Of a DNA stretch of 64,000 nucleotides, positions 1-64,000 are shown in pieces. The first letter of the stretch is position 1. Every line of letters begins with the position of its first letter. The DNA is from Anaerosomatales bacterium. Its GTDB lineage: Bacteria; Actinomycetota; Coriobacteriia; Anaerosomatales; Anaerosomataceae. A model generated the notes under the pieces. That model did no database searches. It worked only from the letters and a program-made list of their open reading frames with translations, and was not told the DNA's origin. Location of the stretch: the NCBI GenBank assembly GCA_030019445.1, contig JASEEU010000001.1, positions 186,001 through 250,000 on the forward strand. The letters run 5' to 3'. The position numbers were made by a program, and so were the translations under genes.

Positions 1-973
1 CACCGAGTACGAGGCGGCGGGAGCGCAGCTCGTCGGCACAGCGGACGAGGTCTTCGCGCGCGCCGAGATGGTCGTCAAGGTCAAGGAGCCCCAGCCGGTC
101 GAGATCGATCGCCTCCGAGAAGGCCAGATCCTCTACACGTACCTGCATCTCGCTCCGGATCTGCCTCAGACGCAGGGTCTGATCAAGTCGGGCGCGGTCT
201 GCATCGCGTATGAGACCGTCGAGCTTGCCAACGGCTCGCTCCCGCTGCTGGCTCCGATGTCCGAGGTCGCGGGACGCATGGCGGCCCAGGTGGGCGCGGC
301 CTATCTGCAGAAGCCGAACGGCGGCCGCGGCGTGCTCATGGGCGGCGTTCCCGGTGTGCCGCCGGCGCGCGTCGTCGTGCTCGGCGGAGGCGTCGTCGGC
401 ACCAATGCCGCCTACGTGGCGATGGGCATGGGCGGCGACGTGACCATCATGGACGTCAATCTCGACCGCCTGCGCTACCTCGACGAGATCTGGGGCAACC
501 GGATCCGGACGCTGTTCAGCAGCAAGCACAACATCGAAGAGGCCGTCTACCAGGCCGACCTCGTGATCGGCGCGGTGCTGCTTCCGGGCGCCAAGACCCC
601 GTATCTCGTGACGAGCGACATGCTGCCGCAGATGAAGGACGGCTCGGTCGTCGTCGACGTCTCCGTCGACCAGGGAGGGTGTATCGAGACGACGCACCCC
701 ACGACCCACGCCGATCCGACGTACTTCGTGGACGGGGTGCTGCACTACGGCGTAGCCAATATGCCGGGTGCCGTGCCCAACACGTCGACTCTCGCGCTCA
801 CCAACGCCACCCTGCGCTACGGTCTCGCGATCGCCGGCAAGGGCTGGAAGGATGCGGTCAAGGACGATCCAGCACTGGCCAAGGGCGTGAACGTCTTGGA
901 TGGCAAGATCACCTACAAGCCGGTCGCCGAGGCGCACGGCATGAACTACACGCCGCTTGAGAAGCTTCTCTAG
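1..973 (+). CDS. ald: Alanine dehydrogenase, 5'-truncated by window edge
   Basis: NAD-dependent alanine dehydrogenase (L-alanine to pyruvate and ammonia, reversible). The reading frame is already open at base 2, so about 323 codons are present and roughly 50 N-terminal residues lie outside the window. Visible family marks are the VVKVKEP segment carrying the substrate-binding Lys, the YLHLAP segment with the catalytic His, a Rossmann glycine motif ([10 protein letters not shown]) starting the NAD domain, and the [13 protein letters not shown] stretch with the catalytic Asp. The C-terminus (NYTPLEKLL) is complete. It is followed by a short hairpin and xerD. The internal ATG at 68 is not the true start because homologous sequence continues upstream of it. 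Confidence 0.95.
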
Positions 974-996
974 CGAACCGGTCGGAAGAACCCGTG

Positions 997-1026
997 CGGC
1001 GGCGGTCCGAAAAGGGGTCGCCGCCG
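997..1026 (+). terminator. Possible hairpin terminator after ald
   Basis: An 8-bp perfect G+C inverted repeat (997-1004 with 1019-1026) lies 23 bases past the ald stop. It is followed only by a weak T-containing stretch (tccatttcg). It may end the ald transcript, but the missing U-run makes this tentative. Confidence 0.35.
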
Positions 1027-1050
1027 TCCATTTCGTGGAATACTGTGACT

Positions 1051-1956
1051 ATGGATCGAACGGTGGACGAATTCCTCGGCTACCTGGTCACCGAGCGTGG
1101 CGCATCGCCGCACACGGTGGACGCCTATCGCCGAGACCTGGCCGAGTATGAGCGCACCCTCGGAGAACGCGGCAGGAGCTCGCCACGAGACGCCGAGCGC
1201 GATGACGTGACGGCGTTCCTCGGCGAGCTGCACGCGCGCGGCCTGGCGCCGAGCAGCATCGAGCGCAAGCTGTCCGCCGTGAAGAGCTTCCACAAGTTCC
1301 TCGTGCGCGAAGGACTTGCCGAGACGCTTCCCACCGAGCAGATCCCGCTGCCCAAGGTCCCCGAGCGCCTGCCCGACGTGATCTCCATCGCTGAGGCGAC
1401 CAAGCTGCTGACGCAACCATTCCCCGCGCAGCCGGTGGGCTATCGGGACCACGCGATCCTTGAGTTGCTGTACGGATGCGGTCTGCGCGTGAGCGAACTC
1501 ACCGGGCTGGACATGTCCGACCTCGATCCCGAGGCGGGCTTCATCCGGGTCTTCGGCAAGGGGAGCAAGGAGCGGCTGGTACCCATCGCCGGTGCCGCGC
1601 TCCGGGCGCTCGAGGAGTATCTCGCGCACGGCAGACCGTACCTGCGTGCGAAGAAGTCGACGGCGCTGCAAGACCCCTCAGCGGTGTTCCTGAGCCAGCG
1701 CGGTCGACGCTTGTCGCGTCAGACGGTCTTCGAACAGGTGCGGCGTTACGGTGGGCTTGTCGGTCTCGATCTCCACCCGCACACGCTCCGGCACTCGTTC
1801 GCGACGCACATGCTCGAAGGTGGCGCCGATCTGCGGGCGCTGCAGGACATGCTCGGCCATGCTGATATCGGCACGACGCAGATCTACACGCATGTCGACA
1901 GGTCGCACATCCGCGAGGAGTATCTGACGACGCATCCTCGGGCAAAGATACGATAG
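1051..1956 (+). CDS. xerD: Tyrosine recombinase XerD
   Basis: Site-specific recombinase of the XerC/XerD type, expected to resolve chromosome dimers at dif. The N-terminal SAM-like core-binding domain (about residues 3-90) is followed by the catalytic domain. The catalytic set is visible: Arg146 in GCGLRVSEL, Lys in GKGSKERLVPI (about 170-173), His244 and Arg247 in HTLRHSFATHM, His270 in LGHADIGTT and the nucleophile Tyr279 in TTQIYTHV. The ATG at 1051 gives 301 aa, the usual length, and starts with the typical DRTVDEFLGYL; an upstream in-frame ATG at 994 adds 19 residues of low-complexity sequence inside the hairpin and is unlikely. No integron or phage features surround it. XerD rather than XerC is the better guess, but the partner gene is not here. 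Confidence 0.9.
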   Translation: MDRTVDEFLGYLVTERGASPHTVDAYRRDLAEYERTLGERGRSSPRDAERDDVTAFLGELHARGLAPSSIERKLSAVKSFHKFLVREGLAETLPTEQIPLPKVPERLPDVISIAEATKLLTQPFPAQPVGYRDHAILELLYGCGLRVSELTGLDMSDLDPEAGFIRVFGKGSKERLVPIAGAALRALEEYLAHGRPYLRAKKSTALQDPSAVFLSQRGRRLSRQTVFEQVRRYGGLVGLDLHPHTLRHSFATHMLEGGADLRALQDMLGHADIGTTQIYTHVDRSHIREEYLTTHPRAKIR

Positions 1957-2111
1957 GAAGCGTGCAGGGAGCGGGCTCGGAGCAGGCCCCGAGAAGCGGC
2001 CGAAGGAGGCGAGATCTCCGTCTGGAGCGTCTATCGTGTGAATGCTGGAACGGCTAGAATGAATAGGGTTGTGCCGAAACGTTCGTTCGTTTTGAAGGAG
2101 GCGAATGGAGC

Positions 2112-3185
2112 GTGAAGAGTAAGTGGAGCAAGGTCCTCGCGGTGCTTCTGGCGCTGATGCTGCTCGTCGCATTCGTGCCCGGTTGCGCTCAGGAGGACGA
2201 GGGCGGGGAGACGCAGGAGCCCGCCGAGGAGACGCCCACGACCGACGTCAAGGCCGCCATGGTCACCGACGTCGGCGGTCTCGGCGACAAGTCGTTCAAC
2301 GACCTGTCGTACGAAGGCCTGAAGCGGGCCGAGGAAGAGCTTGGTGTCGAGATCGAGGTGCTGGAATCGAAGGAGATCACCGACTACGAGTCCAACATCG
2401 ATCAGCTCGCGACGGCCGGCTTCAGCCCGATCTTCGCGGTCGGCTTCCTCATGACCGACACGGTCGCCAAGGTCGCCCCGATGTACCCTGACACGAACTT
2501 CGGCGGTGTCGACGAGTTCTTCGACCCGGTTCCCGCCAACGTCGTCGGTCTCAACTTCAAGGAGCATGAGGGCAGCTATCTTGCGGGCGTCGTCGCCGGC
2601 ATGGCCACCGTCTCCGACTTCGACGAGAAGCTCAACGGCGACAACGTGATCGGGTTCGTCGGCGGCATGGACGTTCCGCTTATCAAGAAGTTCGAGGCGG
2701 GCTACATCGCCGGCGCCAAGGCGGTCAACCCCGACGTGAAGGTCATCTCGCTGTACGCCGGCAACTTCACCGACCAGGCCAAGGGCAAGGAGCTCGGCCT
2801 CTCGCTCATCGAGCAGGGCGCTGATGTCATCTACGCTGCGGCCGGCGCGGTGGGTCTTGGCACCATCCAGGCATGCCAGGAGCAGGGCGCGCTCTTCATC
2901 GGTGTCGATGCCGACCAGTACCTCACGGTTCCCGGCAGCGGTGACGTCATGCTGACGTCCATGATGAAGCGCGTGGACAACGCCGTCTTCGAGACGGTCA
3001 AGGCCGCCGTCGAGGGCACCTTCCCCGGTGGCGAGATCCAGTACTTCGGTCTTGCCGAGGGCGGTGTCGACCTGGCTCCGTTCCACGACTTCGAGGACGC
3101 GGTGCCGCAGGACATCAAGGACGCCGTCGAGGAGGCGCGCGCGGACATCATCAGCGGTGCCATCACGGTTCCTGAGGCTCCGTAG
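2112..3185 (+). CDS. BMP/PnrA-family nucleoside-binding lipoprotein
   Basis: Extracytoplasmic solute-binding lipoprotein of the Bmp/Med/PnrA (NupN-like) family, the binding component for the ABC transporter that follows. The GTG start at 2112 has an AAGGAGG Shine-Dalgarno 10 bases upstream; an ATG at 2105 opens only a five-codon frame. Residues 1-25 form a lipoprotein signal with Cys25 in FVPGC, then an acidic linker. The mature part has family landmarks: DVGGLGDKSFND, the DYESNIDQLA segment and a periplasmic-binding fold. The 155-base gap upstream contains a TAGAAT at 2055-2060 that could be a -10 box, without a clear -35. The ligand is probably a nucleoside from family precedent, not proven. 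Confidence 0.88.
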   Translation: MKSKWSKVLAVLLALMLLVAFVPGCAQEDEGGETQEPAEETPTTDVKAAMVTDVGGLGDKSFNDLSYEGLKRAEEELGVEIEVLESKEITDYESNIDQLATAGFSPIFAVGFLMTDTVAKVAPMYPDTNFGGVDEFFDPVPANVVGLNFKEHEGSYLAGVVAGMATVSDFDEKLNGDNVIGFVGGMDVPLIKKFEAGYIAGAKAVNPDVKVISLYAGNFTDQAKGKELGLSLIEQGADVIYAAAGAVGLGTIQACQEQGALFIGVDADQYLTVPGSGDVMLTSMMKRVDNAVFETVKAAVEGTFPGGEIQYFGLAEGGVDLAPFHDFEDAVPQDIKDAVEEARADIISGAITVPEAP

Positions 3186-3234
3186 GCACTGCCGCCCCGG
3201 GCGCTCTCCAGCGTCCAGGTGTTAGGTTACACTC

Positions 3235-3267
3235 GGAGGGGCGGCCACAGACGCTGGCCGCCCCTCC
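3235..3267 (+). terminator. Strong hairpin between binding protein and ABC ATPase
   Basis: A perfect 12-bp G+C-rich inverted repeat (3235-3246 with 3256-3267) encloses a 9-base loop 49 bases after the lipoprotein stop. There is no U-run. Such a hairpin commonly gives partial termination or 3'-end protection, so that the binding protein mRNA outnumbers the transporter mRNA; that role is inference. Confidence 0.55.
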
Positions 3268-3305
3268 CGCATGAACGGGTGCACCAGTTCCCGAGAGGAT
3301 CGACC

Positions 3306-4868
3306 ATGCCGGTACTGGAGTTGCGAGAGATCACGAAGGTCTTTCCGGGCGTCATCGCCAACGAGCGGGTCTCCCTCGAGCTGGAAAAAGGGGAGATCGT
3401 CGCGCTGCTCGGCGAGAACGGCGCCGGCAAGACGACGCTCATGAACGTCGTCTACGGGCTGCTCTCCGCGGATGGCGGCGAGATCCTCATGGACGGCGAG
3501 CCGGCGAAGATCAAGTCGCCGCGTCAGGCGATCGATCATGGTATCGGCATGGTCCACCAGCACTTCATGCTGGTCGAGCCCCTCACTGTCACCGAGAACA
3601 TCGTGCTCGGACGCGAGCCGGGCCGACTCGGCGTCATCGATTTCAAGATCGCCCGGGAGCGCGTGATCGAGATCTCGCAGCGATATGGGCTGAAGATCGA
3701 TCCGGATGCGCGCATCGAGGACCTCTCCGTCGGCATGCAGCAACGCGTGGAGATCCTGAAGGCGCTGTTCCAGGGGGCGCGCGTGCTGATCCTCGACGAG
3801 CCGACAGCCGTCCTGACGCCGCAGGAAGTGCGCGAGCTCTTCGGCGTCGTGCGCTCGCTCGTGGACGAGGGCCTCTCGGTCGTGTTCATCACGCACAAGC
3901 TCGAAGAGGTCATGGCGGTCGCGGATCGTATCGTCGTCATGCGTGACGGCAGAGTGGTGGGGGAGACCCGGCCCGAAGACACCGACGAGATCGGGCTGGC
4001 GCGCATGATGGTGGGGCGCGACGTCGTGCTGCGTGTCGAGAAGCCCGTGTCGACGTGTGGTGACACCGTGCTCGAGGTGAGCGACCTCCATGCCGATGAT
4101 GAGCGCGGTCTGGAAGCCGTGAAAGGGGTCTCCTTCTCCGTCTGCGGAGGCGAGGTCGTCGCTGTGGCCGGTGTCTCCGGCAACGGCCAGACCGAGCTCG
4201 TCGACTGCATCGTCGGCCTGCGCAGGCCGACGGGCGGGACGATGCACCTCAAGGGGAAGGACATCACCCACGCCAGCGCCCGATCGTCGATCGAAGCGGG
4301 TGTATCGCACATACCGGAGGACCGGCATCGCCGCGGGCTCGTCCTCGAGTTCGACCTTGCCGAGAACCTCATCCTCGGCGATCACCGGACGCCACCATAC
4401 TCGACGCGCGGTCTGCTGCACCCCAAGGCCGTGACGACGATGGCGCGGAAGCGCATCGACGACTACGACGTGCGCACACCTTCCGAGAAGGTCATCGCGT
4501 CCAACCTCTCCGGCGGCAACCAGCAGAAGCTGGTCGTGGCCCGAGAGATCGGGCGCGACCCCGAGCTGCTCGTCGCCGCCCAGCCCACACGCGGCCTTGA
4601 CGTCGGCGCGATCGAGTTCGTGCACCGGCAGATCCTCGACGAGCGCGCCGAGGGCAAGGCGGTGCTGCTCGTGAGCCTTGAGCTCGAGGAAGTGCTCTCG
4701 CTCGCGGACCGTATCCTCGTCATGTACGAGGGCCGGATCGTCCGTGAGTTCACCGCCGACGAGGCGGATGAGGAGACGCTCGGGTACTACATGACCGGCG
4801 GTGGCGGCGTGAAGCTCGACGACGATGCACGGCAGGCCGGGCCGATCGAGAGCGGAGGGGATGCATGA
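3306..4868 (+). CDS. Nucleoside ABC transporter ATP-binding protein (NupO/YufO-like), two NBDs
   Basis: Fused double-ATPase subunit of a sugar/nucleoside importer. The first half carries Walker A GENGAGKTT, signature LSVGMQQRVEI and Walker B VLILDEPTA. The second half has a degenerate Walker A (GVSGNGQTEL), signature LSGGNQQKLVV and an altered Walker B (AAQPTRGLD), the asymmetry normal for this family. The ATG at 3306 follows a GAGAGG-like site and gives 520 aa, the usual length; an in-frame upstream ATG at 3219 would read through the hairpin and is rejected. The stop overlaps the next ATG by four bases, indicating translational coupling with the permeases. Confidence 0.92.
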   Translation: MPVLELREITKVFPGVIANERVSLELEKGEIVALLGENGAGKTTLMNVVYGLLSADGGEILMDGEPAKIKSPRQAIDHGIGMVHQHFMLVEPLTVTENIVLGREPGRLGVIDFKIARERVIEISQRYGLKIDPDARIEDLSVGMQQRVEILKALFQGARVLILDEPTAVLTPQEVRELFGVVRSLVDEGLSVVFITHKLEEVMAVADRIVVMRDGRVVGETRPEDTDEIGLARMMVGRDVVLRVEKPVSTCGDTVLEVSDLHADDERGLEAVKGVSFSVCGGEVVAVAGVSGNGQTELVDCIVGLRRPTGGTMHLKGKDITHASARSSIEAGVSHIPEDRHRRGLVLEFDLAENLILGDHRTPPYSTRGLLHPKAVTTMARKRIDDYDVRTPSEKVIASNLSGGNQQKLVVAREIGRDPELLVAAQPTRGLDVGAIEFVHRQILDERAEGKAVLLVSLELEEVLSLADRILVMYEGRIVREFTADEADEETLGYYMTGGGGVKLDDDARQAGPIESGGDA

Positions 4869-5992
4869 GCGACTCGAGGGAGGGACTCCCCGCGCAGCGC
4901 AGGTGGATGACCGTTCTTCAGAAGGTCGGGACGCCGCTCGTATCGGCTGCGCTTGCGGTCCTGGTGGGATCGATCATCATCTGGGCATCAGGCTATGATG
5001 CCGGCGCGGCCTTCGCGGCGCTGTTCAAGGGTTCGCTCGGCGGACCCAAACAGATCGGCGATACGATCCTGCGCGCGATCCCGCTCATCTTCACGGGCCT
5101 CGCCGTCGGCTATGGCTTCAGGGCCGGTCTGTTCAACATCGGCGCCGAGGGGCAGTTGTTCCTCGGCGGCCTCGCCGCAGCATGGCTCGGCGTCGTGCTC
5201 GCGGGCCTTCCGTGGATCATCGTGGTGCCCATCATGATCATCGCGTCGGCCCTGGCCGGTGCCGCGTGGGCGTTCATACCAGCGATCCTGAAAGCCCGGA
5301 TCGGAGCACACGAGGTCATCACGACCATGATGTTCACCTACATCGGACGATACCTCGTGTCGTGGCTCGTAATCGGGCCGCTCAAGGCGCCCGGCCAGAT
5401 CCCACAGACGGTCGCGATACCGCCTGAGGCCCAGTTGCCGAGGATCCAGGAGCTCTTCTCGGCGGGCACGCTCGAAGCGTTGCCGTTCCTCCAGCTCGGC
5501 CGCGCGCACCTCGGCATCGTGGTGGCGGTGCTGATGGCGGTGCTCGTGTGGGTCATCCTCAAGTACACGACGCTCGGGTACGAGAACCGAGCGGTCGGCT
5601 TCAACCCCTGGGCGTCCGAGACCGCCGGCATATCCGTCCAGTGGACGACCGTGAAGGCGCTCTGCATCTCAGGGGCGCTGGCGGGGCTCGCCGGTTCGGT
5701 GGAGGTCATGGGCGTCCATCACCGGCTCTTCGACCAGTTCTCCTCGGGATTCGGCTTCACCGGTATCGCGGTCGCCCTGCTCGCGAAGAACCACCCGATC
5801 GGTGTGATCCCCGCCGCGCTGCTCTTCGGCGCCCTGTCCGCAGGCGCCGGCACGATGCAGTTCGAGGCCGACGTCCCGCAGAAGATCATCCTCATCATCC
5901 AGGCGCTCGTGATCTTCTTCGTTGCTGCCGAGGAGATCGTATTGTGGTTCGTGCGGCGTCGTCAGAAGGAGGCGATGAGCCATGCTGGGTGA
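4865..5992 (+). CDS. Nucleoside ABC transporter permease (NupP/YufP-like)
   Basis: Inner-membrane permease of the BPD_transp_2 (branched-chain amino acid/ribose/nucleoside) family, 375 aa with about eight to ten hydrophobic segments. Typical segments are GYGFRAGLFNIGAEGQL near residue 80, the EVITTMM loop near residue 150 and SGALAGLAGSVEVMG near residue 270. It starts inside the ATPase stop codon and overlaps the second permease by 11 bases, so the four genes behave as one importer: binding protein, double ATPase, two permeases. Confidence 0.92.
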   Translation: MSDSREGLPAQRRWMTVLQKVGTPLVSAALAVLVGSIIIWASGYDAGAAFAALFKGSLGGPKQIGDTILRAIPLIFTGLAVGYGFRAGLFNIGAEGQLFLGGLAAAWLGVVLAGLPWIIVVPIMIIASALAGAAWAFIPAILKARIGAHEVITTMMFTYIGRYLVSWLVIGPLKAPGQIPQTVAIPPEAQLPRIQELFSAGTLEALPFLQLGRAHLGIVVAVLMAVLVWVILKYTTLGYENRAVGFNPWASETAGISVQWTTVKALCISGALAGLAGSVEVMGVHHRLFDQFSSGFGFTGIAVALLAKNHPIGVIPAALLFGALSAGAGTMQFEADVPQKIILIIQALVIFFVAAEEIVLWFVRRRQKEAMSHAG

Positions 5993-6938
5993 CATCATCA
6001 CGCCCGACCTCTTCGCCTCGGCCTTCAGGATGGCCACGCCGCTCGCGCTCGCGGCGATCGGCGGCACGATCTGCGAGCGTTCGGGTGTCGTGAACATCGC
6101 GCTTGAGGGCATCATGCTCACCGGAGCGTTCTTCGGTACGGCGGCAGTGCTGGCGACCGGGAGCCCATGGTTCGGCGTGCTCATGGCGATGGTCGCGGGC
6201 GTGGTCATCTCGGCCATCCACGCCTTCGCCTCGGTGAACCTCAAGGCCGATCAGGTGGTCTCAGGCACGGCGATCAACCTCCTCGCGCTCGGTGTGACCG
6301 GATTCCTGATGGAACGCTGGTATGGGCATCCCGGCACGACCGACCCGATCAAGACGCTCGGTCCCATCCTGAGGCTCACCGCCGAGGGTGGGGGATTCCT
6401 CGGCGAGGTATGGCGCTGGGTGAACGGGATCTTCCTCACGCACACACCGATCGTGTACATCACGGTCCTCATCGCGATCTTTGCCCAGTGGGCGATCTAC
6501 AACACCCGGTGGGGGCTCCGCCTGCGTGCGATGGGTGAGCATCCGCGCGCCGTCGACACCGTCGGCGTGAACGTCTACCGTGGCCGGTGGGTGGCCGTGC
6601 TCATGAGCGGCGCCCTCGCGGGCCTTGCGGGTGCGAATCTCACGATCGAACAGGTCGGCTCGTTCACCGAGAACATGACGAACGGCCGGGGGTTCATCGC
6701 CCTGGCGGCCAACATCTTCGGTCGCTGGACGGCGCTCGGGAGCTACGGCGCTTCGCTGCTCTTCGGGCTCGCAGACGGGCTCCAGATCAAGCTGCAGATA
6801 CTTCGTGACGTGATCCGCATACCGCCCCAGTTCTTCCTCATGCTGCCGTACGTGCTGACAGTGGTCGTTCTTGCGGGCGTCATCGGCCGGGCAGTGGCGC
6901 CGGCAGCGGTGGGCGAGCCGTACGAGAAGAAGGGCTAG
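5982..6938 (+). CDS. Nucleoside ABC transporter permease (NupQ/YufQ-like)
   Basis: Second, shorter permease (318 aa) of the same importer. It has the family motif CERSGVVNIALEGIML near residue 28 and SGALAGLAGANL near residue 210. It is predicted to form a heterodimer with the preceding 375-aa permease. The ATG at 5982 overlaps the upstream gene by 11 bases. Confidence 0.92.
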   Translation: MLGDIITPDLFASAFRMATPLALAAIGGTICERSGVVNIALEGIMLTGAFFGTAAVLATGSPWFGVLMAMVAGVVISAIHAFASVNLKADQVVSGTAINLLALGVTGFLMERWYGHPGTTDPIKTLGPILRLTAEGGGFLGEVWRWVNGIFLTHTPIVYITVLIAIFAQWAIYNTRWGLRLRAMGEHPRAVDTVGVNVYRGRWVAVLMSGALAGLAGANLTIEQVGSFTENMTNGRGFIALAANIFGRWTALGSYGASLLFGLADGLQIKLQILRDVIRIPPQFFLMLPYVLTVVVLAGVIGRAVAPAAVGEPYEKKG

Positions 6939-6939
6939 C

Positions 6940-7305
6940 ATGCCGCTCGTCAGCCGCGACGGGTCGGCCTTCGCATGGCGGGTTGCGGCGTTCTGGGCGT
7001 CGACGTGGGCGCTTGGTGCCGCCATCGGCGCGGCGATCGGCGGATACCTCACGCTCGTGAGCGGCTCGGGTGCGCCGGGCACCCAGGACCTTGACCCGCT
7101 CATGGACCTGGTGGCGCTACCGCTCGCCGCGTTCGCAGTGGTCTTCCTCGTGCACCTGTGCATCCAGGTCGTTGCTGCCATCATCCGGGGACGCCGTGCG
7201 GGAGCGGAACACGACGGCGATACCGACGACCAGCAACCACAGGGCGGCGACGACGGCATCGGCGGGGAGGTCGGGAGCGAGGCTTCCACGGGCCAGTCCC
7301 CGTAG
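6940..7305 (+). CDS. Small membrane protein of unknown function, end of transporter operon
   Basis: I do not recognise this 121-aa product. It starts at ATG 6940, two bases after the permease stop, so it is probably co-transcribed. Two hydrophobic segments (about residues 12-39 and 57-82) form a likely membrane hairpin. The last 35 residues are acidic, Gly/Gln/Asp-rich and low complexity. The tail-coding part (7117-7305) overlaps a minus-strand ORF. Third codon positions are GC-rich throughout, which supports coding but does not exclude an artefact in the tail. Confidence 0.55.
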   Translation: MPLVSRDGSAFAWRVAAFWASTWALGAAIGAAIGGYLTLVSGSGAPGTQDLDPLMDLVALPLAAFAVVFLVHLCIQVVAAIIRGRRAGAEHDGDTDDQQPQGGDDGIGGEVGSEASTGQSP

Positions 7306-7371
7306 CCCGTAGGCGGCGATCGGTACCCCGATCGCCGCCCAGAGCGGCATCTTCACCTGCGGACGGAGCAC
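7117..7371 (-). CDS. Small membrane ORF downstream of DUF4349 gene, antisense overlap
   Basis: Reads from GTG 7371 (one base after the DUF4349 stop) or from ATG 7350 to a stop at 7117. The first 55 residues look like a real membrane protein, with hydrophobic stretches at about 9-22 and 38-55 (WLLVVGIAVVF) and GC-rich third positions. The remaining 30 residues lie antisense to the tail of the + strand gene and look random. It may be a short third gene of the minus-strand unit. Function unknown; it could be spurious. Confidence 0.4.
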   Translation of the reverse strand: MLRPQVKMPLWAAIGVPIAAYGLRGLARGSLAPDLPADAVVAALWLLVVGIAVVFRSRTASPDDGSNDLDAQVHEEDHCERGER

Positions 7372-7372
7372 G

Positions 7373-8362
7373 TCAGGCGTCGTGCGAAGCGGTATCAGCC
7401 GATGCGGTGCGGCGCCGCTTCGACCGGGCGCGGACGATCGCGCGGATGATGAAGAACAGCGCGATCGCGAGCACGAACAACGGTGAGACGGCGATCAGGA
7501 ACGTGATGAGGACCTTGATGACGCCCGCCGCGCCCCGGAATCCCGTGGTGATCGCGTCAGCGAAACCCCAGTCGGTCCCCGAGGGCCGCACGATCGGCTT
7601 CGGCTCGCTCAACTCGATGGTCACGGTCGCCATCGCGGCCTGGCGTTCGAGGTAGCTCACCTGCGCGTCGAGGCTCTCGATCTCTCCGCGGACGCGGGAG
7701 AGCTCGCGTTCGATCGCGAGCATGTCCTCGACCTTGTCGGCCGCGTCGAAGAACTCGCGCAGCCGCTGCTCCTCGACACGGAGGTTCTCGAGCCGCGCCG
7801 AGAGATCCACGTGCTGCTGCGTGACGTCATCGCTCGTCTCGGCCTGGAACAGCACCTTGCCGACGCCAGACGCGTCGTTCACGAACGCGTTGAAGTCCGC
7901 GACCGGCACGCGCACCGTGACGTATCCCACGAGAGGACCCGAGTCCGTGTACGTCGCCTCGTCATAGCGATAGATGGGGCTTTCGGAGTCGTTCGCCACC
8001 TGAAGGGCGGTCACGACCGCCCCGTGCTTCTCGACGAGCGCCTGGATGTCATCGATCGCGTCGCGGACGGCATCCACCTCGAGGCGGAGCGTCTTGGTGC
8101 GGACGATCAGGCGATCCTCGGGCGGGAGGTCGCTCACATCTCCCGTCGCGGGCTCGGTGACCACGTCGGGCGCAAGCGCTTCATCCGTGGCGGCGCGCTC
8201 GGCGACGCCCGGCGCCCCGCCGTACTCCTCGCTGTTGGCCGTCTGGCCGTCGAGCCCGAGATCCGCCTCGAGCGTCGAGCAGCCTGCCAGCACGAGCAGC
8301 GCGAGCGCGAGCGTCGCGGCGATCGCTCGCGCCAGGGGTCGTGCACTCCGTCTGTCCCACAT
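7373..8362 (-). CDS. DUF4349 lipoprotein
   Basis: Membrane-anchored lipoprotein with the DUF4349 domain, function unknown. The ATG at 8362 has a strong GAGGAGG site five bases upstream and gives 329 aa; longer in-frame starts lack a site. Residues 1-28 are a lipoprotein signal with LVLAGC. The conserved domain follows: a VRTKTLRLEVDAV start, the VTVRVPVADFNAFV segment, then DVTQQHVDLSARLENLR leading into a coiled coil (EDMLAIERELSRVRGEIE) and a VTIEL end. A C-terminal transmembrane helix (AVSPLFVLAIALFFIIRAI) precedes an Arg/Lys-rich tail. Such proteins span the envelope space with both ends at the membrane. It lies downstream of the 54-aa gene in the unit divergent from mraZ. Confidence 0.85.
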   Translation of the reverse strand: MWDRRSARPLARAIAATLALALLVLAGCSTLEADLGLDGQTANSEEYGGAPGVAERAATDEALAPDVVTEPATGDVSDLPPEDRLIVRTKTLRLEVDAVRDAIDDIQALVEKHGAVVTALQVANDSESPIYRYDEATYTDSGPLVGYVTVRVPVADFNAFVNDASGVGKVLFQAETSDDVTQQHVDLSARLENLRVEEQRLREFFDAADKVEDMLAIERELSRVRGEIESLDAQVSYLERQAAMATVTIELSEPKPIVRPSGTDWGFADAITTGFRGAAGVIKVLITFLIAVSPLFVLAIALFFIIRAIVRARSKRRRTASADTASHDA

Positions 8363-8470
8363 GGTGACCTCCTCACCGGCGTCGGTCCGGAAACGGAGCG
8401 GACGCCCCATGACCGCCTGTCCGACAGGCGGCGGGACGTCCGGATCACGCATCGAGCGGAGTCGTGATGC

Positions 8471-8635
8471 CTATTCCTCCTCGGCTACGGCCTCTTCCCG
8501 CTTCTTGAGCTGCTTGGCAGCGTACACGAGGAAACCGATACCGATGGCGACCACGGCAAAGAAGGCGACGGTAAGCATGTTGAACACGATGGCCGCAACG
8601 TTGTAACCGAGTGGTGCGAATCCCATGGGGGTCAT
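8471..8635 (-). CDS. 54-aa single-pass membrane peptide divergent from mraZ
   Basis: A short gene read from ATG 8635 (or ATG 8626, fourth codon) to TAG at 8471. It has a GGAGGTGA site directly upstream, one hydrophobic helix (about residues 12-40, including FFAVVAIGIGFLVYAA) and a charged tail (KQLKKREEAVAEEE). The site is very close to the first ATG and a little far from the second, so the start is uncertain. A good minus-strand promoter sits about 30 bases upstream. No family recognised. The Shine-Dalgarno, promoter and clean helix-plus-charged-tail make-up argue that it is a real small protein. Confidence 0.65.
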   Translation of the reverse strand: MTPMGFAPLGYNVAAIVFNMLTVAFFAVVAIGIGFLVYAAKQLKKREEAVAEEE

Positions 8636-8666
8636 TCACCTCCATCGCGCCCGCAGGTACTCCTGG

Positions 8667-8696
8667 ATTCTACCGTTCCGGGGAGGCGCCCGGCAA
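8667..8696 (-). promoter_or_regulatory. Minus-strand promoter of the 54-aa/DUF4349 unit
   Basis: On the minus strand, TTGCCG (8696-8691) and TAGAAT (8672-8667) are separated by 18 bases, and the start codon of the 54-aa gene lies about 30 bases further. It faces away from the mraZ promoter, leaving roughly 240 bases between the two promoters. Confidence 0.5.
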
Positions 8697-8881
8697 CCGC
8701 TGTTCGCCCCCATCACCTTCTATTCCGCTGTGAACGTCCGATTCCTGCCTGTCACACCGTAAGACGCGTGCGGCAGCATCACGGTTCACGCGGTGGCCGA
8801 GAAAGACATCATCTCGACCGCCATCAGCAGGCTCGTGCGGCCGATGCGGGGGAGCGGGCGCGGCGCCCTTGGGGGGGCGGC

Positions 8882-8958
8882 GTGGGCCGTCGTGTCGGTG
8901 TCGTGGGCTATGGTGGGGCGTTTGTGCAATGAGGTGTTGCATTGTGGGATGAAGTGGC
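8882..8958 (+). promoter_or_regulatory. MraZ-box repeats (GTGGG, 10-bp period)
   Basis: GTGGG-type pentamers occur at 8882, 8892 (degenerate, GTGTC), 8903, 8913, 8944 and 8954 (GTGGC). The pairs 8882/8892, 8903/8913 and 8944/8954 are each spaced by 10 bases. MraZ is known to bind TGGGN repeats separated by five bases upstream of its own gene. The last pair lies between the -35 and -10 of the mraZ promoter, a position suited to autorepression. Confidence 0.6.
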
Positions 8959-8965
8959 ATAGAGT
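8937..8965 (+). promoter_or_regulatory. mraZ / dcw operon promoter
   Basis: TTGCAT (8937-8942), a 17-base spacer, then TAGAGT (8960-8965), about 60 bases upstream of the mraZ ATG. The spacer contains two MraZ-like boxes. The remainder of the 380-base gap between the minus-strand gene and mraZ holds no further gene that I can support. Confidence 0.5.
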
Positions 8966-9026
8966 TGAGCCTGATGGGGCCGACGGGGCCGCACAGGTGT
9001 CACCCGGAGGAGCAGGGAGGGACGGG

Positions 9027-9461
9027 ATGTTTCTCGGCGAACACCAGCACACGCTGGACGCCAAGGGGCGCTTGTCGCTGCCCGCAAAGTTCCGGGCGCA
9101 GATGACCGGCAGCCTGGTCGTCTCCAAGGGCCTCGAAGGGTGCCTCTACGTGCATTCCGCCGAGGAGTACTCGCAGTTCTTCAGTCAGCTCACGGAGCGG
9201 GGGGACTTCGATCCCAAGTTCCGCAAGGCGCGCCGCTTCTTCTCATCGGGCGCCGTTGAGACGGAGCTCGACTCGGCGGGACGCATCTCGATCTCAGCGC
9301 ATCTCCGGGAGTACGCAGGGCTCGATAAGGACGTCGCGGTCATCGGCAACGGCGACCGGATCGAGCTGTGGGATTCCGAGCGATGGGCCGCCTACAACGG
9401 AGAGACGGCCGAGCAGATCGAAGACGTGACGAAAGAACTTGCCGAACTCGGCATTCTGTAG
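9027..9461 (+). CDS. mraZ: Transcriptional regulator MraZ
   Basis: DNA-binding regulator of the dcw cluster, 144 aa. Two AbrB-like half-domains each contain the conserved D-x-x-x-R element: DAKGRLSLP near residue 12 and DSAGRISIS near residue 90. The ATG at 9027 is preceded by GGGAGG at the right distance and gives the typical MFLGEHQHTLD start; in-frame codons further upstream would include the promoter. It forms a ring-shaped oligomer in known cases and binds the repeats just upstream. It is followed after 10 bases by rsmH. Confidence 0.95.
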   Translation: MFLGEHQHTLDAKGRLSLPAKFRAQMTGSLVVSKGLEGCLYVHSAEEYSQFFSQLTERGDFDPKFRKARRFFSSGAVETELDSAGRISISAHLREYAGLDKDVAVIGNGDRIELWDSERWAAYNGETAEQIEDVTKELAELGIL

Positions 9462-9471
9462 GGCCTTGAAA

Positions 9472-10431
9472 ATGGCATACCGGCACACCCCAGTTTTGCT
9501 GGCCGAGGTCACGCAGTACCTATCGCCGCACGACGGGTCGATCATCGTCGACTGTACCTTAGGCGGGGCAGGACACGCTCGGCGGTTCGCCGAGCTTATC
9601 GCACCCACAGGGATCCTCGTGGGAATCGATCAAGATGACGCCGCACTCGCTGCAGCATCAGACGCACTCCGCCTCGGCCAGCAAGCCCGTGAGGGAGCGG
9701 CACCGCACACGGTGCTGCTCAAGGGGAACTTCGCCGATCTCGACGAGTTGCTCGCCGAGGCCGGCATCCCGTACGCCGACGGGATCCTGATGGACCTCGG
9801 CGTCTCCTCACCCCAATTGGACGTACGCGGCCGCGGTTTCTCATACCAGGAGGACGCGCCGCTCGACATGCGCATGGACCCCTCGTCATCGCAGCCGACC
9901 GCGGCCGACGTCGTCAACACCTACAGCGAACCGGACCTCGCACGGGTCCTTCGTGAGTACGGTGAGGAACGGTGGGCCTCGCGCATCGCAGCATTCATCG
10001 TAGCCGCGCGGGGCCACCATCCGGTGACGACCACGGGCGAGCTCGTGGAGATCGTCAAGGCGGCGATCCCCGCCTCAGCCCGGCGCTCGGGAGGACACCC
10101 GGCACGCAGGACGTTCCAGGCCCTGCGCATCGAGGTCAACCGTGAGTTGGAGGCGCTTGAGCGCGGCCTCGAGGCGGCGGTCCGCTGGCTCGGTCCAGGA
10201 GGGAGGCTGGCAGTGATCAGCTATCACTCTCTTGAGGACCGCATCACGAAGAATCTGTTCACCGGCCTCGCCACGGGGTGCACATGTCCGCCCGACCTGC
10301 CGGTGTGCAGATGCGGGCGCGTGCCGGTAGTCCGGGTCATCACGCGCAGACCCGTGGCGCCTGCCACGGAGGAGATCGAACGGAACCCGCGGGCGCGAAG
10401 CGCCAAGCTGCGGGTCGTGGAGAAGGTCTGA
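9472..10431 (+). CDS. rsmH: 16S rRNA (cytosine(1402)-N4)-methyltransferase RsmH
   Basis: SAM-dependent methyltransferase acting on C1402 of 16S rRNA (formerly MraW), 319 aa. The N-terminus HTPVLLAEV, SAM-binding VDCTLGGAGH, GIDQD, the MDLGVSSPQLD segment and the C-terminal ISYHSLEDR are all present, as is the Cys-containing TCPPDLPVCRCG region. ATG 9472 follows mraZ closely without a strong ribosome site, suggesting coupling. Confidence 0.95.
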   Translation: MAYRHTPVLLAEVTQYLSPHDGSIIVDCTLGGAGHARRFAELIAPTGILVGIDQDDAALAAASDALRLGQQAREGAAPHTVLLKGNFADLDELLAEAGIPYADGILMDLGVSSPQLDVRGRGFSYQEDAPLDMRMDPSSSQPTAADVVNTYSEPDLARVLREYGEERWASRIAAFIVAARGHHPVTTTGELVEIVKAAIPASARRSGGHPARRTFQALRIEVNRELEALERGLEAAVRWLGPGGRLAVISYHSLEDRITKNLFTGLATGCTCPPDLPVCRCGRVPVVRVITRRPVAPATEEIERNPRARSAKLRVVEKV

Positions 10432-10453
10432 CGAGGAGCGAAGGAGGCGAGCA

Positions 10454-11002
10454 GTGGCACAGGCGGCACGCAAGCTGTCGGGCGGTGCTGTCGCTGCCCG
10501 ACCGCATCTTCGTCTCGTACGCGCCGCGCCCCGCGCGAGCGCTTCCAGCCGCGCGCGCTCTTCCTCGGCGAGCGGTGCCCTGCTCCGTGTCGCCGTCGCG
10601 GCCATGATCGTGCTTGCCGCGGTCGGCATGACGCGCGTCGCGCTCGCGGTGCAGGCTGCCGAGGCGTCCATCGACGCTAGCGACATCCGCGCCGACATCG
10701 CCGCGCAAGAGGAGCTTTCGAAGCGTCTGGAGGCCGATCGCAGCGCGCTCGCCGCTCCCTCGCGGATCGAGTCCATCGCGAGCGCCTCGCTCAACATGAA
10801 CAAGCCCTCGAACGTTTGCTATCTGGAGCTTCCCGTCGCGGAAGCGTCCGGAGGCCGACCCGCAGCCGGTGATCCGGTCGCGGCGGACACGCCGGCCGAT
10901 GACGGGACGCTGGCCCGCGCCGTGTCCACGGTCATGGACGTCTTCGCGGGCGAAGCCCAGGTCCTGTTGGTCGGCGACGTCGGTCTGGCGTCAGCCAAAT
11001 GA
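10454..11002 (+). CDS. ftsL: FtsL-like division protein
   Basis: Position between rsmH and ftsI, a single transmembrane helix (about 43-64) after a basic cytoplasmic tail, and a short periplasmic heptad region (about 68-105) match FtsL of the FtsLB/DivIC complex. The motif IASASLNMNKP near residue 115 resembles the FtsL IxxxAxxLGM region. GTG 10454 is preceded by AAGGAGG with six bases spacing. At 182 aa it is longer than usual; a 60-residue Ala/Pro/Asp-rich tail follows the core. Assignment rests mostly on context and topology because FtsL sequences are poorly conserved. Confidence 0.8.
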   Translation: MAQAARKLSGGAVAARPHLRLVRAAPRASASSRARSSSASGALLRVAVAAMIVLAAVGMTRVALAVQAAEASIDASDIRADIAAQEELSKRLEADRSALAAPSRIESIASASLNMNKPSNVCYLELPVAEASGGRPAAGDPVAADTPADDGTLARAVSTVMDVFAGEAQVLLVGDVGLASAK

Positions 11003-11038
11003 AGGGGCGAGTGACCGCGCAGACAGAGGAGGCGTAAG

Positions 11039-12808
11039 GTGGCAGGAACGCGGCGGCGGGCGGCGGGATCGACACCCCGCGTGGGCCGCTACGTGAGCAC
11101 CCTCGTCATCCTGGTCCTCGCGCTCGTGGCTGTCGGGGGCAGGCTCGTCCAAGTCCAAGTGATCGAGGGTCCCGCGTACGCGGTCGCAGCAGCGGAGCAG
11201 CGCACGCGTGAGATGGTCCTCACCCCCCGGCGCGGGTCCATCTTCGACCGCGAAGGCGAGCCCCTCGCGGTGACGATGGACGCGCGGACGGTCTACGCGG
11301 TGCCTGATGCGGTCAAGGATCCGGAGGGCACCGCCGCCGTGCTCGCGAGCACGCTCGGCGGCACCGCCGAGGACTACCGCGCCAAGCTGACGAAGGACAC
11401 GAGCTTCGTCTACATCGCGCGCAAGGCCGACAGCGATGCGGCTGCTGCGCTGCAGGAGATGGACCTTGCGGGCATCGGCTTCCTTGATGACTCGCGTCGT
11501 GTGTACCCGTCGAATGAGCTTGCCTGCCAGGTGCTCGGCTTCGTCGGCGTGGACGATGCGGGCCTGGCCGGCCTCGAGCAGTACTACGACGATGTGCTGG
11601 CCGGTGAGGCGGGATTGCTCATCGCCGAGAAAGACCCGGCGGGCCGACCGATCCCGGGAGGCGTGACCGCGCGAGAGGAGCCGGTCGATGGCCAGAACAT
11701 CGTCCTGACCATCGACAAGGACATCCAATACCAGGCACAGCTCGAGTTGGCGAAGGCGGTCGATGAGTGGGACGCCAAGGGCGGCTCGGTCGTGATCATG
11801 GACCCGGATAGCGGTGAGATACTGGCGATGGCGTCGACGCCGACGTTCAACCCGAACTCGTTCGCGAGCGCCGATGAAGCCGCATTCCGGAACCGTCCGA
11901 TCACCGACGCGTACGAGCCGGGCTCTACGGTGAAGTCCCTGACCGCTGCCGCGGTCATCGAGGAGGGGCTCTACTCGGCGACAAGCGTGTTCGACCTGCC
12001 TCCGACGATCACCGTCGGCGGGCGGACCATCCACGAGGCGCACGATCGCGCGCGGGTCGAGTGGACGCTGACCGAGATCGTGACGAACTCCTCCAACGTC
12101 GGTGCGGTCAAGCTCGGTCTCGCGCTCGGCGAGGAGCGCCTGTATGAGTACCTCGCGCGGCTCGGCCTGACCGAGAAGACCGGCGTCGACTTCCCCGGCG
12201 AGGCGCTCGGCTACCTGCCGCCCGTGGTGCAGTGGTCGGCCTCCTCGATCGGAAACATCCCCTTCGGACAGGGCGTCTCCGTGACCCCGCTGCAGCTGGC
12301 GCGGGCCCTTGCCGCCGTGGCGAACGGCGGAAGGCTCGTGACCCCGCACTTCCTGAAGTCGCTGCCCGACTCGGCCGAGACGGTCCTGTCATGGCCCGAA
12401 GAGCAGGTCCTCTCACCGGGGACATCCTCCGAGATGCGCGATGTGATGAAGGCGGTCGTGAGCGAGGGCACGGGTGAGAACGCCCGCGTCGAGGGCTACG
12501 AGGTGGCGGGCAAGACGGGAACGGCTCAGAAGGTGCGCACGGACGGGGTCCCCGGATACGCCGCGGGCAAGTACGTGGCGTCGTTCTCGGGATTCATCCC
12601 GGCCGATGACCCGGAGATCCTCATCATCGTCACGATCGACGAGCCGTCACGCTCCATCTATGGCGGCACGGTCGCCGCTCCGACTTTCAGCAGGCTCGCT
12701 GCGTTCTGCGTCTCCCACCTCAAGATCCCACCGGCGGTCGGCGGGTCGTCCGAGGCCACCGCGGCCCCGGACGGCGCCCCGGTAACGGGACCGGGACAGG
12801 GCCGGTGA
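11039..12808 (+). CDS. ftsI: Peptidoglycan D,D-transpeptidase FtsI (PBP3, class B)
   Basis: Septal class B penicillin-binding protein, 589 aa. One N-terminal helix (about 18-36), then the pedestal domain starting RGSIFDREG (residue 66), then the transpeptidase. Catalytic motifs: Ser296-T-V-Lys299, Ser351-S-N353 and Lys492-T-Gly494 in GKTGTAQKV. There are no C-terminal PASTA repeats; the protein ends in a short Ala/Pro/Gly-rich tail. GTG 11039 has GAGGAGG upstream. It works with FtsW (same cluster) to build septal peptidoglycan. Confidence 0.95.
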   Translation: MAGTRRRAAGSTPRVGRYVSTLVILVLALVAVGGRLVQVQVIEGPAYAVAAAEQRTREMVLTPRRGSIFDREGEPLAVTMDARTVYAVPDAVKDPEGTAAVLASTLGGTAEDYRAKLTKDTSFVYIARKADSDAAAALQEMDLAGIGFLDDSRRVYPSNELACQVLGFVGVDDAGLAGLEQYYDDVLAGEAGLLIAEKDPAGRPIPGGVTAREEPVDGQNIVLTIDKDIQYQAQLELAKAVDEWDAKGGSVVIMDPDSGEILAMASTPTFNPNSFASADEAAFRNRPITDAYEPGSTVKSLTAAAVIEEGLYSATSVFDLPPTITVGGRTIHEAHDRARVEWTLTEIVTNSSNVGAVKLGLALGEERLYEYLARLGLTEKTGVDFPGEALGYLPPVVQWSASSIGNIPFGQGVSVTPLQLARALAAVANGGRLVTPHFLKSLPDSAETVLSWPEEQVLSPGTSSEMRDVMKAVVSEGTGENARVEGYEVAGKTGTAQKVRTDGVPGYAAGKYVASFSGFIPADDPEILIIVTIDEPSRSIYGGTVAAPTFSRLAAFCVSHLKIPPAVGGSSEATAAPDGAPVTGPGQGR

Positions 12809-12815
12809 GCCAGTC

Positions 12816-14306
12816 ATGGGCGTGCTAGAATCGGACGACTCCCGAGCGGTGAACACGGTGAAACGAACCCTCTCAGCAATCCTTGCAGACATCGACGCGC
12901 AGCTGCCCGCGGGGGACGACGTCGTCGTCGACGGCATCGCGTACCGCTCCGACCGCGTCCACCCTGGCGACGCCTTCTTCTGCGTCCCCGGGTTCGTGGC
13001 CGACGGGCACGACTTCGCGCCGGATGCCGCGTCCAGGGGCGCGGTGGCGCTGGTCGTCGAGCGCGTGCTGCCCGTCGATCTTCCGCAAGCAGTCGTTCCG
13101 GACGCGCGTCGCGCCCTCGCGCTGGCGAGCGCGGCCCACTTCGACCATCCGACCGACGCGCTCGATGTCGTCGGTATCACCGGGACCAACGGGAAGACGA
13201 CGACGACCTACCTCGTGGACAGCATCCTGCGCGCGGCGGGGAGGACGACGGGGTTGATCGGCACCGTGGGAGTGCGCGTGGGCGAGCGGCGGGTGTCGGC
13301 GACGCACACCACGCCTGGAGCCTACGACCTGCAGGAGCTGTTCGCACAGATGCGCGACGAGGGCGTCGAGGCGGTCGCGATGGAGGTCTCATCGCACGCC
13401 ATCGACCTCCGGCGCGTCGATGGCGTCCGTTTCGCGGTCGCCGCGTTCACGAACCTCACGCAGGACCATCTCGACTACCACCAGACGATCGAGGAGTATT
13501 TCTCGGTCAAACGGCGTCTCTTCACCGAGATGGATGTGGCGGAGCGTGTCATCGATATCGATGACGAGCGCGGAGCGCAGATCGCCTCCGAGCTCGGGTC
13601 GGTCATCACGGTCGGGCGCTCGACGTCGGCGGCGGTGCGTGCCGAGGCCGAGGAACCCGGGCCCGTGTCGACCCGCTTCACGCTTGTCACGCCGCAGGGG
13701 AGGGCCTCGGTCCTCCTGCCGCTGGCCGGCGCGTACAACGTGAGCAACGCGCTCGTTGCGGCGGGGTGCGCGCTCGCGCTCGGTACGCCGCTCGATGCCG
13801 TGGTGCGCGGGCTTGAGGCGGCGCCGCAGGTCCCCGGGCGCCTCGAGCGCATCGATGAGGGGCAGCCATTCTCGGTCCTGGTGGACTACGCGCACACACC
13901 CGACAGTCTCGCCAAGGCCATCGAGGCCGTGCGTGCCGTCACACCGGGGCGGGTGATCACCGTGTTCGGATGCGGCGGTGACCGCGACCCCGAGAAGCGC
14001 CCGCTGATGGGTTCCGCCGCCGGTTCGCGCTCTGACCATGTCATCGTCACCAGCGACAACCCGCGCAGCGAGGACCCGGTGGGCATCATCATGCACATAG
14101 AAGACGGTCTGCGGGAGCATCGCGACCGGTACGAGACCGTGCTCGACCGCAGGAAGGCCATCGCGCGAGCGTTCGAACTGGCCGGTCCCGGGGATGCTGT
14201 CCTTATCGCCGGGAAAGGGCACGAGGACTATCAGATCTTCGCCGACCGCACCATCCGCTTCGACGACCGCGAGGTCGCCCGAGAGGAGCTGAGAAAGCAG
14301 TGCTGA
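12816..14306 (+). CDS. murE: UDP-MurNAc-tripeptide synthetase MurE (meso-DAP type)
   Basis: Adds the third amino acid to UDP-MurNAc-L-Ala-D-Glu. ATP loop GTNGKTTTT at residue 123, central ligase domain and C-terminal domain are all present. The DNPR motif at Asp414 (TSDNPRSEDP) is the signature of meso-diaminopimelate-adding enzymes, so the peptidoglycan is predicted to be A1-gamma type. The start is uncertain: ATG 12816 lies seven bases after the ftsI stop, but the family-like N-terminus KRTLSAIL would fit GTG 12861. A TGCTAGAAT extended -10-like sequence at 12823-12831 lies inside the first codons and could mark an internal promoter if the later start is right. Confidence 0.94.
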   Translation: MGVLESDDSRAVNTVKRTLSAILADIDAQLPAGDDVVVDGIAYRSDRVHPGDAFFCVPGFVADGHDFAPDAASRGAVALVVERVLPVDLPQAVVPDARRALALASAAHFDHPTDALDVVGITGTNGKTTTTYLVDSILRAAGRTTGLIGTVGVRVGERRVSATHTTPGAYDLQELFAQMRDEGVEAVAMEVSSHAIDLRRVDGVRFAVAAFTNLTQDHLDYHQTIEEYFSVKRRLFTEMDVAERVIDIDDERGAQIASELGSVITVGRSTSAAVRAEAEEPGPVSTRFTLVTPQGRASVLLPLAGAYNVSNALVAAGCALALGTPLDAVVRGLEAAPQVPGRLERIDEGQPFSVLVDYAHTPDSLAKAIEAVRAVTPGRVITVFGCGGDRDPEKRPLMGSAAGSRSDHVIVTSDNPRSEDPVGIIMHIEDGLREHRDRYETVLDRRKAIARAFELAGPGDAVLIAGKGHEDYQIFADRTIRFDDREVAREELRKQC

Positions 14307-15709
14307 CCCTGCCGCTCGCAACGCTCCTCGACGTCGTCGCCGGTGAGCTTATCGGCGGTGCCGAGGACGTGACGATCAACGGGCTCGCGGTCGACTCCCG
14401 GCAGGTCGAGCCGGGAAGCGCGTTCGTCGCATTCGCCGGTGAGCGCGTGGACGGCCACGCGTTCCTGCCGGAGGCGATCCGCCGTGGGGCGAGGGCGCTG
14501 TTGGTGACGCGGGAGGAGGACGGATTCCGGGAGCTCGTCGCCACCGCGCGACGCAGCGATATCGCGCTCGTTCTCGTGAAGGATGCGCTCACCGCTGTCC
14601 AGGACCTGGGCGCCTGGCACCGTGAGCGCCTTGCGTGCCCGGTCATCGGCATCACAGGGTCGGTGGGGAAGACGACCACGAAGGACTTCCTCCGCGCGGT
14701 GCTCAGCACGCGGCTGAAAGTCGTAGCCACCACGGGGAATCGCAACAACGAGCTCGGCGTGCCACTGACGCTCATGGACGCCGGCGCTGACACCGAGGTG
14801 CTCGTGGTCGAGATGGCGATGCGCGGGTCGGGGCAGATCGCCCGACTGTGCGAGATCGCCCGCCCCACGGTCGGTCTGGTGACCAACGTCGGCGTGAGTC
14901 ACGTGGAACTGCTCGGTACCGAAGCGGCGATCGCGGACGCCAAGGGCGAGCTCGTCGAAGCGATCTCCGGGCGCGGGAGGGTCTTCCTCAACGGCGACGA
15001 CGGCTGGTCGGATGCGCTGGCGCAGCGCTCGCGCGCCGCGGTCACCACATACGGGACATCGGAGACGTGCGATGTCCGGGCCACCGACATCGAGGTGAGC
15101 GACGGCGTTCCCGCGTTCACGCTCCATGCCGAGCAGGGCCGCGCCTGCGTGACGCTCGGCGTTCCGGGGCGGCACAACGTGTACAACGCGCTCGCGGCTG
15201 CAGCTATCGGGCTCTACCTCGAGTTGAGCCTTGAGGACGTCACCGCGGGGCTTGAGCGGGCGTCCTTCTCGGGCATGCGCATGGAGACGTTCGTGTCCGC
15301 CACGCGTGTCACGGTGATCAACGATGCGTACAACGCCAATCCGACGTCGATGCGCGCGGCGCTCGAGTCGCTTGCGGAGATGCCGTCGACCGGGCGCCGG
15401 ATCGCGGTCCTCGGCGACATGGCCGAGCTAGGCTCCCTGGCTGAGCTGGCGCACTTCCAGATGGGGGAGCTCGTCGCTCGCCTGCAGGTCGACGTGCTGA
15501 TCACGGTCGGGGAGCGCGCTCGGAGGATCGCGGAAGGGGCTCGCGCAGAGGGCATGGATGAGTCCTCAGTGCGCCCGTGCGTGACGTCGGACGAGGCGAG
15601 CGAGGTGCTCGATGATCTCCTCGAGGCCGGGGACGTGGTGCTCGTGAAGGCCTCGCGGGTGATGGAGCTGGAGCGGGTCGTCGAGGGAATCATTCAACCT
15701 CATGTTTAG
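14300..15709 (+). CDS. murF: UDP-MurNAc-tripeptide:D-Ala-D-Ala ligase MurF
   Basis: Final cytoplasmic ligase making UDP-MurNAc-pentapeptide, 469 aa. The N-terminal domain has GLAVDSRQVEPGS, the ATP loop is GITGSVGKTTTKD (about residue 118), followed by GNRNNELGVPLT and the late motif VINDAYNANPTSM near residue 336, typical of MurF. GTG 14300 overlaps murE by seven bases and its stop overlaps mraY by eight, so the genes are translationally coupled. No ddl gene is present in this window to supply D-Ala-D-Ala. Confidence 0.95.
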   Translation: MLTLPLATLLDVVAGELIGGAEDVTINGLAVDSRQVEPGSAFVAFAGERVDGHAFLPEAIRRGARALLVTREEDGFRELVATARRSDIALVLVKDALTAVQDLGAWHRERLACPVIGITGSVGKTTTKDFLRAVLSTRLKVVATTGNRNNELGVPLTLMDAGADTEVLVVEMAMRGSGQIARLCEIARPTVGLVTNVGVSHVELLGTEAAIADAKGELVEAISGRGRVFLNGDDGWSDALAQRSRAAVTTYGTSETCDVRATDIEVSDGVPAFTLHAEQGRACVTLGVPGRHNVYNALAAAAIGLYLELSLEDVTAGLERASFSGMRMETFVSATRVTVINDAYNANPTSMRAALESLAEMPSTGRRIAVLGDMAELGSLAELAHFQMGELVARLQVDVLITVGERARRIAEGARAEGMDESSVRPCVTSDEASEVLDDLLEAGDVVLVKASRVMELERVVEGIIQPHV

Positions 15710-16754
15710 CCTGATACCTGACATCGCGCGCTATCCCACCTACCAGCTCTTCCTGGTGGCGGTCGTCGCGCTCGTCCTGGCGGGGTCGCTGTTCCCACTG
15801 TGGATCCGGCTGTTGCGCTTCAGGAGCATCGGGCAGCAGGTCCGCGCCGACGGTCCGCAGGGACACCTTGTCAAGCAGGGCACACCCACCATGGGCGGCG
15901 TGCTTATCCTCCTGGTGGTCGCGGGCGTCTACCTGTCCACCGGCGAAGTGGGGCGCCTTGGCGTGATCGTCCTGCTCGCCCTGCTTTCGTGCGGGATCCT
16001 GGGCTTCATCGATGACTACGCGAAGGTCGTGCACGAGCGGTCGCTCGGGCTGCGGCCTCGGGCGAAGCTACTGTGGCAGGGCGTGATCGCCTCGGCCGTG
16101 TGCCTGCTTGCCGTGAACTGGGCGCACATCGACACGCATGTCCTCGTGCCGTTCCTGGGCGAGCTGGATCTGGGCGTCGTCACGTCGCAGCTGGAGATCG
16201 GCGGGTTCTCGATCACCGTACCCTGGCTGTATGTCGCGCTGGTGTGGGTGATGGTGACGGGCGAGAGCAATGCGGTGAACCTGACCGACGGGCTCGACGG
16301 GCTTGCGGCGGGAACCGTCATGATCGTGACCCTGGCCTATGCGGGCATCGCGTTCCGGCAGGACCATCTCGAGGTCGCGCTTCTGGCGTCGAGCATCGCG
16401 GGCGCATGCCTCGGCTTCCTGTGGTACAACTCGTACCCCGCCGACATCTTCATGGGCGACACGGGCTCGCTCGGTCTCGGCGCGGCGATCGCCGCCCTGG
16501 CCATCGTGACCAAGACCGAGCTGCTGCTCCTGTTGATCGGCGGCATCTACCTCGTTGAGACGCTTTCGGTGGTCCTGCAGGTGCTGTCGTTCAAGCTGAC
16601 GGGGAAGCGAGTGTTCCGTATGGCGCCGATACACCACCACTTCGAGATGAAGGGTTGGTCTGAGACGAAGGTCATGGTGCGGTTCTGGATCGTGACCGGC
16701 ATCATGGCGGGCGCCGGATTCGCCCTGTACTTCGTGAGCTCGGTCGGGAGCTAG
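15702..16754 (+). CDS. mraY: Phospho-MurNAc-pentapeptide transferase MraY
   Basis: Integral membrane enzyme forming lipid I on undecaprenyl phosphate. 350 aa with about ten helices. Conserved acidic sites are visible: FIDDYAKV (near residue 105), NLTDGLDGLAAG (near 195) and FMGDTGSLGLG (near 250), plus the cytoplasmic APIHHHFEMKGW (near 310). The GTPTMGG element near residue 63 is also typical. ATG 15702 lies within the murF end. Confidence 0.96.
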   Translation: MFSLIPDIARYPTYQLFLVAVVALVLAGSLFPLWIRLLRFRSIGQQVRADGPQGHLVKQGTPTMGGVLILLVVAGVYLSTGEVGRLGVIVLLALLSCGILGFIDDYAKVVHERSLGLRPRAKLLWQGVIASAVCLLAVNWAHIDTHVLVPFLGELDLGVVTSQLEIGGFSITVPWLYVALVWVMVTGESNAVNLTDGLDGLAAGTVMIVTLAYAGIAFRQDHLEVALLASSIAGACLGFLWYNSYPADIFMGDTGSLGLGAAIAALAIVTKTELLLLLIGGIYLVETLSVVLQVLSFKLTGKRVFRMAPIHHHFEMKGWSETKVMVRFWIVTGIMAGAGFALYFVSSVGS

Positions 16755-16755
16755 C

Positions 16756-18135
16756 GTGCCGCTCGAGGGTCACATAGTCGTGCTGGGGCTCGGCCGTTCA
16801 GGCATGGCGGCGGCGCAGCACATCGCGGCGCACGCGGATGCCGATGTGCGCGTGAGCGTCTACGATGCCGCGTACGGCCCTGCCCTCGAGGAGCGAGCGC
16901 AGCTCCTGCGCTCGGCCGGCATCGAGGTCGAGCTTGGAGCTTCGGACGTCGCCTCCGGCGCCGCGCTCGTCGTGGCGAGCCCCGGGATACCGCCGGCGAG
17001 CCCGCTGATGAGGTCCGCCCTGTGCACCGGAGCGCCGGTCATCAGCGAGATCGAGCTGGCGTACCGTGTGTCGCGGTCGCCCTGGTTGGCGGTGACGGGC
17101 ACGAACGGGAAGACCACCACGACGATGCTGGTCGCGCACCTGCTGCGGACAGCGGGGATCCCGTGCGAGACGGTCGGCAACATCGGCGATCCGGCGATCG
17201 GAATCGCCGGAGACACCGGTGAGGCGACCGTGCTCGTCACCGAGGTCTCGTCGTTCCAACTTGCGCTGACCGAGCGGTTCCACCCGCATGTGTCGGTGCT
17301 GCTGAATGTGACGCCCGACCACATCGACTGGCACGGCAGTCTGGAAGCCTACGCGCGGGACAAGGGGCGGGTCTTCGCCAATCAGGGTCCGGGCGACGTC
17401 GCTGTGATCGACATCGACGATCCGGGCGCCGCCGCGTTCGTCGAGCCCGTCGCCGGGCAGGGCGTGCGTGTCATTCGAGTGAGTCTCGGAGCCCCGTGCG
17501 ATGATGGAGCCGGGGTCATCGGCGGGAGGCTCGTGGTCCGCCGCGGCGACCGCGAGACCGTTCTCGTGGCCGCCGATGAGCTTGCCATCCGGGGTGAGCA
17601 CAACGTGAGCAACGCGCTCGCCGCATCCGCCGCCGCTCTCGCGGCCGGGGCGGACCCCGACAGCGTGCGCGAGGGTCTGCGGACCTTCCGACCCGTCGCC
17701 CACCGGCTCGAGCCTGTCGGCGAGGTCGGCGGCGCGGAGTACTTCAACGACTCCAAGGCGACCAACCCCGACGCCGTGCTCAAAGCGCTGACCGCCTTCG
17801 ACGATCGTCCGCTGATCGTCCTGCTCGGCGGGCGCAACAAGGGCAATGACTTCCGGGGGCTGGCCGAGGCGGTGGCGGCACGCTGCCGGGCGGCGGTGCT
17901 CTTCGGGGAGGCGGGACCCCAGATCGCCCGGGCGTTCCCCGAGGGTTCGCTGCCGCTCGTCGTCGCGGGCGACCTTGCCGCCGCGACGGATGCCGCCAAT
18001 GACCTCGCGCGTCCGGGCGACGTCGTAGTACTGTCGCCCGCGTGCGCGTCGTTCGACGAGTTCTCAAGCTACGAGGAGCGCGGAGAGCGGTTCCGGGACC
18101 TGGTCTCGATGCTCGCCGAGAAGGACGGCGAGTAG
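16756..18135 (+). CDS. murD: UDP-MurNAc-L-alanine:D-glutamate ligase MurD
   Basis: Mur ligase adding D-Glu, 459 aa. N-terminal GLGRSGMAAA Rossmann-like motif, ATP loop TGTNGKTTTT near residue 115, NVTPDHIDWH in the central domain and FNDSKATNPDA (about residue 330) as a MurD hallmark. GTG 16756 starts one base after the mraY stop. It precedes mraY-ftsW-murG in the usual order. Confidence 0.95.
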   Translation: MPLEGHIVVLGLGRSGMAAAQHIAAHADADVRVSVYDAAYGPALEERAQLLRSAGIEVELGASDVASGAALVVASPGIPPASPLMRSALCTGAPVISEIELAYRVSRSPWLAVTGTNGKTTTTMLVAHLLRTAGIPCETVGNIGDPAIGIAGDTGEATVLVTEVSSFQLALTERFHPHVSVLLNVTPDHIDWHGSLEAYARDKGRVFANQGPGDVAVIDIDDPGAAAFVEPVAGQGVRVIRVSLGAPCDDGAGVIGGRLVVRRGDRETVLVAADELAIRGEHNVSNALAASAAALAAGADPDSVREGLRTFRPVAHRLEPVGEVGGAEYFNDSKATNPDAVLKALTAFDDRPLIVLLGGRNKGNDFRGLAEAVAARCRAAVLFGEAGPQIARAFPEGSLPLVVAGDLAAATDAANDLARPGDVVVLSPACASFDEFSSYEERGERFRDLVSMLAEKDGE

Positions 18136-18136
18136 C

Positions 18137-19375
18137 GTGGCGGCCCGCAGGTTCTCAGGCGCCGCATACCTGTTGATCGGCGTGACCGTCTTCCTGGTGC
18201 TCGGCGGTCTCATGATGATCTACTCGGCTTCCTCGGTGGCGGCATACGTGCAGGAGGGTGACAGCGCCTACTACCTGCTCCGGCAGGCGCGGTGGGCAGT
18301 AGCGGGTGCGCTGGCGCTGTGGCTGCTCTCCCGCTGGGACCCGCGCGGTCGCGTCGGCGTCCTCGCGCCGAGACTCGTCGCATGGGCGGTGTGGGGCGCG
18401 TCCCTTGCGGGGCTTATCGCCGTGAAGTTCGTCGGCGTCGGCAAGTGGGGAGCCACCCGCTGGCTCTCGCTTGGGCCGATCGCGATACAGCCGTCCGAGT
18501 ACGCGAAGCTCGGCTGCATCCTCGTGACGGCGGTGCTGCTTGCAGCGTGGCGTCGGCACGAGATCGAGGACAAGCAGCTGCTCGCGTATCTGACCGGCGC
18601 CGTCGGTCTCGTCGGTGCGCTCGTGATGCTGCAGCCGGACATGGGCACCACCGTGTCGATCGTCGTATCCGTGTTCGTGCTGCTGTGGCTCGGCGGGGTA
18701 CGGGCGAGCATCGTGGGCGGCATCGGCATCTTCGGCGTCTCGCTGGCTGCGCTCATGGTCGCCGTGGAGGGGTATCGCATGGAGCGGGTGACGGCGTTCC
18801 TTGACCCGTGGTCCGATCCGCTCGGAAGCGGCTATCAGATCATCCAGTCGACATACGCGTTCGGGTCAGGCGGGCTCACGGGCGTCGGCCTCGGCCTCTC
18901 CCGGCAGAAGTTCTTCTACCTCCCGGCCGCGCATACCGACTTCATCTTCGCCATCATCGGAGAGGAGCTCGGCCTTGTGGGAACGCTCGCGGTCGTGGTC
19001 GCCTTCGCGCTGTTCGCGTACGCGGGATTCCGGATCGCGCTCGACTGCAAGGAGCCGTTCGGGCGTATGCTTGCGGGAGGGCTGACAGCGATGGTGGTCG
19101 TGCAGGCGCTGCTCAACATGGCGGCGGTGACGGGGCTCATGCCGATCACCGGCATCCCGTTACCGCTGGTGAGCTACGGCGGCTCATCGCTGACGTTCAC
19201 GCTTGGTTGCATCGGTCTGATTCTCGCGGTGGCGCGGTTCCCGGGGACCGCGGCCCGCGCCGGCGGTAAGGGCAGGGGGTCTCAGCGTGCGGGTTCTGAT
19301 GAGCGGCGGCGGAACCGCCGGTCACATCTATCCAGCATTGACGGTGGCCGAGGCGATCAGCGCCGACGGGCGTGA
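18137..19375 (+). CDS. ftsW: SEDS peptidoglycan glycosyltransferase FtsW
   Basis: Division-specific SEDS polymerase, partner of FtsI. About ten hydrophobic segments; the family motifs IQPSEYAKLG (near residue 115), MLQPDMGTT (near 165), HTDFIFAIIGEELG (near 265) and GIPLPLVSYGGSS (near 340) are present. GTG 18137 begins one base after murD. The basic C-terminal tail is encoded in an 89-base overlap with murG, unusually long for this otherwise tightly spaced cluster. Confidence 0.95.
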   Translation: MAARRFSGAAYLLIGVTVFLVLGGLMMIYSASSVAAYVQEGDSAYYLLRQARWAVAGALALWLLSRWDPRGRVGVLAPRLVAWAVWGASLAGLIAVKFVGVGKWGATRWLSLGPIAIQPSEYAKLGCILVTAVLLAAWRRHEIEDKQLLAYLTGAVGLVGALVMLQPDMGTTVSIVVSVFVLLWLGGVRASIVGGIGIFGVSLAALMVAVEGYRMERVTAFLDPWSDPLGSGYQIIQSTYAFGSGGLTGVGLGLSRQKFFYLPAAHTDFIFAIIGEELGLVGTLAVVVAFALFAYAGFRIALDCKEPFGRMLAGGLTAMVVVQALLNMAAVTGLMPITGIPLPLVSYGGSSLTFTLGCIGLILAVARFPGTAARAGGKGRGSQRAGSDERRRNRRSHLSSIDGGRGDQRRRA

Positions 19376-20396
19376 CGAGGTCGTCTTCGTCGGCACGCCG
19401 GAAGGTCTCGAGGCCCGTCTCGTTCCCGAGGCGGGCATCCGGTTCCTCGGGGTGAGATCGCGCGGGTTCGATCGCTCCAGGCCGCTCACGATGCTGACCG
19501 GCGCCGTGACGGTGGCGCTGTCGTTCGTGCGTGCGCTCGCCATCATGCGGAGCGAGAAGCCCGATGTCGTCCTCGGGTTCGGGGGGTACGTCTCCCTGCC
19601 CGTGGGATTCGCCGCCATCGCCACGCGGACGCCGCTCATCCTCGCCGAGCAGAACTCGGTCCCGGGTCTCGCGAACCGAGTGCTCTCGCGTTGGGCCCGG
19701 GCCGTCGCCGTCACCTACGAAGGCTCCGCGCGATACCTGCGTCGCCCCGAGCGCGCGGTGCTGACCGGCAATCCGGTGCGCCAGGCGATCCTCGAGGCGG
19801 ACCGCGATCGCGGCAGGGAGGCGCTCGGTCTCGCGCCCGACGCGCTCGTCGTGCTGGTGTTCGGAGGCAGCAGGGGGGCCCGTCACATCAACGAGGCCAT
19901 GGTGGCGCTCCGGGAGCGACTGCAACGTCACGGCCGGTTGCAGGTGGTGCACGTCGCCGGTAGGATTGAGGCCGCATCCGTGCGAGAGGCGCTCGAGGCG
20001 ACCGGCGGCGAGGACGATAGCTACCGCGTCTTCGAGTACATCGACGATATGGGCAGCGCGATCGCCGCTGCCGACGTGGTGGTGGCGCGCGCGGGGGCGA
20101 CGTCGATCGCCGAGATGACCGCGATCGGACGCCCCGCGGTGCTGGTGCCGTATCCGTATGCCACCGACGATCACCAGACGCTGAACGCGCGGGCTGTCGC
20201 GGTGGGCGGCGGCGCGGTGGTGGTACCCGACGCCGAGCTCGATGGCCCGGCGCTCGGCGATGCGATCGAGCGGCTGATCGAAGCCCCGGCTTTGCGGGCA
20301 GAGATGGCCGAGGCGTCCGCCGCGCTCGGCAGGCGGGATGCGGCGCAGCGGCTCGTGGCGCTCGTGCGCGACGCCGCCGGACGCGATGACGACTGA
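19287..20396 (+). CDS. murG: UDP-GlcNAc:lipid I GlcNAc-transferase MurG
   Basis: GT28 enzyme that converts lipid I to lipid II on the inner membrane face, 369 aa. N-terminal GGGTAGHIYPAL, then GFGGYVSLP (near residue 95), EQNSVPGLANR (near 118) and the donor-site RAGATSIAEM (near 268) are diagnostic. GTG 19287 gives the expected N-terminus, so the overlap with ftsW is real unless FtsW is translated to an alternative end. ATG of murC overlaps the end by 11 bases. Confidence 0.95.
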   Translation: MRVLMSGGGTAGHIYPALTVAEAISADGRDEVVFVGTPEGLEARLVPEAGIRFLGVRSRGFDRSRPLTMLTGAVTVALSFVRALAIMRSEKPDVVLGFGGYVSLPVGFAAIATRTPLILAEQNSVPGLANRVLSRWARAVAVTYEGSARYLRRPERAVLTGNPVRQAILEADRDRGREALGLAPDALVVLVFGGSRGARHINEAMVALRERLQRHGRLQVVHVAGRIEAASVREALEATGGEDDSYRVFEYIDDMGSAIAAADVVVARAGATSIAEMTAIGRPAVLVPYPYATDDHQTLNARAVAVGGGAVVVPDAELDGPALGDAIERLIEAPALRAEMAEASAALGRRDAAQRLVALVRDAAGRDDD

Positions 20397-21795
20397 CGAA
20401 GGGACGGCGGTGGCCGAGACATACGCACACTTCGTGGGCATCGGCGGCGCGGGAATGAGCGCGCTCGCCAAGGTGCTGCACGACCGGGGATGCGCCGTGA
20501 CCGGCTCCGACCTCAAGGCCTCGCGGTACGCCACCGCGCTCATGGCCGAGGGAGTGCCCGTGGCGGTGGGGCACGCTGCCGAGAACGTCGGCGACCCCCG
20601 GATCGTCGTGGTCTCCTCGGCCATCCCGGAGACGAATCCGGAGGTGGTGGAGGCGCGTCGGCGCGGCATCGAGGTCTGGCCGCGCGCCCGGATGCTCGCG
20701 CATCTCGCGGGTGACGATCTGTGCCTCGCGGTGGCGGGTACCCACGGGAAGACCACGACCTCGTCCATGCTTGCCGCCGCCATCGACGGAATCGGGCTCG
20801 ACCCGACGTTCCTCATCGGTGGAGAGCTCAACGACATGGGGGCGAACGCGCGCTGCGGCAGCGGCGGGCACTACGTGGTCGAGGCTGATGAGAGCGACGG
20901 GTCCTTCCTCTACCTCGAGCCGCATGTCGCCGTCGTGACCAACATCGAGGCGGACCACCTCGACCACTACCGCGATCTCGCCGACGTCACCGAGACGTTC
21001 GGCAGGTTCCTGGAGAAGATCGGCCCGGAGGGCGCCGCCGTCGTGTGCGCCGATGACCGCGCCTTGGTGGCCATCGCGCGGGAGCGATGCGCCGGCGCGG
21101 TCGTGACGTACGGATTCGCCGAAGACGCGGATGTCCGCATCGATGAGGCCGTCGCCGAGGGTCTCGGCCATCGGTATCGGGTCCGGCTCGCTGACGGGAC
21201 GTCGGTCACCGGCAGCCTCAGGGTGCCCGGCGTGCACAACGTGGTCAACGCCACGGGCGTGCTCGCCGCCGTGGGCTGGCTCGGGCTCGATACGGCGGGA
21301 GCGGCACGCGCGCTCGCCGGGTTCACGGGCGTCCGGCGCCGCTTCGAGCAGGTGGCGCTCGTCGACGGCATCACCGTGGTCGACGACTACGCGCACCATC
21401 CCACTGAGGTGCGTGCGACGCTCGCGGCTGCTCGCCACGGCGCCTTCGAGCGCATCTGGGTCGTCTTCCAGCCGCACCGGTACAGCAGGACCGCCGCCCT
21501 CGGGCGCGAGTTCGGCGCCTCGTTCGCGGATGCTGACCGGCTCGTGCTGATGGATGTCTACAGCGCCGGAGAGGCTCCGATCCCCGGCGTCTCAGGCAAG
21601 ACCCTCGTCGATGCGGTACTCGCGACCGCGCCGCGCTCCCGGGTCGCCTACTTCCCGCACCGCGCCGATGTCGCCGAGTACGTAGCGTCGCGCGTCGGTC
21701 CCGGGGACCTTGTCATGACCATGGGCGCGGGCGACGTCACCAGCATGGGCGGGGAGCTCGTTCGATTGCTCGAGGCGCGCGCCGGAGGTCAGTGA
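20386..21795 (+). CDS. murC: UDP-MurNAc:L-alanine ligase MurC
   Basis: Adds L-Ala to UDP-MurNAc, 469 aa from ATG 20386. GIGGAGMSALA at the N-terminus (about residue 16), ATP loop GTHGKTTTSSM (about 117), EADESDGSF (about 167) and the C-terminal DDYAHHPTE (about 335) identify MurC. GTG 20410 is an alternative start with a closer fit to short homologues. Start lies inside murG and the stop overlaps murB by one base. Confidence 0.95.
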   Translation: MTTDEGTAVAETYAHFVGIGGAGMSALAKVLHDRGCAVTGSDLKASRYATALMAEGVPVAVGHAAENVGDPRIVVVSSAIPETNPEVVEARRRGIEVWPRARMLAHLAGDDLCLAVAGTHGKTTTSSMLAAAIDGIGLDPTFLIGGELNDMGANARCGSGGHYVVEADESDGSFLYLEPHVAVVTNIEADHLDHYRDLADVTETFGRFLEKIGPEGAAVVCADDRALVAIARERCAGAVVTYGFAEDADVRIDEAVAEGLGHRYRVRLADGTSVTGSLRVPGVHNVVNATGVLAAVGWLGLDTAGAARALAGFTGVRRRFEQVALVDGITVVDDYAHHPTEVRATLAAARHGAFERIWVVFQPHRYSRTAALGREFGASFADADRLVLMDVYSAGEAPIPGVSGKTLVDAVLATAPRSRVAYFPHRADVAEYVASRVGPGDLVMTMGAGDVTSMGGELVRLLEARAGGQ

Positions 21796-22703
21796 TGGGC
21801 GCCCGGGAGGCATTCCGGCGACTGAGCGGCCGCCTGTCCGGTGAGGTGCGCCGAGATGAGCCGATGTCCCGTCACACCACCTACCGGATCGGCGGACCCG
21901 CAGACCTCTACCTGGTGTGTGATACGACCGCCGATCTCAAGGAGACGCTCGCCGTGCTGGCCGAGGAGGGCGTGCCTCACGCGGTGGTGGGCAAGGGCAG
22001 CAACCTCTTGGTGTCGGATGACGGATACCGCGGCGCGGTGCTCACGCTCGGCAAGGAGTTCAAGCGGCACGCCGCCGAGGGCGACCACATCAGGGCCGGT
22101 GCCGCGTGCATCCTCGCGTATCTCGTGCAGGATGCGTTCAACCGCGGCCTCGCGGGTCTGGAGTTCGCGGTCGGCATCCCGGGGACGCTCGGCGGCGCTC
22201 TGGCGATGAACGCCGGGTCGAGCGGCGAGTGGATGGACGGAGTCGTCGAGTCCGTGACGGTCTACTCGGCGGAGCGCGGCCTTGAGCGGCTGCACGGCAA
22301 CGAGATCGCCTGGGGATACCGCCGAAGCGACCTGCCGGAGCGAGGTATCATCGTGGAGGGTGTGCTGCGCGCGGTCCGCGGAGACGCGGAACGAATCCGC
22401 CGGGTGATGGAGACGAGCCTGGCCCGTCGGAAGCGAACGCAGCCGATGGGCGTCGCAAGCGCCGGCAGCGTCTTCGTGAACCCGCCGGACGACTCCGCGG
22501 GACGGCTCATCGAGGCAGCAGGTCTCAAGGGCATGCGCCTCGGCGGGGCGCGAGTCTCCACCGTGCACGGGAACTTCATCGTCAATGAGGGCGGTGCCAC
22601 TGCGGCTGACGTCCTCGGTCTTATCGACAAGATACGAATGGTCGTGAAGGGTACGTATGGCATCGACCTCAGGACGGAGATCAGGTTCCTCGGGGAGTTC
22701 TGA
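21795..22703 (+). CDS. murB: UDP-N-acetylenolpyruvoylglucosamine reductase MurB
   Basis: FAD enzyme that completes UDP-MurNAc, 302 aa. FAD-binding segment VVGKGSNLLVSD, GIPGTLGGALAMNAG and the catalytic SAGSVFVNP (Ser donor) are visible; the C-terminal TEIRFLGEF contains the second conserved Glu. ATG 21795 is six bases after a GGAGG; GTG 21792 one codon upstream is possible. Placing murB after murC and before ftsQ is the usual Gram-positive order. Confidence 0.95.
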   Translation: MGAREAFRRLSGRLSGEVRRDEPMSRHTTYRIGGPADLYLVCDTTADLKETLAVLAEEGVPHAVVGKGSNLLVSDDGYRGAVLTLGKEFKRHAAEGDHIRAGAACILAYLVQDAFNRGLAGLEFAVGIPGTLGGALAMNAGSSGEWMDGVVESVTVYSAERGLERLHGNEIAWGYRRSDLPERGIIVEGVLRAVRGDAERIRRVMETSLARRKRTQPMGVASAGSVFVNPPDDSAGRLIEAAGLKGMRLGGARVSTVHGNFIVNEGGATAADVLGLIDKIRMVVKGTYGIDLRTEIRFLGEF

Positions 22704-23649
22704 GCGCCGGCGCAAGGTCCATGTCGGAACCGGCGCCGCGAGCCGCGATGCGGTGTTGAACCCTCGGGTCAACGTCGAACCTGATGCCCGGGAGAAGCAT
22801 CACGAGCCGGAGGAGCGATCGCGACGCGCGAAGCGCACGCCGCGGTCGGCGCGCACGCGCGGTCACGACTCCCGTGCGGGTGGCGAGGCGGCGCGGCTCA
22901 AGCGCGAAGAACGGCAGCGCCGGCTCGCCGAGCAGTCTCGCCGACGGACCCGACGCATCGCGCTCGTCTCGGTCATCCTGATCGCGGTCGTGGCCGGTGC
23001 GGTCGCGCTGTATCGCTCATCGCTCTTCGAGATCCGCGTCGTCGACGTGGTGGGCGTCGAGCGACTCACCGAGGACGGTGTGCGTGCCGCGGCCGCGGTC
23101 CCTGAAGGGGCGACGCTTCTTCGCTTCCCCAAGCGTGCGATCGAGGAGACGCTGGTCGCGGACCCGTGGATCGAGTCCGTTCAGATCACGCGTGACTTCC
23201 CGCACACGTTGCGCATCCGGGTCGCCGAGCGGCAGCCCGCCGCGTTGCTCGACACGGGCGACGCGTTCTGGGTGATCGATGCTGCCGGGGTAGTGCTCGG
23301 AGAGCAGTCCATCGAGGACACCGCGACCTTGGTGGTCATCCGGGACGTTCCCGGGCTCGACCCCAAGCCAGGACGTGCCATCTCCTCGGAGCCGCTCGGC
23401 AACGCGCTGGACGTGCTGGCGGGGATCAGCGCCGAGCTGCGAGGCAAGATCCGAGCGGTCTCCGCTCCGAGCATCGATGAGACGACGCTGCTCACCACGG
23501 ACACGGTGGAGATCCTGGTAGGGGAGGCGGTCGACCTGTCGCGCAAAGACGCGATCGTAACGGAGATCATGCGCGAGCAGGCCGGGAAGGTCGTCTTCAT
23601 CGACGTGCGGAACGTCGAGCGACCGGTGTCGCGGGGGCTTGCCGAGTAG
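22657..23649 (+). CDS. ftsQ: Cell division protein FtsQ/DivIB
   Basis: Bitopic division protein. A long Arg/Lys/Glu-rich cytoplasmic region (residues 1-100) precedes one helix (about 101-118) and a POTRA domain (about 124-195, with VVDVVGVERLTEDGV and DFPHTLRIRVAERQPAA), then the FtsQ domain. The listed start overlaps murB by 47 bases; GTG 22753 (32 codons later) is an equally plausible start and would remove the overlap. No ftsA follows. Confidence 0.88.
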   Translation: MASTSGRRSGSSGSSERRRKVHVGTGAASRDAVLNPRVNVEPDAREKHHEPEERSRRAKRTPRSARTRGHDSRAGGEAARLKREERQRRLAEQSRRRTRRIALVSVILIAVVAGAVALYRSSLFEIRVVDVVGVERLTEDGVRAAAAVPEGATLLRFPKRAIEETLVADPWIESVQITRDFPHTLRIRVAERQPAALLDTGDAFWVIDAAGVVLGEQSIEDTATLVVIRDVPGLDPKPGRAISSEPLGNALDVLAGISAELRGKIRAVSAPSIDETTLLTTDTVEILVGEAVDLSRKDAIVTEIMREQAGKVVFIDVRNVERPVSRGLAE

Positions 23650-23685
23650 CTGCTGGAGCCGCGTTGGCAACCGTGTCGAAATCCA

Positions 23686-23715
23686 TTGCGAAAGACCTTG
23701 CGTATAGGGTAAGGT
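23686..23715 (+). promoter_or_regulatory. Possible ftsZ promoter
   Basis: The 161-base gap before ftsZ is the only sizeable gap inside the dcw cluster. It is relatively A+T-rich and contains TTGCGA (23686-23691) and TAAGGT (23710-23715) with an 18-base spacer. Other -10-like runs nearby (TATAGG, TACCAT) mean the exact element is unsure, but a separate ftsZ promoter is likely. Confidence 0.35.
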
Positions 23716-23810
23716 TTGTGTCAAGATTAACTGTTCAGCGAGTACCATTAGCATCAAGTAGAGGTTAAGGGTTCTAGACGACAGGCAACCGCACGTCCGG
23801 GAGGCACACG

Positions 23811-24887
23811 ATGCTGGAGACGGGGGCGAACTACCTCGCGGTCATCAAGGTCGTCGGCATCGGCGGCGGCGGAACGAACGCCGTCAACCGCATGGTCGAG
23901 GCTGGGGTGAAGGGCGTGGAGTTCATCGCGGTGAACACCGACGCGCAGGCGCTGCTCATGTCCGATGCGGACTACAAGGTGCATGTGGGTGTCGGGCTCA
24001 CCAAGGGGCTCGGAGCGGGCGCGGACCCGGACGTCGGGTACCAGGCCGCCGAGGAGAACCGCGCTGAGATCAAGGAGGCGCTCCAGGGCGCCGACATGGT
24101 GTTCATCACGGCGGGCGAGGGCGGCGGCACAGGGACCGGCGCCGCGCCGGTCATCGCTCAGGTAGCCAAAGAGGAGATCGGTGCCTTGACGGTCGCCGTC
24201 GTGACGCGACCGTTCGCGTTCGAGGGACGCAAGCGGGCACTGCAGGCCGAGGAAGGTATCAAGCGCCTCAAGGAGTTCGTGGACACGCTGATCGTCATCC
24301 CGAACGATCGCCTGCTGCAGGTGGCCGAGAAGAAGACATCGATCCTCGACGCATTCAGGATCGCCGACGATGTCCTGCGTCAGGGCTGCCAGGGCATCAC
24401 CGATCTCATTACCGTTCCCGGGCTGATCAACCTCGACTTCGCGGATGTCCGCACCGTCATGCAGGACGCCGGATCGGCCCTGATGGGCATCGGCATCGCG
24501 ACCGGTGACAACCGCGCGCACGAGGCCGCCAAGGCCGCGATTTCCAGCCCGCTGCTCGAGTCGAGCATCGAAGGCGCCAACGGCGTGCTGCTCTCGATCA
24601 GCGGCGGCAGCGACCTCGGCCTGTTCGAGGTCAACGAAGCCGCCGAAGTGGTGGCGGCGGCGGCGAGCCCCGAGGCGAACATCATCTTCGGCGCGGTGAT
24701 CGACGACTCGATGATGGATCAGATCAGGGTGACGGTCATCGCCACGGGCTTCGGTGCGAAGCGCCGCCAGGAGACGATGGAGTTCGACACGCTCGCGGCC
24801 GAGGAGACGGAGAGCGTCCCCTCGTTCGAGCCGCTGCCCGAGGAGGAACTCGACATCCCCGCGTTCCTGAAGCGCCGCCAGTACTGA
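23811..24887 (+). CDS. ftsZ: Cell division GTPase FtsZ
   Basis: Tubulin-like GTPase forming the division ring, 358 aa. N-terminal [15 protein letters not shown], tubulin signature [11 protein letters not shown] (about residue 104), T7 synergy loop [11 protein letters not shown] (about 205), and a C-terminal conserved peptide [11 protein letters not shown] that recruits anchors. The linker between core and tail is short (about 25 residues). ATG 23811 is preceded by GGGAGG. With no ftsA, SepF (31972) is the probable membrane anchor. Confidence 0.97.
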
Positions 24888-24978
24888 CCCGACCGCCTTC
24901 AGGGCGTGACACCACGACCGATCTGGCCACCGCGTGCCGAGGAGACTCGTCACGCGGTGGCGTGCGTTCAGGGGACGA

Positions 24979-25011
24979 ACAAGGCCTCGCTCACGTCGGG
25001 CGAGGCCTTGT
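24979..25011. terminator. Bidirectional hairpin terminator between convergent genes
   Basis: A perfect 12-bp inverted repeat (24979-24990 with 25000-25011) with a 9-base loop lies between ftsZ and the convergent minus-strand gene ending at 25028. It probably ends transcription from both sides, although neither side has a long U-run. Confidence 0.6.
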
Positions 25012-25027
25012 CGTTCGCAGTCTGCCG

Positions 25028-25441
25028 CTACACCGAAGGCGGTGGGGGCGGAGCCTGCGGCGGCGCGGGCGGCTGATAGCCACCGCCGCTCGCCGGCGGC
25101 TGAGCGCTTCCGCGCTTCACCTTCTTGTAGACCATGAAGTAGTAGAACGCGACGCTGATGTTCACGAGCACGATCAGCAGTATCCACATGATCTTGCTGT
25201 TGCCCGACGAGTTGGGGTACTCGTGCTCCTGCCGCTGGATCGCATCGACGAGCATCCAGACCCAGAAGACAGTGAACGCGAGGCCTACGACGAGGGACAG
25301 TCCCACGCAGATCCAGCTGCCGCAGACGATCGCGCCGGCATCGTCGCTGGTGCCGAAGTCCTGGGCGAGCGCAGGTGAGGCGAGGGCCAGCGTCGTCAGT
25401 CCGGTCAGCGGAGCCGCCACGCGGGTGAGTCGATCTCTCAC
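25028..25441 (-). CDS. Secreted/membrane PLDc_N-like protein, paralogue 1
   Basis: 137-aa protein with a signal peptide ending near ALAQ (residue 27), two transmembrane segments (about 43-66 and 84-104) and a Pro-rich tail. The segment FWVWMLVDAIQR...ILLIVLVN...YYFMVYKK resembles the phospholipase-D-nuclease N-terminal-like (PLDc_N) membrane module, which has no nuclease activity itself. It is a paralogue of the next upstream minus-strand gene, and their C-terminal coding regions share 74 identical bases. Function unknown. Confidence 0.75.
   Translation of the reverse strand: MRDRLTRVAAPLTGLTTLALASPALAQDFGTSDDAGAIVCGSWICVGLSLVVGLAFTVFWVWMLVDAIQRQEHEYPNSSGNSKIMWILLIVLVNISVAFYYFMVYKKVKRGSAQPPASGGGYQPPAPPQAPPPPPSV
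25068..25141. repeat. 74-bp direct repeat, copy 1
   Basis: Identical over 74 bases to 25624-25697. It encodes the end of the second transmembrane region, the KKVKRGSAQPP linker and the start of the Pro-rich tail of the smaller paralogue. Identity drops at both ends, where the two genes diverge strongly. Confidence 0.9.
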
Positions 25442-25532
25442 AGCATCTCACCTCCTTCGCATGAGTCGATGGTTCCCGATATGCACACGGCCCGCCTCCT
25501 CCGAGACGGGCCGTGCGAGATACGCGCCGCGC

Positions 25533-26009
25533 CTACTCGTCGGACGGCGGGGCCGGGGGCGCCTGAGGGGGCGCCGGCGGAGCCGAGGGCGGAGGCGGGG
25601 GAGGCGGAGCCTGAGGGGGCGCCGGCGGCTGATAGCCACCGCCGCTCGCCGGCGGCTGAGCGCTTCCGCGCTTCACCTTCTTGTAGACCATGAAGTAATA
25701 GAAGATCGCGGCCAGCCAGTTGAAGCCTACCACCCAGGTAAGCAGCATGATGAGCAGCCACGTGGTCTTGCTCTGCCCGGCGGGGAACTCGTACTCGTTG
25801 CGGCCGATGAGGTCGATGAACATCCAGACCCAGAAGACCAGGAACGCGAGCCCGAGCAGCCCGGCCAGACCCCAACAGCACAGCACCAGGAAGCCGGCGG
25901 CTTCGCCTTCTGCCTCGTACGTGTAGTCCTGGGCGAATGCGGGAGTCGCGGCCAGGGCCGTCGCGATGCCGAGCGCGATGGGGGCATACTTCTTGAACAG
26001 CTGCTTCAT
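25533..26009 (-). CDS. Secreted/membrane PLDc_N-like protein, paralogue 2
   Basis: 158-aa paralogue of the gene at 25028. Signal peptide to about residue 26 (TPAFAQ), two helices (about 39-63 and 83-107), same VFWVWMFIDLI and FYYFMVYKKVKRG segments, and a longer Pro/Ala-rich tail ending in acidic residues. ATG 26009 has a GAGGGGGTGA site upstream; longer in-frame starts lack one. The two genes probably form a minus-strand unit inserted between ftsZ and pgeF. The Pro-rich tails may be surface-exposed or interact with other proteins, but nothing fixes a role. Confidence 0.75.
   Translation of the reverse strand: MKQLFKKYAPIALGIATALAATPAFAQDYTYEAEGEAAGFLVLCCWGLAGLLGLAFLVFWVWMFIDLIGRNEYEFPAGQSKTTWLLIMLLTWVVGFNWLAAIFYYFMVYKKVKRGSAQPPASGGGYQPPAPPQAPPPPPPPSAPPAPPQAPPAPPSDE
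25624..25697. repeat. 74-bp direct repeat, copy 2
   Basis: Second copy of the 25068-25141 sequence, 556 bases away in the same orientation, inside the larger paralogue. A single base (A versus G at the next position) ends the identical run. Confidence 0.9.
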
Positions 26010-26195
26010 TGCATTGTCACCCCCTCTCAAGCGCAGCCGTGAGGTAACGCTTCGGTGACGGAGCACCTGTGCTAATAGTGCCCCAAGCTGGTGCGGATTA
26101 CCAGGGTCACCCGCGATGGCGATCGGCCTTCATGGGACGAGTGCTAGTGTGGAGACGTCCGCCGCCGCGACGCCCCGCGTGGGAGGAGTGAGCCA

Positions 26196-27011
26196 ATGAG
26201 ACTGACGCGCGAAGAGCGCAACGGAACGGCGGTCTGGACCGATCCCGACCTGCGCGAACAGCACGGGATCGTGGTGGCCTTCTCGGAACGACGCGGCGGG
26301 GTGAGCGATGGCCCGTACGCCACGTTGAACCTCGCGGCGCACGTCGGGGACGATGCTCGCGACGTGGACGCCAACCGCGAGGGTCTGCTCAGCGCCCTCG
26401 GTCTGTGGCATGCACGCGATGCTCTGACATGCGCGGAGCAGGTCCACGGGGCGTCGGTCGGCATCGTGGCCGAAGCGGAGGTGGGAGCCGGCGCGCGCGC
26501 GGGCGCGGTGGGACGGCCGCCGGTGCCTGGCGTCGATGCGCTCGTGACCGCGCGAGCGGACACCCCGCTCATGCTGCTGTTCGCGGACTGCGTCCCCGTC
26601 ATCCTCGTGCGCACCGACACCCCCGCGATCGCGGTCGTCCACGCCGGTTGGCGCGGCGCGCTTTCCGGCATCGTGGGCGCGGCGGCGCGGGCGCTGTCGG
26701 GGGGTGACGCGGCGGCCGCTGTGAGCGCCTACATAGGCCCGCACATCGGCGTCTGCTGCTACGAAGTCGGCGACGAGGTGCTGTCGCAATTCCGTGACAA
26801 GTTTGTTACTCTTTCTGCGGCCTCCGGCCGCCTCGATCTGGGGGCGGCGGTTGCCGAGGACCTCGTCCGAGCCGGAGTATCGATGGAACGCCAGAGTCAT
26901 CTCGGTCTGTGCACGGCCGACAACACAGACACGTTCTACTCCTACCGGGCCGAGGGAGGACTGACCGGACGGCACTGCGCCGTCGCCGCGATCCTCGGAG
27001 CGTCCCTCTGA
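26196..27011 (+). CDS. pgeF: PgeF/YlmD family laccase-domain protein (purine nucleoside phosphorylase/peptidoglycan editing)
   Basis: Member of the multicopper polyphenol oxidase (DUF152) family, 271 aa. The zinc ligands are visible in EQVHGASV (His), FADCVPV (Cys) and VVHAGWRGAL (His). Homologues cleave purine nucleosides with phosphate, and E. coli PgeF prevents L-Ser incorporation into peptidoglycan. ATG 26196 follows GGGAGG. The gene usually sits between ftsZ and yggS in Gram-positive bacteria; here pstSCAB-phoU intervenes. Confidence 0.9.
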   Translation: MRLTREERNGTAVWTDPDLREQHGIVVAFSERRGGVSDGPYATLNLAAHVGDDARDVDANREGLLSALGLWHARDALTCAEQVHGASVGIVAEAEVGAGARAGAVGRPPVPGVDALVTARADTPLMLLFADCVPVILVRTDTPAIAVVHAGWRGALSGIVGAAARALSGGDAAAAVSAYIGPHIGVCCYEVGDEVLSQFRDKFVTLSAASGRLDLGAAVAEDLVRAGVSMERQSHLGLCTADNTDTFYSYRAEGGLTGRHCAVAAILGASL

Positions 27012-27058
27012 ACACGCGTCGTTCGTCATGGTGGCACGCACTCGCGTGTCCGGTGATT

Positions 27059-27925
27059 GTGCGCCCGCCGATCCTTCGCGTGGCGCTCATCGCGGTCATG
27101 CTCGCAACGATCGTCGTGCCGCTTGCCGGATGCGACGACGGTGCGAGGGCCGAGGACGAGGTCGTCGTCACCGGGTCCACCACGATCCTTCCTATCGCCG
27201 AGATCTCTGCCGAGGACTTCACCGAGGAGAACCCGGGCACCAAGGTGCTCGTATCGGGAGTTGGTTCCTCGGCGGGTATCGAGAGCGTATCGAAGGGCAC
27301 GAGCGACATCGGGACAGCCTCGCGCGACCTCAAGGAGTCCGAGCTCTCGCTCGGGTTGGTGGACACGCCCATCGCCTACGATGCGATCGCTGTCATCGTC
27401 AACCCAGAGAATCCGGTCCGCTCGCTCACGCGTGAGCAGGTGCGCGATATCTTCGCCGGACAGATCACGAACTGGGCCGAGGTCGGCGGGCCGGACCTCC
27501 CGGTCGGCATCGTGAACCGGGATGAGGCGTCCGGCACGCGCGAGGCGTTCAAGAAGATCGTCATGGGCGACACCGACTTCGACCGCACGGCCGTCATCCT
27601 GCCCGGTACGGGGCAGGTCCGCATGGTGGTGGGCGAAGCGGTCGGCGCGGTCGGCTACATCTCGGTGGGCTTCGTGAACGATGACGTCGCCGCCGTCACC
27701 ATCGACGGCGTGGAGCCCACGCTGGCCAACGTCCTGAACGGCAGCTACGGGCTCCAGCGGCTGCTGCACTTCTTCACCCTCGGCGAACCGGAGGGCCTCA
27801 CCAAGGAGTACATCGAGTACGTTCTCTCACCCACCGTCCAGGAGACGCTCGTGCGCGAGGCGGGATTCGTGCCGATCACGCAAGGTGATCCTCCGCCCGA
27901 TGTGATCGGGGGGCAGGATGACTGA
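27059..27925 (+). CDS. pstS: Phosphate-binding lipoprotein PstS
   Basis: High-affinity phosphate-binding protein of the Pst transporter. Signal and lipobox VVPLAGC (Cys near residue 25), then the binding domain beginning VVVTGSTTILPI, GVGSSAGIESVSKGTSDIGTAS in the ligand region and NRDEASGTREAF near residue 155. GTG 27059 is the only in-frame start that gives a normal signal peptide; no strong ribosome site is seen, so expression may be modest or coupled to pgeF 47 bases upstream. It overlaps pstC by eight bases. Confidence 0.9.
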   Translation: MRPPILRVALIAVMLATIVVPLAGCDDGARAEDEVVVTGSTTILPIAEISAEDFTEENPGTKVLVSGVGSSAGIESVSKGTSDIGTASRDLKESELSLGLVDTPIAYDAIAVIVNPENPVRSLTREQVRDIFAGQITNWAEVGGPDLPVGIVNRDEASGTREAFKKIVMGDTDFDRTAVILPGTGQVRMVVGEAVGAVGYISVGFVNDDVAAVTIDGVEPTLANVLNGSYGLQRLLHFFTLGEPEGLTKEYIEYVLSPTVQETLVREAGFVPITQGDPPPDVIGGQDD

Positions 27926-28823
27926 CGAGCGACGCGCGACGACCACGCTCAAGCGCCTCTCGGCGGCGACGTATCTCAAAGAGGGCGCGCTGAAGTACCT
28001 CTTCCTGCTCTGCGCGTTCGTGGCGGTGATGGGCGTCGCGCTCATCTTCGTCTTCGTGGGCGTGCGCGGGTGGCCGGTCTTCACCGATGTCGGGGCTGGC
28101 GACTTCCTGTTCGGCGGGCTGTGGCATCCGGGTGAGGGAGCGTTCGGGATACTGCCGTTCATCACGGGGTCGCTCGTCGTCATGGCGGGCGCGCTCGTGC
28201 TGGGTGCACCGCTGGCGGTCGGCGCCGCTGTGTTCCTGTCCGAGATCGCACCACCGCGCGTCCGCGCCGTGGTGCGTCCCGCGATCGAGCTTCTGGCCGG
28301 CGTGCCGTCGGTGGTCTACGGCTTCTTCGGCCTCATGATCCTGCGACCGGTGGTCGCCGACCTGACCGGCGGACTCGGCTTCGGCCCGCTGACCGCATGG
28401 CTGATCCTCGCGATCATGATCGTCCCGACCATCGCCACGCTGACCGAGGACGCGCTCGGAAGCATCCATCCGGGGATCCGCGAGGCGTCGTACGCCATGG
28501 GCGCGACGACCTGGCAGACCATCTACAAGGTTCTCCTGCCGGCAGCCAAGATCGGCATCATCGACGCGATCATCCTCGGCATGGGGCGGGCGATCGGCGA
28601 GACGATGGCGGTCCTCATGGTCGTCGGCAACGCGGCCGTGTTCTTCCAGGGTGTCGACATGCCGATCTCGACCCTGACGAGCCAGATCGTCATGGACATG
28701 CCGTACGCCACTGACCTGCACCGGACGGCGCTCTTCGGCATGGCGATCATCCTGTTCCTGTTCTCCATGGGTCTCGTCGGTACCGTCCGACTGCTCTCGC
28801 GCTTCAACGAGCGGGTGCGCTGA
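27918..28823 (+). CDS. pstC: Phosphate ABC transporter permease PstC
   Basis: 301-aa permease with six helices. The EAA-type loop EASYAMGATTWQTIYKVLLPAAK (about residues 192-214) and ELLAGVPSVVYGFFGL (about 125) are characteristic of PstC. ATG 27918 lies within pstS and the stop overlaps the pstA ATG. Confidence 0.94.
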   Translation: MTDERRATTTLKRLSAATYLKEGALKYLFLLCAFVAVMGVALIFVFVGVRGWPVFTDVGAGDFLFGGLWHPGEGAFGILPFITGSLVVMAGALVLGAPLAVGAAVFLSEIAPPRVRAVVRPAIELLAGVPSVVYGFFGLMILRPVVADLTGGLGFGPLTAWLILAIMIVPTIATLTEDALGSIHPGIREASYAMGATTWQTIYKVLLPAAKIGIIDAIILGMGRAIGETMAVLMVVGNAAVFFQGVDMPISTLTSQIVMDMPYATDLHRTALFGMAIILFLFSMGLVGTVRLLSRFNERVR

Positions 28824-29650
28824 TGGACAAGCGGCTCTCCAACGCGATCGCGCTCGGCTTCTTGTGGGTGGCAGGCATCACGACGGTCGTGGTCCTCGCG
28901 GCGGTGATCATCTACGTGCTCGTGAACGGCATCGGTCAGATGACGCCGGAGTTCATATTCACCCGCCCCCACGGCGTCAACGCCGAAGGCGGCATCGGCC
29001 CCACGATCGTCTCCACGGTCTACGTGACCGCGCTGGCGATGCTCATCGTGACGCCCGTCGCGATCCTGGCGGCGGTCTATCTTGCCGAGTATGCCGTGCA
29101 GGGCCGGCTCGTGAGGATCATCCGCTTCGCCGCCGACACGCTCGCCTCGGTGCCGTCGATCGTCATGGGCCTGTTCGGCCTCGCGCTGTTCGTCGAGGCG
29201 CTCGGTTTCGACTTCAGCATGCTCTCGGCGGCGCTCGCGCTCGGGTTCCTGATGCTTCCCATCGTCATGCGGACCACCGAGGAAGCCATCCGCGCGGTGC
29301 CTAAGTACATCCGCTGGGGCAGCTACGGGCTCGGTGCGAGCAAGTGGCAGACCGTGAGCCGTACCGTGCTGCCGGCGGCGATGCCCCGCATCCTCACCGG
29401 TATCATCCTGGCCACCGGGCGCGCGGTCGGGGAGACCGCTGTCGTGATCTATACCATGGGGCAGGCCATCAACGTCCCGATCACCCCGATGGACTCGGGT
29501 CGGCCGATGACCGTCCACCTGTATCTGCTTGCCATGGAGGGGATCAACCTGCCCGCGGCGTACGGAACCGCCCTGCTGCTCATGGCGATGATCCTGTTCT
29601 TCAACCTCACAGCGCGCTGGCTGCTGCGCAGGAGTAGGAGGATCCGATGA
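28823..29650 (+). CDS. pstA: Phosphate ABC transporter permease PstA
   Basis: 275-aa second permease, with [17 protein letters not shown] (about residue 109) and the EAA loop [21 protein letters not shown] (about 170). Start overlaps pstC by one base and stop overlaps pstB by four. Confidence 0.94.
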
Positions 29651-30468
29651 CCGACCACGCGCTCGCCGACCACTTCCGGGAGCCCGTCGATGACCATGGC
29701 GTCAAGATCGCCGTTCGGGACCTGGACTTCTACTACGGGGACTTCCACGCCCTGACCGGCATCGACATCGACATCCGCGAGCGCGGCGTGACCGCGTTCA
29801 TCGGCCCTTCCGGCTGCGGCAAGTCGACGTTCCTGCGCTGTCTCAACCGCATGAACGACCTCATCCCCGGCACGCGCGTGGATGGCACCATCACCCTGGA
29901 CGGTGAGGACATCTACGGAGAAGGCGTGGACCCCGTGGACCTGCGGCGGCGCGTCGGGATGATCTTCCAGCAGCCGAACCCGTTCCCGATGACCATCTAC
30001 GACAACGTCGCTTTCGGCCCACGTCTGCATGGAGTCAAGAAGAAGGGCGAGCTCGACGAGATCGTCCAGAAGTCGCTCGAGCGCGCGAACCTCTGGAAAG
30101 AGGTCAAGGACATCATGGACCGCAACGGGCTGTCGCTCTCGGGCGGGCAGCAGCAGCGTCTGTGCATCGCGCGTGTGCTCGCGGTCGAGCCCGACGTCAT
30201 GCTGATGGACGAGCCGTGCTCCGCGATCGACCCGACCTCGGTCCAGAAGATCGAGGACCTCATGGCCGAGCTCAAGGACCGTATCACCATCATCATCGTG
30301 ACGCACAACATGCAGCAGGCTGCCCGCGTCAGCGACGAGACGGCGTTCTTCCTGCAGGAGCGTATGGGCGAAGCCGCCGAGCTCGTGGAATTCGGGCGCA
30401 CGGCCGAGATATTCACGAGCCCGCAGGACCGACGGACCGAGGACTACATCACCGGGCGCTTCGGCTAG
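29647..30468 (+). CDS. pstB: Phosphate ABC transporter ATP-binding protein PstB
   Basis: ATPase of the Pst importer, 273 aa. Walker [11 protein letters not shown] (about residue 55), PstB-typical [14 protein letters not shown]-loop FQQPNPFPM, signature [13 protein letters not shown] (about 160) and Walker [14 protein letters not shown]. The N-terminus has about 20 extra residues before [12 protein letters not shown]. The four pst genes overlap and form one unit. Confidence 0.97.
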
Positions 30469-30514
30469 GGAAGCCCGCGTCCGTTACATGGGTGTGACAT
30501 CCGCCCTGGTAGAC

Positions 30515-30543
30515 CTGGTAGCGGGAGGCGCAGGGTCTATAAT
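30515..30543 (+). promoter_or_regulatory. phoU promoter
   Basis: A perfect TATAAT (30538-30543) lies 33 bases before the phoU ATG. The best -35 with a 17-base spacer is CTGGTA (30515-30520), within two direct copies of CCTGGTAG (30505-30512 and 30514-30521). This suggests phoU has its own promoter apart from pstSCAB. Confidence 0.5.
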
Positions 30544-30576
30544 GGCGTGAAGGTGGCGACCAGACGGAGGAGCGCA

Positions 30577-31260
30577 ATGCGCGAGGGTTTTCGCAAGGAG
30601 CTTAAGGAACTCAAGGCCGAGGTCGTGGCGATCGGCCGCTCGGTCGTAGAGCGCACCCGGGACGCCGTGCGCGCGCTCGTCGACGGGGACGTCGACCTCG
30701 CTGCGCAGGTGATCGCCGCTGACGATGAGCTCGACAGCCGTTGCCTCGGCATCGAGGAGCACTCGCTCGAGATCATCGCGACGCAGTTCCCGGTGGCCCG
30801 CGACCTGCGACTGCTGCACTCGCTGGCATACATCAGCATGCACTTCGAGCGCATGGGCGACCTCGCGGTCAACATCTCGAAAGCCGCGCGACGCACCGCG
30901 GACCGCCGCGGACCCCAGACGCTCTACGATCTCATCCAGGCTCAGGGCAACCTCGTGCACCGCGTGCTCGAGGCGATGCTCGAGGCGCTCGAGAAGAAGG
31001 ACCTCGAGCTCGCGCACAAGCTGCCTGACCTGGACGAGCCCATCGACCACCTCTTCAAGCAGTTCTTCAGGGAGCTCGCGCGCCTGCAGGACGAAGAGGA
31101 CATCGAGTGGGCAAGCTCGATGGTGCTCGCCTCCCGCTATCTGGAGCGTATCGCCGACCACGCCGTGGACATCGGCGAGCGCATCGTCTACATGGTGACG
31201 GGCGAGTTCGAGTCGATCGGTGAGGCCGAGGAGACCGCGGAGGAAGCGTCGGCTGAGTGA
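30577..31260 (+). CDS. phoU: Phosphate transport regulator PhoU
   Basis: 227-aa helical protein that links PstSCAB to the phosphate-sensing kinase and restrains uptake. Two repeated three-helix units are visible, each with the metal-site E/DxxxD-type pattern (HFERMGDLAVNI near residue 90 and YLERIADHAVDI near residue 190). ATG 30577 has GGAGG upstream; GTG 30547 is ten codons earlier but lies only four bases after the -10 element. The C-terminal acidic tail overlaps yggS by four bases. Confidence 0.92.
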   Translation: MREGFRKELKELKAEVVAIGRSVVERTRDAVRALVDGDVDLAAQVIAADDELDSRCLGIEEHSLEIIATQFPVARDLRLLHSLAYISMHFERMGDLAVNISKAARRTADRRGPQTLYDLIQAQGNLVHRVLEAMLEALEKKDLELAHKLPDLDEPIDHLFKQFFRELARLQDEEDIEWASSMVLASRYLERIADHAVDIGERIVYMVTGEFESIGEAEETAEEASAE

Positions 31261-31943
31261 GCGCGATCGCGGAGCGATACGACGCGGTTCGTCAGCGCGT
31301 CAGGGACGCGGCGGACGCCGCCGGGCGCGATCCGGAGGACGTCACCGTGGTGGCGGTGACCAAGACGGTCGGCGTCGAGGAGATCCGCCATGCGATCGCA
31401 GCCGGGTGCAACGACTTCGGCGAGAACCGCGCGAACGAGTTCCTCGGCAAGCGTGGCTTGTTCCCCGACGTCCGGTGGCACTTCGTGGGTCACCTGCAGT
31501 CCAACAAGGTGAAGGATGTCGTCGGTAGGGCGGACCTGATCCACTCGGTGGACTCGCTGAAGCTGCTCGAGCACATCGACCGCGTCGCGCAGGCGCGGGG
31601 CGTCGTCCAGCAGGTGCTGCTGCAGGTCAACGTGGCGGGCGAGGAGAGCAAGTTCGGCCTGCCGCCCGAGGACGTGGAGGACGTGCTGCGCTCGTCGGTC
31701 GAGATGCCCGGAGTCGACGTGGTCGGGCTGATGACGATCGCCCCGCTCGTGCGGTCGCCGGAGGCCGTGAGATGGGTCTTCAGGCGCCTTGCGCGGCTCT
31801 TTGCCTCTTTGGACGCGTTACGGTTGAATGGAATCGAGTTGCGTGAGCTGTCGATGGGCATGACCAACGACTTCACGATCGCCATCGAGGAAGGTGCGAC
31901 GATCGTGCGCGTCGGGCGGGCCATCTTCGGCAGACGCGGCTGA
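31257..31943 (+). CDS. yggS: PLP homeostasis protein YggS/PLPBP
   Basis: Fold-type III PLP-binding protein without known enzymatic activity, keeping pyridoxal phosphate and amino-acid pools balanced. 228 aa. The PLP Lys is in VVAVTKTVGVEEI (about residue 38); GENRANEFLGK, WHFVGHLQSNK and the C-terminal MGMTNDFTIAIEEGATIVRVG are family motifs. GTG 31257 overlaps the phoU stop. In most Actinomycetota it is adjacent to sepF, as here. Confidence 0.95.
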   Translation: MSAIAERYDAVRQRVRDAADAAGRDPEDVTVVAVTKTVGVEEIRHAIAAGCNDFGENRANEFLGKRGLFPDVRWHFVGHLQSNKVKDVVGRADLIHSVDSLKLLEHIDRVAQARGVVQQVLLQVNVAGEESKFGLPPEDVEDVLRSSVEMPGVDVVGLMTIAPLVRSPEAVRWVFRRLARLFASLDALRLNGIELRELSMGMTNDFTIAIEEGATIVRVGRAIFGRRG

Positions 31944-31971
31944 GCCGGCGACGAAAACACAGGAGAACACC

Positions 31972-32511
31972 GTGGGCTTGTGGCGATCGATCAAAGAGCG
32001 ACTCGGCCTGGCGGACGAGTACGACGAGTACGACGACGACTACTACGGGGAGGACGAGGACGTCGAGGGCTACGAGCCCGACCCCGACCCCGACCTCTAC
32101 AAGAGCCCGTACGGCTATGGGGACTCGAAGGCGGTGCGCCGCCTGGAGCGAGAACCGGATCTCGATCGGGCGCGGCAGACCGCGTCCTCGCGCGGCGCGG
32201 TCGCGCCGGGCCCCGGCATGCAGGCCGTGCCGCAGGTGAAGATGCAGATCACCGAGCCGCGCACGTTCGGCGAAGCGCAGGCCATTGCGGACAAGTTCAA
32301 GACCGGCGTCCCCGTCATCATGAACCTGACGATGACCGATCCCGACCTCGCCAAGCGGCTTCTCGACTTCGCGTCGGGACTTACGTACGGCCTGAACGGC
32401 GGTCTGCAGAAGGTGTCGGACAAGGTCTTCATGCTCACCCCCGCGAACGTCGACGTGACCGAGCAGCGTCGCGCGCTGCGCGAAAAGGGCCTGTTCGACC
32501 TGGACATGTGA
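31972..32511 (+). CDS. sepF: Cell division protein SepF
   Basis: Membrane anchor and bundling factor for FtsZ, 179 aa. An N-terminal amphipathic-helix candidate (residues 1-14, GLWRSIKERLGL) is followed by a very acidic Tyr/Asp/Glu linker and the C-terminal DUF552 core (about 85-170, with EPRTFGEAQAIADKFK and FASGLTYGLNGGLQKVS). GTG 31972 is preceded by AGGAG. The N-terminus is needed for lipid binding in known SepF. As no ftsA is seen in the dcw cluster, SepF is the likely FtsZ tether. Confidence 0.94.
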   Translation: MGLWRSIKERLGLADEYDEYDDDYYGEDEDVEGYEPDPDPDLYKSPYGYGDSKAVRRLEREPDLDRARQTASSRGAVAPGPGMQAVPQVKMQITEPRTFGEAQAIADKFKTGVPVIMNLTMTDPDLAKRLLDFASGLTYGLNGGLQKVSDKVFMLTPANVDVTEQRRALREKGLFDLDM

Positions 32512-32522
32512 CGGAGCCTTAC

Positions 32523-33332
32523 GTGGCTGACGAGCGGACCATAGCGATCATCGGTGGCGGTCGGATGGGCGAGGCGATCGTCGCCGGGCTCATCTCGGCG
32601 GGAGCCGCGGATGCGGCTTCGATCGTGGTCGCCGAGCCCGACCCCGCCCGGCATGCGGTCTTCGAGGCGCATGGCGTGCGGTGCGTGCGGGATGGGCACG
32701 ATGCCGTGCAGGACGCCGAGATCGTCATCCTCGCCGTGAAGCCGCAGGTCATCGATGCGGTCCTCGCACATCTGGCCGAGGACGTCCCCGCGGGCGCTCG
32801 CGTCGTCTCGATCGCCGCGGGTGTTCGCTGCGCGCGACTCGAGGCTCTCCTCGAGGACGGCGTCGCGGTCATCCGCGTCATGCCGAACACCCCCGCGCTC
32901 GTCGGCGCCGGCATGAGCGTCGTGAGCGGCGGCACGCATGCTTCGCCCGAGCAGGTCGAGGAGATCCGGGCGCTCTTCGAGGCGCTCGGCAGCGCGATCG
33001 TCCTGGACGAGCGCTACCAGGACGCCGCCACCGCCATCTCGGGTTCCGGACCGGCGTACGTCGCGCTGTTCATCGACGCTTTGGCCCGCGCGGGCGTTCG
33101 TCAGGGGTTGTCGCGTGACGTGGCCCAACAGTTGGCGACGCAGACGCTGCGTGGCACGGTCGAGCTCCTTGAGCGTACCGGGAAGCACCCCGAGGAGCTC
33201 GTCGATGCGGTCAGCAGCCCGGGTGGCACGACCATCGCTGCAATAGAAGCGCTCGAGAAGAAGGGCTTCCGCGCAAGCGTGGCCGAGGCGGTCGAAGCCG
33301 CGGTCCGGCGCGCCAGGGAGCTTGGTTCCTGA
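32523..33332 (+). CDS. proC: Pyrroline-5-carboxylate reductase ProC
   Basis: Last step of proline synthesis, 269 aa. N-terminal IAIIGGGRMGEAI dinucleotide-binding motif, VKPQVID, MPNTPALVGAGMS and the C-terminal SPGGTTIAAIEALE are typical. GTG 32523 has GGAG six bases upstream; GTG 32508 overlapping the sepF stop is an alternative. proC between sepF and yggT is a common Gram-positive neighbourhood. Confidence 0.94.
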   Translation: MADERTIAIIGGGRMGEAIVAGLISAGAADAASIVVAEPDPARHAVFEAHGVRCVRDGHDAVQDAEIVILAVKPQVIDAVLAHLAEDVPAGARVVSIAAGVRCARLEALLEDGVAVIRVMPNTPALVGAGMSVVSGGTHASPEQVEEIRALFEALGSAIVLDERYQDAATAISGSGPAYVALFIDALARAGVRQGLSRDVAQQLATQTLRGTVELLERTGKHPEELVDAVSSPGGTTIAAIEALEKKGFRASVAEAVEAAVRRARELGS

Positions 33333-33356
33333 CCCTCACCCCCGGGAGGTCCGTCC

Positions 33357-33623
33357 GTGTCGTTGGCAGCACTCGTCTCGCGTCTGATCGACTTCTACGT
33401 CCTGCTCATCTTCATCTACATCATCATGTCGTGGTTCCGCCCGACGGGATTCCTCTACGACATCTACCGCGTCCTCGCCCAGGTCTGCGAGCCGTACATC
33501 GGCATCTTCCGCCGGCTGCCGCTGCAGGTGGGGATGCTCGACCTCTCGCCGATGGCCGCCATCTTCGTGCTGTATCTCATCCAGCGAGTTTTGGTTAGAA
33601 TCCTATGGACAGCAGGACTGTAG
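33357..33623 (+). CDS. yggT: YggT family membrane protein
   Basis: 88-aa protein with two hydrophobic helices (about 6-28 and 60-82) and the conserved PxxxxFRRxxPxxxxxDxSP-like element (IGIFRRLPLQVGMLDLSP). The family is encoded near sepF and divIVA and is linked to envelope or division functions; the precise role is unknown. GTG 33357 follows GGGAGG. Confidence 0.88.
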   Translation: MSLAALVSRLIDFYVLLIFIYIIMSWFRPTGFLYDIYRVLAQVCEPYIGIFRRLPLQVGMLDLSPMAAIFVLYLIQRVLVRILWTAGL

Positions 33624-33645
33624 ACGGTCAGGAAGGACCGAGCGC

Positions 33646-34398
33646 ATGAAGCTCACCCCGCTCGACATCCACCACAAGGAGTTCACCCACTCGCTGCGCG
33701 GCTACAACGAGGCCGAGGTGGACGAGTTCCTGGACCAGGTCGCGGACGAGCTCGAGCGACTCTTCAAGGAGAACATCGACCTCAATGAGAGGCTCGAGGC
33801 GACCGAGGAGCGCGTCAAGTCGTACCAGGACATGGAGCGCACGCTGCACAACACGCTCGTCAGCGCGCAGAAGTCCGCCGATGAGATCCTGGCGAAGGCT
33901 CAGCACGAGGCCGATGTCGTCCTCAAGGACGCCGAGGTCAAGGCGAAGGACATCATCCACAACGCGCTCACGCAGAAGCAGAAGGCCGCTGCGGACCTGA
34001 TGCGGATCAAGCAGGCCGAGGAGGAGTTCCGCTCGCGTTTCCGTGCGTTGCTCGAAGACCACCAGCGCGGTCTCGGCGAGATCGAGCTTCCCTCAGACAT
34101 CCAGGTGCTCACTGCCGAGACAGCCGACGAGACCATCGGTGACGTCGATGTCGTAGCTCCCGCGGCGCCCGCGCCGGCTCCTGCGCCGGAGCCCGCTCCC
34201 TCGGAGCCGACCGGCGACACGCAGCCGATCGAGCCGCCCAGCTCGGGCTTCGTCGCCGGTATCCAGCTCGGTGAGGTCGGCGCGGAGGCGCCGGCGGTCG
34301 TCGAGGAACCGGTGTTCGAGGACCCCGCCGAGTTCAAGCTCGACTTCGGCTCACTCGGCGAGCGTGACGAGGACATCGACATCGAGGAGATCGACTGA
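33646..34398 (+). CDS. divIVA: DivIVA/Wag31-like polar scaffold
   Basis: 250-aa coiled-coil protein that marks negatively curved membrane at poles and septa. The N-terminal lipid-binding region has LTPLDIHHKEF and RGYNEAEVDEFLDQV, followed by long coiled coils (about 30-140) and a Pro/Ala/acidic C-terminal half. ATG 33646 has AGGAAGG upstream. It directly follows yggT as in most Gram-positive clusters. Confidence 0.93.
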   Translation: MKLTPLDIHHKEFTHSLRGYNEAEVDEFLDQVADELERLFKENIDLNERLEATEERVKSYQDMERTLHNTLVSAQKSADEILAKAQHEADVVLKDAEVKAKDIIHNALTQKQKAAADLMRIKQAEEEFRSRFRALLEDHQRGLGEIELPSDIQVLTAETADETIGDVDVVAPAAPAPAPAPEPAPSEPTGDTQPIEPPSSGFVAGIQLGEVGAEAPAVVEEPVFEDPAEFKLDFGSLGERDEDIDIEEID

Positions 34399-34404
34399 CG
34401 CTCG

Positions 34405-34674
34405 ATGGGCGTGATGCTCGCGGTACACGTCACTCCGCGCGCCGGCCGAGATGAGGTCGTTGGCTGGCGTGACGGCGAGCTGTCGGTGCGGGTCACCGCG
34501 CCACCCGACGCAGGCAAGGCGAATGTCGCCGTCTGCGCGCTCCTGGCCAAACGTCTGAAGCTCCCCAAGAGCGCGGTCGCGGTCGTGCGCGGCCAGAGTT
34601 CGCGACACAAGCGACTGTCGATCGAGGGCGTGACCGACGCCGATCTGGACCGCGCATTCGGGGCGAGGTCGTGA
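34405..34674 (+). CDS. yggU: DUF167 (YggU) family protein
   Basis: 89-aa small protein with the family core: VHVTPRAGRDEVVGW, LSVRVTAPPDAGKAN and a C-terminal KRLSIEGV. The function of the family is not established. ATG 34405 lies six bases after divIVA. Its stop overlaps the next GTG. Confidence 0.85.
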   Translation: MGVMLAVHVTPRAGRDEVVGWRDGELSVRVTAPPDAGKANVAVCALLAKRLKLPKSAVAVVRGQSSRHKRLSIEGVTDADLDRAFGARS

Positions 34675-35231
34675 CGATGTCCGGCGCCTCGGCTGACGGC
34701 CGGATGACCGTGGACGAGAGCGACACGCGCCTGGTGGTCCGCCTGCCGACCGCCCCCGCCGGCACGTGGCGATGGCTCGCAGCCATGTTGGGAGGGGCGT
34801 GGCTCCTCGGTGTGATCGGCGCGAGCATAGCGTATCTCGGCTGGGGCGTGCCTGACGGCTGGCTTCTCAGGGTCATCGTATGGATCGCGGCCATGGCGCT
34901 CACGGTCTTCGCCCACGTGCTCGCCGCGTACGGCGTGTGGGCACTGGGCTACGCGCGGGCGGGGACCGAGACGTTCGCGCTGACGGGCGACCGCGCGGTC
35001 GTCCGCCGCACCGCCCTCGGGGTCACGCTGCCATTCAAGATCGCACGAGACCGGCTCTCGCGAGCCGAGATCCTCGACCGCGGCGACGGACGCACCACCG
35101 CCGCGGTCGAGTTCCGTTCGTCGACCGGCGCCGTCCGCTTCGGCTCCGCGCTCACCGACAGCGAGGCGATCGAGGTCGTCGAGCGGGTGAACGCGTTCGC
35201 GCAGCGCACGGGCGGGCTCGACCTTCGTTGA
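34671..35231 (+). CDS. Two-helix membrane protein of unknown function
   Basis: 186 aa from GTG 34671. Two transmembrane segments (about 35-57 and 65-90) separate a short N-terminal beta segment from a soluble C-terminal domain (about 95-180: ETFALTGDRAVVRR, TAAVEFRSSTGAVRFGSALTDSEAIEVVERVN). The order of helices then a short beta-rich domain resembles bacterial PH-like membrane proteins, which is only a suggestion. It is coupled to the DUF167 gene and ends just before the ileS promoter. Confidence 0.7.
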   Translation: MTMSGASADGRMTVDESDTRLVVRLPTAPAGTWRWLAAMLGGAWLLGVIGASIAYLGWGVPDGWLLRVIVWIAAMALTVFAHVLAAYGVWALGYARAGTETFALTGDRAVVRRTALGVTLPFKIARDRLSRAEILDRGDGRTTAAVEFRSSTGAVRFGSALTDSEAIEVVERVNAFAQRTGGLDLR

Positions 35232-35257
35232 CCGCCGGTTCGTGAGCGCGGTATCAT
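35228..35257 (+). promoter_or_regulatory. ileS promoter
   Basis: TTGACC (35228-35233), an 18-base spacer and TATCAT (35252-35257), five of six matches in each box. Transcription would start near 35264 and enter the T-box leader. Confidence 0.65.
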
Positions 35258-35263
35258 GCCGCG

Positions 35264-35551
35264 AAGCGCGGCTGACGAGGTCGCGCGGCGTACGGCAGGC
35301 GCTGACGAGGACGAGTAGGCGAGCGGACGCCTCCTGAAGCGAGCGGGGACAGTGCAAGCCCGCGGCAGGCGCGCTCATCGAAGATCACCTCCGAGCCTCG
35401 GCCCGAAAGGCTTCACGCCGAGTAGGCGCCGACGGGAGCTCCCGTTACAGGGCGACCGAGTGGCGCGCGGCGATGCTCGCGCAAGCTGGGTGGTACCGCG
35501 GAGTGCGGAGTGCGCGCTTCGTCCCGGCAGCTGGGACGTGGCGCGCTTTTT
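35264..35551 (+). promoter_or_regulatory. T-box riboswitch leader of ileS (Ile, AUC specifier)
   Basis: This 350-base gap before ileS is a T-box. The antiterminator carries the canonical run AAGCTGGGTGGTACCGCG (35483-35500), whose TGGT pairs with tRNA ACCA. Stem I has an AGTA motif at 35314-35317 and, on its 3' side, GAAG-ATC-ACCTCCGAG with the Ile specifier ATC at 35384-35386. A further stem (CTCGGC with GCCGAG) follows. The terminator pairs GCGCGC (35512-35517) and GTCCC with GGGAC and GCGCGC (35541-35546), followed by TTTTT (35547-35551). Uncharged tRNA-Ile should favour readthrough into ileS. Confidence 0.9.
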
Positions 35552-35583
35552 CGTGCGCAGAGGCCGAGGAGAGGAACGAGACG

Positions 35584-38361
35584 GTGGGCAACGATTACAA
35601 GCAGACGATGAACCTTCCGCAGACGGACTTCCCGATGCGCGCGAGCCTTGCGACGCGCGAGCCCGAACAGCTCCGCTTCTGGGAGGAGATCGACGTCTAC
35701 CGTCGTTCGCTCGAGGTCAACGAAGGCGGTCCGACCTTCATACTCCATGACGGCCCACCCTACGCCAACGGCCACATCCACATGGGCACGGCATTCAACA
35801 AGGTCTTCAAGGACCTCATCGTCAAGTACAAGACGATGCGGGGCTACTGGTCGCCGTACGTGCCGGGCTGGGACTGCCACGGCCAGCCGATCGAGCATCA
35901 GGTCGAGAAGAACCTCGGCCCTGAGCGCATGAAGACCATCTCGCAGGCCGAGCTGCGTGCGCTGTGCCGAGAGTACGCGATGGAGTTCGTAGGCGTGCAA
36001 GCCGAGGAGTTCAAGCGTCTCGGCGTTCGCGGCGATTTCGAGGACCCGTACCTCACCCTCAAGCCGAGCTACGAGGCCGGTGACGTGCGCGTCTTCGCCG
36101 AGCTGTACCGTCGCGGCATGGTGTACAAGGGCCGCAAACCTATCCATTGGTGCTACCGGTGCCAGACGGCGCTCGCGGAAGCTGAGATCGAGTACTCCGA
36201 GGAGACTTCGGACAGCATCTACGTCAAGTTCTGGTTGACGGATCCCCCGCCCGCGTTCTCCGGGGTGGCCGAGAAGGTCGCCGTCCTCATCTGGACCACC
36301 ACGCCGTGGACGCTTCCCGCCAACGTCGCCGTCACGCTCGCCGCGGACGCGGCGTACGTCGGCGTCCTGGCGGACGGCGAGGTGCTCGTGATGGCCGAGG
36401 ACCTCGTCCCCGCGGTCGCGCAGGTGGCCGGGTGGGACTCCTACGAGGTGGTGCGGGATGCCGATGGCGAGCCGGTGCGCATGCGGGGCTCGGAGCTCGA
36501 GGGCCTGACGTATCGTCTGCCCGTGTTCCCCGAGCGGACGGGCGTCATCATCACCGGCGAGCACGTGGAGCTCTCCACCGGGACCGGCGCCGTCCATACC
36601 GCGCCCGGTCATGGCGAGGAGGACTACCTCGTGGGCGTTCGGTACGGCCTGCCCGCCCCGATGCCCGTGGACGACCAGGGCGTGTTCGATCACGGCGGCG
36701 GCCCCTTCGCCGGGCTGCACGTCGATGACGCGAACCCGGTCATCATCTCATGGCTGGCCGAGCAGGGTGTGCTGCTCGCTGCCGGCAAGACGACGCACAG
36801 CTACCCGCACTGCTGGCGCTGCAAGAAGCCGGTCATCTTCCGCGCCACGGAGCAGTGGTTCATCTCGATGGACAAGACCGGGCTGCGCGACGCGGCGCTC
36901 AAGGCCATCGGCACCGTCGAGTGGGTGCCGGGCTGGTCCGTGAACCGCATCACGTCGATGGTCGCCGACCGTCCCGACTGGTGCATCAGCCGACAGCGGG
37001 CGTGGGGCGTGCCGATCCCCGTCTTCGAGTGCGCCGCCTGCGGCGAGACCGTCGCCAATGACGAGACGTTCGCCGCCGTCGAGGCGCTCTTCGCCACCGA
37101 GGGAGCGGACGCCTGGTTCACCCGCGCGCCCTCAGAGTATCTGCCGCAGGGCATCGCATGTCCCCGCTGCGGTGGCTCTGAACTGGTGCCCGAGAAGGAC
37201 ATCGTCGACGTCTGGTTCGAGTCCGGCGTGTCGCATACGTCCGTGCTCGAGGCGCGCGACGAGCTCCGACGCCCCGCCGAGCTCTACCTCGAAGGGTCGG
37301 ACCAGCACCGTGGCTGGTTCCAGTCTTCGCTGCTCACGAGCGTGGGCGCCTACGACGAGGCCCCGTTCCGGACCGTGCTCACGCACGGGTTCATCGTCGA
37401 CGGCGAAGGCCGCAAGATGAGCAAGTCGCTCGGCAACGTCATCTCCCCGGCGGATGTCGTCGGGCAGTACGGCGCCGACATCATCCGCCTCTGGACGGCC
37501 TCGGCCGATTACGGGCAGGACATCAGCGTGTCGAGCGAGATCCTGGAGCGCACGAGCGAGGCGTACCGGCGTATCCGCAACACGTTCCGCTTCCTTCTCG
37601 GCAACATCTACGACTTCGAGCCCGGAGAAGCGGTCCCGTTCGACCGTATGCCCGAGCTCGACCAGTGGGCGATGACGTCGCTTGCCCGGCTCGTGTCCCG
37701 TCTCGGCGCGGCGTACGACGACTGGAAGTTCCACCAGGTGTACCGCGCCATCTACGACTACTGCGTGACCGACCTCTCGGCGTTCTACCTCGATGTGCTC
37801 AAGGACCGTCTCTACGCCGACGAGGCCGACTCCGACTCCCGGCGCAGCGCGCAGACGGTGCTGGCCGAGATGCTCACGGCGCTCGTGCGCATGGTGGCGC
37901 CAATCCTCTCGTTCACCGCCGAGGAGGTCTGGCGCTTCATGCCCGAGCCCCTGCGGGAGGGCATCGACTCCGTGCACCTCGCCGGATGGCCGACGCTTGA
38001 AGTGCCGTCGGCCCGCGCCGCGGAGCTCACCGCGGCGTACGGCGTCGTGCTCGAGGTGCGAGACGAGGTCATGAAGGCCCTGGAGGACGCGCGCAACGCG
38101 AAGGCGATCGGCAAGAGCCAGGAGGCGCGCGTGGTCGTGAAGGCCGCCGAGGAGGTCCGTTCCGTGCTCGCCGAGCGGGGCGCCGACGAACTGGCGGCGA
38201 TGTTCATCGTGAGCGCCGTGGAGGTCGCGCCTTCCGCCGACGGGTCGTTGTCCGTCGAGGTCCTGCCGGCTGCGGGCGAGAAGTGCCCGCGGTGCTGGAA
38301 CTACCGCGCGCTCGGCGCCGCGGGGCTCTGCGCCCGCTGCGAGGACGTGGTGGCGCGTTAG
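35584..38361 (+). CDS. ileS: Isoleucyl-tRNA synthetase
   Basis: Class I aminoacyl-tRNA synthetase, 925 aa. HIGH-like motif PPYANGHIHMG (about residue 57), CP1 editing domain (with GTGAVHTAPGHGEEDY near 335), KMSKS loop GRKMSKSLGN (about 605), and a C-terminal zinc finger CPRCWNYRALG...CARCEDV. GTG 35584 is preceded by GAGGAG; an in-frame ATG at 35473 lies within the T-box and is rejected. The eukaryote-like mupirocin-resistant type is not indicated. Confidence 0.97.
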   Translation: MGNDYKQTMNLPQTDFPMRASLATREPEQLRFWEEIDVYRRSLEVNEGGPTFILHDGPPYANGHIHMGTAFNKVFKDLIVKYKTMRGYWSPYVPGWDCHGQPIEHQVEKNLGPERMKTISQAELRALCREYAMEFVGVQAEEFKRLGVRGDFEDPYLTLKPSYEAGDVRVFAELYRRGMVYKGRKPIHWCYRCQTALAEAEIEYSEETSDSIYVKFWLTDPPPAFSGVAEKVAVLIWTTTPWTLPANVAVTLAADAAYVGVLADGEVLVMAEDLVPAVAQVAGWDSYEVVRDADGEPVRMRGSELEGLTYRLPVFPERTGVIITGEHVELSTGTGAVHTAPGHGEEDYLVGVRYGLPAPMPVDDQGVFDHGGGPFAGLHVDDANPVIISWLAEQGVLLAAGKTTHSYPHCWRCKKPVIFRATEQWFISMDKTGLRDAALKAIGTVEWVPGWSVNRITSMVADRPDWCISRQRAWGVPIPVFECAACGETVANDETFAAVEALFATEGADAWFTRAPSEYLPQGIACPRCGGSELVPEKDIVDVWFESGVSHTSVLEARDELRRPAELYLEGSDQHRGWFQSSLLTSVGAYDEAPFRTVLTHGFIVDGEGRKMSKSLGNVISPADVVGQYGADIIRLWTASADYGQDISVSSEILERTSEAYRRIRNTFRFLLGNIYDFEPGEAVPFDRMPELDQWAMTSLARLVSRLGAAYDDWKFHQVYRAIYDYCVTDLSAFYLDVLKDRLYADEADSDSRRSAQTVLAEMLTALVRMVAPILSFTAEEVWRFMPEPLREGIDSVHLAGWPTLEVPSARAAELTAAYGVVLEVRDEVMKALEDARNAKAIGKSQEARVVVKAAEEVRSVLAERGADELAAMFIVSAVEVAPSADGSLSVEVLPAAGEKCPRCWNYRALGAAGLCARCEDVVAR

Positions 38362-38423
38362 GGCTTCTCGGCCCGGCGCGTCATCTTTCGGCAGGTAGGA
38401 CAGTACGGCGAGGTCAGCTAGGG

Positions 38424-38429
38424 TATACT
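38424..38429 (+). promoter_or_regulatory. TATACT -10 element upstream of dksA-like gene
   Basis: A TATACT 92 bases before the ATG of the zinc-finger gene fits a -10 box. No good -35 is seen at 16-18 bases, so it may be a weak or activator-dependent promoter, or chance. Confidence 0.35.
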
Positions 38430-38446
38430 ATCCGTGTGAGACGATC

Positions 38447-38469
38447 AGCGCCCCCGGCGGGGCGCTTTT
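38447..38469 (+). terminator. Intrinsic terminator/attenuator between ileS and dksA-like gene
   Basis: A perfect 8-bp hairpin (38447-38454 with 38459-38466), tetraloop CGGC, ends directly in TTTT (38466-38469). It sits 86 bases after the ileS stop and can be the ileS terminator. If the TATACT at 38424 is a real -10, the hairpin would begin about 11 bases into that transcript. Confidence 0.6.
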
Positions 38470-38520
38470 CCGATATTCCGAGGCGAGCGTCGCGACAGCC
38501 CGTCCAAGGGAGGTCCGGTC

Positions 38521-38886
38521 ATGAACGAGAAGACGTTGGAGCGGTTGAGAGCGGAGCTGCAGTCCGAGCGCGCCCGGTTGCTCGACGAGATCGAGGAATA
38601 CGAGCGCGACGGCCAGGAGAACCTCTCCGAGGTCTCGGGCGAGAACAACTACCGGGACCATATGGCCGACCAGGGCAGCGCCACGTTCGCGCGTGAGCTC
38701 GACATGACGCTCGAGGACAACGCCCGCCAGTTGCTGACGCAGATCGAGGGTGCGCTCGAGCGCGTGGACACGGGCGAGTACGGGACCTGCAAGCGATGCG
38801 GCAAGCCGATACCGGTGCAGCGTCTCGAGGCTGTGCCGTGGGCCGACCTCTGCGTGGAGTGCAAGGAATGGGAAGAAAGCCGCTAG
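38521..38886 (+). CDS. DksA/TraR family C4 zinc-finger protein
   Basis: 121-aa protein. An N-terminal coiled coil (about residues 1-75, with ERLRAELQSERARLLDEIEE) precedes a C4 zinc finger CKRCGKPIPVQRLEAVPWADLCVEC near the C-terminus. Such proteins can bind the RNA polymerase secondary channel (DksA) or have other roles; the tip residues expected of canonical DksA are not obvious. ATG 38521 follows GGGAGG. The end overlaps lspA by 19 bases, and a gene of this family commonly precedes lspA. Confidence 0.85.
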   Translation: MNEKTLERLRAELQSERARLLDEIEEYERDGQENLSEVSGENNYRDHMADQGSATFARELDMTLEDNARQLLTQIEGALERVDTGEYGTCKRCGKPIPVQRLEAVPWADLCVECKEWEESR

Positions 38887-39410
38887 TCCTCCGTCGCGCG
38901 GGAGTCGTCTTCTCCGCGACGGTCCTCATCGTGCTCGCCATCGACCAGGTCACCAAAGCGATCGTGCGCGCCGAGCTGCCGCTCGGACGCTCGATCCCGG
39001 TGATCGAGGGCGTGCTGAGCCTCACGCACGTGCGGAACGAGGGCGCGGCGTTCGGGCTGCTCCCCGGCAAGCTGTGGTTGTTCGTCGGCATCACGCTGCT
39101 CGTTCTGGCGGGCATCGCGTTCGCGTGGTGGCGCTATCGCCCGCGCCGAGTGCCGCTCGTCATCTCGCTCGCGCTCGTGACCGCTGGAGCGCTCGGCAAT
39201 CTCATCGACCGGGTGTTCGCGGGTCGCGTGACCGACTTCTTCAACGTGCATGTGTGGCCCGTCTTCAACATCGCCGACGCTGCGCTCGACACCGGCGTGC
39301 TGCTCCTGCTGCTGTGGCTGCTGTTCACCAAGGACATCACGCCGGACGGGGTCGCGCCCGAGCCCTGCCCGCCAGATGACGCGGAACCCGGTATGGCGGC
39401 CGAGCAGTGA
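38868..39410 (+). CDS. lspA: Lipoprotein signal peptidase LspA
   Basis: Integral-membrane aspartyl protease cleaving prolipoproteins, 180 aa with four helices. IDQVTKAIVRAELPL and VRNEGAAFGLL near the N-terminus, and the catalytic Asp residues in NLIDRVFAGRVTDFF (about residue 107-120) and FNIADAALDTGVL (about 130) are visible. ATG 38868 lies inside the preceding gene. Its substrates here would include the BMP, PstS and DUF4349 lipoproteins. Confidence 0.94.
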   Translation: MGRKPLVLRRAGVVFSATVLIVLAIDQVTKAIVRAELPLGRSIPVIEGVLSLTHVRNEGAAFGLLPGKLWLFVGITLLVLAGIAFAWWRYRPRRVPLVISLALVTAGALGNLIDRVFAGRVTDFFNVHVWPVFNIADAALDTGVLLLLLWLLFTKDITPDGVAPEPCPPDDAEPGMAAEQ

Positions 39411-40408
39411 CGTCGCACGAACACGTCGTCAGCGATGACGAATCGGGCATGCGGCTCGATCGTCTTCTTGGCGATCTGGACTTCCTGCCGAGCCGCTCGG
39501 CGGCGGTCCGCCTGATCGAGACGGGCAACGTGACCGTCGATGGCCGGGTGGTCGGCAAGAAGCACATCGTGCGTGCCGGCGAGCTCGTGACCGTCACGCC
39601 CGCCGACATGGCCCCGCCCGCGCTGACGCCGGAGCACATCCCGCTCGATATCCGCTACGAGGACGAGCATCTCATCGTGCTCTCCAAGGAGGCGGGAATG
39701 GTCGTCCACCCCGCGCACGGCCACTGGAGCGGTACGCTCGTGCATGCGTTGCTCGCTCACAGCGAGGACCTGGGTACGCTGGCAGGAGACGAGCGTCCCG
39801 GCATCGTGCACCGTCTCGACAAGGACACGTCCGGCCTCATGATGGTCGCCAAGGACGACGAGACCCAGGCTGTCCTCGGCGAGGCGATCAAGATCAGGGC
39901 TATCGAGCGGCGGTACGTGACGCTCGTACATGGCTACATCGCCCCGGACACCGGCATCGTGGACGCTCCGCTCGGCCGGCATCCCCGGGACCGCATGCGG
40001 ATGGCCGTCGATGACGGGCCCGGCTCCAAGCAGGCGGTCACTACCTTCCGGGTGCTCGAGCGCTTCATGGCGGGCACGCACGACGACGGGTACACGCTCG
40101 TAGAGTGCAAGCTCTACACCGGTCGCACCCACCAGATCCGCGTGCACATGGCCTACATCGATCATCCGGTCGTCGGAGACCCGATGTACGGCCGCAACCA
40201 CCCCAAGGCCGACCTCGGCCTGGAGCGCCAGTTCCTGCATGCCTACAAGCTCGCGCTGGACCATCCGATCACCGGAGAGCACATCGAGCTCCTCGATCCG
40301 CTGCCCGATGAGCTCGCCGGGCCGCTCCGTGACCTCGAGGAGAGCTCGATGGGCCGGACCGGGGCAGGCGACGAGGTCGTGCCGATCGTTCTGCCGGAGG
40401 CGGGCTGA
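39407..40408 (+). CDS. rluD: 23S rRNA pseudouridine synthase RluD family
   Basis: 333-aa RluA/RluD-type pseudouridine synthase. An N-terminal S4 RNA-binding domain (about 12-70: RLDRLLGDLDFLPSRSAAV) is followed by the catalytic domain with HRLDKDTSGLMMVAK (catalytic Asp, about residue 145) and KLYTGRTHQIRVHM (about 235). GTG 39407 overlaps the lspA stop, and lspA-rluD pairing is widely conserved. The modified position is not determinable from sequence. Confidence 0.92.
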   Translation: MTSHEHVVSDDESGMRLDRLLGDLDFLPSRSAAVRLIETGNVTVDGRVVGKKHIVRAGELVTVTPADMAPPALTPEHIPLDIRYEDEHLIVLSKEAGMVVHPAHGHWSGTLVHALLAHSEDLGTLAGDERPGIVHRLDKDTSGLMMVAKDDETQAVLGEAIKIRAIERRYVTLVHGYIAPDTGIVDAPLGRHPRDRMRMAVDDGPGSKQAVTTFRVLERFMAGTHDDGYTLVECKLYTGRTHQIRVHMAYIDHPVVGDPMYGRNHPKADLGLERQFLHAYKLALDHPITGEHIELLDPLPDELAGPLRDLEESSMGRTGAGDEVVPIVLPEAG

Positions 40409-40481
40409 AGCGTCTCGATGGGTTATCGCGCGCCTCGTGTCGGGTAAGGCTGTGAGCGAGGATGGGACGACGGGTGGGCCG

Positions 40482-42296
40482 ATGAGCGGACGACATGCAT
40501 CCCGTGTTGCCGGCGCGTACATGGTGCTCGCGCTGTTGTGGATACTCGTGTCCGATGGCGTGCTCGTGCTGCTCGACGTCGAGCTCGCCGGTCCTGCCGC
40601 GATCATCAAAGGGGTAGCGTTCGTCCTCGTCACCGGCGTGGTCCTGTACGTGGCAGAGCGCCGTTCCGCCGGTCAGCTCGCGGCGACGGCCGCGGAGGCG
40701 GTCCGGAGCGAGCAGGCGGCGCAGATCATCAACGAGGAGTACGAGCGCATCGCCGGCCATCTCAGCGCAGTCCTCGACGCGATGCCGCTGCCGATCGTCG
40801 CGCTCGAGGGCGACGGCACCGTCGTCATGTGGAACACGGCGGCCGAGAGCACCTTCGGCTGGAGCGCCCAGGAAGTCATCGGTCAGACGAACCCGATCGT
40901 CCCGGCCGGCTCGCGCGGGGAGTATGAGGCGCTCATCGGCCGGGCGCTTGCAGGAGAGGCCATCAGGGGGGCGGAGATCGCTCGGCTGCGCAAGGACGGC
41001 GTGATGGTTCCTCTGCGGTTGCACACCGCGCCCATCACGGCTGAAGAAGACGGTCGGGCCGTCGGCATCGTGGCTGTGTTCGAGGATGTCACGGCCGAGC
41101 GGCGCATGCGTGCCGAGCTCGCCGACTACCGGGAGCACCTCGAGGACCTCGTGGAGGAGCGCACGACCGAGCTGCGCGAGACGAACGCACGGTTGGCCGA
41201 GGCGACCAACGCCAAGAGCGCGTTCCTCGCGCGATTGAGCCACGACCTGCGCACGCCGCTCAACTCGATCATCGGCTTCACGCGGCTGCTGCTCAAAGAG
41301 ATGCCGGGTCCGATCAACGACGAGCAGCGCAAGCAGCTGGCGATGGTCGAGGGCGCGGGCGCGCACCTTCTGGAGCTCATCAACGACGTGCTCGATCTCT
41401 CCAAGATCGAGGCAGGTCGCCTCGAGCTGACGTTCGCCGACGTCGCGGTGGGCGAGCTTGCCGAAGAGATCGCGGCCCTCATGTCGCCGCTCGCCGCCGA
41501 GAAGGGACTCGCGTGGCAGCTCGACGTCGCGGACCCGGACGTCGTGCTCGAGACCGATCGGCGCAAGGTCATACAGATCCTCGCCAACCTGCTCGGCAAT
41601 GCAGTGAAATTCACGCGCGAGGGTTCGGTCGGGCTCTCGGTGCGCCGTGACGACGGCGATGTGCTGTTCGAGGTCACAGACACCGGGATCGGCGTGCCTG
41701 CCGAAGCGCAGGAGCGCATCTTCCAGGAGTTCGAGCAGGTGTCGCCCGACGACCGCGCCGACGGGACCGGCCTCGGCCTGGCGATCGCCCAGCGGCTCGC
41801 CGGCCTGCTGCACGGGTCGATCTCGCTGAACAGCGAGCCGGGGGCGGGCTCCACGTTCACGCTGCGTCTGCCGCTCATCGTCCCCGAGCCCGACGCCGGG
41901 GCGGTCGACACTCCCAAGCCGCTCATCCTCACCGTCGACGACGACGTCGACGCGCTCGACTCGTACGGCTACCAGTTCGGCCGTCGCGGGTATCGCGTCG
42001 TGCGCGCGCTGACCGGCGCGCAGGCGCTCGAACGGGCGCGCGTGCTCCATCCCGATCTCATCATGCTCGACATCGTCCTGCCGGACACCGACGGCCTTGA
42101 GATCCTACGTGCGCTCAAAGCCGAAGCCGCGACTGCCGATATACCAGTGGTGTGCGCTAGCGTGATACGCCTCGAGCACGTGCCGGAAGGCGCCGAGGCC
42201 GCGCTCGTCAAGCCGCTCGATGAGTCGAGCCTGGTCTCGACCGTCGAGCAGGTGCTGAACGCGTCTGACCGCCGGCAGGGGGAGGGGCGATCGTGA
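40482..42296 (+). CDS. Hybrid PAS sensor histidine kinase with C-terminal receiver
   Basis: Membrane kinase, about 604 aa. Two N-terminal helices (about 12-32 and 36-58), a PAS domain (about 80-195, with GDGTVVMWNTAAESTFGW), a coiled coil, HisKA (phospho-acceptor His254 in LSHDLRTPLNSI), HATPase_c (GNAVKF, DTGIGVP, GTGLGLAIAQ) and a receiver (VDDDVDALDS, Asp530 in LIMLDIVLPD). The receiver makes it a hybrid kinase. ATG 40482 and GTG 40452 are both possible starts, neither with a strong ribosome site. It overlaps the next kinase gene by four bases. The signal is unknown. Confidence 0.88.
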   Translation: MSGRHASRVAGAYMVLALLWILVSDGVLVLLDVELAGPAAIIKGVAFVLVTGVVLYVAERRSAGQLAATAAEAVRSEQAAQIINEEYERIAGHLSAVLDAMPLPIVALEGDGTVVMWNTAAESTFGWSAQEVIGQTNPIVPAGSRGEYEALIGRALAGEAIRGAEIARLRKDGVMVPLRLHTAPITAEEDGRAVGIVAVFEDVTAERRMRAELADYREHLEDLVEERTTELRETNARLAEATNAKSAFLARLSHDLRTPLNSIIGFTRLLLKEMPGPINDEQRKQLAMVEGAGAHLLELINDVLDLSKIEAGRLELTFADVAVGELAEEIAALMSPLAAEKGLAWQLDVADPDVVLETDRRKVIQILANLLGNAVKFTREGSVGLSVRRDDGDVLFEVTDTGIGVPAEAQERIFQEFEQVSPDDRADGTGLGLAIAQRLAGLLHGSISLNSEPGAGSTFTLRLPLIVPEPDAGAVDTPKPLILTVDDDVDALDSYGYQFGRRGYRVVRALTGAQALERARVLHPDLIMLDIVLPDTDGLEILRALKAEAATADIPVVCASVIRLEHVPEGAEAALVKPLDESSLVSTVEQVLNASDRRQGEGRS

Positions 42297-44779
42297 GAGT
42301 ACTCGTCGTCGACGACGACCCGGCAGGCCGCTACCTCCTTCGCTCCATCGTCGCCTCGGGCGGCCACGAGGTCGTCGAGGCTGAGAACGGTGCGCAGGCC
42401 CTCGAAGCCGCGCGCAGCGATCCGCCCGCGATCATCGTGACCGACATCCTCATGCCGATCATGGACGGCTACCAGCTCTGTCGCGCCTGGAAGGAAGACC
42501 AGACGCTCGCCGGCGTGCCGCTCGTGTTCTACACCGCGTCGTACACCGACCCGGCGGATGAGCGGTTCGCGCGGTCGCTCGGCGCCGACGCGTTCTGGCG
42601 CAAGCCGATGGATGCGGACGAGCTCCTCCGGGGTATCGCCGAGCTTGCCAGCGAGGGGGCCACGGAGGCGTCGGTCCGTCAGCCGGAGCTCACCGACGAG
42701 CGGGAGATCCTGCGGGAGTACAGCGAGCGGCTCGTCCACAAACTGGAAGAGAAGGCGACGAGCCTCGAGAAGGCGAACGCCGAGCTCCGGCGTGCGATGG
42801 AGATACTGGCCGAGGAGGTCTCGATCAAGGCGAACCTCATCGCCGAGCTCAACGCCGACGTCCTGCGTCGCAAGCGGGTGGAGGCGGAGCTGCGCGACGA
42901 GCGCGACTTCACGCGGAACGTGATCGAGCTCGCCGACCTATTCATCGTCGTGCTCGACGGGTCGGGCGACGTCGTGCTGTTCAGCGAGGGCGCGGAACGC
43001 ATCAGCGGCTACCAGGTGGACGAGGTGCTCGGCACGGGATACCGGTCGCTCTTCGTGCCGGATGAGCGCCAGGAGGAGTTCGACGCTCTCATGCGCACGC
43101 TTGCCGAGAGCGGCGTCCCCCAACGCTACGTCGGCGCGATCCTGACCAAGGACGGGAAGCGGCGCGCGATCGACTGGTCGACGACCGCGACGTTCAGCGA
43201 CACGGGCGAGGTGCGCTCGATCATCGGCTTCGGTGCCGACGTCACGGACCGTCTGCGCGGCACGGGCGCCGAGCGTGTGGCCGCGGCGGCCGAGCACGGC
43301 GTCGTGGCGGGTCGCAGTCGCGCCCAGATCCTGCGCTCCGTCTGCGAGCTCCTGCTCGAGCACTTCGATGTCGGTCTCGTCTGGGCTGCATCACCGGAGG
43401 GTGAAGGGGGCATCCGGATGCGTGCCGCCGCGGGGGACGTCGCGCTGGCGGAGCGGCTCGCCGCCGATGCGAGCATGCGGTACCCGCTCGCGACCGCGAT
43501 CCACGACCGCGCCCCGGTCCTTCGCCTTACAGCGGCCTCCGATGACGAGTGGGCCCGCGCGGCACGCGAGTCCGGTTTCGCGTCGGCGTTCGCGTTCCCC
43601 CTGCTCGCGGACGGGGCGGCCATCGGCGCCATCGGCCTGTACAGTCACGACCCGCGGGCGTTCGACGATGAGCTGCAGCAGATCCTCGGCAGGCTGGCCG
43701 AGCGCGTCGGAGTGGCGCTCATGCTCGTGGAGAGCCGTGACCTGTTGGCGCAGCAGTCCGCCGGTCTGACGTCGGCGGCCGAGTCTATCTGCATCACCGA
43801 CGCCGAGCACCGCATCGTGTGGGCGAACCCGGCGTTCTCCGAGCTGACCGGCTACGGGCCCGACGAGGTGGAGGGGCTCTCGCAGTCGCAGATCAGCCCG
43901 GATGCCGAGGAGTTCGGGCGGCTGCTCGACGCCATCGAGCACGCCGGCGGCGGCGCCGCGCGCCTTGAGACCCTGGGCGTGCGGAAGGGTGGCCAGCGGT
44001 TCTGGGAAGAGGTGACCATCGCGCCGGTGACAGGGCTGGACGAGACGCGCTACGTGTGGATCGAGCGCGACATCAGCGAGGCGCGGCGATTCGAGCAGAT
44101 GAAATCGGGGTTCGTCGCGAGCGTCTCGCACGAGCTGCGCACCCCGCTCACGAGCATCATCGGCTTCACCGATCTTCTCGGCCAGATGAGGCCGGACGCG
44201 CTCGCCGATCGCGGGCTCGAGATCGTGAGCAAGGTGCGCGCTCACAGCCTGCACCTGAAGCAACTCGTGGAGGAGCTCCTCGAGGTGTCGATGATGCAGG
44301 AAGAGGGCCTCCGGCTGCAGCTGCGCGAGGCCGACCTGGAGCAGGTCGTCCGGGTGCATGCGGACGCCGTTCCCCGCACGAGCGACCACCGGCTCTCCAT
44401 CGCGGTCGCGCCGGACCTGCCGCTCGTCCGCTGCGACCCCGAACGGCTCGGGCGAGCCGTGGCGAGCCTCGTGGACAACGCGGTGAAGTACTCGCCCGAA
44501 GGCGGGCCCATCGACGTGACCGTCGCCGTGGAAGGGGATGCCGCGACGATCAGGGTCACCGACGCGGGCGTGGGCATCGAGCCCGAGCAGCTGCCGTACC
44601 TGTTCGACCGCTTCCGCCAGGGCGACATGTCCTCCACGCGGTCGTACGGGGGGATGGGCCTCGGCCTCTTCGTCGCGGCGCAGGTGGTCGACGCGCACGG
44701 AGGGACGATCGAGGTCGAGAGCACAGCGGGCGCCGGATCGACGTTCACGATACGGATACCGCTGGACGGCCCCGCGTGA
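42293..44779 (+). CDS. Receiver-PAS-GAF-PAS histidine kinase
   Basis: 828 aa, no transmembrane segment evident. Receiver (residues 1-120, Asp51 in VTDILMPIMDG), coiled coil (about 135-205), PAS (about 207-320), GAF-like region (about 335-480), second PAS (about 490-605), HisKA (His613 in SVSHELRTPLTSI), and HATPase_c (DNAVKYSP, DAGVGIEP, GGMGLGLFVAAQ). Together with the preceding kinase it can form a phosphorelay: the upstream protein ends in a receiver and this one begins with one. GTG 42293 starts in the upstream stop. Confidence 0.88.
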   Translation: MRVLVVDDDPAGRYLLRSIVASGGHEVVEAENGAQALEAARSDPPAIIVTDILMPIMDGYQLCRAWKEDQTLAGVPLVFYTASYTDPADERFARSLGADAFWRKPMDADELLRGIAELASEGATEASVRQPELTDEREILREYSERLVHKLEEKATSLEKANAELRRAMEILAEEVSIKANLIAELNADVLRRKRVEAELRDERDFTRNVIELADLFIVVLDGSGDVVLFSEGAERISGYQVDEVLGTGYRSLFVPDERQEEFDALMRTLAESGVPQRYVGAILTKDGKRRAIDWSTTATFSDTGEVRSIIGFGADVTDRLRGTGAERVAAAAEHGVVAGRSRAQILRSVCELLLEHFDVGLVWAASPEGEGGIRMRAAAGDVALAERLAADASMRYPLATAIHDRAPVLRLTAASDDEWARAARESGFASAFAFPLLADGAAIGAIGLYSHDPRAFDDELQQILGRLAERVGVALMLVESRDLLAQQSAGLTSAAESICITDAEHRIVWANPAFSELTGYGPDEVEGLSQSQISPDAEEFGRLLDAIEHAGGGAARLETLGVRKGGQRFWEEVTIAPVTGLDETRYVWIERDISEARRFEQMKSGFVASVSHELRTPLTSIIGFTDLLGQMRPDALADRGLEIVSKVRAHSLHLKQLVEELLEVSMMQEEGLRLQLREADLEQVVRVHADAVPRTSDHRLSIAVAPDLPLVRCDPERLGRAVASLVDNAVKYSPEGGPIDVTVAVEGDAATIRVTDAGVGIEPEQLPYLFDRFRQGDMSSTRSYGGMGLGLFVAAQVVDAHGGTIEVESTAGAGSTFTIRIPLDGPA

Positions 44780-44922
44780 CGAGCCGGACGCCCCGTGCTG
44801 TCGGCACGAAGCCGCACGCGCGGTGAGCGCGCGCTCTCCACAAGAACTCCACATCGCCTGAGCGGTTCGACCATCCGGTCGTGGTCTACTGGATGGGGAG
44901 TGGCGCTCGAAGGAGGGTGGAT

Positions 44923-45654
44923 GTGACCGCACGAAGAGTGCTCGTGGTGGAGGACGAACCGCATACCCGAGAAGTGGTGGAGGCGTACCTGGAGCGCCAG
45001 GGGCTGTGGGTCACCGCGGTGGGCGACGGCTCGCAGGCGTTGGATGCGTTCGCTCACCATCGCTTCGACATCGTGGTGCTCGATCTCAACCTGCCCGGTC
45101 TCCCGGGCGAAGAGGTGTGCCGCCGGATCCGCGACGTCTCTGACGTGCCGATCATCATGCTCACCGCCAAGGGCGCCGAGGAAGAGCGCGTCGCCGGCCT
45201 GGACCTCGGCGCTGATGACTACCTCGTGAAGCCCTTCAGCCCTCGCGAACTCGTCGCTCGCGTGCGGGCCCTGCTGCGACGCGCCCATGTCGGCGAGGAG
45301 CCGCAGCGAGCGCGCGTCGCCTACGGGCCGCTCGAGATCGACCTCTCAGCGCACCGCGTGTTCTGCGACGGTGAGGAGATCGAGCTCACCGCGAGCGAGT
45401 ACCGCCTGCTGACGGTCCTCTCGCGCTTCCCGGGTCGTGTCTACACGCGGATGGAGCTCGTGGAGAAGGTGCTCGGCTATGACTTCGAAGGATACGAGCG
45501 CGCCATCGATTCGCACGTGAAGAACCTGCGCGCCAAGCTGGGCGATGACCCGCGCGAGCCACGCTTCATCCACACGGTGTTCGGTGTCGGCTACCGTTTC
45601 GATCCGGGAGACGACACGGCCGAGGGCGCTGGCCACGACGCCGGGACGACGTGA
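44923..45654 (+). CDS. OmpR/PhoB-family response regulator
   Basis: 243 aa. Receiver (VLVVEDEPHTR, phospho-acceptor Asp54 in VVLDLNLPGLPG, Lys in DYLVKPFSPRELVARV) and a winged-helix DNA-binding domain (about 140-238: LTASEYRLLTVLSRFPGRVYTRMEL, RAIDSHVKNLRAKL, VFGVGYRF). GTG 44923 is six bases after AGGAGG. The 143-base gap before it contains no clear promoter. It is coupled to the kinase at 45654. DNA targets unknown. Confidence 0.92.
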   Translation: MTARRVLVVEDEPHTREVVEAYLERQGLWVTAVGDGSQALDAFAHHRFDIVVLDLNLPGLPGEEVCRRIRDVSDVPIIMLTAKGAEEERVAGLDLGADDYLVKPFSPRELVARVRALLRRAHVGEEPQRARVAYGPLEIDLSAHRVFCDGEEIELTASEYRLLTVLSRFPGRVYTRMELVEKVLGYDFEGYERAIDSHVKNLRAKLGDDPREPRFIHTVFGVGYRFDPGDDTAEGAGHDAGTT

Positions 45655-47024
45655 TGGCTGCTCGCGCCCTCGGCGTCAGGCTGAGCCTTGCGTTCGCGAT
45701 CGTGGCGGTGCTCACCATCGCGCTCGCCATGGTGATGGTGGGCGTCGGGGTGCAGCGGCAGTTCGGACAGTACGTGACGCAGCGGCTCCAGGACCGCGCG
45801 GATACCGCCGCGACGCTCCTCGGAAGCGAGTACGAGCGGAGCGGCACGTGGGCACGGGCGGACTTCTCGGTGCTCGCGCAGTTCGCCGCGGGGGAGGACC
45901 TGCGCTTGCGGGTGCTCGGCCCGCACGGCGACCTCGTCGCGTACTCCGTGGAAGGCGGCATGGTGCGGTCGCCTGAAGCCGACGACGCGCCGCGGACGGT
46001 GAGCGCGCGGGCGCCCATCATCGTGCACGGCCGCTACGTGGGCGAAGTGCTCATCGCGACGACGAGCCCCGGGGGGCTGCTCACCGCGCGCGATCTGGCG
46101 TTCCGACGCTCGCTTCTCTGGATGCTCGTCGTCGTGGGGCTCGTCGCGGCGATCGCCGCGAGCATCGCCGGGGCCGCGTACACGAGGTCCATCGTCGCGC
46201 CCATCAACGCGGTGACCCGGGTCGCCGCCGCGCTGCGGTCCGGCGACCGCTCGGCGCGCACCGGGATGAACGGAGAGGACGCGATCGGAGCGCTCGGAAG
46301 CACCCTGGATGCGATGGCCGACGCGATCGAGGCGGATCGAGAGGCGGAACGCCGCCTCACCGCCGACGTCGCTCACGAGCTCCGGACGCCGTTGCAGGCG
46401 ATCCAGGCCACCGTCGAGGCGATGCAGGACGGCGTCCTGCCCACCGATGAGGAGCGGCTCTCCGTGCTGCACGACGAGACCGTACGTCTCGGACGTCTGG
46501 TCGGCTCGATCCTCGAGCTGTCGCAGCTGGAGCGGGGCACGGCGGCCGTGACGCTCGGCCCGCTCGATCCCGCCGCGCCCGTCGAGCAGGCGATCGAAGG
46601 CTCGCGCGCGCTCATGGAGTCAGTCGGGTTGACGCTCACGGCCGATGTGGAGCCTGGTCTGACCGTCATGGGCGACCCTGACCGGCTGACGCAGGCCGTG
46701 GCCAACCTCCTGTCGAACGCCGCGCGCTACACGCCCGAGGGCGGCACAGTACGGGTGGGCGTCTCGGCCGAGAAGGGCACGGCCGTGATCGAGGTCGCCG
46801 ACACTGGCATCGGCATCGCTCCGGAGGACCGCGACCGGGCGTTCACGCGCTTCTGGCGTGCCGATCCGGCACGCGCGCGCGCGAGCGGGGGCCTCGGCAT
46901 CGGGCTCGCGGTCGTGCGGGAGATCGTGGAGCGTCACGGCGGCACGGTCGCGCTCGACGGCGTCGAGGGCGGCGGCACGGTCGTGCGCATCACGCTGCCG
47001 CTCGTGACCGCCGGGTCCGCGTGA
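45654..47024 (+). CDS. HAMP sensor histidine kinase (BaeS-like)
   Basis: 456 aa. Helix 1 (about 9-30), periplasmic region of about 100 residues, helix 2 (about 145-168), HAMP (about 169-222), HisKA (His241 in DVAHELRTPLQA) and HATPase_c (NLLSNAARYTP, DTGIGIAP, GGLGIGLAVVREI). ATG 45654 overlaps the response-regulator stop (TGATG); GTG 45651 is one codon earlier. It is the cognate kinase for the regulator before it. Ligand unknown. Confidence 0.9.
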   Translation: MAARALGVRLSLAFAIVAVLTIALAMVMVGVGVQRQFGQYVTQRLQDRADTAATLLGSEYERSGTWARADFSVLAQFAAGEDLRLRVLGPHGDLVAYSVEGGMVRSPEADDAPRTVSARAPIIVHGRYVGEVLIATTSPGGLLTARDLAFRRSLLWMLVVVGLVAAIAASIAGAAYTRSIVAPINAVTRVAAALRSGDRSARTGMNGEDAIGALGSTLDAMADAIEADREAERRLTADVAHELRTPLQAIQATVEAMQDGVLPTDEERLSVLHDETVRLGRLVGSILELSQLERGTAAVTLGPLDPAAPVEQAIEGSRALMESVGLTLTADVEPGLTVMGDPDRLTQAVANLLSNAARYTPEGGTVRVGVSAEKGTAVIEVADTGIGIAPEDRDRAFTRFWRADPARARASGGLGIGLAVVREIVERHGGTVALDGVEGGGTVVRITLPLVTAGSA

Positions 47025-47040
47025 ACCTGCGGCGGGCCGC

Positions 47041-47069
47041 TTTACGCCGCGCGCCGGGGCTGGTAGGCT
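47041..47069 (+). promoter_or_regulatory. pyr operon promoter
   Basis: TTTACG (47041-47046), a 17-base spacer and TAGGCT (47064-47069). Transcription would start near 47076, just before the PyrR binding loop. Confidence 0.5.
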
Positions 47070-47075
47070 GCTGAA

Positions 47076-47797
<722 letters not shown>

Positions 47798-47798
47798 C

Positions 47799-48734
47799 AT
47801 GCTGTCGTGCAAGCACATCCTCACGATGGACGACCTCTCCGCCGCCGACATCGTGCAGATCCTCGACACGGCGGATTCCTTCTCGGAAGTCAACGAACGC
47901 CGCATCAAGAAGCTCCCGACGCTGCGTGGTCGCACGGTCGTGAACCTCTTCCTCGAGCCGTCCACGCGCACGCGCACCTCGTTCGAGATCGCCGCCAAGC
48001 GTCTCTCGGCGGACGGGCTCAACTTCACCGCGTCCTCCTCGGCCACCGTGAAAGGCGAGAGCCTGCGCGACACGGCCAGGACGCTCTCGGCGATGTCCTG
48101 CGACCTGGTCGTCGTGCGACACAAGTACGCGGGCGCGCCGCAGATGCTGGCCGAGTCGATGGACGCATGCATCGTCAACGGTGGTGATGGCATGCACCAG
48201 CACCCCACCCAGGCGCTGCTCGACCTCTTCACGATGCGCAGCCGTCTTGGGAGGCTCGAGGGGCTCACGGTGGGCATCGTGGGCGACATCTACCACAGCC
48301 GCGTGGCGGGCTCGCTCGTGCCGGCGCTCAAGAAGGTGGGCGCCCGGCCGATCGTCATCGGGCCGCCGACGCTCATGCCGGCCCGCCCCGACGTGCTCGG
48401 CGCCGATGTCGTGTACTCGCTCGATGAGGCGCTGCCCGAGCTGGACGTCGCGTACATGCTGCGCGTCCAGTTCGAGCGTGCCGAGCGCATGCCGTTCCCG
48501 TCCAACCGCGAGTACGCTCGCTTCTACGGCATGAACGGAGCGCGTCTGGCCGCCGCCAAGCCCGAGATGATCGTCATGCATCCGGGGCCGATGAACCGCG
48601 GCGTGGAGATCTCGGCGGAGGTCGCCGACTCGCCGCGCTCGCTCGTGCTCGATCAGGTGAACGCCGGTGTGGCGGTCCGCATGGCCGTCATGTATCTGCT
48701 GCTGGGAGGTGCCGAGAGTGGCGTTGCTGCTTAA
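47799..48734 (+). CDS. pyrB: Aspartate carbamoyltransferase catalytic subunit PyrB
   Basis: Commits carbamoyl phosphate to pyrimidines, 311 aa. Carbamoyl-phosphate motif EPSTRTRTSFE (about residue 51), HPTQALLDLFTM (about 132) and the aspartate-site MLRVQFER segment are present. There is no pyrI in the operon, so regulation is likely through PyrR rather than an allosteric subunit. ATG 47799 is one base after pyrR. Confidence 0.97.
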   Translation: MLSCKHILTMDDLSAADIVQILDTADSFSEVNERRIKKLPTLRGRTVVNLFLEPSTRTRTSFEIAAKRLSADGLNFTASSSATVKGESLRDTARTLSAMSCDLVVVRHKYAGAPQMLAESMDACIVNGGDGMHQHPTQALLDLFTMRSRLGRLEGLTVGIVGDIYHSRVAGSLVPALKKVGARPIVIGPPTLMPARPDVLGADVVYSLDEALPELDVAYMLRVQFERAERMPFPSNREYARFYGMNGARLAAAKPEMIVMHPGPMNRGVEISAEVADSPRSLVLDQVNAGVAVRMAVMYLLLGGAESGVAA

Positions 48735-50007
48735 GGGAGGACGCGTCGTCGACCCCGCGGTCGGCCTGGATGCCACGCTCGACATCGTCATCCGGGACGG
48801 GGTGATCGCCGAGGTGGGCGAGGACCTCTCGATCCCCAAGGGCGAGACGATCGACTGCGCGGCCAAGGTGGTGCTTCCGGGCCTCGTGGACGCGCACACG
48901 CACCTGCGGGAACCCGGGCGCGAGGACGAGGAGACCGTGGAGAGCGGCACGCGCGCCGCGGCGCACGGAGGCTTCACCGCCGTCTGCGCGATGCCCAACA
49001 CCGATCCGGTGTGCGACACGGGTTCCGGCGTCCGCTTCCTGCTCGAGCGCGCCGAGGACGTCGGGGTCGTGCGGGTGCACGTCATCGGCGCGGTGACGCG
49101 CGGGCAGCGCGGTGAGGCGCTGGCGGAGATCGGCGACATGCGTGCCGAGGGCGCCGTCGCGTTCAGCGATGACGGCCACGGCATCCAGACCGGTGGCATG
49201 GCGCGCATCGCCATGGACTACCTCAAGGCGTTCGACGCCGTCATGATCTCGCACGCGGAGGACAGCTCGCTCTCGTCGGGAGGCGTCGTGAACGAGGGCG
49301 TCATCTCGACGCGTCTCGGTCTGCCCGGCTGGCCGGCCGCCGCCGAGGAAGCGATGGTCGCGCGCGACATCCGACTCGTCGAGCTCACCGGCTGCCGCCT
49401 GCACCTCGCGCACCTGTCGACGGCGGGTTCGATCGCGCTCGTGCGTGACGCCAAGGAGCGCGGGCTGCCGGTGACGTGCGAGGTCACGCCGCACCACCTG
49501 TTCCTGGATGAAGAAGCGCTCTCCGGTTACGATACGAACCTGAAGATGAACCCTCCGTTGCGGACCGCCGCGGACCGCGAGGCGCTCATCGAGGCCGTCT
49601 GCGACGGGACGGTCGACTGCATCGCCACCGATCACGCCCCTCACGCGCTCCACGAGAAGGAGTTGGAGTTCGAGTTGGCACCGTTCGGCACGACCGGTCT
49701 TGAGACGGCCCTCTCCCTGGTGAACACGCACCTCGTGTCCACCGAGAAGCTCGACTGGGCGGCTGTGGCGCGCCTGATGGCGCACGGCCCTCGTGCCGCG
49801 CTCGGCTTGCCGAACGTGACGCTGGCGGCGGGATCCGTCGCCGACATCACCATCGTTGACCCTGAGGCCAAGGTCGAGGTTACGCGCGACTGGCTGGTGG
49901 GGACGTCCAAGAACTCGGCGTTCCTCGGCGCGCGGCTGCTCGGCAAGGCGAGCGATGTGCTCATCGGCGGGTACTTCGCGCTGCGTAACGGGAAGGTGGT
50001 CGCGTGA
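48718..50007 (+). CDS. pyrC: Dihydroorotase PyrC (class I)
   Basis: Zinc amidohydrolase, 429 aa. Metal-binding HTHLREPGRED (about residue 58), LHLAHLSTAGS, TCEVTPHHLFL and CIATDHAPHALHEK are visible. GTG 48718 follows GGAGGTG and lies 17 bases inside pyrB. Class I length and HTHLR motif differ from the shorter E. coli class II enzyme. Confidence 0.96.
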   Translation: MALLLKGGRVVDPAVGLDATLDIVIRDGVIAEVGEDLSIPKGETIDCAAKVVLPGLVDAHTHLREPGREDEETVESGTRAAAHGGFTAVCAMPNTDPVCDTGSGVRFLLERAEDVGVVRVHVIGAVTRGQRGEALAEIGDMRAEGAVAFSDDGHGIQTGGMARIAMDYLKAFDAVMISHAEDSSLSSGGVVNEGVISTRLGLPGWPAAAEEAMVARDIRLVELTGCRLHLAHLSTAGSIALVRDAKERGLPVTCEVTPHHLFLDEEALSGYDTNLKMNPPLRTAADREALIEAVCDGTVDCIATDHAPHALHEKELEFELAPFGTTGLETALSLVNTHLVSTEKLDWAAVARLMAHGPRAALGLPNVTLAAGSVADITIVDPEAKVEVTRDWLVGTSKNSAFLGARLLGKASDVLIGGYFALRNGKVVA

Positions 50008-51269
50008 CGGACGGCGCACGCGCACTCCTCGCGCTCGAGGACGGCACGGTCTTCGCCGGCCGGTCATGCGGCGCCGCGGGCGAGGCGTCGGGTGAGGCGG
50101 TCTTCAACACGTCGATGTCGGGCTACCAGGAGGTGCTCACCGACCCCTCCTACGCCGGGCAGATCGTGACGATGACGATGCCGCACATCGGCAACTACGG
50201 CGTCAACGAGGCCGACATGGAATCGCGCGGCGTCTTCGCCACCGGCTTCGTCATGCGGGAGTGCTCTCGCGTATCGTCGAACTGGCGTGCCGAGGAGAGC
50301 CTGCGCGGTTTTCTCACGCGTCATGGTGTGGTCGCGATCGAGGGGATCGACACGCGGCGTCTCACGCGCCACATCCGTGAGGCCGGCGCCATGCGGGCGG
50401 TCATCTCCACCGAGGACCTCGACCCCGCGTCGCTGGTGGCCAAGGCGGCCGCCGCGCCGGGGCTCGCCGGGCGCGACCTGGTCGCCGAGGTGGCGTTCGC
50501 CGAGCGCTTCGTGTGGGGCGGCGAGATGCCGCCCGAGTGCGAGATCCCGGTCGACACCGGCGTATTGCCGGCCAACCCACGCTACCGCGTCGCGTGCCTC
50601 GACTCGGGCATCAAGTACAACATCCTGCGCCGCCTGGCCGAGCTCGGCTGCGAGTGCATCGTGCTGCCGCCGACGACGACCGCCGAAGACGTGCTCGCGC
50701 TCGAGCCGGACGGCGTCTTCCTCGCCAACGGGCCCGGCGACCCCTCGGCGGTGGACTACCTGTACGAGACGCTGCGCGACCTGCTCGGCGAGCGGCCGGT
50801 CTTCGGCATCTGCCTCGGCCACCAGATGCTCTCGCTCGCGCTCGGCGCGTCGACGTACAAGCTCAAGTACGGCCACCGGGGCGGCAACCAGCCCGTGATG
50901 AACCTGCTCACCGGCGGGGTGGAGATCACGAGCCAGAACCACGGGTTCTGCGTGGACTTCTCGGCCATAGGGCCGCTCATGCCTGAGGAGAGCGGCGGCC
51001 TCGCGCACGACGTGGACGACCTCGGTGCCTGGGTCCGCTCCGGCGTCGCGCCGGTCGTGCGGTCCGAGCGCTTCGGTCGCGTGCAGCTCACGCACGTCAA
51101 CCTGAACGACATGACCGTCGAAGGCGTGCGCGCGCTCGACCTGCCGGCGTTCTCGGTGCAGTACCACCCGGAGGCTGCGCCCGGGCCGCACGACGCGCGG
51201 TACCTGTTCGGCGCGTTCGCGCGGCTCATGGACGGTGACGAGGCGATCTACGAGGTGCAGGGGGACTGA
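50004..51269 (+). CDS. carA: Carbamoyl-phosphate synthase small subunit CarA
   Basis: Glutaminase subunit, 421 aa. N-terminal [20 protein letters not shown] domain and C-terminal class I amidotransferase with nucleophile Cys in [14 protein letters not shown] (about residue 270) and the His-Glu pair in [11 protein letters not shown] (about 385). GTG 50004 overlaps pyrC; the stop overlaps the following UspA-like gene, not carB. Confidence 0.96.
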
Positions 51270-52114
51270 TGCTGACCACGGTGCTCGTGCCCACGGACTT
51301 CACCTCCGACGCCGGACAGGTCCTCGCGTTCGCGCACGGCCTGCCGGCGCTCGGCGTGCGCCGCGTGGTGCTCGCGAACGTCGTCGAGGCGTCGGGCATG
51401 GAAGGCCCGGTCATCGCGGCCAAGGTGGACGCCGTGCGCGACCGCCTGCGCGACGTGGCGGGCGCGCTCGAGGCGAGCGGCATGCGCGTCGAGGTGCGCG
51501 TGCCCACCGGCGACGTCTTCGACGAGCTCGTGGCGCTTGCCGCCGAGATGGGCGTGGACGCCATCGTCGCGGGTTCGCACGCCAAGTCGCTCGTGGACCA
51601 GCTGGTCGCCGGCTCGGTATCCGAGCGGCTCCTGCGCGACGCGAGCGTCCCGAGCATGCTCGTGCGCTTCGAGCTGCTGCGCAATCAAGCCGACCCCGCC
51701 GAGCTGGTGCGCCGGTTCGGCGACAAGGTCCTGCTGCCGACGGATTTCTCGCTCGCCGCTCAGCACGCCTTCACGATGGTCCTCGAGCTGCCCAAGGGGG
51801 CCGTCAAGACCCTCTACCTGCTGCACGCGATCGACCCGGCGTTGTCGGGGGAGAAGTTGCGTCGTGCCGAGGAGGGCGCCGAGTTCCAGCTCCGCAACAT
51901 GCAGGCGATGGCGCGTCAGGAGGGCATCACCGCGGCCATCGCCATCCGGCGGGGCGACCCCGCCCGCGCGGTGCTGAGCGAGATCGACGAGCGTCGCGTC
52001 ACCGGCGTGGTCACCGGGACCCGCGGGCGCAACGCCGTGGCCGAGATGCTCCTCGGCAGCGTCTCGATGACCGTGCTCAAGCAGGCGTCGTGTCCCGTCA
52101 TGATCGTGCCCTAG
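51269..52114 (+). CDS. Tandem universal stress protein (UspA) inserted between carA and carB
   Basis: 281 aa composed of two Usp domains (about 1-140 and 150-281). Both start with VLVPTDF or VLLPTDF. The C-terminal domain has a full ATP motif G-2x-G-9x-G-S ([15 protein letters not shown]). The N-terminal copy has the same spacing but Ala in place of the second Gly ([15 protein letters not shown]), so it may not bind ATP. The ATG shares a base with the carA stop and carB follows after 14 bases, so it is co-translated with the synthase subunits. Role unknown; an ATP/stress input to pyrimidine synthesis is speculation. Confidence 0.88.
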
Positions 52115-52128
52115 TCGAAAGGCAGCGC

Positions 52129-55340
<3,212 letters not shown>

Positions 55341-55344
<4 letters not shown>

Positions 55345-56165
55345 GCTGCGCGCAGGACATGACGCCCCGGCGGTGTCTCGAGCGGGTGTCGCTCATGGCG
55401 AACGAGCGCGTCGCCGAGGGCGTCGGGCTTGCGGTGTTCGCGGCGCCCGGTGTCGCGCGCGATATCCGGTCCGGTCAGTTCGTGCATCTGCGCATCGCCG
55501 AGGGAGCGTCGTTCATCCTGCGTCGTCCGTTCTCGGTGCACCGCGCCGCCGGGGACCGCATCGAGGTGCTCTACCAGGTGCTCGGCGTGGGAACGCGTGC
55601 GCTGTCGCTTGCCGAGCGCGGCGCCGAGATGGACCTCATCGGCCCGCTCGGCACCGGTTGGAGCATCCCGGAGGGCGTCGCGCACGCGCTGTTGGTGTGC
55701 GGTGGGCTCGGTGCGGCTCCGCTCGGGATGCTTGCCGAGGAACTCGCCGGGCGCGGCGTCGCGGTCAGCGTGGCGCAGGGCGCGCCGACGGCCGAGCGCC
55801 TTGTGGCGCGCGAGCTGTTCTCGGCGGCGGCGCGACGGCACGAGATCGCGACGGATGACGGCTCGGCCGGGCAGCGCGGGTTCGTCACGCTGCGGTCGGA
55901 GGCGCTCATGGACGCCGACGCCCCCGACGTGGTGTACACGTGCGGACCCGAGCCGATGCAGCGCATCGTGGCGGCGCAGGCCGCTCGGCGCGGCATCGCG
56001 TGCCAGGTCTCGCTCGAGCGCCTCATGGCGTGCGGCGTGGGCGCCTGCCTGTCGTGCGTGGTGAGCACGGTGCACGGGCAGCGCCGCGCCTGCGTCGACG
56101 GACCGGTGTTCGACGCCGCCGAGATCCTGTGGGACCGGGACGAGTCTCCTGAGCATGAGGGGTAG
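55341..56165 (+). CDS. pyrK: Dihydroorotate dehydrogenase electron transfer subunit PyrK
   Basis: FAD and [2Fe-2S] subunit that passes electrons from PyrD to NAD, 274 aa. Ferredoxin-reductase-like FAD domain (about 10-110, RRPFSV), NAD site [10 protein letters not shown] (about 200) and a C-terminal cluster motif [13 protein letters not shown] plus a later Cys ([10 protein letters not shown]). Start GTG 55341 overlaps carB; an in-frame start much further upstream is inside carB and rejected. Confidence 0.93.
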
Positions 56166-56166
56166 C

Positions 56167-57087
56167 ATGAGCCACGACGTCGACATGCGCGTGCGGATCG
56201 GCTCGCTCGAGCTTCGCAACCCGGTGATGACCGCGTCCGGGACGTTCGGCTCGGGGCGGGAGTACGCGGACTTCGTGGATCTCGCTCTTCTCGGCGCGGT
56301 CGTGACCAAAGGCGTCGGGCTCGAGCCGTGGCCCGGCAATCCCGCGCCCCGCATCGCCGAGACGGACTCGGGCATGCTCAACTCGATCGGCCTGCAGAAT
56401 CCGGGCGTCGAGGCGTTCTGCGCCGCCGATCTCGCGTGGCTCCGGACGCAGGACGTCCCGGTCGTCGTGAACGTCATCGGTCACACGGTGGCCGAGTACG
56501 CGGCAGTGGCCGCGCGCCTCTCGCGCGAGGACGGCGTGGACGCGCTTGAAGTGAACATCTCCTGTCCCAACGTCGACGAGGGCGGGATGGCGTTCGGCAC
56601 GAGCTGCGCCGCGGCCGCCGAGGTCACGCGTGCCGTCCGCGAGGTCACCACGTTGCCCGTGATCGTCAAGCTTAGTCCCAACGTGGGGGAGATCGCGCCG
56701 ATCGCCCGCGCGGTCACCGACGAGGGCGCCGACGCCGTGAGCCTCATCAACACGCTGCTCGGCATGGCGATCGACACGCGCACGTTCAGGACGGTGCTCG
56801 CGCGTGGCGTCGGCGGACTCTCCGGTCCCGCGATCAAGCCGGTGGCGCTTCGGATGGTGTGGGAGGTCGCCTCGGCTGTGGCTGTGCCGATCATCGGGAT
56901 GGGCGGTATCATGACCGGCGAGGACGCGGCGGAGTTCATGCTCGCGGGAGCGTCGGCCGTGGCGGTCGGCACCGCGAACTTCGTGGACCCGACGGCGACG
57001 ACGAAGGTGGCGGACGGCCTACGGCGCTTCTGCGCCGAGCGCGGCATCGCCGCGGTGCGGGAACTGACCGGCGCGGCACGCACCTGA
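56167..57087 (+). CDS. pyrD: Dihydroorotate dehydrogenase, class 1B catalytic subunit
   Basis: 306 aa FMN enzyme. [13 protein letters not shown] at the N-terminus, [18 protein letters not shown] with the catalytic Cys (about residue 132), and [11 protein letters not shown] near the C-terminus. Class 1B is supported by the catalytic Cys and by the adjacent pyrK, so electrons go to NAD rather than quinone. ATG 56167 follows GAGGGG; ATG 56155 lies in the pyrK end. Confidence 0.95.
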
Positions 57088-57105
57088 CCGAGAGCGGGGA
57101 GCGCG

Positions 57106-58488
57106 ATGAGCGAAGAGCACAGGAGCGGAGCCGACGACGCGTCCGAGCGCGCAACGCCCGCTCCGCTGCCCGTGACGGACCTGCCACCCGTGCCGGCCCC
57201 TGTCGAGGTGCCCGTCCGGCGCCGGCCGCGATGGCCCTGGATCGTGGGCATCATCGCGGTGGTCGTTATCATCGCGGGGTGCGTCGGCAGCTACTACCTC
57301 GTCGACAGCCTGCTCGGCGACGAAGCATCCTTCGACGACCCGGTCATCCCGGTCTCGTTCGGAGGTCCGGGTGGCGAGAGCATCGTCTGGTCGGGGAATG
57401 GCCGGTACGCGGTGATCCAGCACTACGAGGACTTCGACATCCCGGTCGTGGTCGTCTGGGACCGCGAGACCGATGAGGTGCGGACCGAGCGCGGCTACGT
57501 GCTCGTCGCTGCCGAGACGTTCGGAGCGCAGGTGTGGCTCGAGCCGCGGTCGGATGTCGTGGACTGGGTCGACGGTATCGCCGACATCGCCGACCACCGC
57601 CCGGAGCGCCTGCTCGTGTGGCGGCTCGATGTGCCCGGCGCGACACCGACCGACGACGCTCCCGCAAAGTGGCGTGCGTGGCCGGGACCCGGCGATCGCG
57701 TCGCGTACCTGGAGGTCGACCCGCTCAAGGGCGCGGCTCCGGCCAAGGTGCTCATCAACAACGCGGCGTCGAGCGGGGAGGGCGTCAAGGCCGAGCTGCC
57801 CGATGACGTCGGTACGTTCCTGCCGGTGGGCTGGTCGCCGTCCGGTCGCTACTTCGCTCTTGAGGAGCTCGCCGACCTGACGGGCACGTCCTGGACGGAC
57901 CCGGATGCCGACCCGCTCGGGGAGGCCTCTCCCGGCGAGCGGTCCCCACGGCGCCTACTGGTCGTCGATGCCGAGACGGGCGCGCTCGTCGGCGACAGCC
58001 CGCTTGACGAGGCGGTCGACCACGCGCCGGCGAGCGTCTGGGCGGCGGACGAGGACACGCTCTACACGGTCGCTTCGTCGCTGTGGGACCCGGAGACGGG
58101 TGACGACCTTCCGGCGCAGGTCTGGCGCGTCGAACCGGGCGAGGAGCCCGTCGACGCGTTCGCTGCCGAAGGCTGGGAACGACGCGGCCGTCTCGACGCC
58201 GCGTACTTCCTGCGTTTCATCGGCTGGAGTCCCGAAGGCCCGCTGCTCTTGAGCGACGAGGCGCTCTGGCGCCTGGGCGCTGACGGACCGGACCGGCTCG
58301 GCGGCGCGTACTGGACGGGTGCGGCGTGGGCGCAGGATGCGGGACTCGTCGCCATCACGCAGGAGTGGGACTCGGCCACCGACACCGATCGGCTGGTGGC
58401 GTCGTTCCAGGAGGGGATCGGCGCTCCGATCAGGGTGATCTGGGAAGGACCGCCGATCGACGGAGAGGTGGGCATGAGCTTTGACTGA
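57106..58488 (+). CDS. Membrane-anchored protein of unknown function within pyr operon
   Basis: 460 aa. A short acidic/Pro-rich cytoplasmic N-terminus, one helix (about residues 45-65, WIVGIIAVVVIIAG) and a large soluble domain outside the membrane. Segments such as VWSGNGRYAVIQH, VGWSPSGRYFALEE, RLLVVDAETGALVG and FIGWSPEGPLLLSD recur like blades of a WD40/TolB-type propeller, but no clean repeat count can be given. ATG 57106 has GGGGAG upstream. It lies between pyrD and pyrF and overlaps pyrF by eight bases, so it is probably co-expressed. No catalytic motif recognised. Confidence 0.75.
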   Translation: MSEEHRSGADDASERATPAPLPVTDLPPVPAPVEVPVRRRPRWPWIVGIIAVVVIIAGCVGSYYLVDSLLGDEASFDDPVIPVSFGGPGGESIVWSGNGRYAVIQHYEDFDIPVVVVWDRETDEVRTERGYVLVAAETFGAQVWLEPRSDVVDWVDGIADIADHRPERLLVWRLDVPGATPTDDAPAKWRAWPGPGDRVAYLEVDPLKGAAPAKVLINNAASSGEGVKAELPDDVGTFLPVGWSPSGRYFALEELADLTGTSWTDPDADPLGEASPGERSPRRLLVVDAETGALVGDSPLDEAVDHAPASVWAADEDTLYTVASSLWDPETGDDLPAQVWRVEPGEEPVDAFAAEGWERRGRLDAAYFLRFIGWSPEGPLLLSDEALWRLGADGPDRLGGAYWTGAAWAQDAGLVAITQEWDSATDTDRLVASFQEGIGAPIRVIWEGPPIDGEVGMSFD

Positions 58489-59239
58489 CACCGCTGTCAC
58501 GGTACCCGCTCGAGCGCGGGACGCGCTCATCGTGGCGCTCGATCTCCCGGAGCGCGATGCGGCGCTCGCCGTCGCGCGTGACCTCAAGGGTCGCTGCGGG
58601 TGGGTGAAGGTGGGCATGACGCTCTACGACGGTGCCGGCCCGGACATCGTCCGCGAGCTCCGGGCGCTCGGCTTCAAGGTCTTCGTGGACCTCAAGCTGC
58701 ACGACATACCGCACCAGGTGCGCGGTGCCTGCGGGGTCCTCGTGCGCCAGGGCGCCAACCTGTTCACCGTCCATGCGTCGGGCGGGCGGGCGATGCTCGA
58801 GGCCGCCGCGTCCGCCACCGCCGCGGCCGCCGAGCGCTTCGGGGTGCCGCGTCCGGCGGTGATCGCGGTGACGGTGCTGACGAGCCTCGATGACGCCGCT
58901 CTCGCCGAGATGGGCTTTTCGCAGAGCGCCGGCGAGCACGTGGCCGCGCTTGCCGCACTCGCGCGCGACGCGGGCGTGGACGGCGTGGTCTGCTCGCCGG
59001 CCGAAGCCGCGGGCATGCGTGCGCTGCTCGGCCCCGAGGCGCTTGTCGTGACGCCCGGAGTGCGCCCGTCGGGCGCCGAGACGGGCGACCAGTCGCGTGT
59101 CGCGACGCCCGCCGAGGCGATCGCTGCCGGAGCGAGCCACCTGGTGGTCGGGCGGCCGGTCACCGAAGCCCCGAGTCCCGGGGCGGCAGCGGACGCGATC
59201 GTCGCGGAGATCGAGACCGCCATACAGGGGAGGGAGTGA
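58481..59239 (+). CDS. pyrF: Orotidine 5'-phosphate decarboxylase PyrF
   Basis: 252 aa TIM-barrel enzyme making UMP. ALDLPERDAA at the N-terminus, catalytic Asp-Lys-x-x-Asp element in VFVDLKLHDIPHQV (about residue 68) and the C-terminal phosphate site VVTPGVRPSG and SHLVVGRPVTEAP. The TTG at 58481 is the only start that keeps the N-terminus; a GGAGAGGTGGG site precedes it. Confidence 0.94.
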   Translation: MTDTAVTVPARARDALIVALDLPERDAALAVARDLKGRCGWVKVGMTLYDGAGPDIVRELRALGFKVFVDLKLHDIPHQVRGACGVLVRQGANLFTVHASGGRAMLEAAASATAAAAERFGVPRPAVIAVTVLTSLDDAALAEMGFSQSAGEHVAALAALARDAGVDGVVCSPAEAAGMRALLGPEALVVTPGVRPSGAETGDQSRVATPAEAIAAGASHLVVGRPVTEAPSPGAAADAIVAEIETAIQGRE

Positions 59240-59241
59240 CG

Positions 59242-59820
59242 ATGGAGCTCACCGATGCCGAGGTCCTCGCGGCGTTCGAAGAGTCGGGCGCTGTGCTGGC
59301 CGGCCACTTCCAACTCACGAGCGGGCGGCACTCGGCGACCTACATCCAGTGCGCCCGCGTCCTGGAAGACCCGGCGTTGACGACCCGGCTCGCGGCCGAG
59401 ATCGCTCGTCGCGTCGGGGACCGTTTCGACCTGGTCGCCGCTCCGGCGGTCGGGGGCATCATCATCGGATTCGCGGTCGCGCAGGCACTGGGGGTCAAGT
59501 TCATCTTCAGTGAGCGCCAGGATGGTCGCATGGTGTTCCGTCGTTCCTTCGATGTGCCCGAAGACGCGCGCGTCCTGGTGGTAGAAGACGTGGTCACGAC
59601 GGGTGGCAGCGTCGCCGAAGTGGTCGAGCTGGTGCGCTCGGCCGGAGGCGAGGCGGCGGCCGTCGCTTCCCTGATCGACCGGGGCGGAGAGAAGGCGTTC
59701 GACGTGACGTATCATCCTCTCCTTCGACTGGACGTCGAGTCTTGGGAGCCGTCCGCGTGCGAGCTCTGCGCGGCCGGGATACCGCTCTACTCACCCGGTA
59801 GCAGACGACTTTCTTCCTAA
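59242..59820 (+). CDS. pyrE: Orotate phosphoribosyltransferase PyrE
   Basis: 192 aa enzyme converting orotate and PRPP to OMP. LTSGRHSATYIQCARVLED at the N-terminus and PRPP loop VLVVEDVVTTGGSVAEVVEL (about residue 112). ATG 59242 follows GGGAGGGAG; GTG 59236 is two codons earlier. Last gene of the pyr unit. The next gene has its own promoter. Confidence 0.95.
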   Translation: MELTDAEVLAAFEESGAVLAGHFQLTSGRHSATYIQCARVLEDPALTTRLAAEIARRVGDRFDLVAAPAVGGIIIGFAVAQALGVKFIFSERQDGRMVFRRSFDVPEDARVLVVEDVVTTGGSVAEVVELVRSAGGEAAAVASLIDRGGEKAFDVTYHPLLRLDVESWEPSACELCAAGIPLYSPGSRRLSS

Positions 59821-59823
59821 GGG

Positions 59824-59852
59824 TTGGCATATCCGCAGGTCAGGGGTATCAT
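59824..59852 (+). promoter_or_regulatory. mihF promoter
   Basis: TTGGCA (59824-59829), a 17-base spacer and TATCAT (59847-59852), just four bases after the pyrE stop. Both boxes match the consensus in five of six positions. A 5' leader of about 74 bases precedes mihF. Confidence 0.65.
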
Positions 59853-59932
59853 CAACACCGTATTGGCCGGTATCGGGTCGGCCTGGCCGAGCCCGAAGCA
59901 CGATACGTCGGATCATGAGACGAGGAGGAATC

Positions 59933-60241
59933 ATGGCTCTGCCGAACCTTTCTGAGGCCGATCGCCAGGCTGCACTGAAGAAGGCGGCCGAGGCGCGCCA
60001 GAAGCGCGCCGAGCTCCGCCAGAAGATCAAGGGCGGCGAGATGTCGTTCGCCGAGGTCATGAAGTCCTCGGCCGACCCCATCGTGGCGCGGATGAAGGTC
60101 TCCACCCTGCTCGAGAGCCTTCCGGGCTTCGGCAAGGCCAAGGCCGCCAAGATCATGGAAGAGCTCCAGATCTCCGAGAGCCGTCGCGTGCAGGGTCTCG
60201 GCGCCCGCCAGCGTGAGCAGCTCATGGAGCGGCTCGGCTGA
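59933..60241 (+). CDS. mihF: Integration host factor, actinobacterial type (mIHF)
   Basis: 102 aa nucleoid-associated protein of the mycobacterial IHF family, unrelated to HU/IHF of Proteobacteria. A Lys/Arg-rich helical N-terminus (RQAALKKAAEARQKRAELRQ) precedes an H2TH-like DNA-binding unit with VSTLLESLPGFGKAKAAKIME and the final SRRVQGLGARQREQLMERLG. ATG 59933 follows GAGGAGG. Neighbours gmk and rpoZ are the usual ones in Actinomycetota and support that phylum. Confidence 0.95.
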   Translation: MALPNLSEADRQAALKKAAEARQKRAELRQKIKGGEMSFAEVMKSSADPIVARMKVSTLLESLPGFGKAKAAKIMEELQISESRRVQGLGARQREQLMERLG

Positions 60242-60248
60242 TCCGGCG

Positions 60249-60833
60249 TTGAGCGCACGCTCTTCGGCTCACGGCAATCTCATCATCGTCTCCGGTCCTT
60301 CCGGGGCCGGAAAAGGGACCCTGGTCGAGCGACTTGAGGCCAGGGTTCCGCGCGTCTGGGTGTCGGTCTCGGCCACGACGCGCGCTCCCCGGCCCGGCGA
60401 GGTCGACGGCGAGGACTACTTCTTCCTGTCCCCGGAGGAGTTCGACCGGCGTCTCGCCTCAGGAGACTTCCTCGAGTGGGCGGAGGTGCACGGGAACCGC
60501 TACGGCACGCTGCGCTCGGCGGTCGAGGAGCGGATGGCCGAGGGGCGCGACGTCGTCTTGGAGATCGACCCGCAGGGCGCCTTCCAGGTCAAGGACGCAA
60601 TGCCGCATGCCTCGCTCGTCTTCATCGTGGCGCCGTCGCTCGACGAGCTGGAGCGGCGCATCCGCCGTCGCGGCGCCGAGACAGACGAGCAGGTCAGGCG
60701 GCGTCTTGCGACCGCGGTGCGAGAGCTCGAGCTTGTGGGTAGCTACGACTATGTGATAGAAAACGATGATGTCTCCCAGGCCACGGACAAGCTTGTGGCC
60801 TACGTCGAGAACCTCGCATCGGAGGAATCCTGA
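60249..60833 (+). CDS. gmk: Guanylate kinase
   Basis: Converts GMP to GDP; 194 aa. P-loop IIVSGPSGAGKGT (about residue 11), SATTRAPRPGEVDGEDYFF (GMP-binding), AEVHGNRYGT and LEIDPQGAFQVK follow. The start is uncertain: TTG 60249 fits the usual N-terminus, whereas GTG 60213 is within mihF; neither has a strong ribosome site, so coupling to mihF is likely. Confidence 0.92.
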   Translation: MSARSSAHGNLIIVSGPSGAGKGTLVERLEARVPRVWVSVSATTRAPRPGEVDGEDYFFLSPEEFDRRLASGDFLEWAEVHGNRYGTLRSAVEERMAEGRDVVLEIDPQGAFQVKDAMPHASLVFIVAPSLDELERRIRRRGAETDEQVRRRLATAVRELELVGSYDYVIENDDVSQATDKLVAYVENLASEES

Positions 60834-60834
60834 A

Positions 60835-61083
60835 ATGGTCATCCAGCCCGACGTCGACCTGTTGCTCTCCACGGTCGACTCCAAGTACACGCTCTGCATC
60901 ATCGCCGCCAAGCGCGCGCGCCAGATCAACGACATGATCCACGGCGTACGTGACCAGGCGCTGCTCACCATGCAGGCGCCGCAGATCGCGCAGATCACCA
61001 GCACGAAGCCGCTGACGCTCGCGCTCGACGAGATCGCGAACGGCGACATCTCCTACGAGCGCACCAAGGAGAGCTACAAGTAG
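60835..61083 (+). CDS. rpoZ: RNA polymerase omega subunit
   Basis: 82-aa subunit that aids RNA polymerase assembly. The conserved segments KYTLCIIAAKRARQIND and KPLTLALDEIANGDISYE are present. ATG 60835 is preceded by GGAGGAAT and lies one base after gmk, the conserved gmk-rpoZ pairing. Confidence 0.92.
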   Translation: MVIQPDVDLLLSTVDSKYTLCIIAAKRARQINDMIHGVRDQALLTMQAPQIAQITSTKPLTLALDEIANGDISYERTKESYK

Positions 61084-61110
61084 CGCCGGTGGGCGATCGC
61101 AGCTGACCGC

Positions 61111-61141
61111 GGTGCCCCGCTGCCTTCGGCTGCGGGGCACC
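61111..61141 (+). terminator. Hairpin terminator after rpoZ
   Basis: A 10-bp G+C stem (61111-61120 with 61132-61141), extended inside by three more pairs around a TTC loop, lies 27 bases after rpoZ. No clear U-run follows (ccgtcgtctt), so termination may be partial. Confidence 0.5.
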
Positions 61142-61162
61142 CGTCGTCTTGAAGGGGAGCGC

Positions 61163-62338
61163 ATGTTCGAGCGAGGACTGCTCGTCCACTATCACGAGAT
61201 CGGCCTCAAGGGGAAGAACCGGGGCCGGTTCGAGCGTCAGCTCGTACGCAATCTCCAGACCGCCGCCGGCGGCCTCACCGGAGGCACGGTCTCGCGCTTC
61301 GCGAGCAGGCTGTTCGTGCCGATCACCGACGAGGATGCGCTCGAGGCGCTCATCGAGCGTGTCGCGCGTACGCCCGGCGTGAGCTACCTCGGCGACGCGT
61401 ACGTCGCGTCGCGTCTCCCCGACGACATGGCGCGTGCGGCGCTGCACGCGCTCCGGGTCGAGTCGGAGCGGCGGGGCGGGGCAGCGACGTTCGCGATCGA
61501 CGCGCGTCGCTCGGCCACCGACCATCCGGAATCGAGCATGGAGATCAACCGGCGGGTCGGCGCGTACGTGCAGGCCGAGACGGGGCTCGCGGTCAACCTC
61601 GGTGCCCCCGATGTCACGGTCCGGATCGAGGTCGTGCAGGGCGACACGTACGTGTACGCCCGCCGTGTGGAGGGTGCCGGCGGCCTGCCGATCGGCGCCT
61701 CCGGGCGCGTGGTCTCGCTGCTGTCGGCGGGTATCGACTCGCCGGTCGCGACGTGGCGCATGATGAAGCGGGGTGCCACCGTCACCGCGGTGCACTTCTC
61801 GGGCAGACCGCAGACCGACGCGGCATCCGAGCACCTTGTGGCGGACATCTGCCGCACGCTCGGCGGCTGGGGCGGGGTGGACGCGCTCGTCGTCGTGCCC
61901 TTCGGCGACCTGCAGCGCGAGATCGCGCTCGCGTGCCCGCCGGACCTGCGCGTGCTGCTCTACCGGCGGCTGATGGTGCGCGTAGCCGAGACGATCGCCG
62001 GGCGCGCCGGGGCGAGAGCGCTCGTGACCGGTGAATCGCTCGGCCAGGTGGCCAGCCAGACGCTCGACAACATCGCCGTCGTCGACGCCGTGGCGAACAT
62101 GCCCGTGCTGCGACCCCTCATCGGCATGGACAAGCAGGAGATCATCGCCGAAGCGCAGGCCCTCGGCACGTACGAGATCTCGACGCAGTCGCACGACGAC
62201 TGCTGCACGCTGTTCATGCCGCGCACGCCCGAGACGCATGCGACCGTCGCGCAGGTCGAGGCGGGCGAGGTCGACCTCGACCTCGAGCGGATGGTCAGCG
62301 ACGCGCTCGCTCTGGCCGAGACCGTGGGCCTGAAGTAG
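61163..62338 (+). CDS. thiI: tRNA 4-thiouridine synthase ThiI (no rhodanese domain)
   Basis: 391 aa. N-terminal ferredoxin-like and THUMP domains (about 1-165, with HYHEIGLKGKNRGRFER) and a PP-loop ATPase (LLSAGIDSPVATW, about residue 180) that adenylates U8 of tRNA. The C-terminal rhodanese domain of E. coli ThiI is absent, as in many Gram-positives, so sulfur transfer must use another donor and thiazole synthesis is unlikely. A Cys pair (DDCCTLFMPRTPETHA, about 347) typical of ThiI is present. ATG 61163 follows GGGGAG. Confidence 0.93.
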   Translation: MFERGLLVHYHEIGLKGKNRGRFERQLVRNLQTAAGGLTGGTVSRFASRLFVPITDEDALEALIERVARTPGVSYLGDAYVASRLPDDMARAALHALRVESERRGGAATFAIDARRSATDHPESSMEINRRVGAYVQAETGLAVNLGAPDVTVRIEVVQGDTYVYARRVEGAGGLPIGASGRVVSLLSAGIDSPVATWRMMKRGATVTAVHFSGRPQTDAASEHLVADICRTLGGWGGVDALVVVPFGDLQREIALACPPDLRVLLYRRLMVRVAETIAGRAGARALVTGESLGQVASQTLDNIAVVDAVANMPVLRPLIGMDKQEIIAEAQALGTYEISTQSHDDCCTLFMPRTPETHATVAQVEAGEVDLDLERMVSDALALAETVGLK

Positions 62339-62342
62339 CCCC

Positions 62343-63440
62343 ATGCGGATTCTCGTCCTCGAGCCGTACTTCGGCGGATCGCACCGCGCGGTGCTCGAGG
62401 CGCTGCTGCCGCGCCTCGAGGCCGAGCACGACCTGCTGACGCTTCCCGCGCGCAAGTGGAAGTGGCGGATGCGCGGCGCCGCGATCACCATGGCCGAGAA
62501 GGTCCGCGAGCTGCACCGCGAGGGGGCGCGGTGGGACGTCGTCTTCGCGAGCACGTTCGTGAACCTGGCCGAGTTCCGGGGGCTTGCCGGTGACGCGGTC
62601 GCCACCGTGCCCGCCGTCGTCTACTTCCACGAGAACCAGCTGCTCTATCCCGTGCGTCATACCGCGGAGTGGGACTTCCAGTTCCCGCTCACCAACATCA
62701 CCTCGGCGCTTGCGGCCGACCGCTGCCTGTTCAACAGCCGCTACAACCTCGACGGCTTCGTGAGCGAGGTCCCGGGCTTCCTCGGGCAGTTCCCAGATCA
62801 CGTTCCGACCGGCGTCGCGGAACGCATCGCGGCGAGATCCGAGGTGCTCGCGCCCCCCTTCGACCCGGCGCCGTTCGACGCTGCGACCGTCACGCGCGGC
62901 GCGTGCCCCCGCATCGTCTGGCCGCACCGCTGGGAGCACGACAAGGCGCCCGAGACGTTCTTCTCGGCGGTCGCAACGCTTGCCGAGGAGGGCCTCGACT
63001 TCGAGGTCGCCGTCGCGGGACAGGCGTTCGCCGAGACGCGCGAGGAGATGCGCGACGCGGCTTCGGCGCTCGGCCGGCGCCTCGTGCACCTTGGAGAGCC
63101 GGACAGCCGGGAAGCGTACGCGGCGTTGCTCGCGAGCGCGGACATCGCGGTCTCCACCGCGCGTAACGAGTTCTTCGGCCTCGCGATGCTCGAGGCGTGC
63201 TACTGCGGCTGCCATCCGCTCGTACCCGACCGTCTGGCGTATCCCGAGCTCTACCCTGAGGAGTTCCGCTACGGCGGCGCGACGCCGAGACAGGAGCACG
63301 ACGCGCTTGTCGCGCGGCTCCGGCACCTCGTCACGCATCGCCCGGCGCCGCACGCGGCCCGCTCCATCGCCGAGCGCTTCACCGTCGACCGCCTGCTGCC
63401 CGCCTACGAGCGGGTGTTCGAAGCCGTGGCGCGGGGGTAG
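62343..63440 (+). CDS. DUF3524 glycosyltransferase, QTMAN/GTDC1-like (putative tRNA-queuosine mannosyltransferase)
   Basis: 365 aa. The N-terminal part (LVLEPYFGGSHRAVLEAL, LPARKWKWRMRGAAITMA, VVYFHENQLLYPVR) is characteristic of the DUF3524 domain, found in the vertebrate enzyme that attaches mannose to queuosine in tRNA-Asp. A GT-B-type C-terminal half follows (WPHRWEHDKAPETFF, STARNEFFGLAMLEACYCGC with a donor-site Glu). ATG 62343 is four bases after thiI, so two tRNA-modification-type genes are coupled. Bacterial substrate is not proven. Confidence 0.8.
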   Translation: MRILVLEPYFGGSHRAVLEALLPRLEAEHDLLTLPARKWKWRMRGAAITMAEKVRELHREGARWDVVFASTFVNLAEFRGLAGDAVATVPAVVYFHENQLLYPVRHTAEWDFQFPLTNITSALAADRCLFNSRYNLDGFVSEVPGFLGQFPDHVPTGVAERIAARSEVLAPPFDPAPFDAATVTRGACPRIVWPHRWEHDKAPETFFSAVATLAEEGLDFEVAVAGQAFAETREEMRDAASALGRRLVHLGEPDSREAYAALLASADIAVSTARNEFFGLAMLEACYCGCHPLVPDRLAYPELYPEEFRYGGATPRQEHDALVARLRHLVTHRPAPHAARSIAERFTVDRLLPAYERVFEAVARG

Positions 63441-63456
63441 CATTCACCCGGAGGTG

Positions 63457-64000
63457 GTGCGCCGTGCGGGAGTTCGGCGTGAGGGGGCGCATCCTGCGCC
63501 TCGAGCGGGCGACATCACGCGCTACGCGGTCGATGCCGTTGTGAACGCGGCGAACTCGAGCCTGCTGGGCGGAGGGGGCGTCGACGGCGCGATCCACCGC
63601 GCGGGAGGGCGCGCGATCCTCGCGGCGTGCCGTGCGATCGTCGCCGAGCGCGGTCGGCTCCCCGCGGGCGAGGCGGTCATCACCACCGGAGGCGACCTGC
63701 CGGCGGCGCGCGTGATCCATACGGTCGGGCCGGTATGGCGCGGCGGCGGGGCAGGGGAGGAGTCCACGCTCGCGAGCGCGTACCGCGCGAGCATGCGCCT
63801 CGCGGACGCCGAAGGGCTGGCGACGGTGGCGTTCCCGTCGATCTCGACCGGCGCGTACGGGTATCCGGTGCGCGCCGCGGCGACGGTCGCGCTCGCGACG
63901 GTGGCCGAGGAGCTCCGTCGGGCGCGGTTCGTGCGGGAAGCGACGTTCGTGCTCTTCGACGACGCGACGTATGCGGCGTATGCTGCGGCGCTCGAGGAGC
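63457..64000 (+). CDS. Macro-domain (ADP-ribose-binding) protein, apparent frameshift near start, 3'-truncated
   Basis: The macro-domain core is clear: GDITRYAVDAVVNAANSSLL followed by GGGGVDGAIHRAGG and later AFPSISTGAYGYP, as in YmdB-like O-acetyl-ADP-ribose deacetylases. In this frame an open start at GTG 63457 exists, but its first 18 residues (RRAGVRREGAHPAPRA) look non-coding. The GTG at 63464, placed correctly after GGAGGTG, reads the expected N-terminus VREFGVRGRILRLER in another frame that meets a stop at 63542. One extra G near 63505-63510 would join the two. The frame is open to the window end. Confidence 0.8.
   Translation, partial: MRRAGVRREGAHPAPRAGDITRYAVDAVVNAANSSLLGGGGVDGAIHRAGGRAILAACRAIVAERGRLPAGEAVITTGGDLPAARVIHTVGPVWRGGGAGEESTLASAYRASMRLADAEGLATVAFPSISTGAYGYPVRAAATVALATVAEELRRARFVREATFVLFDDATYAAYAAALEE

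Follow-up and report, generated by a model that had tools for sequence, protein, structure and literature searches.

In a 64,000-nucleotide stretch of an Anaerosomatales genome (the window), a short membrane-protein gene, here called smp, and a DUF4349 lipoprotein gene lie back to back with mraZ. This arrangement raises the question of what controls smp and its lipoprotein neighbour. The first-pass annotation had suggested MraZ, whose boxes lie between the two divergent promoters; MraZ could affect both sides and so link an envelope lipoprotein to division. The genes of the locus and the signals belonging to smp and DUF4349 are the following.

7117-7371, minus strand: hydrophobic ORF of 84 aa that immediately follows DUF4349 (tblastn).
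7373-8362, minus strand: DUF4349 lipoprotein gene with lipobox LAGC and a C-terminal membrane helix (start from its Shine-Dalgarno sequence).
8400-8441, minus strand: GC-rich hairpin between smp and DUF4349 (conserved arm-sequence pattern).
8471-8626, minus strand: smp, single-helix membrane protein gene, 51 aa (ORF and start position in relatives).
8636-8643, minus strand: Shine-Dalgarno sequence GGAGGTGA of smp, nearly invariant among relatives.
9027-9461, plus strand: mraZ, which opens the dcw cluster and reads away from smp (TIGR00242); rsmH lies downstream on the same strand.

The ORF scan of the window returned the expected minus-strand frame of 54 codons at 8471-8635, although its proposed 54-aa start proved the less likely one. 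The ATG at 8635 directly abuts GGAGGTGA, and in relatives the start codon stands about 9 nt past this sequence; because of that position in relatives, smp is likely to start at ATG 8626 (51 aa) rather than at 8635 (54 aa). Across the order, smp starts were set by a Shine-Dalgarno rule, except at one locus (L028), where the start was placed by hand. An AlphaFold2 model of the protein consists of one helix spanning residues 6-50 (mean pLDDT 83.9), and by the positive-inside rule its charged C-terminal tail would face the cytoplasm. Searches with smp gave no match in Pfam and two in NCBIfam, both far below cut-off. The three codon positions of the gene differ (0.315/0.250/0.438), and the median dN/dS was 0.41 over 387 pairs from 30 loci, a weak figure as many pairs are near saturation. 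A chance ORF was ruled out by the conserved protein, its Shine-Dalgarno sequence and its context.

Conservation in related genomes had been named as a test of the peptide, and it proved to be order-wide. Used as a single query, the smp peptide matched 54 of 61 genomes (the window genome and 60 relatives); a profile search was positive in 61 of 69 same-family or same-order genomes, counting the window genome, these 69 being part of a 197-genome sample of the class. All 61 order loci were inspected. The gene reads away from mraZ in 59 of them, as the first reading of the window had it, and DUF4349 follows smp on the same strand in 58 of these 59 divergent loci, the contig ending in the remaining one (L117). 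In one of the other two loci (L119, genome G031), DUF4349 sits between mraZ and smp (mraZ <- -> DUF4349 -> smp), a swapped order from which it follows that smp and DUF4349 stay together after rearrangement; in the other (L132, genome G127), the contig ends before mraZ. These two were dropped, leaving 59 intergenic regions for analysis. Among the eight order genomes without an smp match, mraZ also went unmatched in five and was hit only in part in a sixth (G020). Another (G036, locus L112) carries smp-type promoter elements and a Shine-Dalgarno sequence, seen by eye, as far as the point where its contig ends, and in the last (G040, locus L111; 99% complete) a different gene occupies the place of smp, which looks like a real loss.

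The gene after smp encodes a DUF4349 protein, as previously read from the sequence (PF14257; E 1.1e-55, 188.7 bits against a gathering cut-off of 27.7), and most likely starts at 8362 (GAGGAGGTCACC-ATG; 329 aa). In its structure model (mean pLDDT 74.3), a helix at the N-terminus precedes the lipobox region; the model also has a mixed domain containing a long helical hairpin, and a C-terminal helix. Foldseek against the PDB gave nothing at E <=0.001, with weak hairpin-type hits that included MacA chains, and phmmer against the PDB gave a single match at E 0.66; a known fold was rejected for want of a confident structural match.

Between the two genes, the arm-sequence pattern of the hairpin occurred in 58 of the 60 regions taken downstream of the smp stop codon, compared with 0-8 of 60 in 20 shuffles. 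A stem of at least 11 was found in 39 of these 60 regions, compared with 2-4 in three shuffles, and at least four T residues lay within ten bases past the best stem in 30 of them. The hairpin may act as a partial terminator favouring smp. Directly after DUF4349, the 84-aa ORF had tblastn hits in 23 of 30 loci, its own included, and weakly resembles DUF6779, below cut-off; it is possibly a third gene of the smp-DUF4349 unit.

Alignment of 30 intergenic regions, followed by pattern tests on all 59 (306-439 bp), resolved separate islands between smp and mraZ that are conserved at fixed spacing.

8667-8696, minus strand: proximal sigma-70-like smp promoter, TTGCC-N19-TAGAAT (promoter scan and pattern in 59 loci).
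8722-8753, no strand assigned: direct-repeat block ATTCCgCTGTnA...ATTCCTGCCTGTC between the two smp promoters (alignment and pattern).
8760-8787, minus strand: distal ECF-type smp promoter, GAACC-N16-CGTCTTA (motif conserved across 59 loci).
8934-8961, plus strand: core of the MraZ-box array at the mraZ end (alignment; repeat register about 8913-8965 by eye).

The promoter-like element nearest to smp bears out, together with GGAGGTGA at 8636-8643, the proposal that the peptide has its own promoter and Shine-Dalgarno sequence: the scan found TTGCCG-N18-TAGAAT at 8696-8667 on the minus strand, one occurrence against a shuffle mean of 0.3, and GTTGCC-N16..19-TAGAATC, with one mismatch allowed per box, recurred in 57 of 59 loci. 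Farther upstream, 51 of the 59 loci have an exact GAACC-N16-CGTC on the smp strand, and two more have it with a spacing of 17; 200 dinucleotide shuffles gave a mean of 0.105 and a maximum of 1 of 59 for the exact form. The two boxes at the 16-nt spacing were found on the opposite strand in none of the 59 regions. The shorter form GAAC-N17-CGTC lies upstream of smp, on the coding strand, in 56 of 59 loci. In these 56 regions, both boxes and their next bases are informative and the spacer columns hardly so, a pattern that reads as a two-box promoter signature. Judged by its sequence, the putative promoter GAACC-N16-CGTCTTA has the architecture recognized by ECF sigma factors. Three divergent loci from outside the order lacked the ECF-type motif.

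The direct-repeat block between the two promoter-like elements consists of ATTCC-n-CTGTnA repeated about 19 nt apart. It was detected by the pattern used in 32 of 59 loci and, with the pattern tried, only once in its own genome, at 8722-8753. An RNA element in the smp leader was also considered and set aside, there being no Rfam match up to E 1 within 7000-10000.

MraZ boxes do lie in the shared region, as had been claimed, but they are sited at its mraZ end. The array GTGTTGCAaaGTGGGATgaaGTGgcATA, with up to 2, 2 and 1 mismatches allowed in its three units, was present in 57 of the 59 regions; in each of them it sits at the mraZ end, with 57-92 bp left to the start of mraZ. In the window, its repeats overlie a promoter-like pair on the mraZ side (TTGCAT at 8937-8942 and TAGAGT at 8960-8965, seen by eye and missed by the promoter scan). 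From the array core it is 147 bp to the closer of the smp-side promoter elements and 238 bp to the sigma-70-like one; across the order, the median distances are 87 bp to the ECF-type promoter (54-146, n=54) and 191 bp to the sigma-70-like promoter (148-253, n=57). An exact GTG-x3 period-10 array was found on the smp strand in none of the 59 regions.

The distal motif recurs in front of an ECF sigma gene. Sigma region 4 (PF08281) matched at eight loci of the window genome, and an exact GAACC-N16-CGTC was found at only one of them, L134, where it stands directly before the gene. This gene lies about 80 kb from smp on the same contig and encodes a 182-aa protein with sigma region 2 and region 4 domains, whose best NCBIfam match was PRK09643 (SigM; 129 bits, below the SigM cut-off of 190). 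Orthologues (E <=1.5e-54) were present in 56 of 61 relatives; we read 30 orthologue loci out of these 56 genomes, and in all 30 the motif stands 13-29 nt ahead of the extrapolated start (29 with GAACC, 1 with GAACT), compared with a mean of 0.27 and a maximum of 2 in shuffled 180-nt stretches of the same loci. An ORF overlapping the end of the L134 gene contains an HCRSCDAC motif, a candidate for the zinc-binding H-x3-C-x2-C type, and one hydrophobic stretch, both seen by eye. This anti-sigma candidate had no Pfam match and a weak NCBIfam anti-sigma match (E 0.0019), and has a tblastn relative at 29 of the 30 orthologue loci. None of 20 other genomes of the class, 12 of them smp-positive, yielded an L134 orthologue (best E 6.9e-17, 32%).

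To characterize what else the motif precedes, we searched 15 order genomes for GAACC-N16-CGTC-NNA, which gave 138 sites compared with 29 for the reversed control. Ninety-four sites were read; the other 44 comprised 16 known sigma or smp sites and 28 left out for last three bases (GCA, GGA, CGA, CCA or ACA) that seemed less promoter-like, although some sites with such endings, for example L263 and L264, were read nonetheless. The first ORF was lipoprotein-like at 26 of the 94 sites, compared with 95 of 4000 positions drawn at random from these loci, a share that reflects the chosen subset because sites with the less promoter-like endings were mostly left out. The remaining 68 sites had no lipoprotein-like ORF downstream; about ten of them are sigma or smp sites, and many of the others are probably chance occurrences.

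Genes downstream of the motif clustered across genomes into the sigma gene, smp and five lipoprotein families. The largest lipoprotein cluster, at nine loci in nine genomes, has no Pfam match and a consensus resembling YDLEDGTVQAIGTLEYRDLEGGFWAI. The others were labelled I42 chagasin-like (5), SIMPL (5), META (3) and DUF3221-like (6), each Pfam label resting on one representative. Two more clusters (L227/L241 and L230/L237) are non-lipoprotein and confined to the sister genomes G007 and G015. At some smp sites the clustering, which took the longest downstream ORF, picked the wrong frame. The window genome itself has six strict sites, which precede the ECF gene, smp, a citrate-synthase-like ORF and, in three cases, no obvious target; none of the six precedes a gene of the motif-linked lipoprotein clusters. 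The citrate-synthase-like ORF (locus L089; named by eye) lies outside any cross-genome cluster, and the site 25 nt before it (1501-1528 of that locus, plus strand) is a second exact GAACC-N16-CGTCTTA in this genome.

We consider it probable that smp and DUF4349 belong to an autoregulated ECF-sigma envelope-stress regulon read by the L134 sigma factor. In this model, smp and DUF4349, possibly with the 84-aa ORF, would form an envelope-stress transcription unit that adjoins the dcw cluster and points away from it. The sigma-70-like promoter at 8667-8696 would give basal expression, whereas stress expression would start from GAACC-N16-CGTCTTA (8760-8787), used by RNA polymerase together with the L134 sigma factor. 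This sigma factor would be restrained by the membrane zinc-motif anti-sigma candidate encoded directly after it; upon release, it would transcribe its own operon, smp-DUF4349 and a set of small envelope lipoproteins. The hairpin after smp probably curbs read-through, which would leave smp in excess over the lipoprotein, and MraZ would act on its own promoter only. The genes, both promoter-like elements, the shared motif at the sigma gene and its recurrence before lipoprotein genes in relatives are seen directly in the sequences; that L134 reads the smp motif and that the signal is envelope stress is inferred. The two products of the unit would work together at the membrane, although the hairpin may largely uncouple DUF4349 from smp.

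A broader survey showed that smp extends beyond the order. With a wider profile, it was found at E 1e-24 to 1e-34 in 12 class genomes from three other families (f17, f20 and f21), in versions with a longer K/A-rich tail. Two further genomes of these families (G079 and G081) gave no match with this profile, and families f18, f19 and f22 gave weak fragments only. In a sample of 296 genomes of the phylum, no credible member was found outside the order; four order genomes aside, nine weak matches lay inside longer frames (one of 146 codons, eight of more than 300). We read ten loci from the 12 smp-positive genomes outside the order. In all ten, smp adjoins mraZ, at 181-502 bp in the nine that were measured (L100 was read by eye), and tblastn detected no DUF4349 in these ten stretches. 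The gene is divergent from mraZ in L092, L093 and L095, and lies upstream of mraZ on the same strand in the others, several of which show hairpins with T-runs between smp and mraZ (by eye). A sigma-70-like promoter of similar form stands before smp again in L093 and L095. In these two loci the intergenic region is just about 210-230 bp, and MraZ-like repeats, seen by eye, lie near the smp promoter, so that MraZ could more plausibly influence smp in these lineages than it could in the window.

Because sister lineages keep smp beside mraZ with DUF4349 undetected, the smp-mraZ link appears wider, and is probably older, than the smp-DUF4349 link. The proposed connection to the division cluster thus survives in looser form: a lipoprotein tied to division through MraZ finds no support, whereas smp itself keeps its place by mraZ in the loci read from several class lineages and is therefore a candidate division- or wall-linked factor. 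As smp is probably older than DUF4349 in this position, its main role may lie elsewhere.

The alternative that follows most directly is that smp is primarily a partner of the division and wall cluster, dcw-linked throughout the class, with the ECF promoter and DUF4349 added later in Anaerosomatales. The 12 genomes outside the order, the ten loci beside mraZ and the recurring sigma-70-like promoter fit this reading, but they speak through neighbourhood, and in that neighbourhood the two genes differ in orientation and spacing from locus to locus and are separated, in several co-directional loci, by hairpins with T-runs. Moreover, smp gave no hit in G040 or in G079 and G081, and weak fragments only in three families. 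We regard this alternative as possible but unlikely.

It is more doubtful still that the GAACC-N16-CGTC motif before smp is real but read by another ECF sigma factor of the same genome, or by several. ECF motifs overlap, L135 and L136 are additional ECF-like genes of the window genome, and the Streptomyces sigma-E targets that were tested are mostly only partly sigma-E dependent, according to the available sections of PMC6767563. However, L135 and L136 lack the exact motif at spacing 16, all 30 L134-type loci read have it, and the L134-type sigma factor and the smp motif share a distribution, each occurring within the order and each going undetected in the outgroups tested. Joint control by MraZ, repressing or coupling mraZ and smp-DUF4349 from between the divergent promoters and so joining the lipoprotein to division control, is very unlikely despite the repeats in 57 of 59 shared regions and those near the smp promoter in L093 and L095, and MraZ as a common regulator was rejected for the smp side on the position of the array, which within the order lies at the mraZ end only and at the distances given above, and smp has conserved promoter elements of its own, with the ECF motif pointing to a specific candidate regulator.

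A more speculative reading, which we think improbable, extends the ECF-regulon model: smp could be the founder of a class-specific group of division-cluster microproteins that sense or modulate the growing envelope, serving in Anaerosomatales as output of, or feedback input to, the ECF-sigma/anti-sigma circuit. If true, envelope stress and division would be coordinated from one divergent regulatory region. The ECF-regulon model itself offers a testable regulator and regulon for smp, which is uncharacterised and order-wide, and for its DUF4349 lipoprotein, and it shifts the question from MraZ toward envelope stress. The first cultivated isolates of Anaerosomatales (OPB41) were described in 2022 (PMC9686372, as available in part). 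Literature searches on DUF4349, MraZ and the ECF motif found no publication on the smp-DUF4349 unit.

Each side of the locus resembles systems already described. The mraZ side matches the MraZ-controlled mraZ promoter of the dcw cluster, for which the available text of PMC8475190 and PMC7761207 gives 7-nt repeats with a GTG core and 3-nt spacers: the repeats have the same form and lie in the mraZ promoter region. Unlike at that promoter, the smp promoters fall outside the array. DUF4349 proteins include a candidate tail-anchored lipoprotein of Methylobacterium (PMC10924467, partial text), which shares with the protein studied here a lipobox, the DUF4349 domain and a C-terminal membrane helix; what differs is that, in this order, an ECF-type promoter and a gene for a small membrane protein come before DUF4349. 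The L134 locus is similar to SigM-like operons of an ECF sigma factor with a ZAS-type anti-sigma factor in its region 2 and region 4 domains, the adjacent anti-sigma candidate and the motif at its own promoter, and differs from them in a score below the SigM cut-off and an anti-sigma match that is only weak.

The closest parallel to the proposed regulon is that of sigma-E in Streptomyces coelicolor, as far as the accessible portions of PMC6767563 and PMC10771440 describe it; neither paper contains the term DUF4349. That regulon is likewise served by an ECF sigma factor, with GAAC(C) at -35 and CGTC at -10, 16-17 nt apart, and promoters of this form include that of sco4134, a putative lipoprotein gene (PMC6767563). 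Exported proteins and lipoproteins are over-represented at Streptomyces sigma-E binding sites (PMC10771440), and some targets have more than one promoter, as smp appears to have. In S. coelicolor, the CseBC two-component system switches on sigE, whose own promoter is not a sigma-E target, according to the same partial sources, whereas the L134 sigma gene carries its own motif and is accompanied by a zinc-motif anti-sigma candidate. The circuit outlined here would be of a known type among ECF systems, to which the smp family, which has no library entry, would be the added element.
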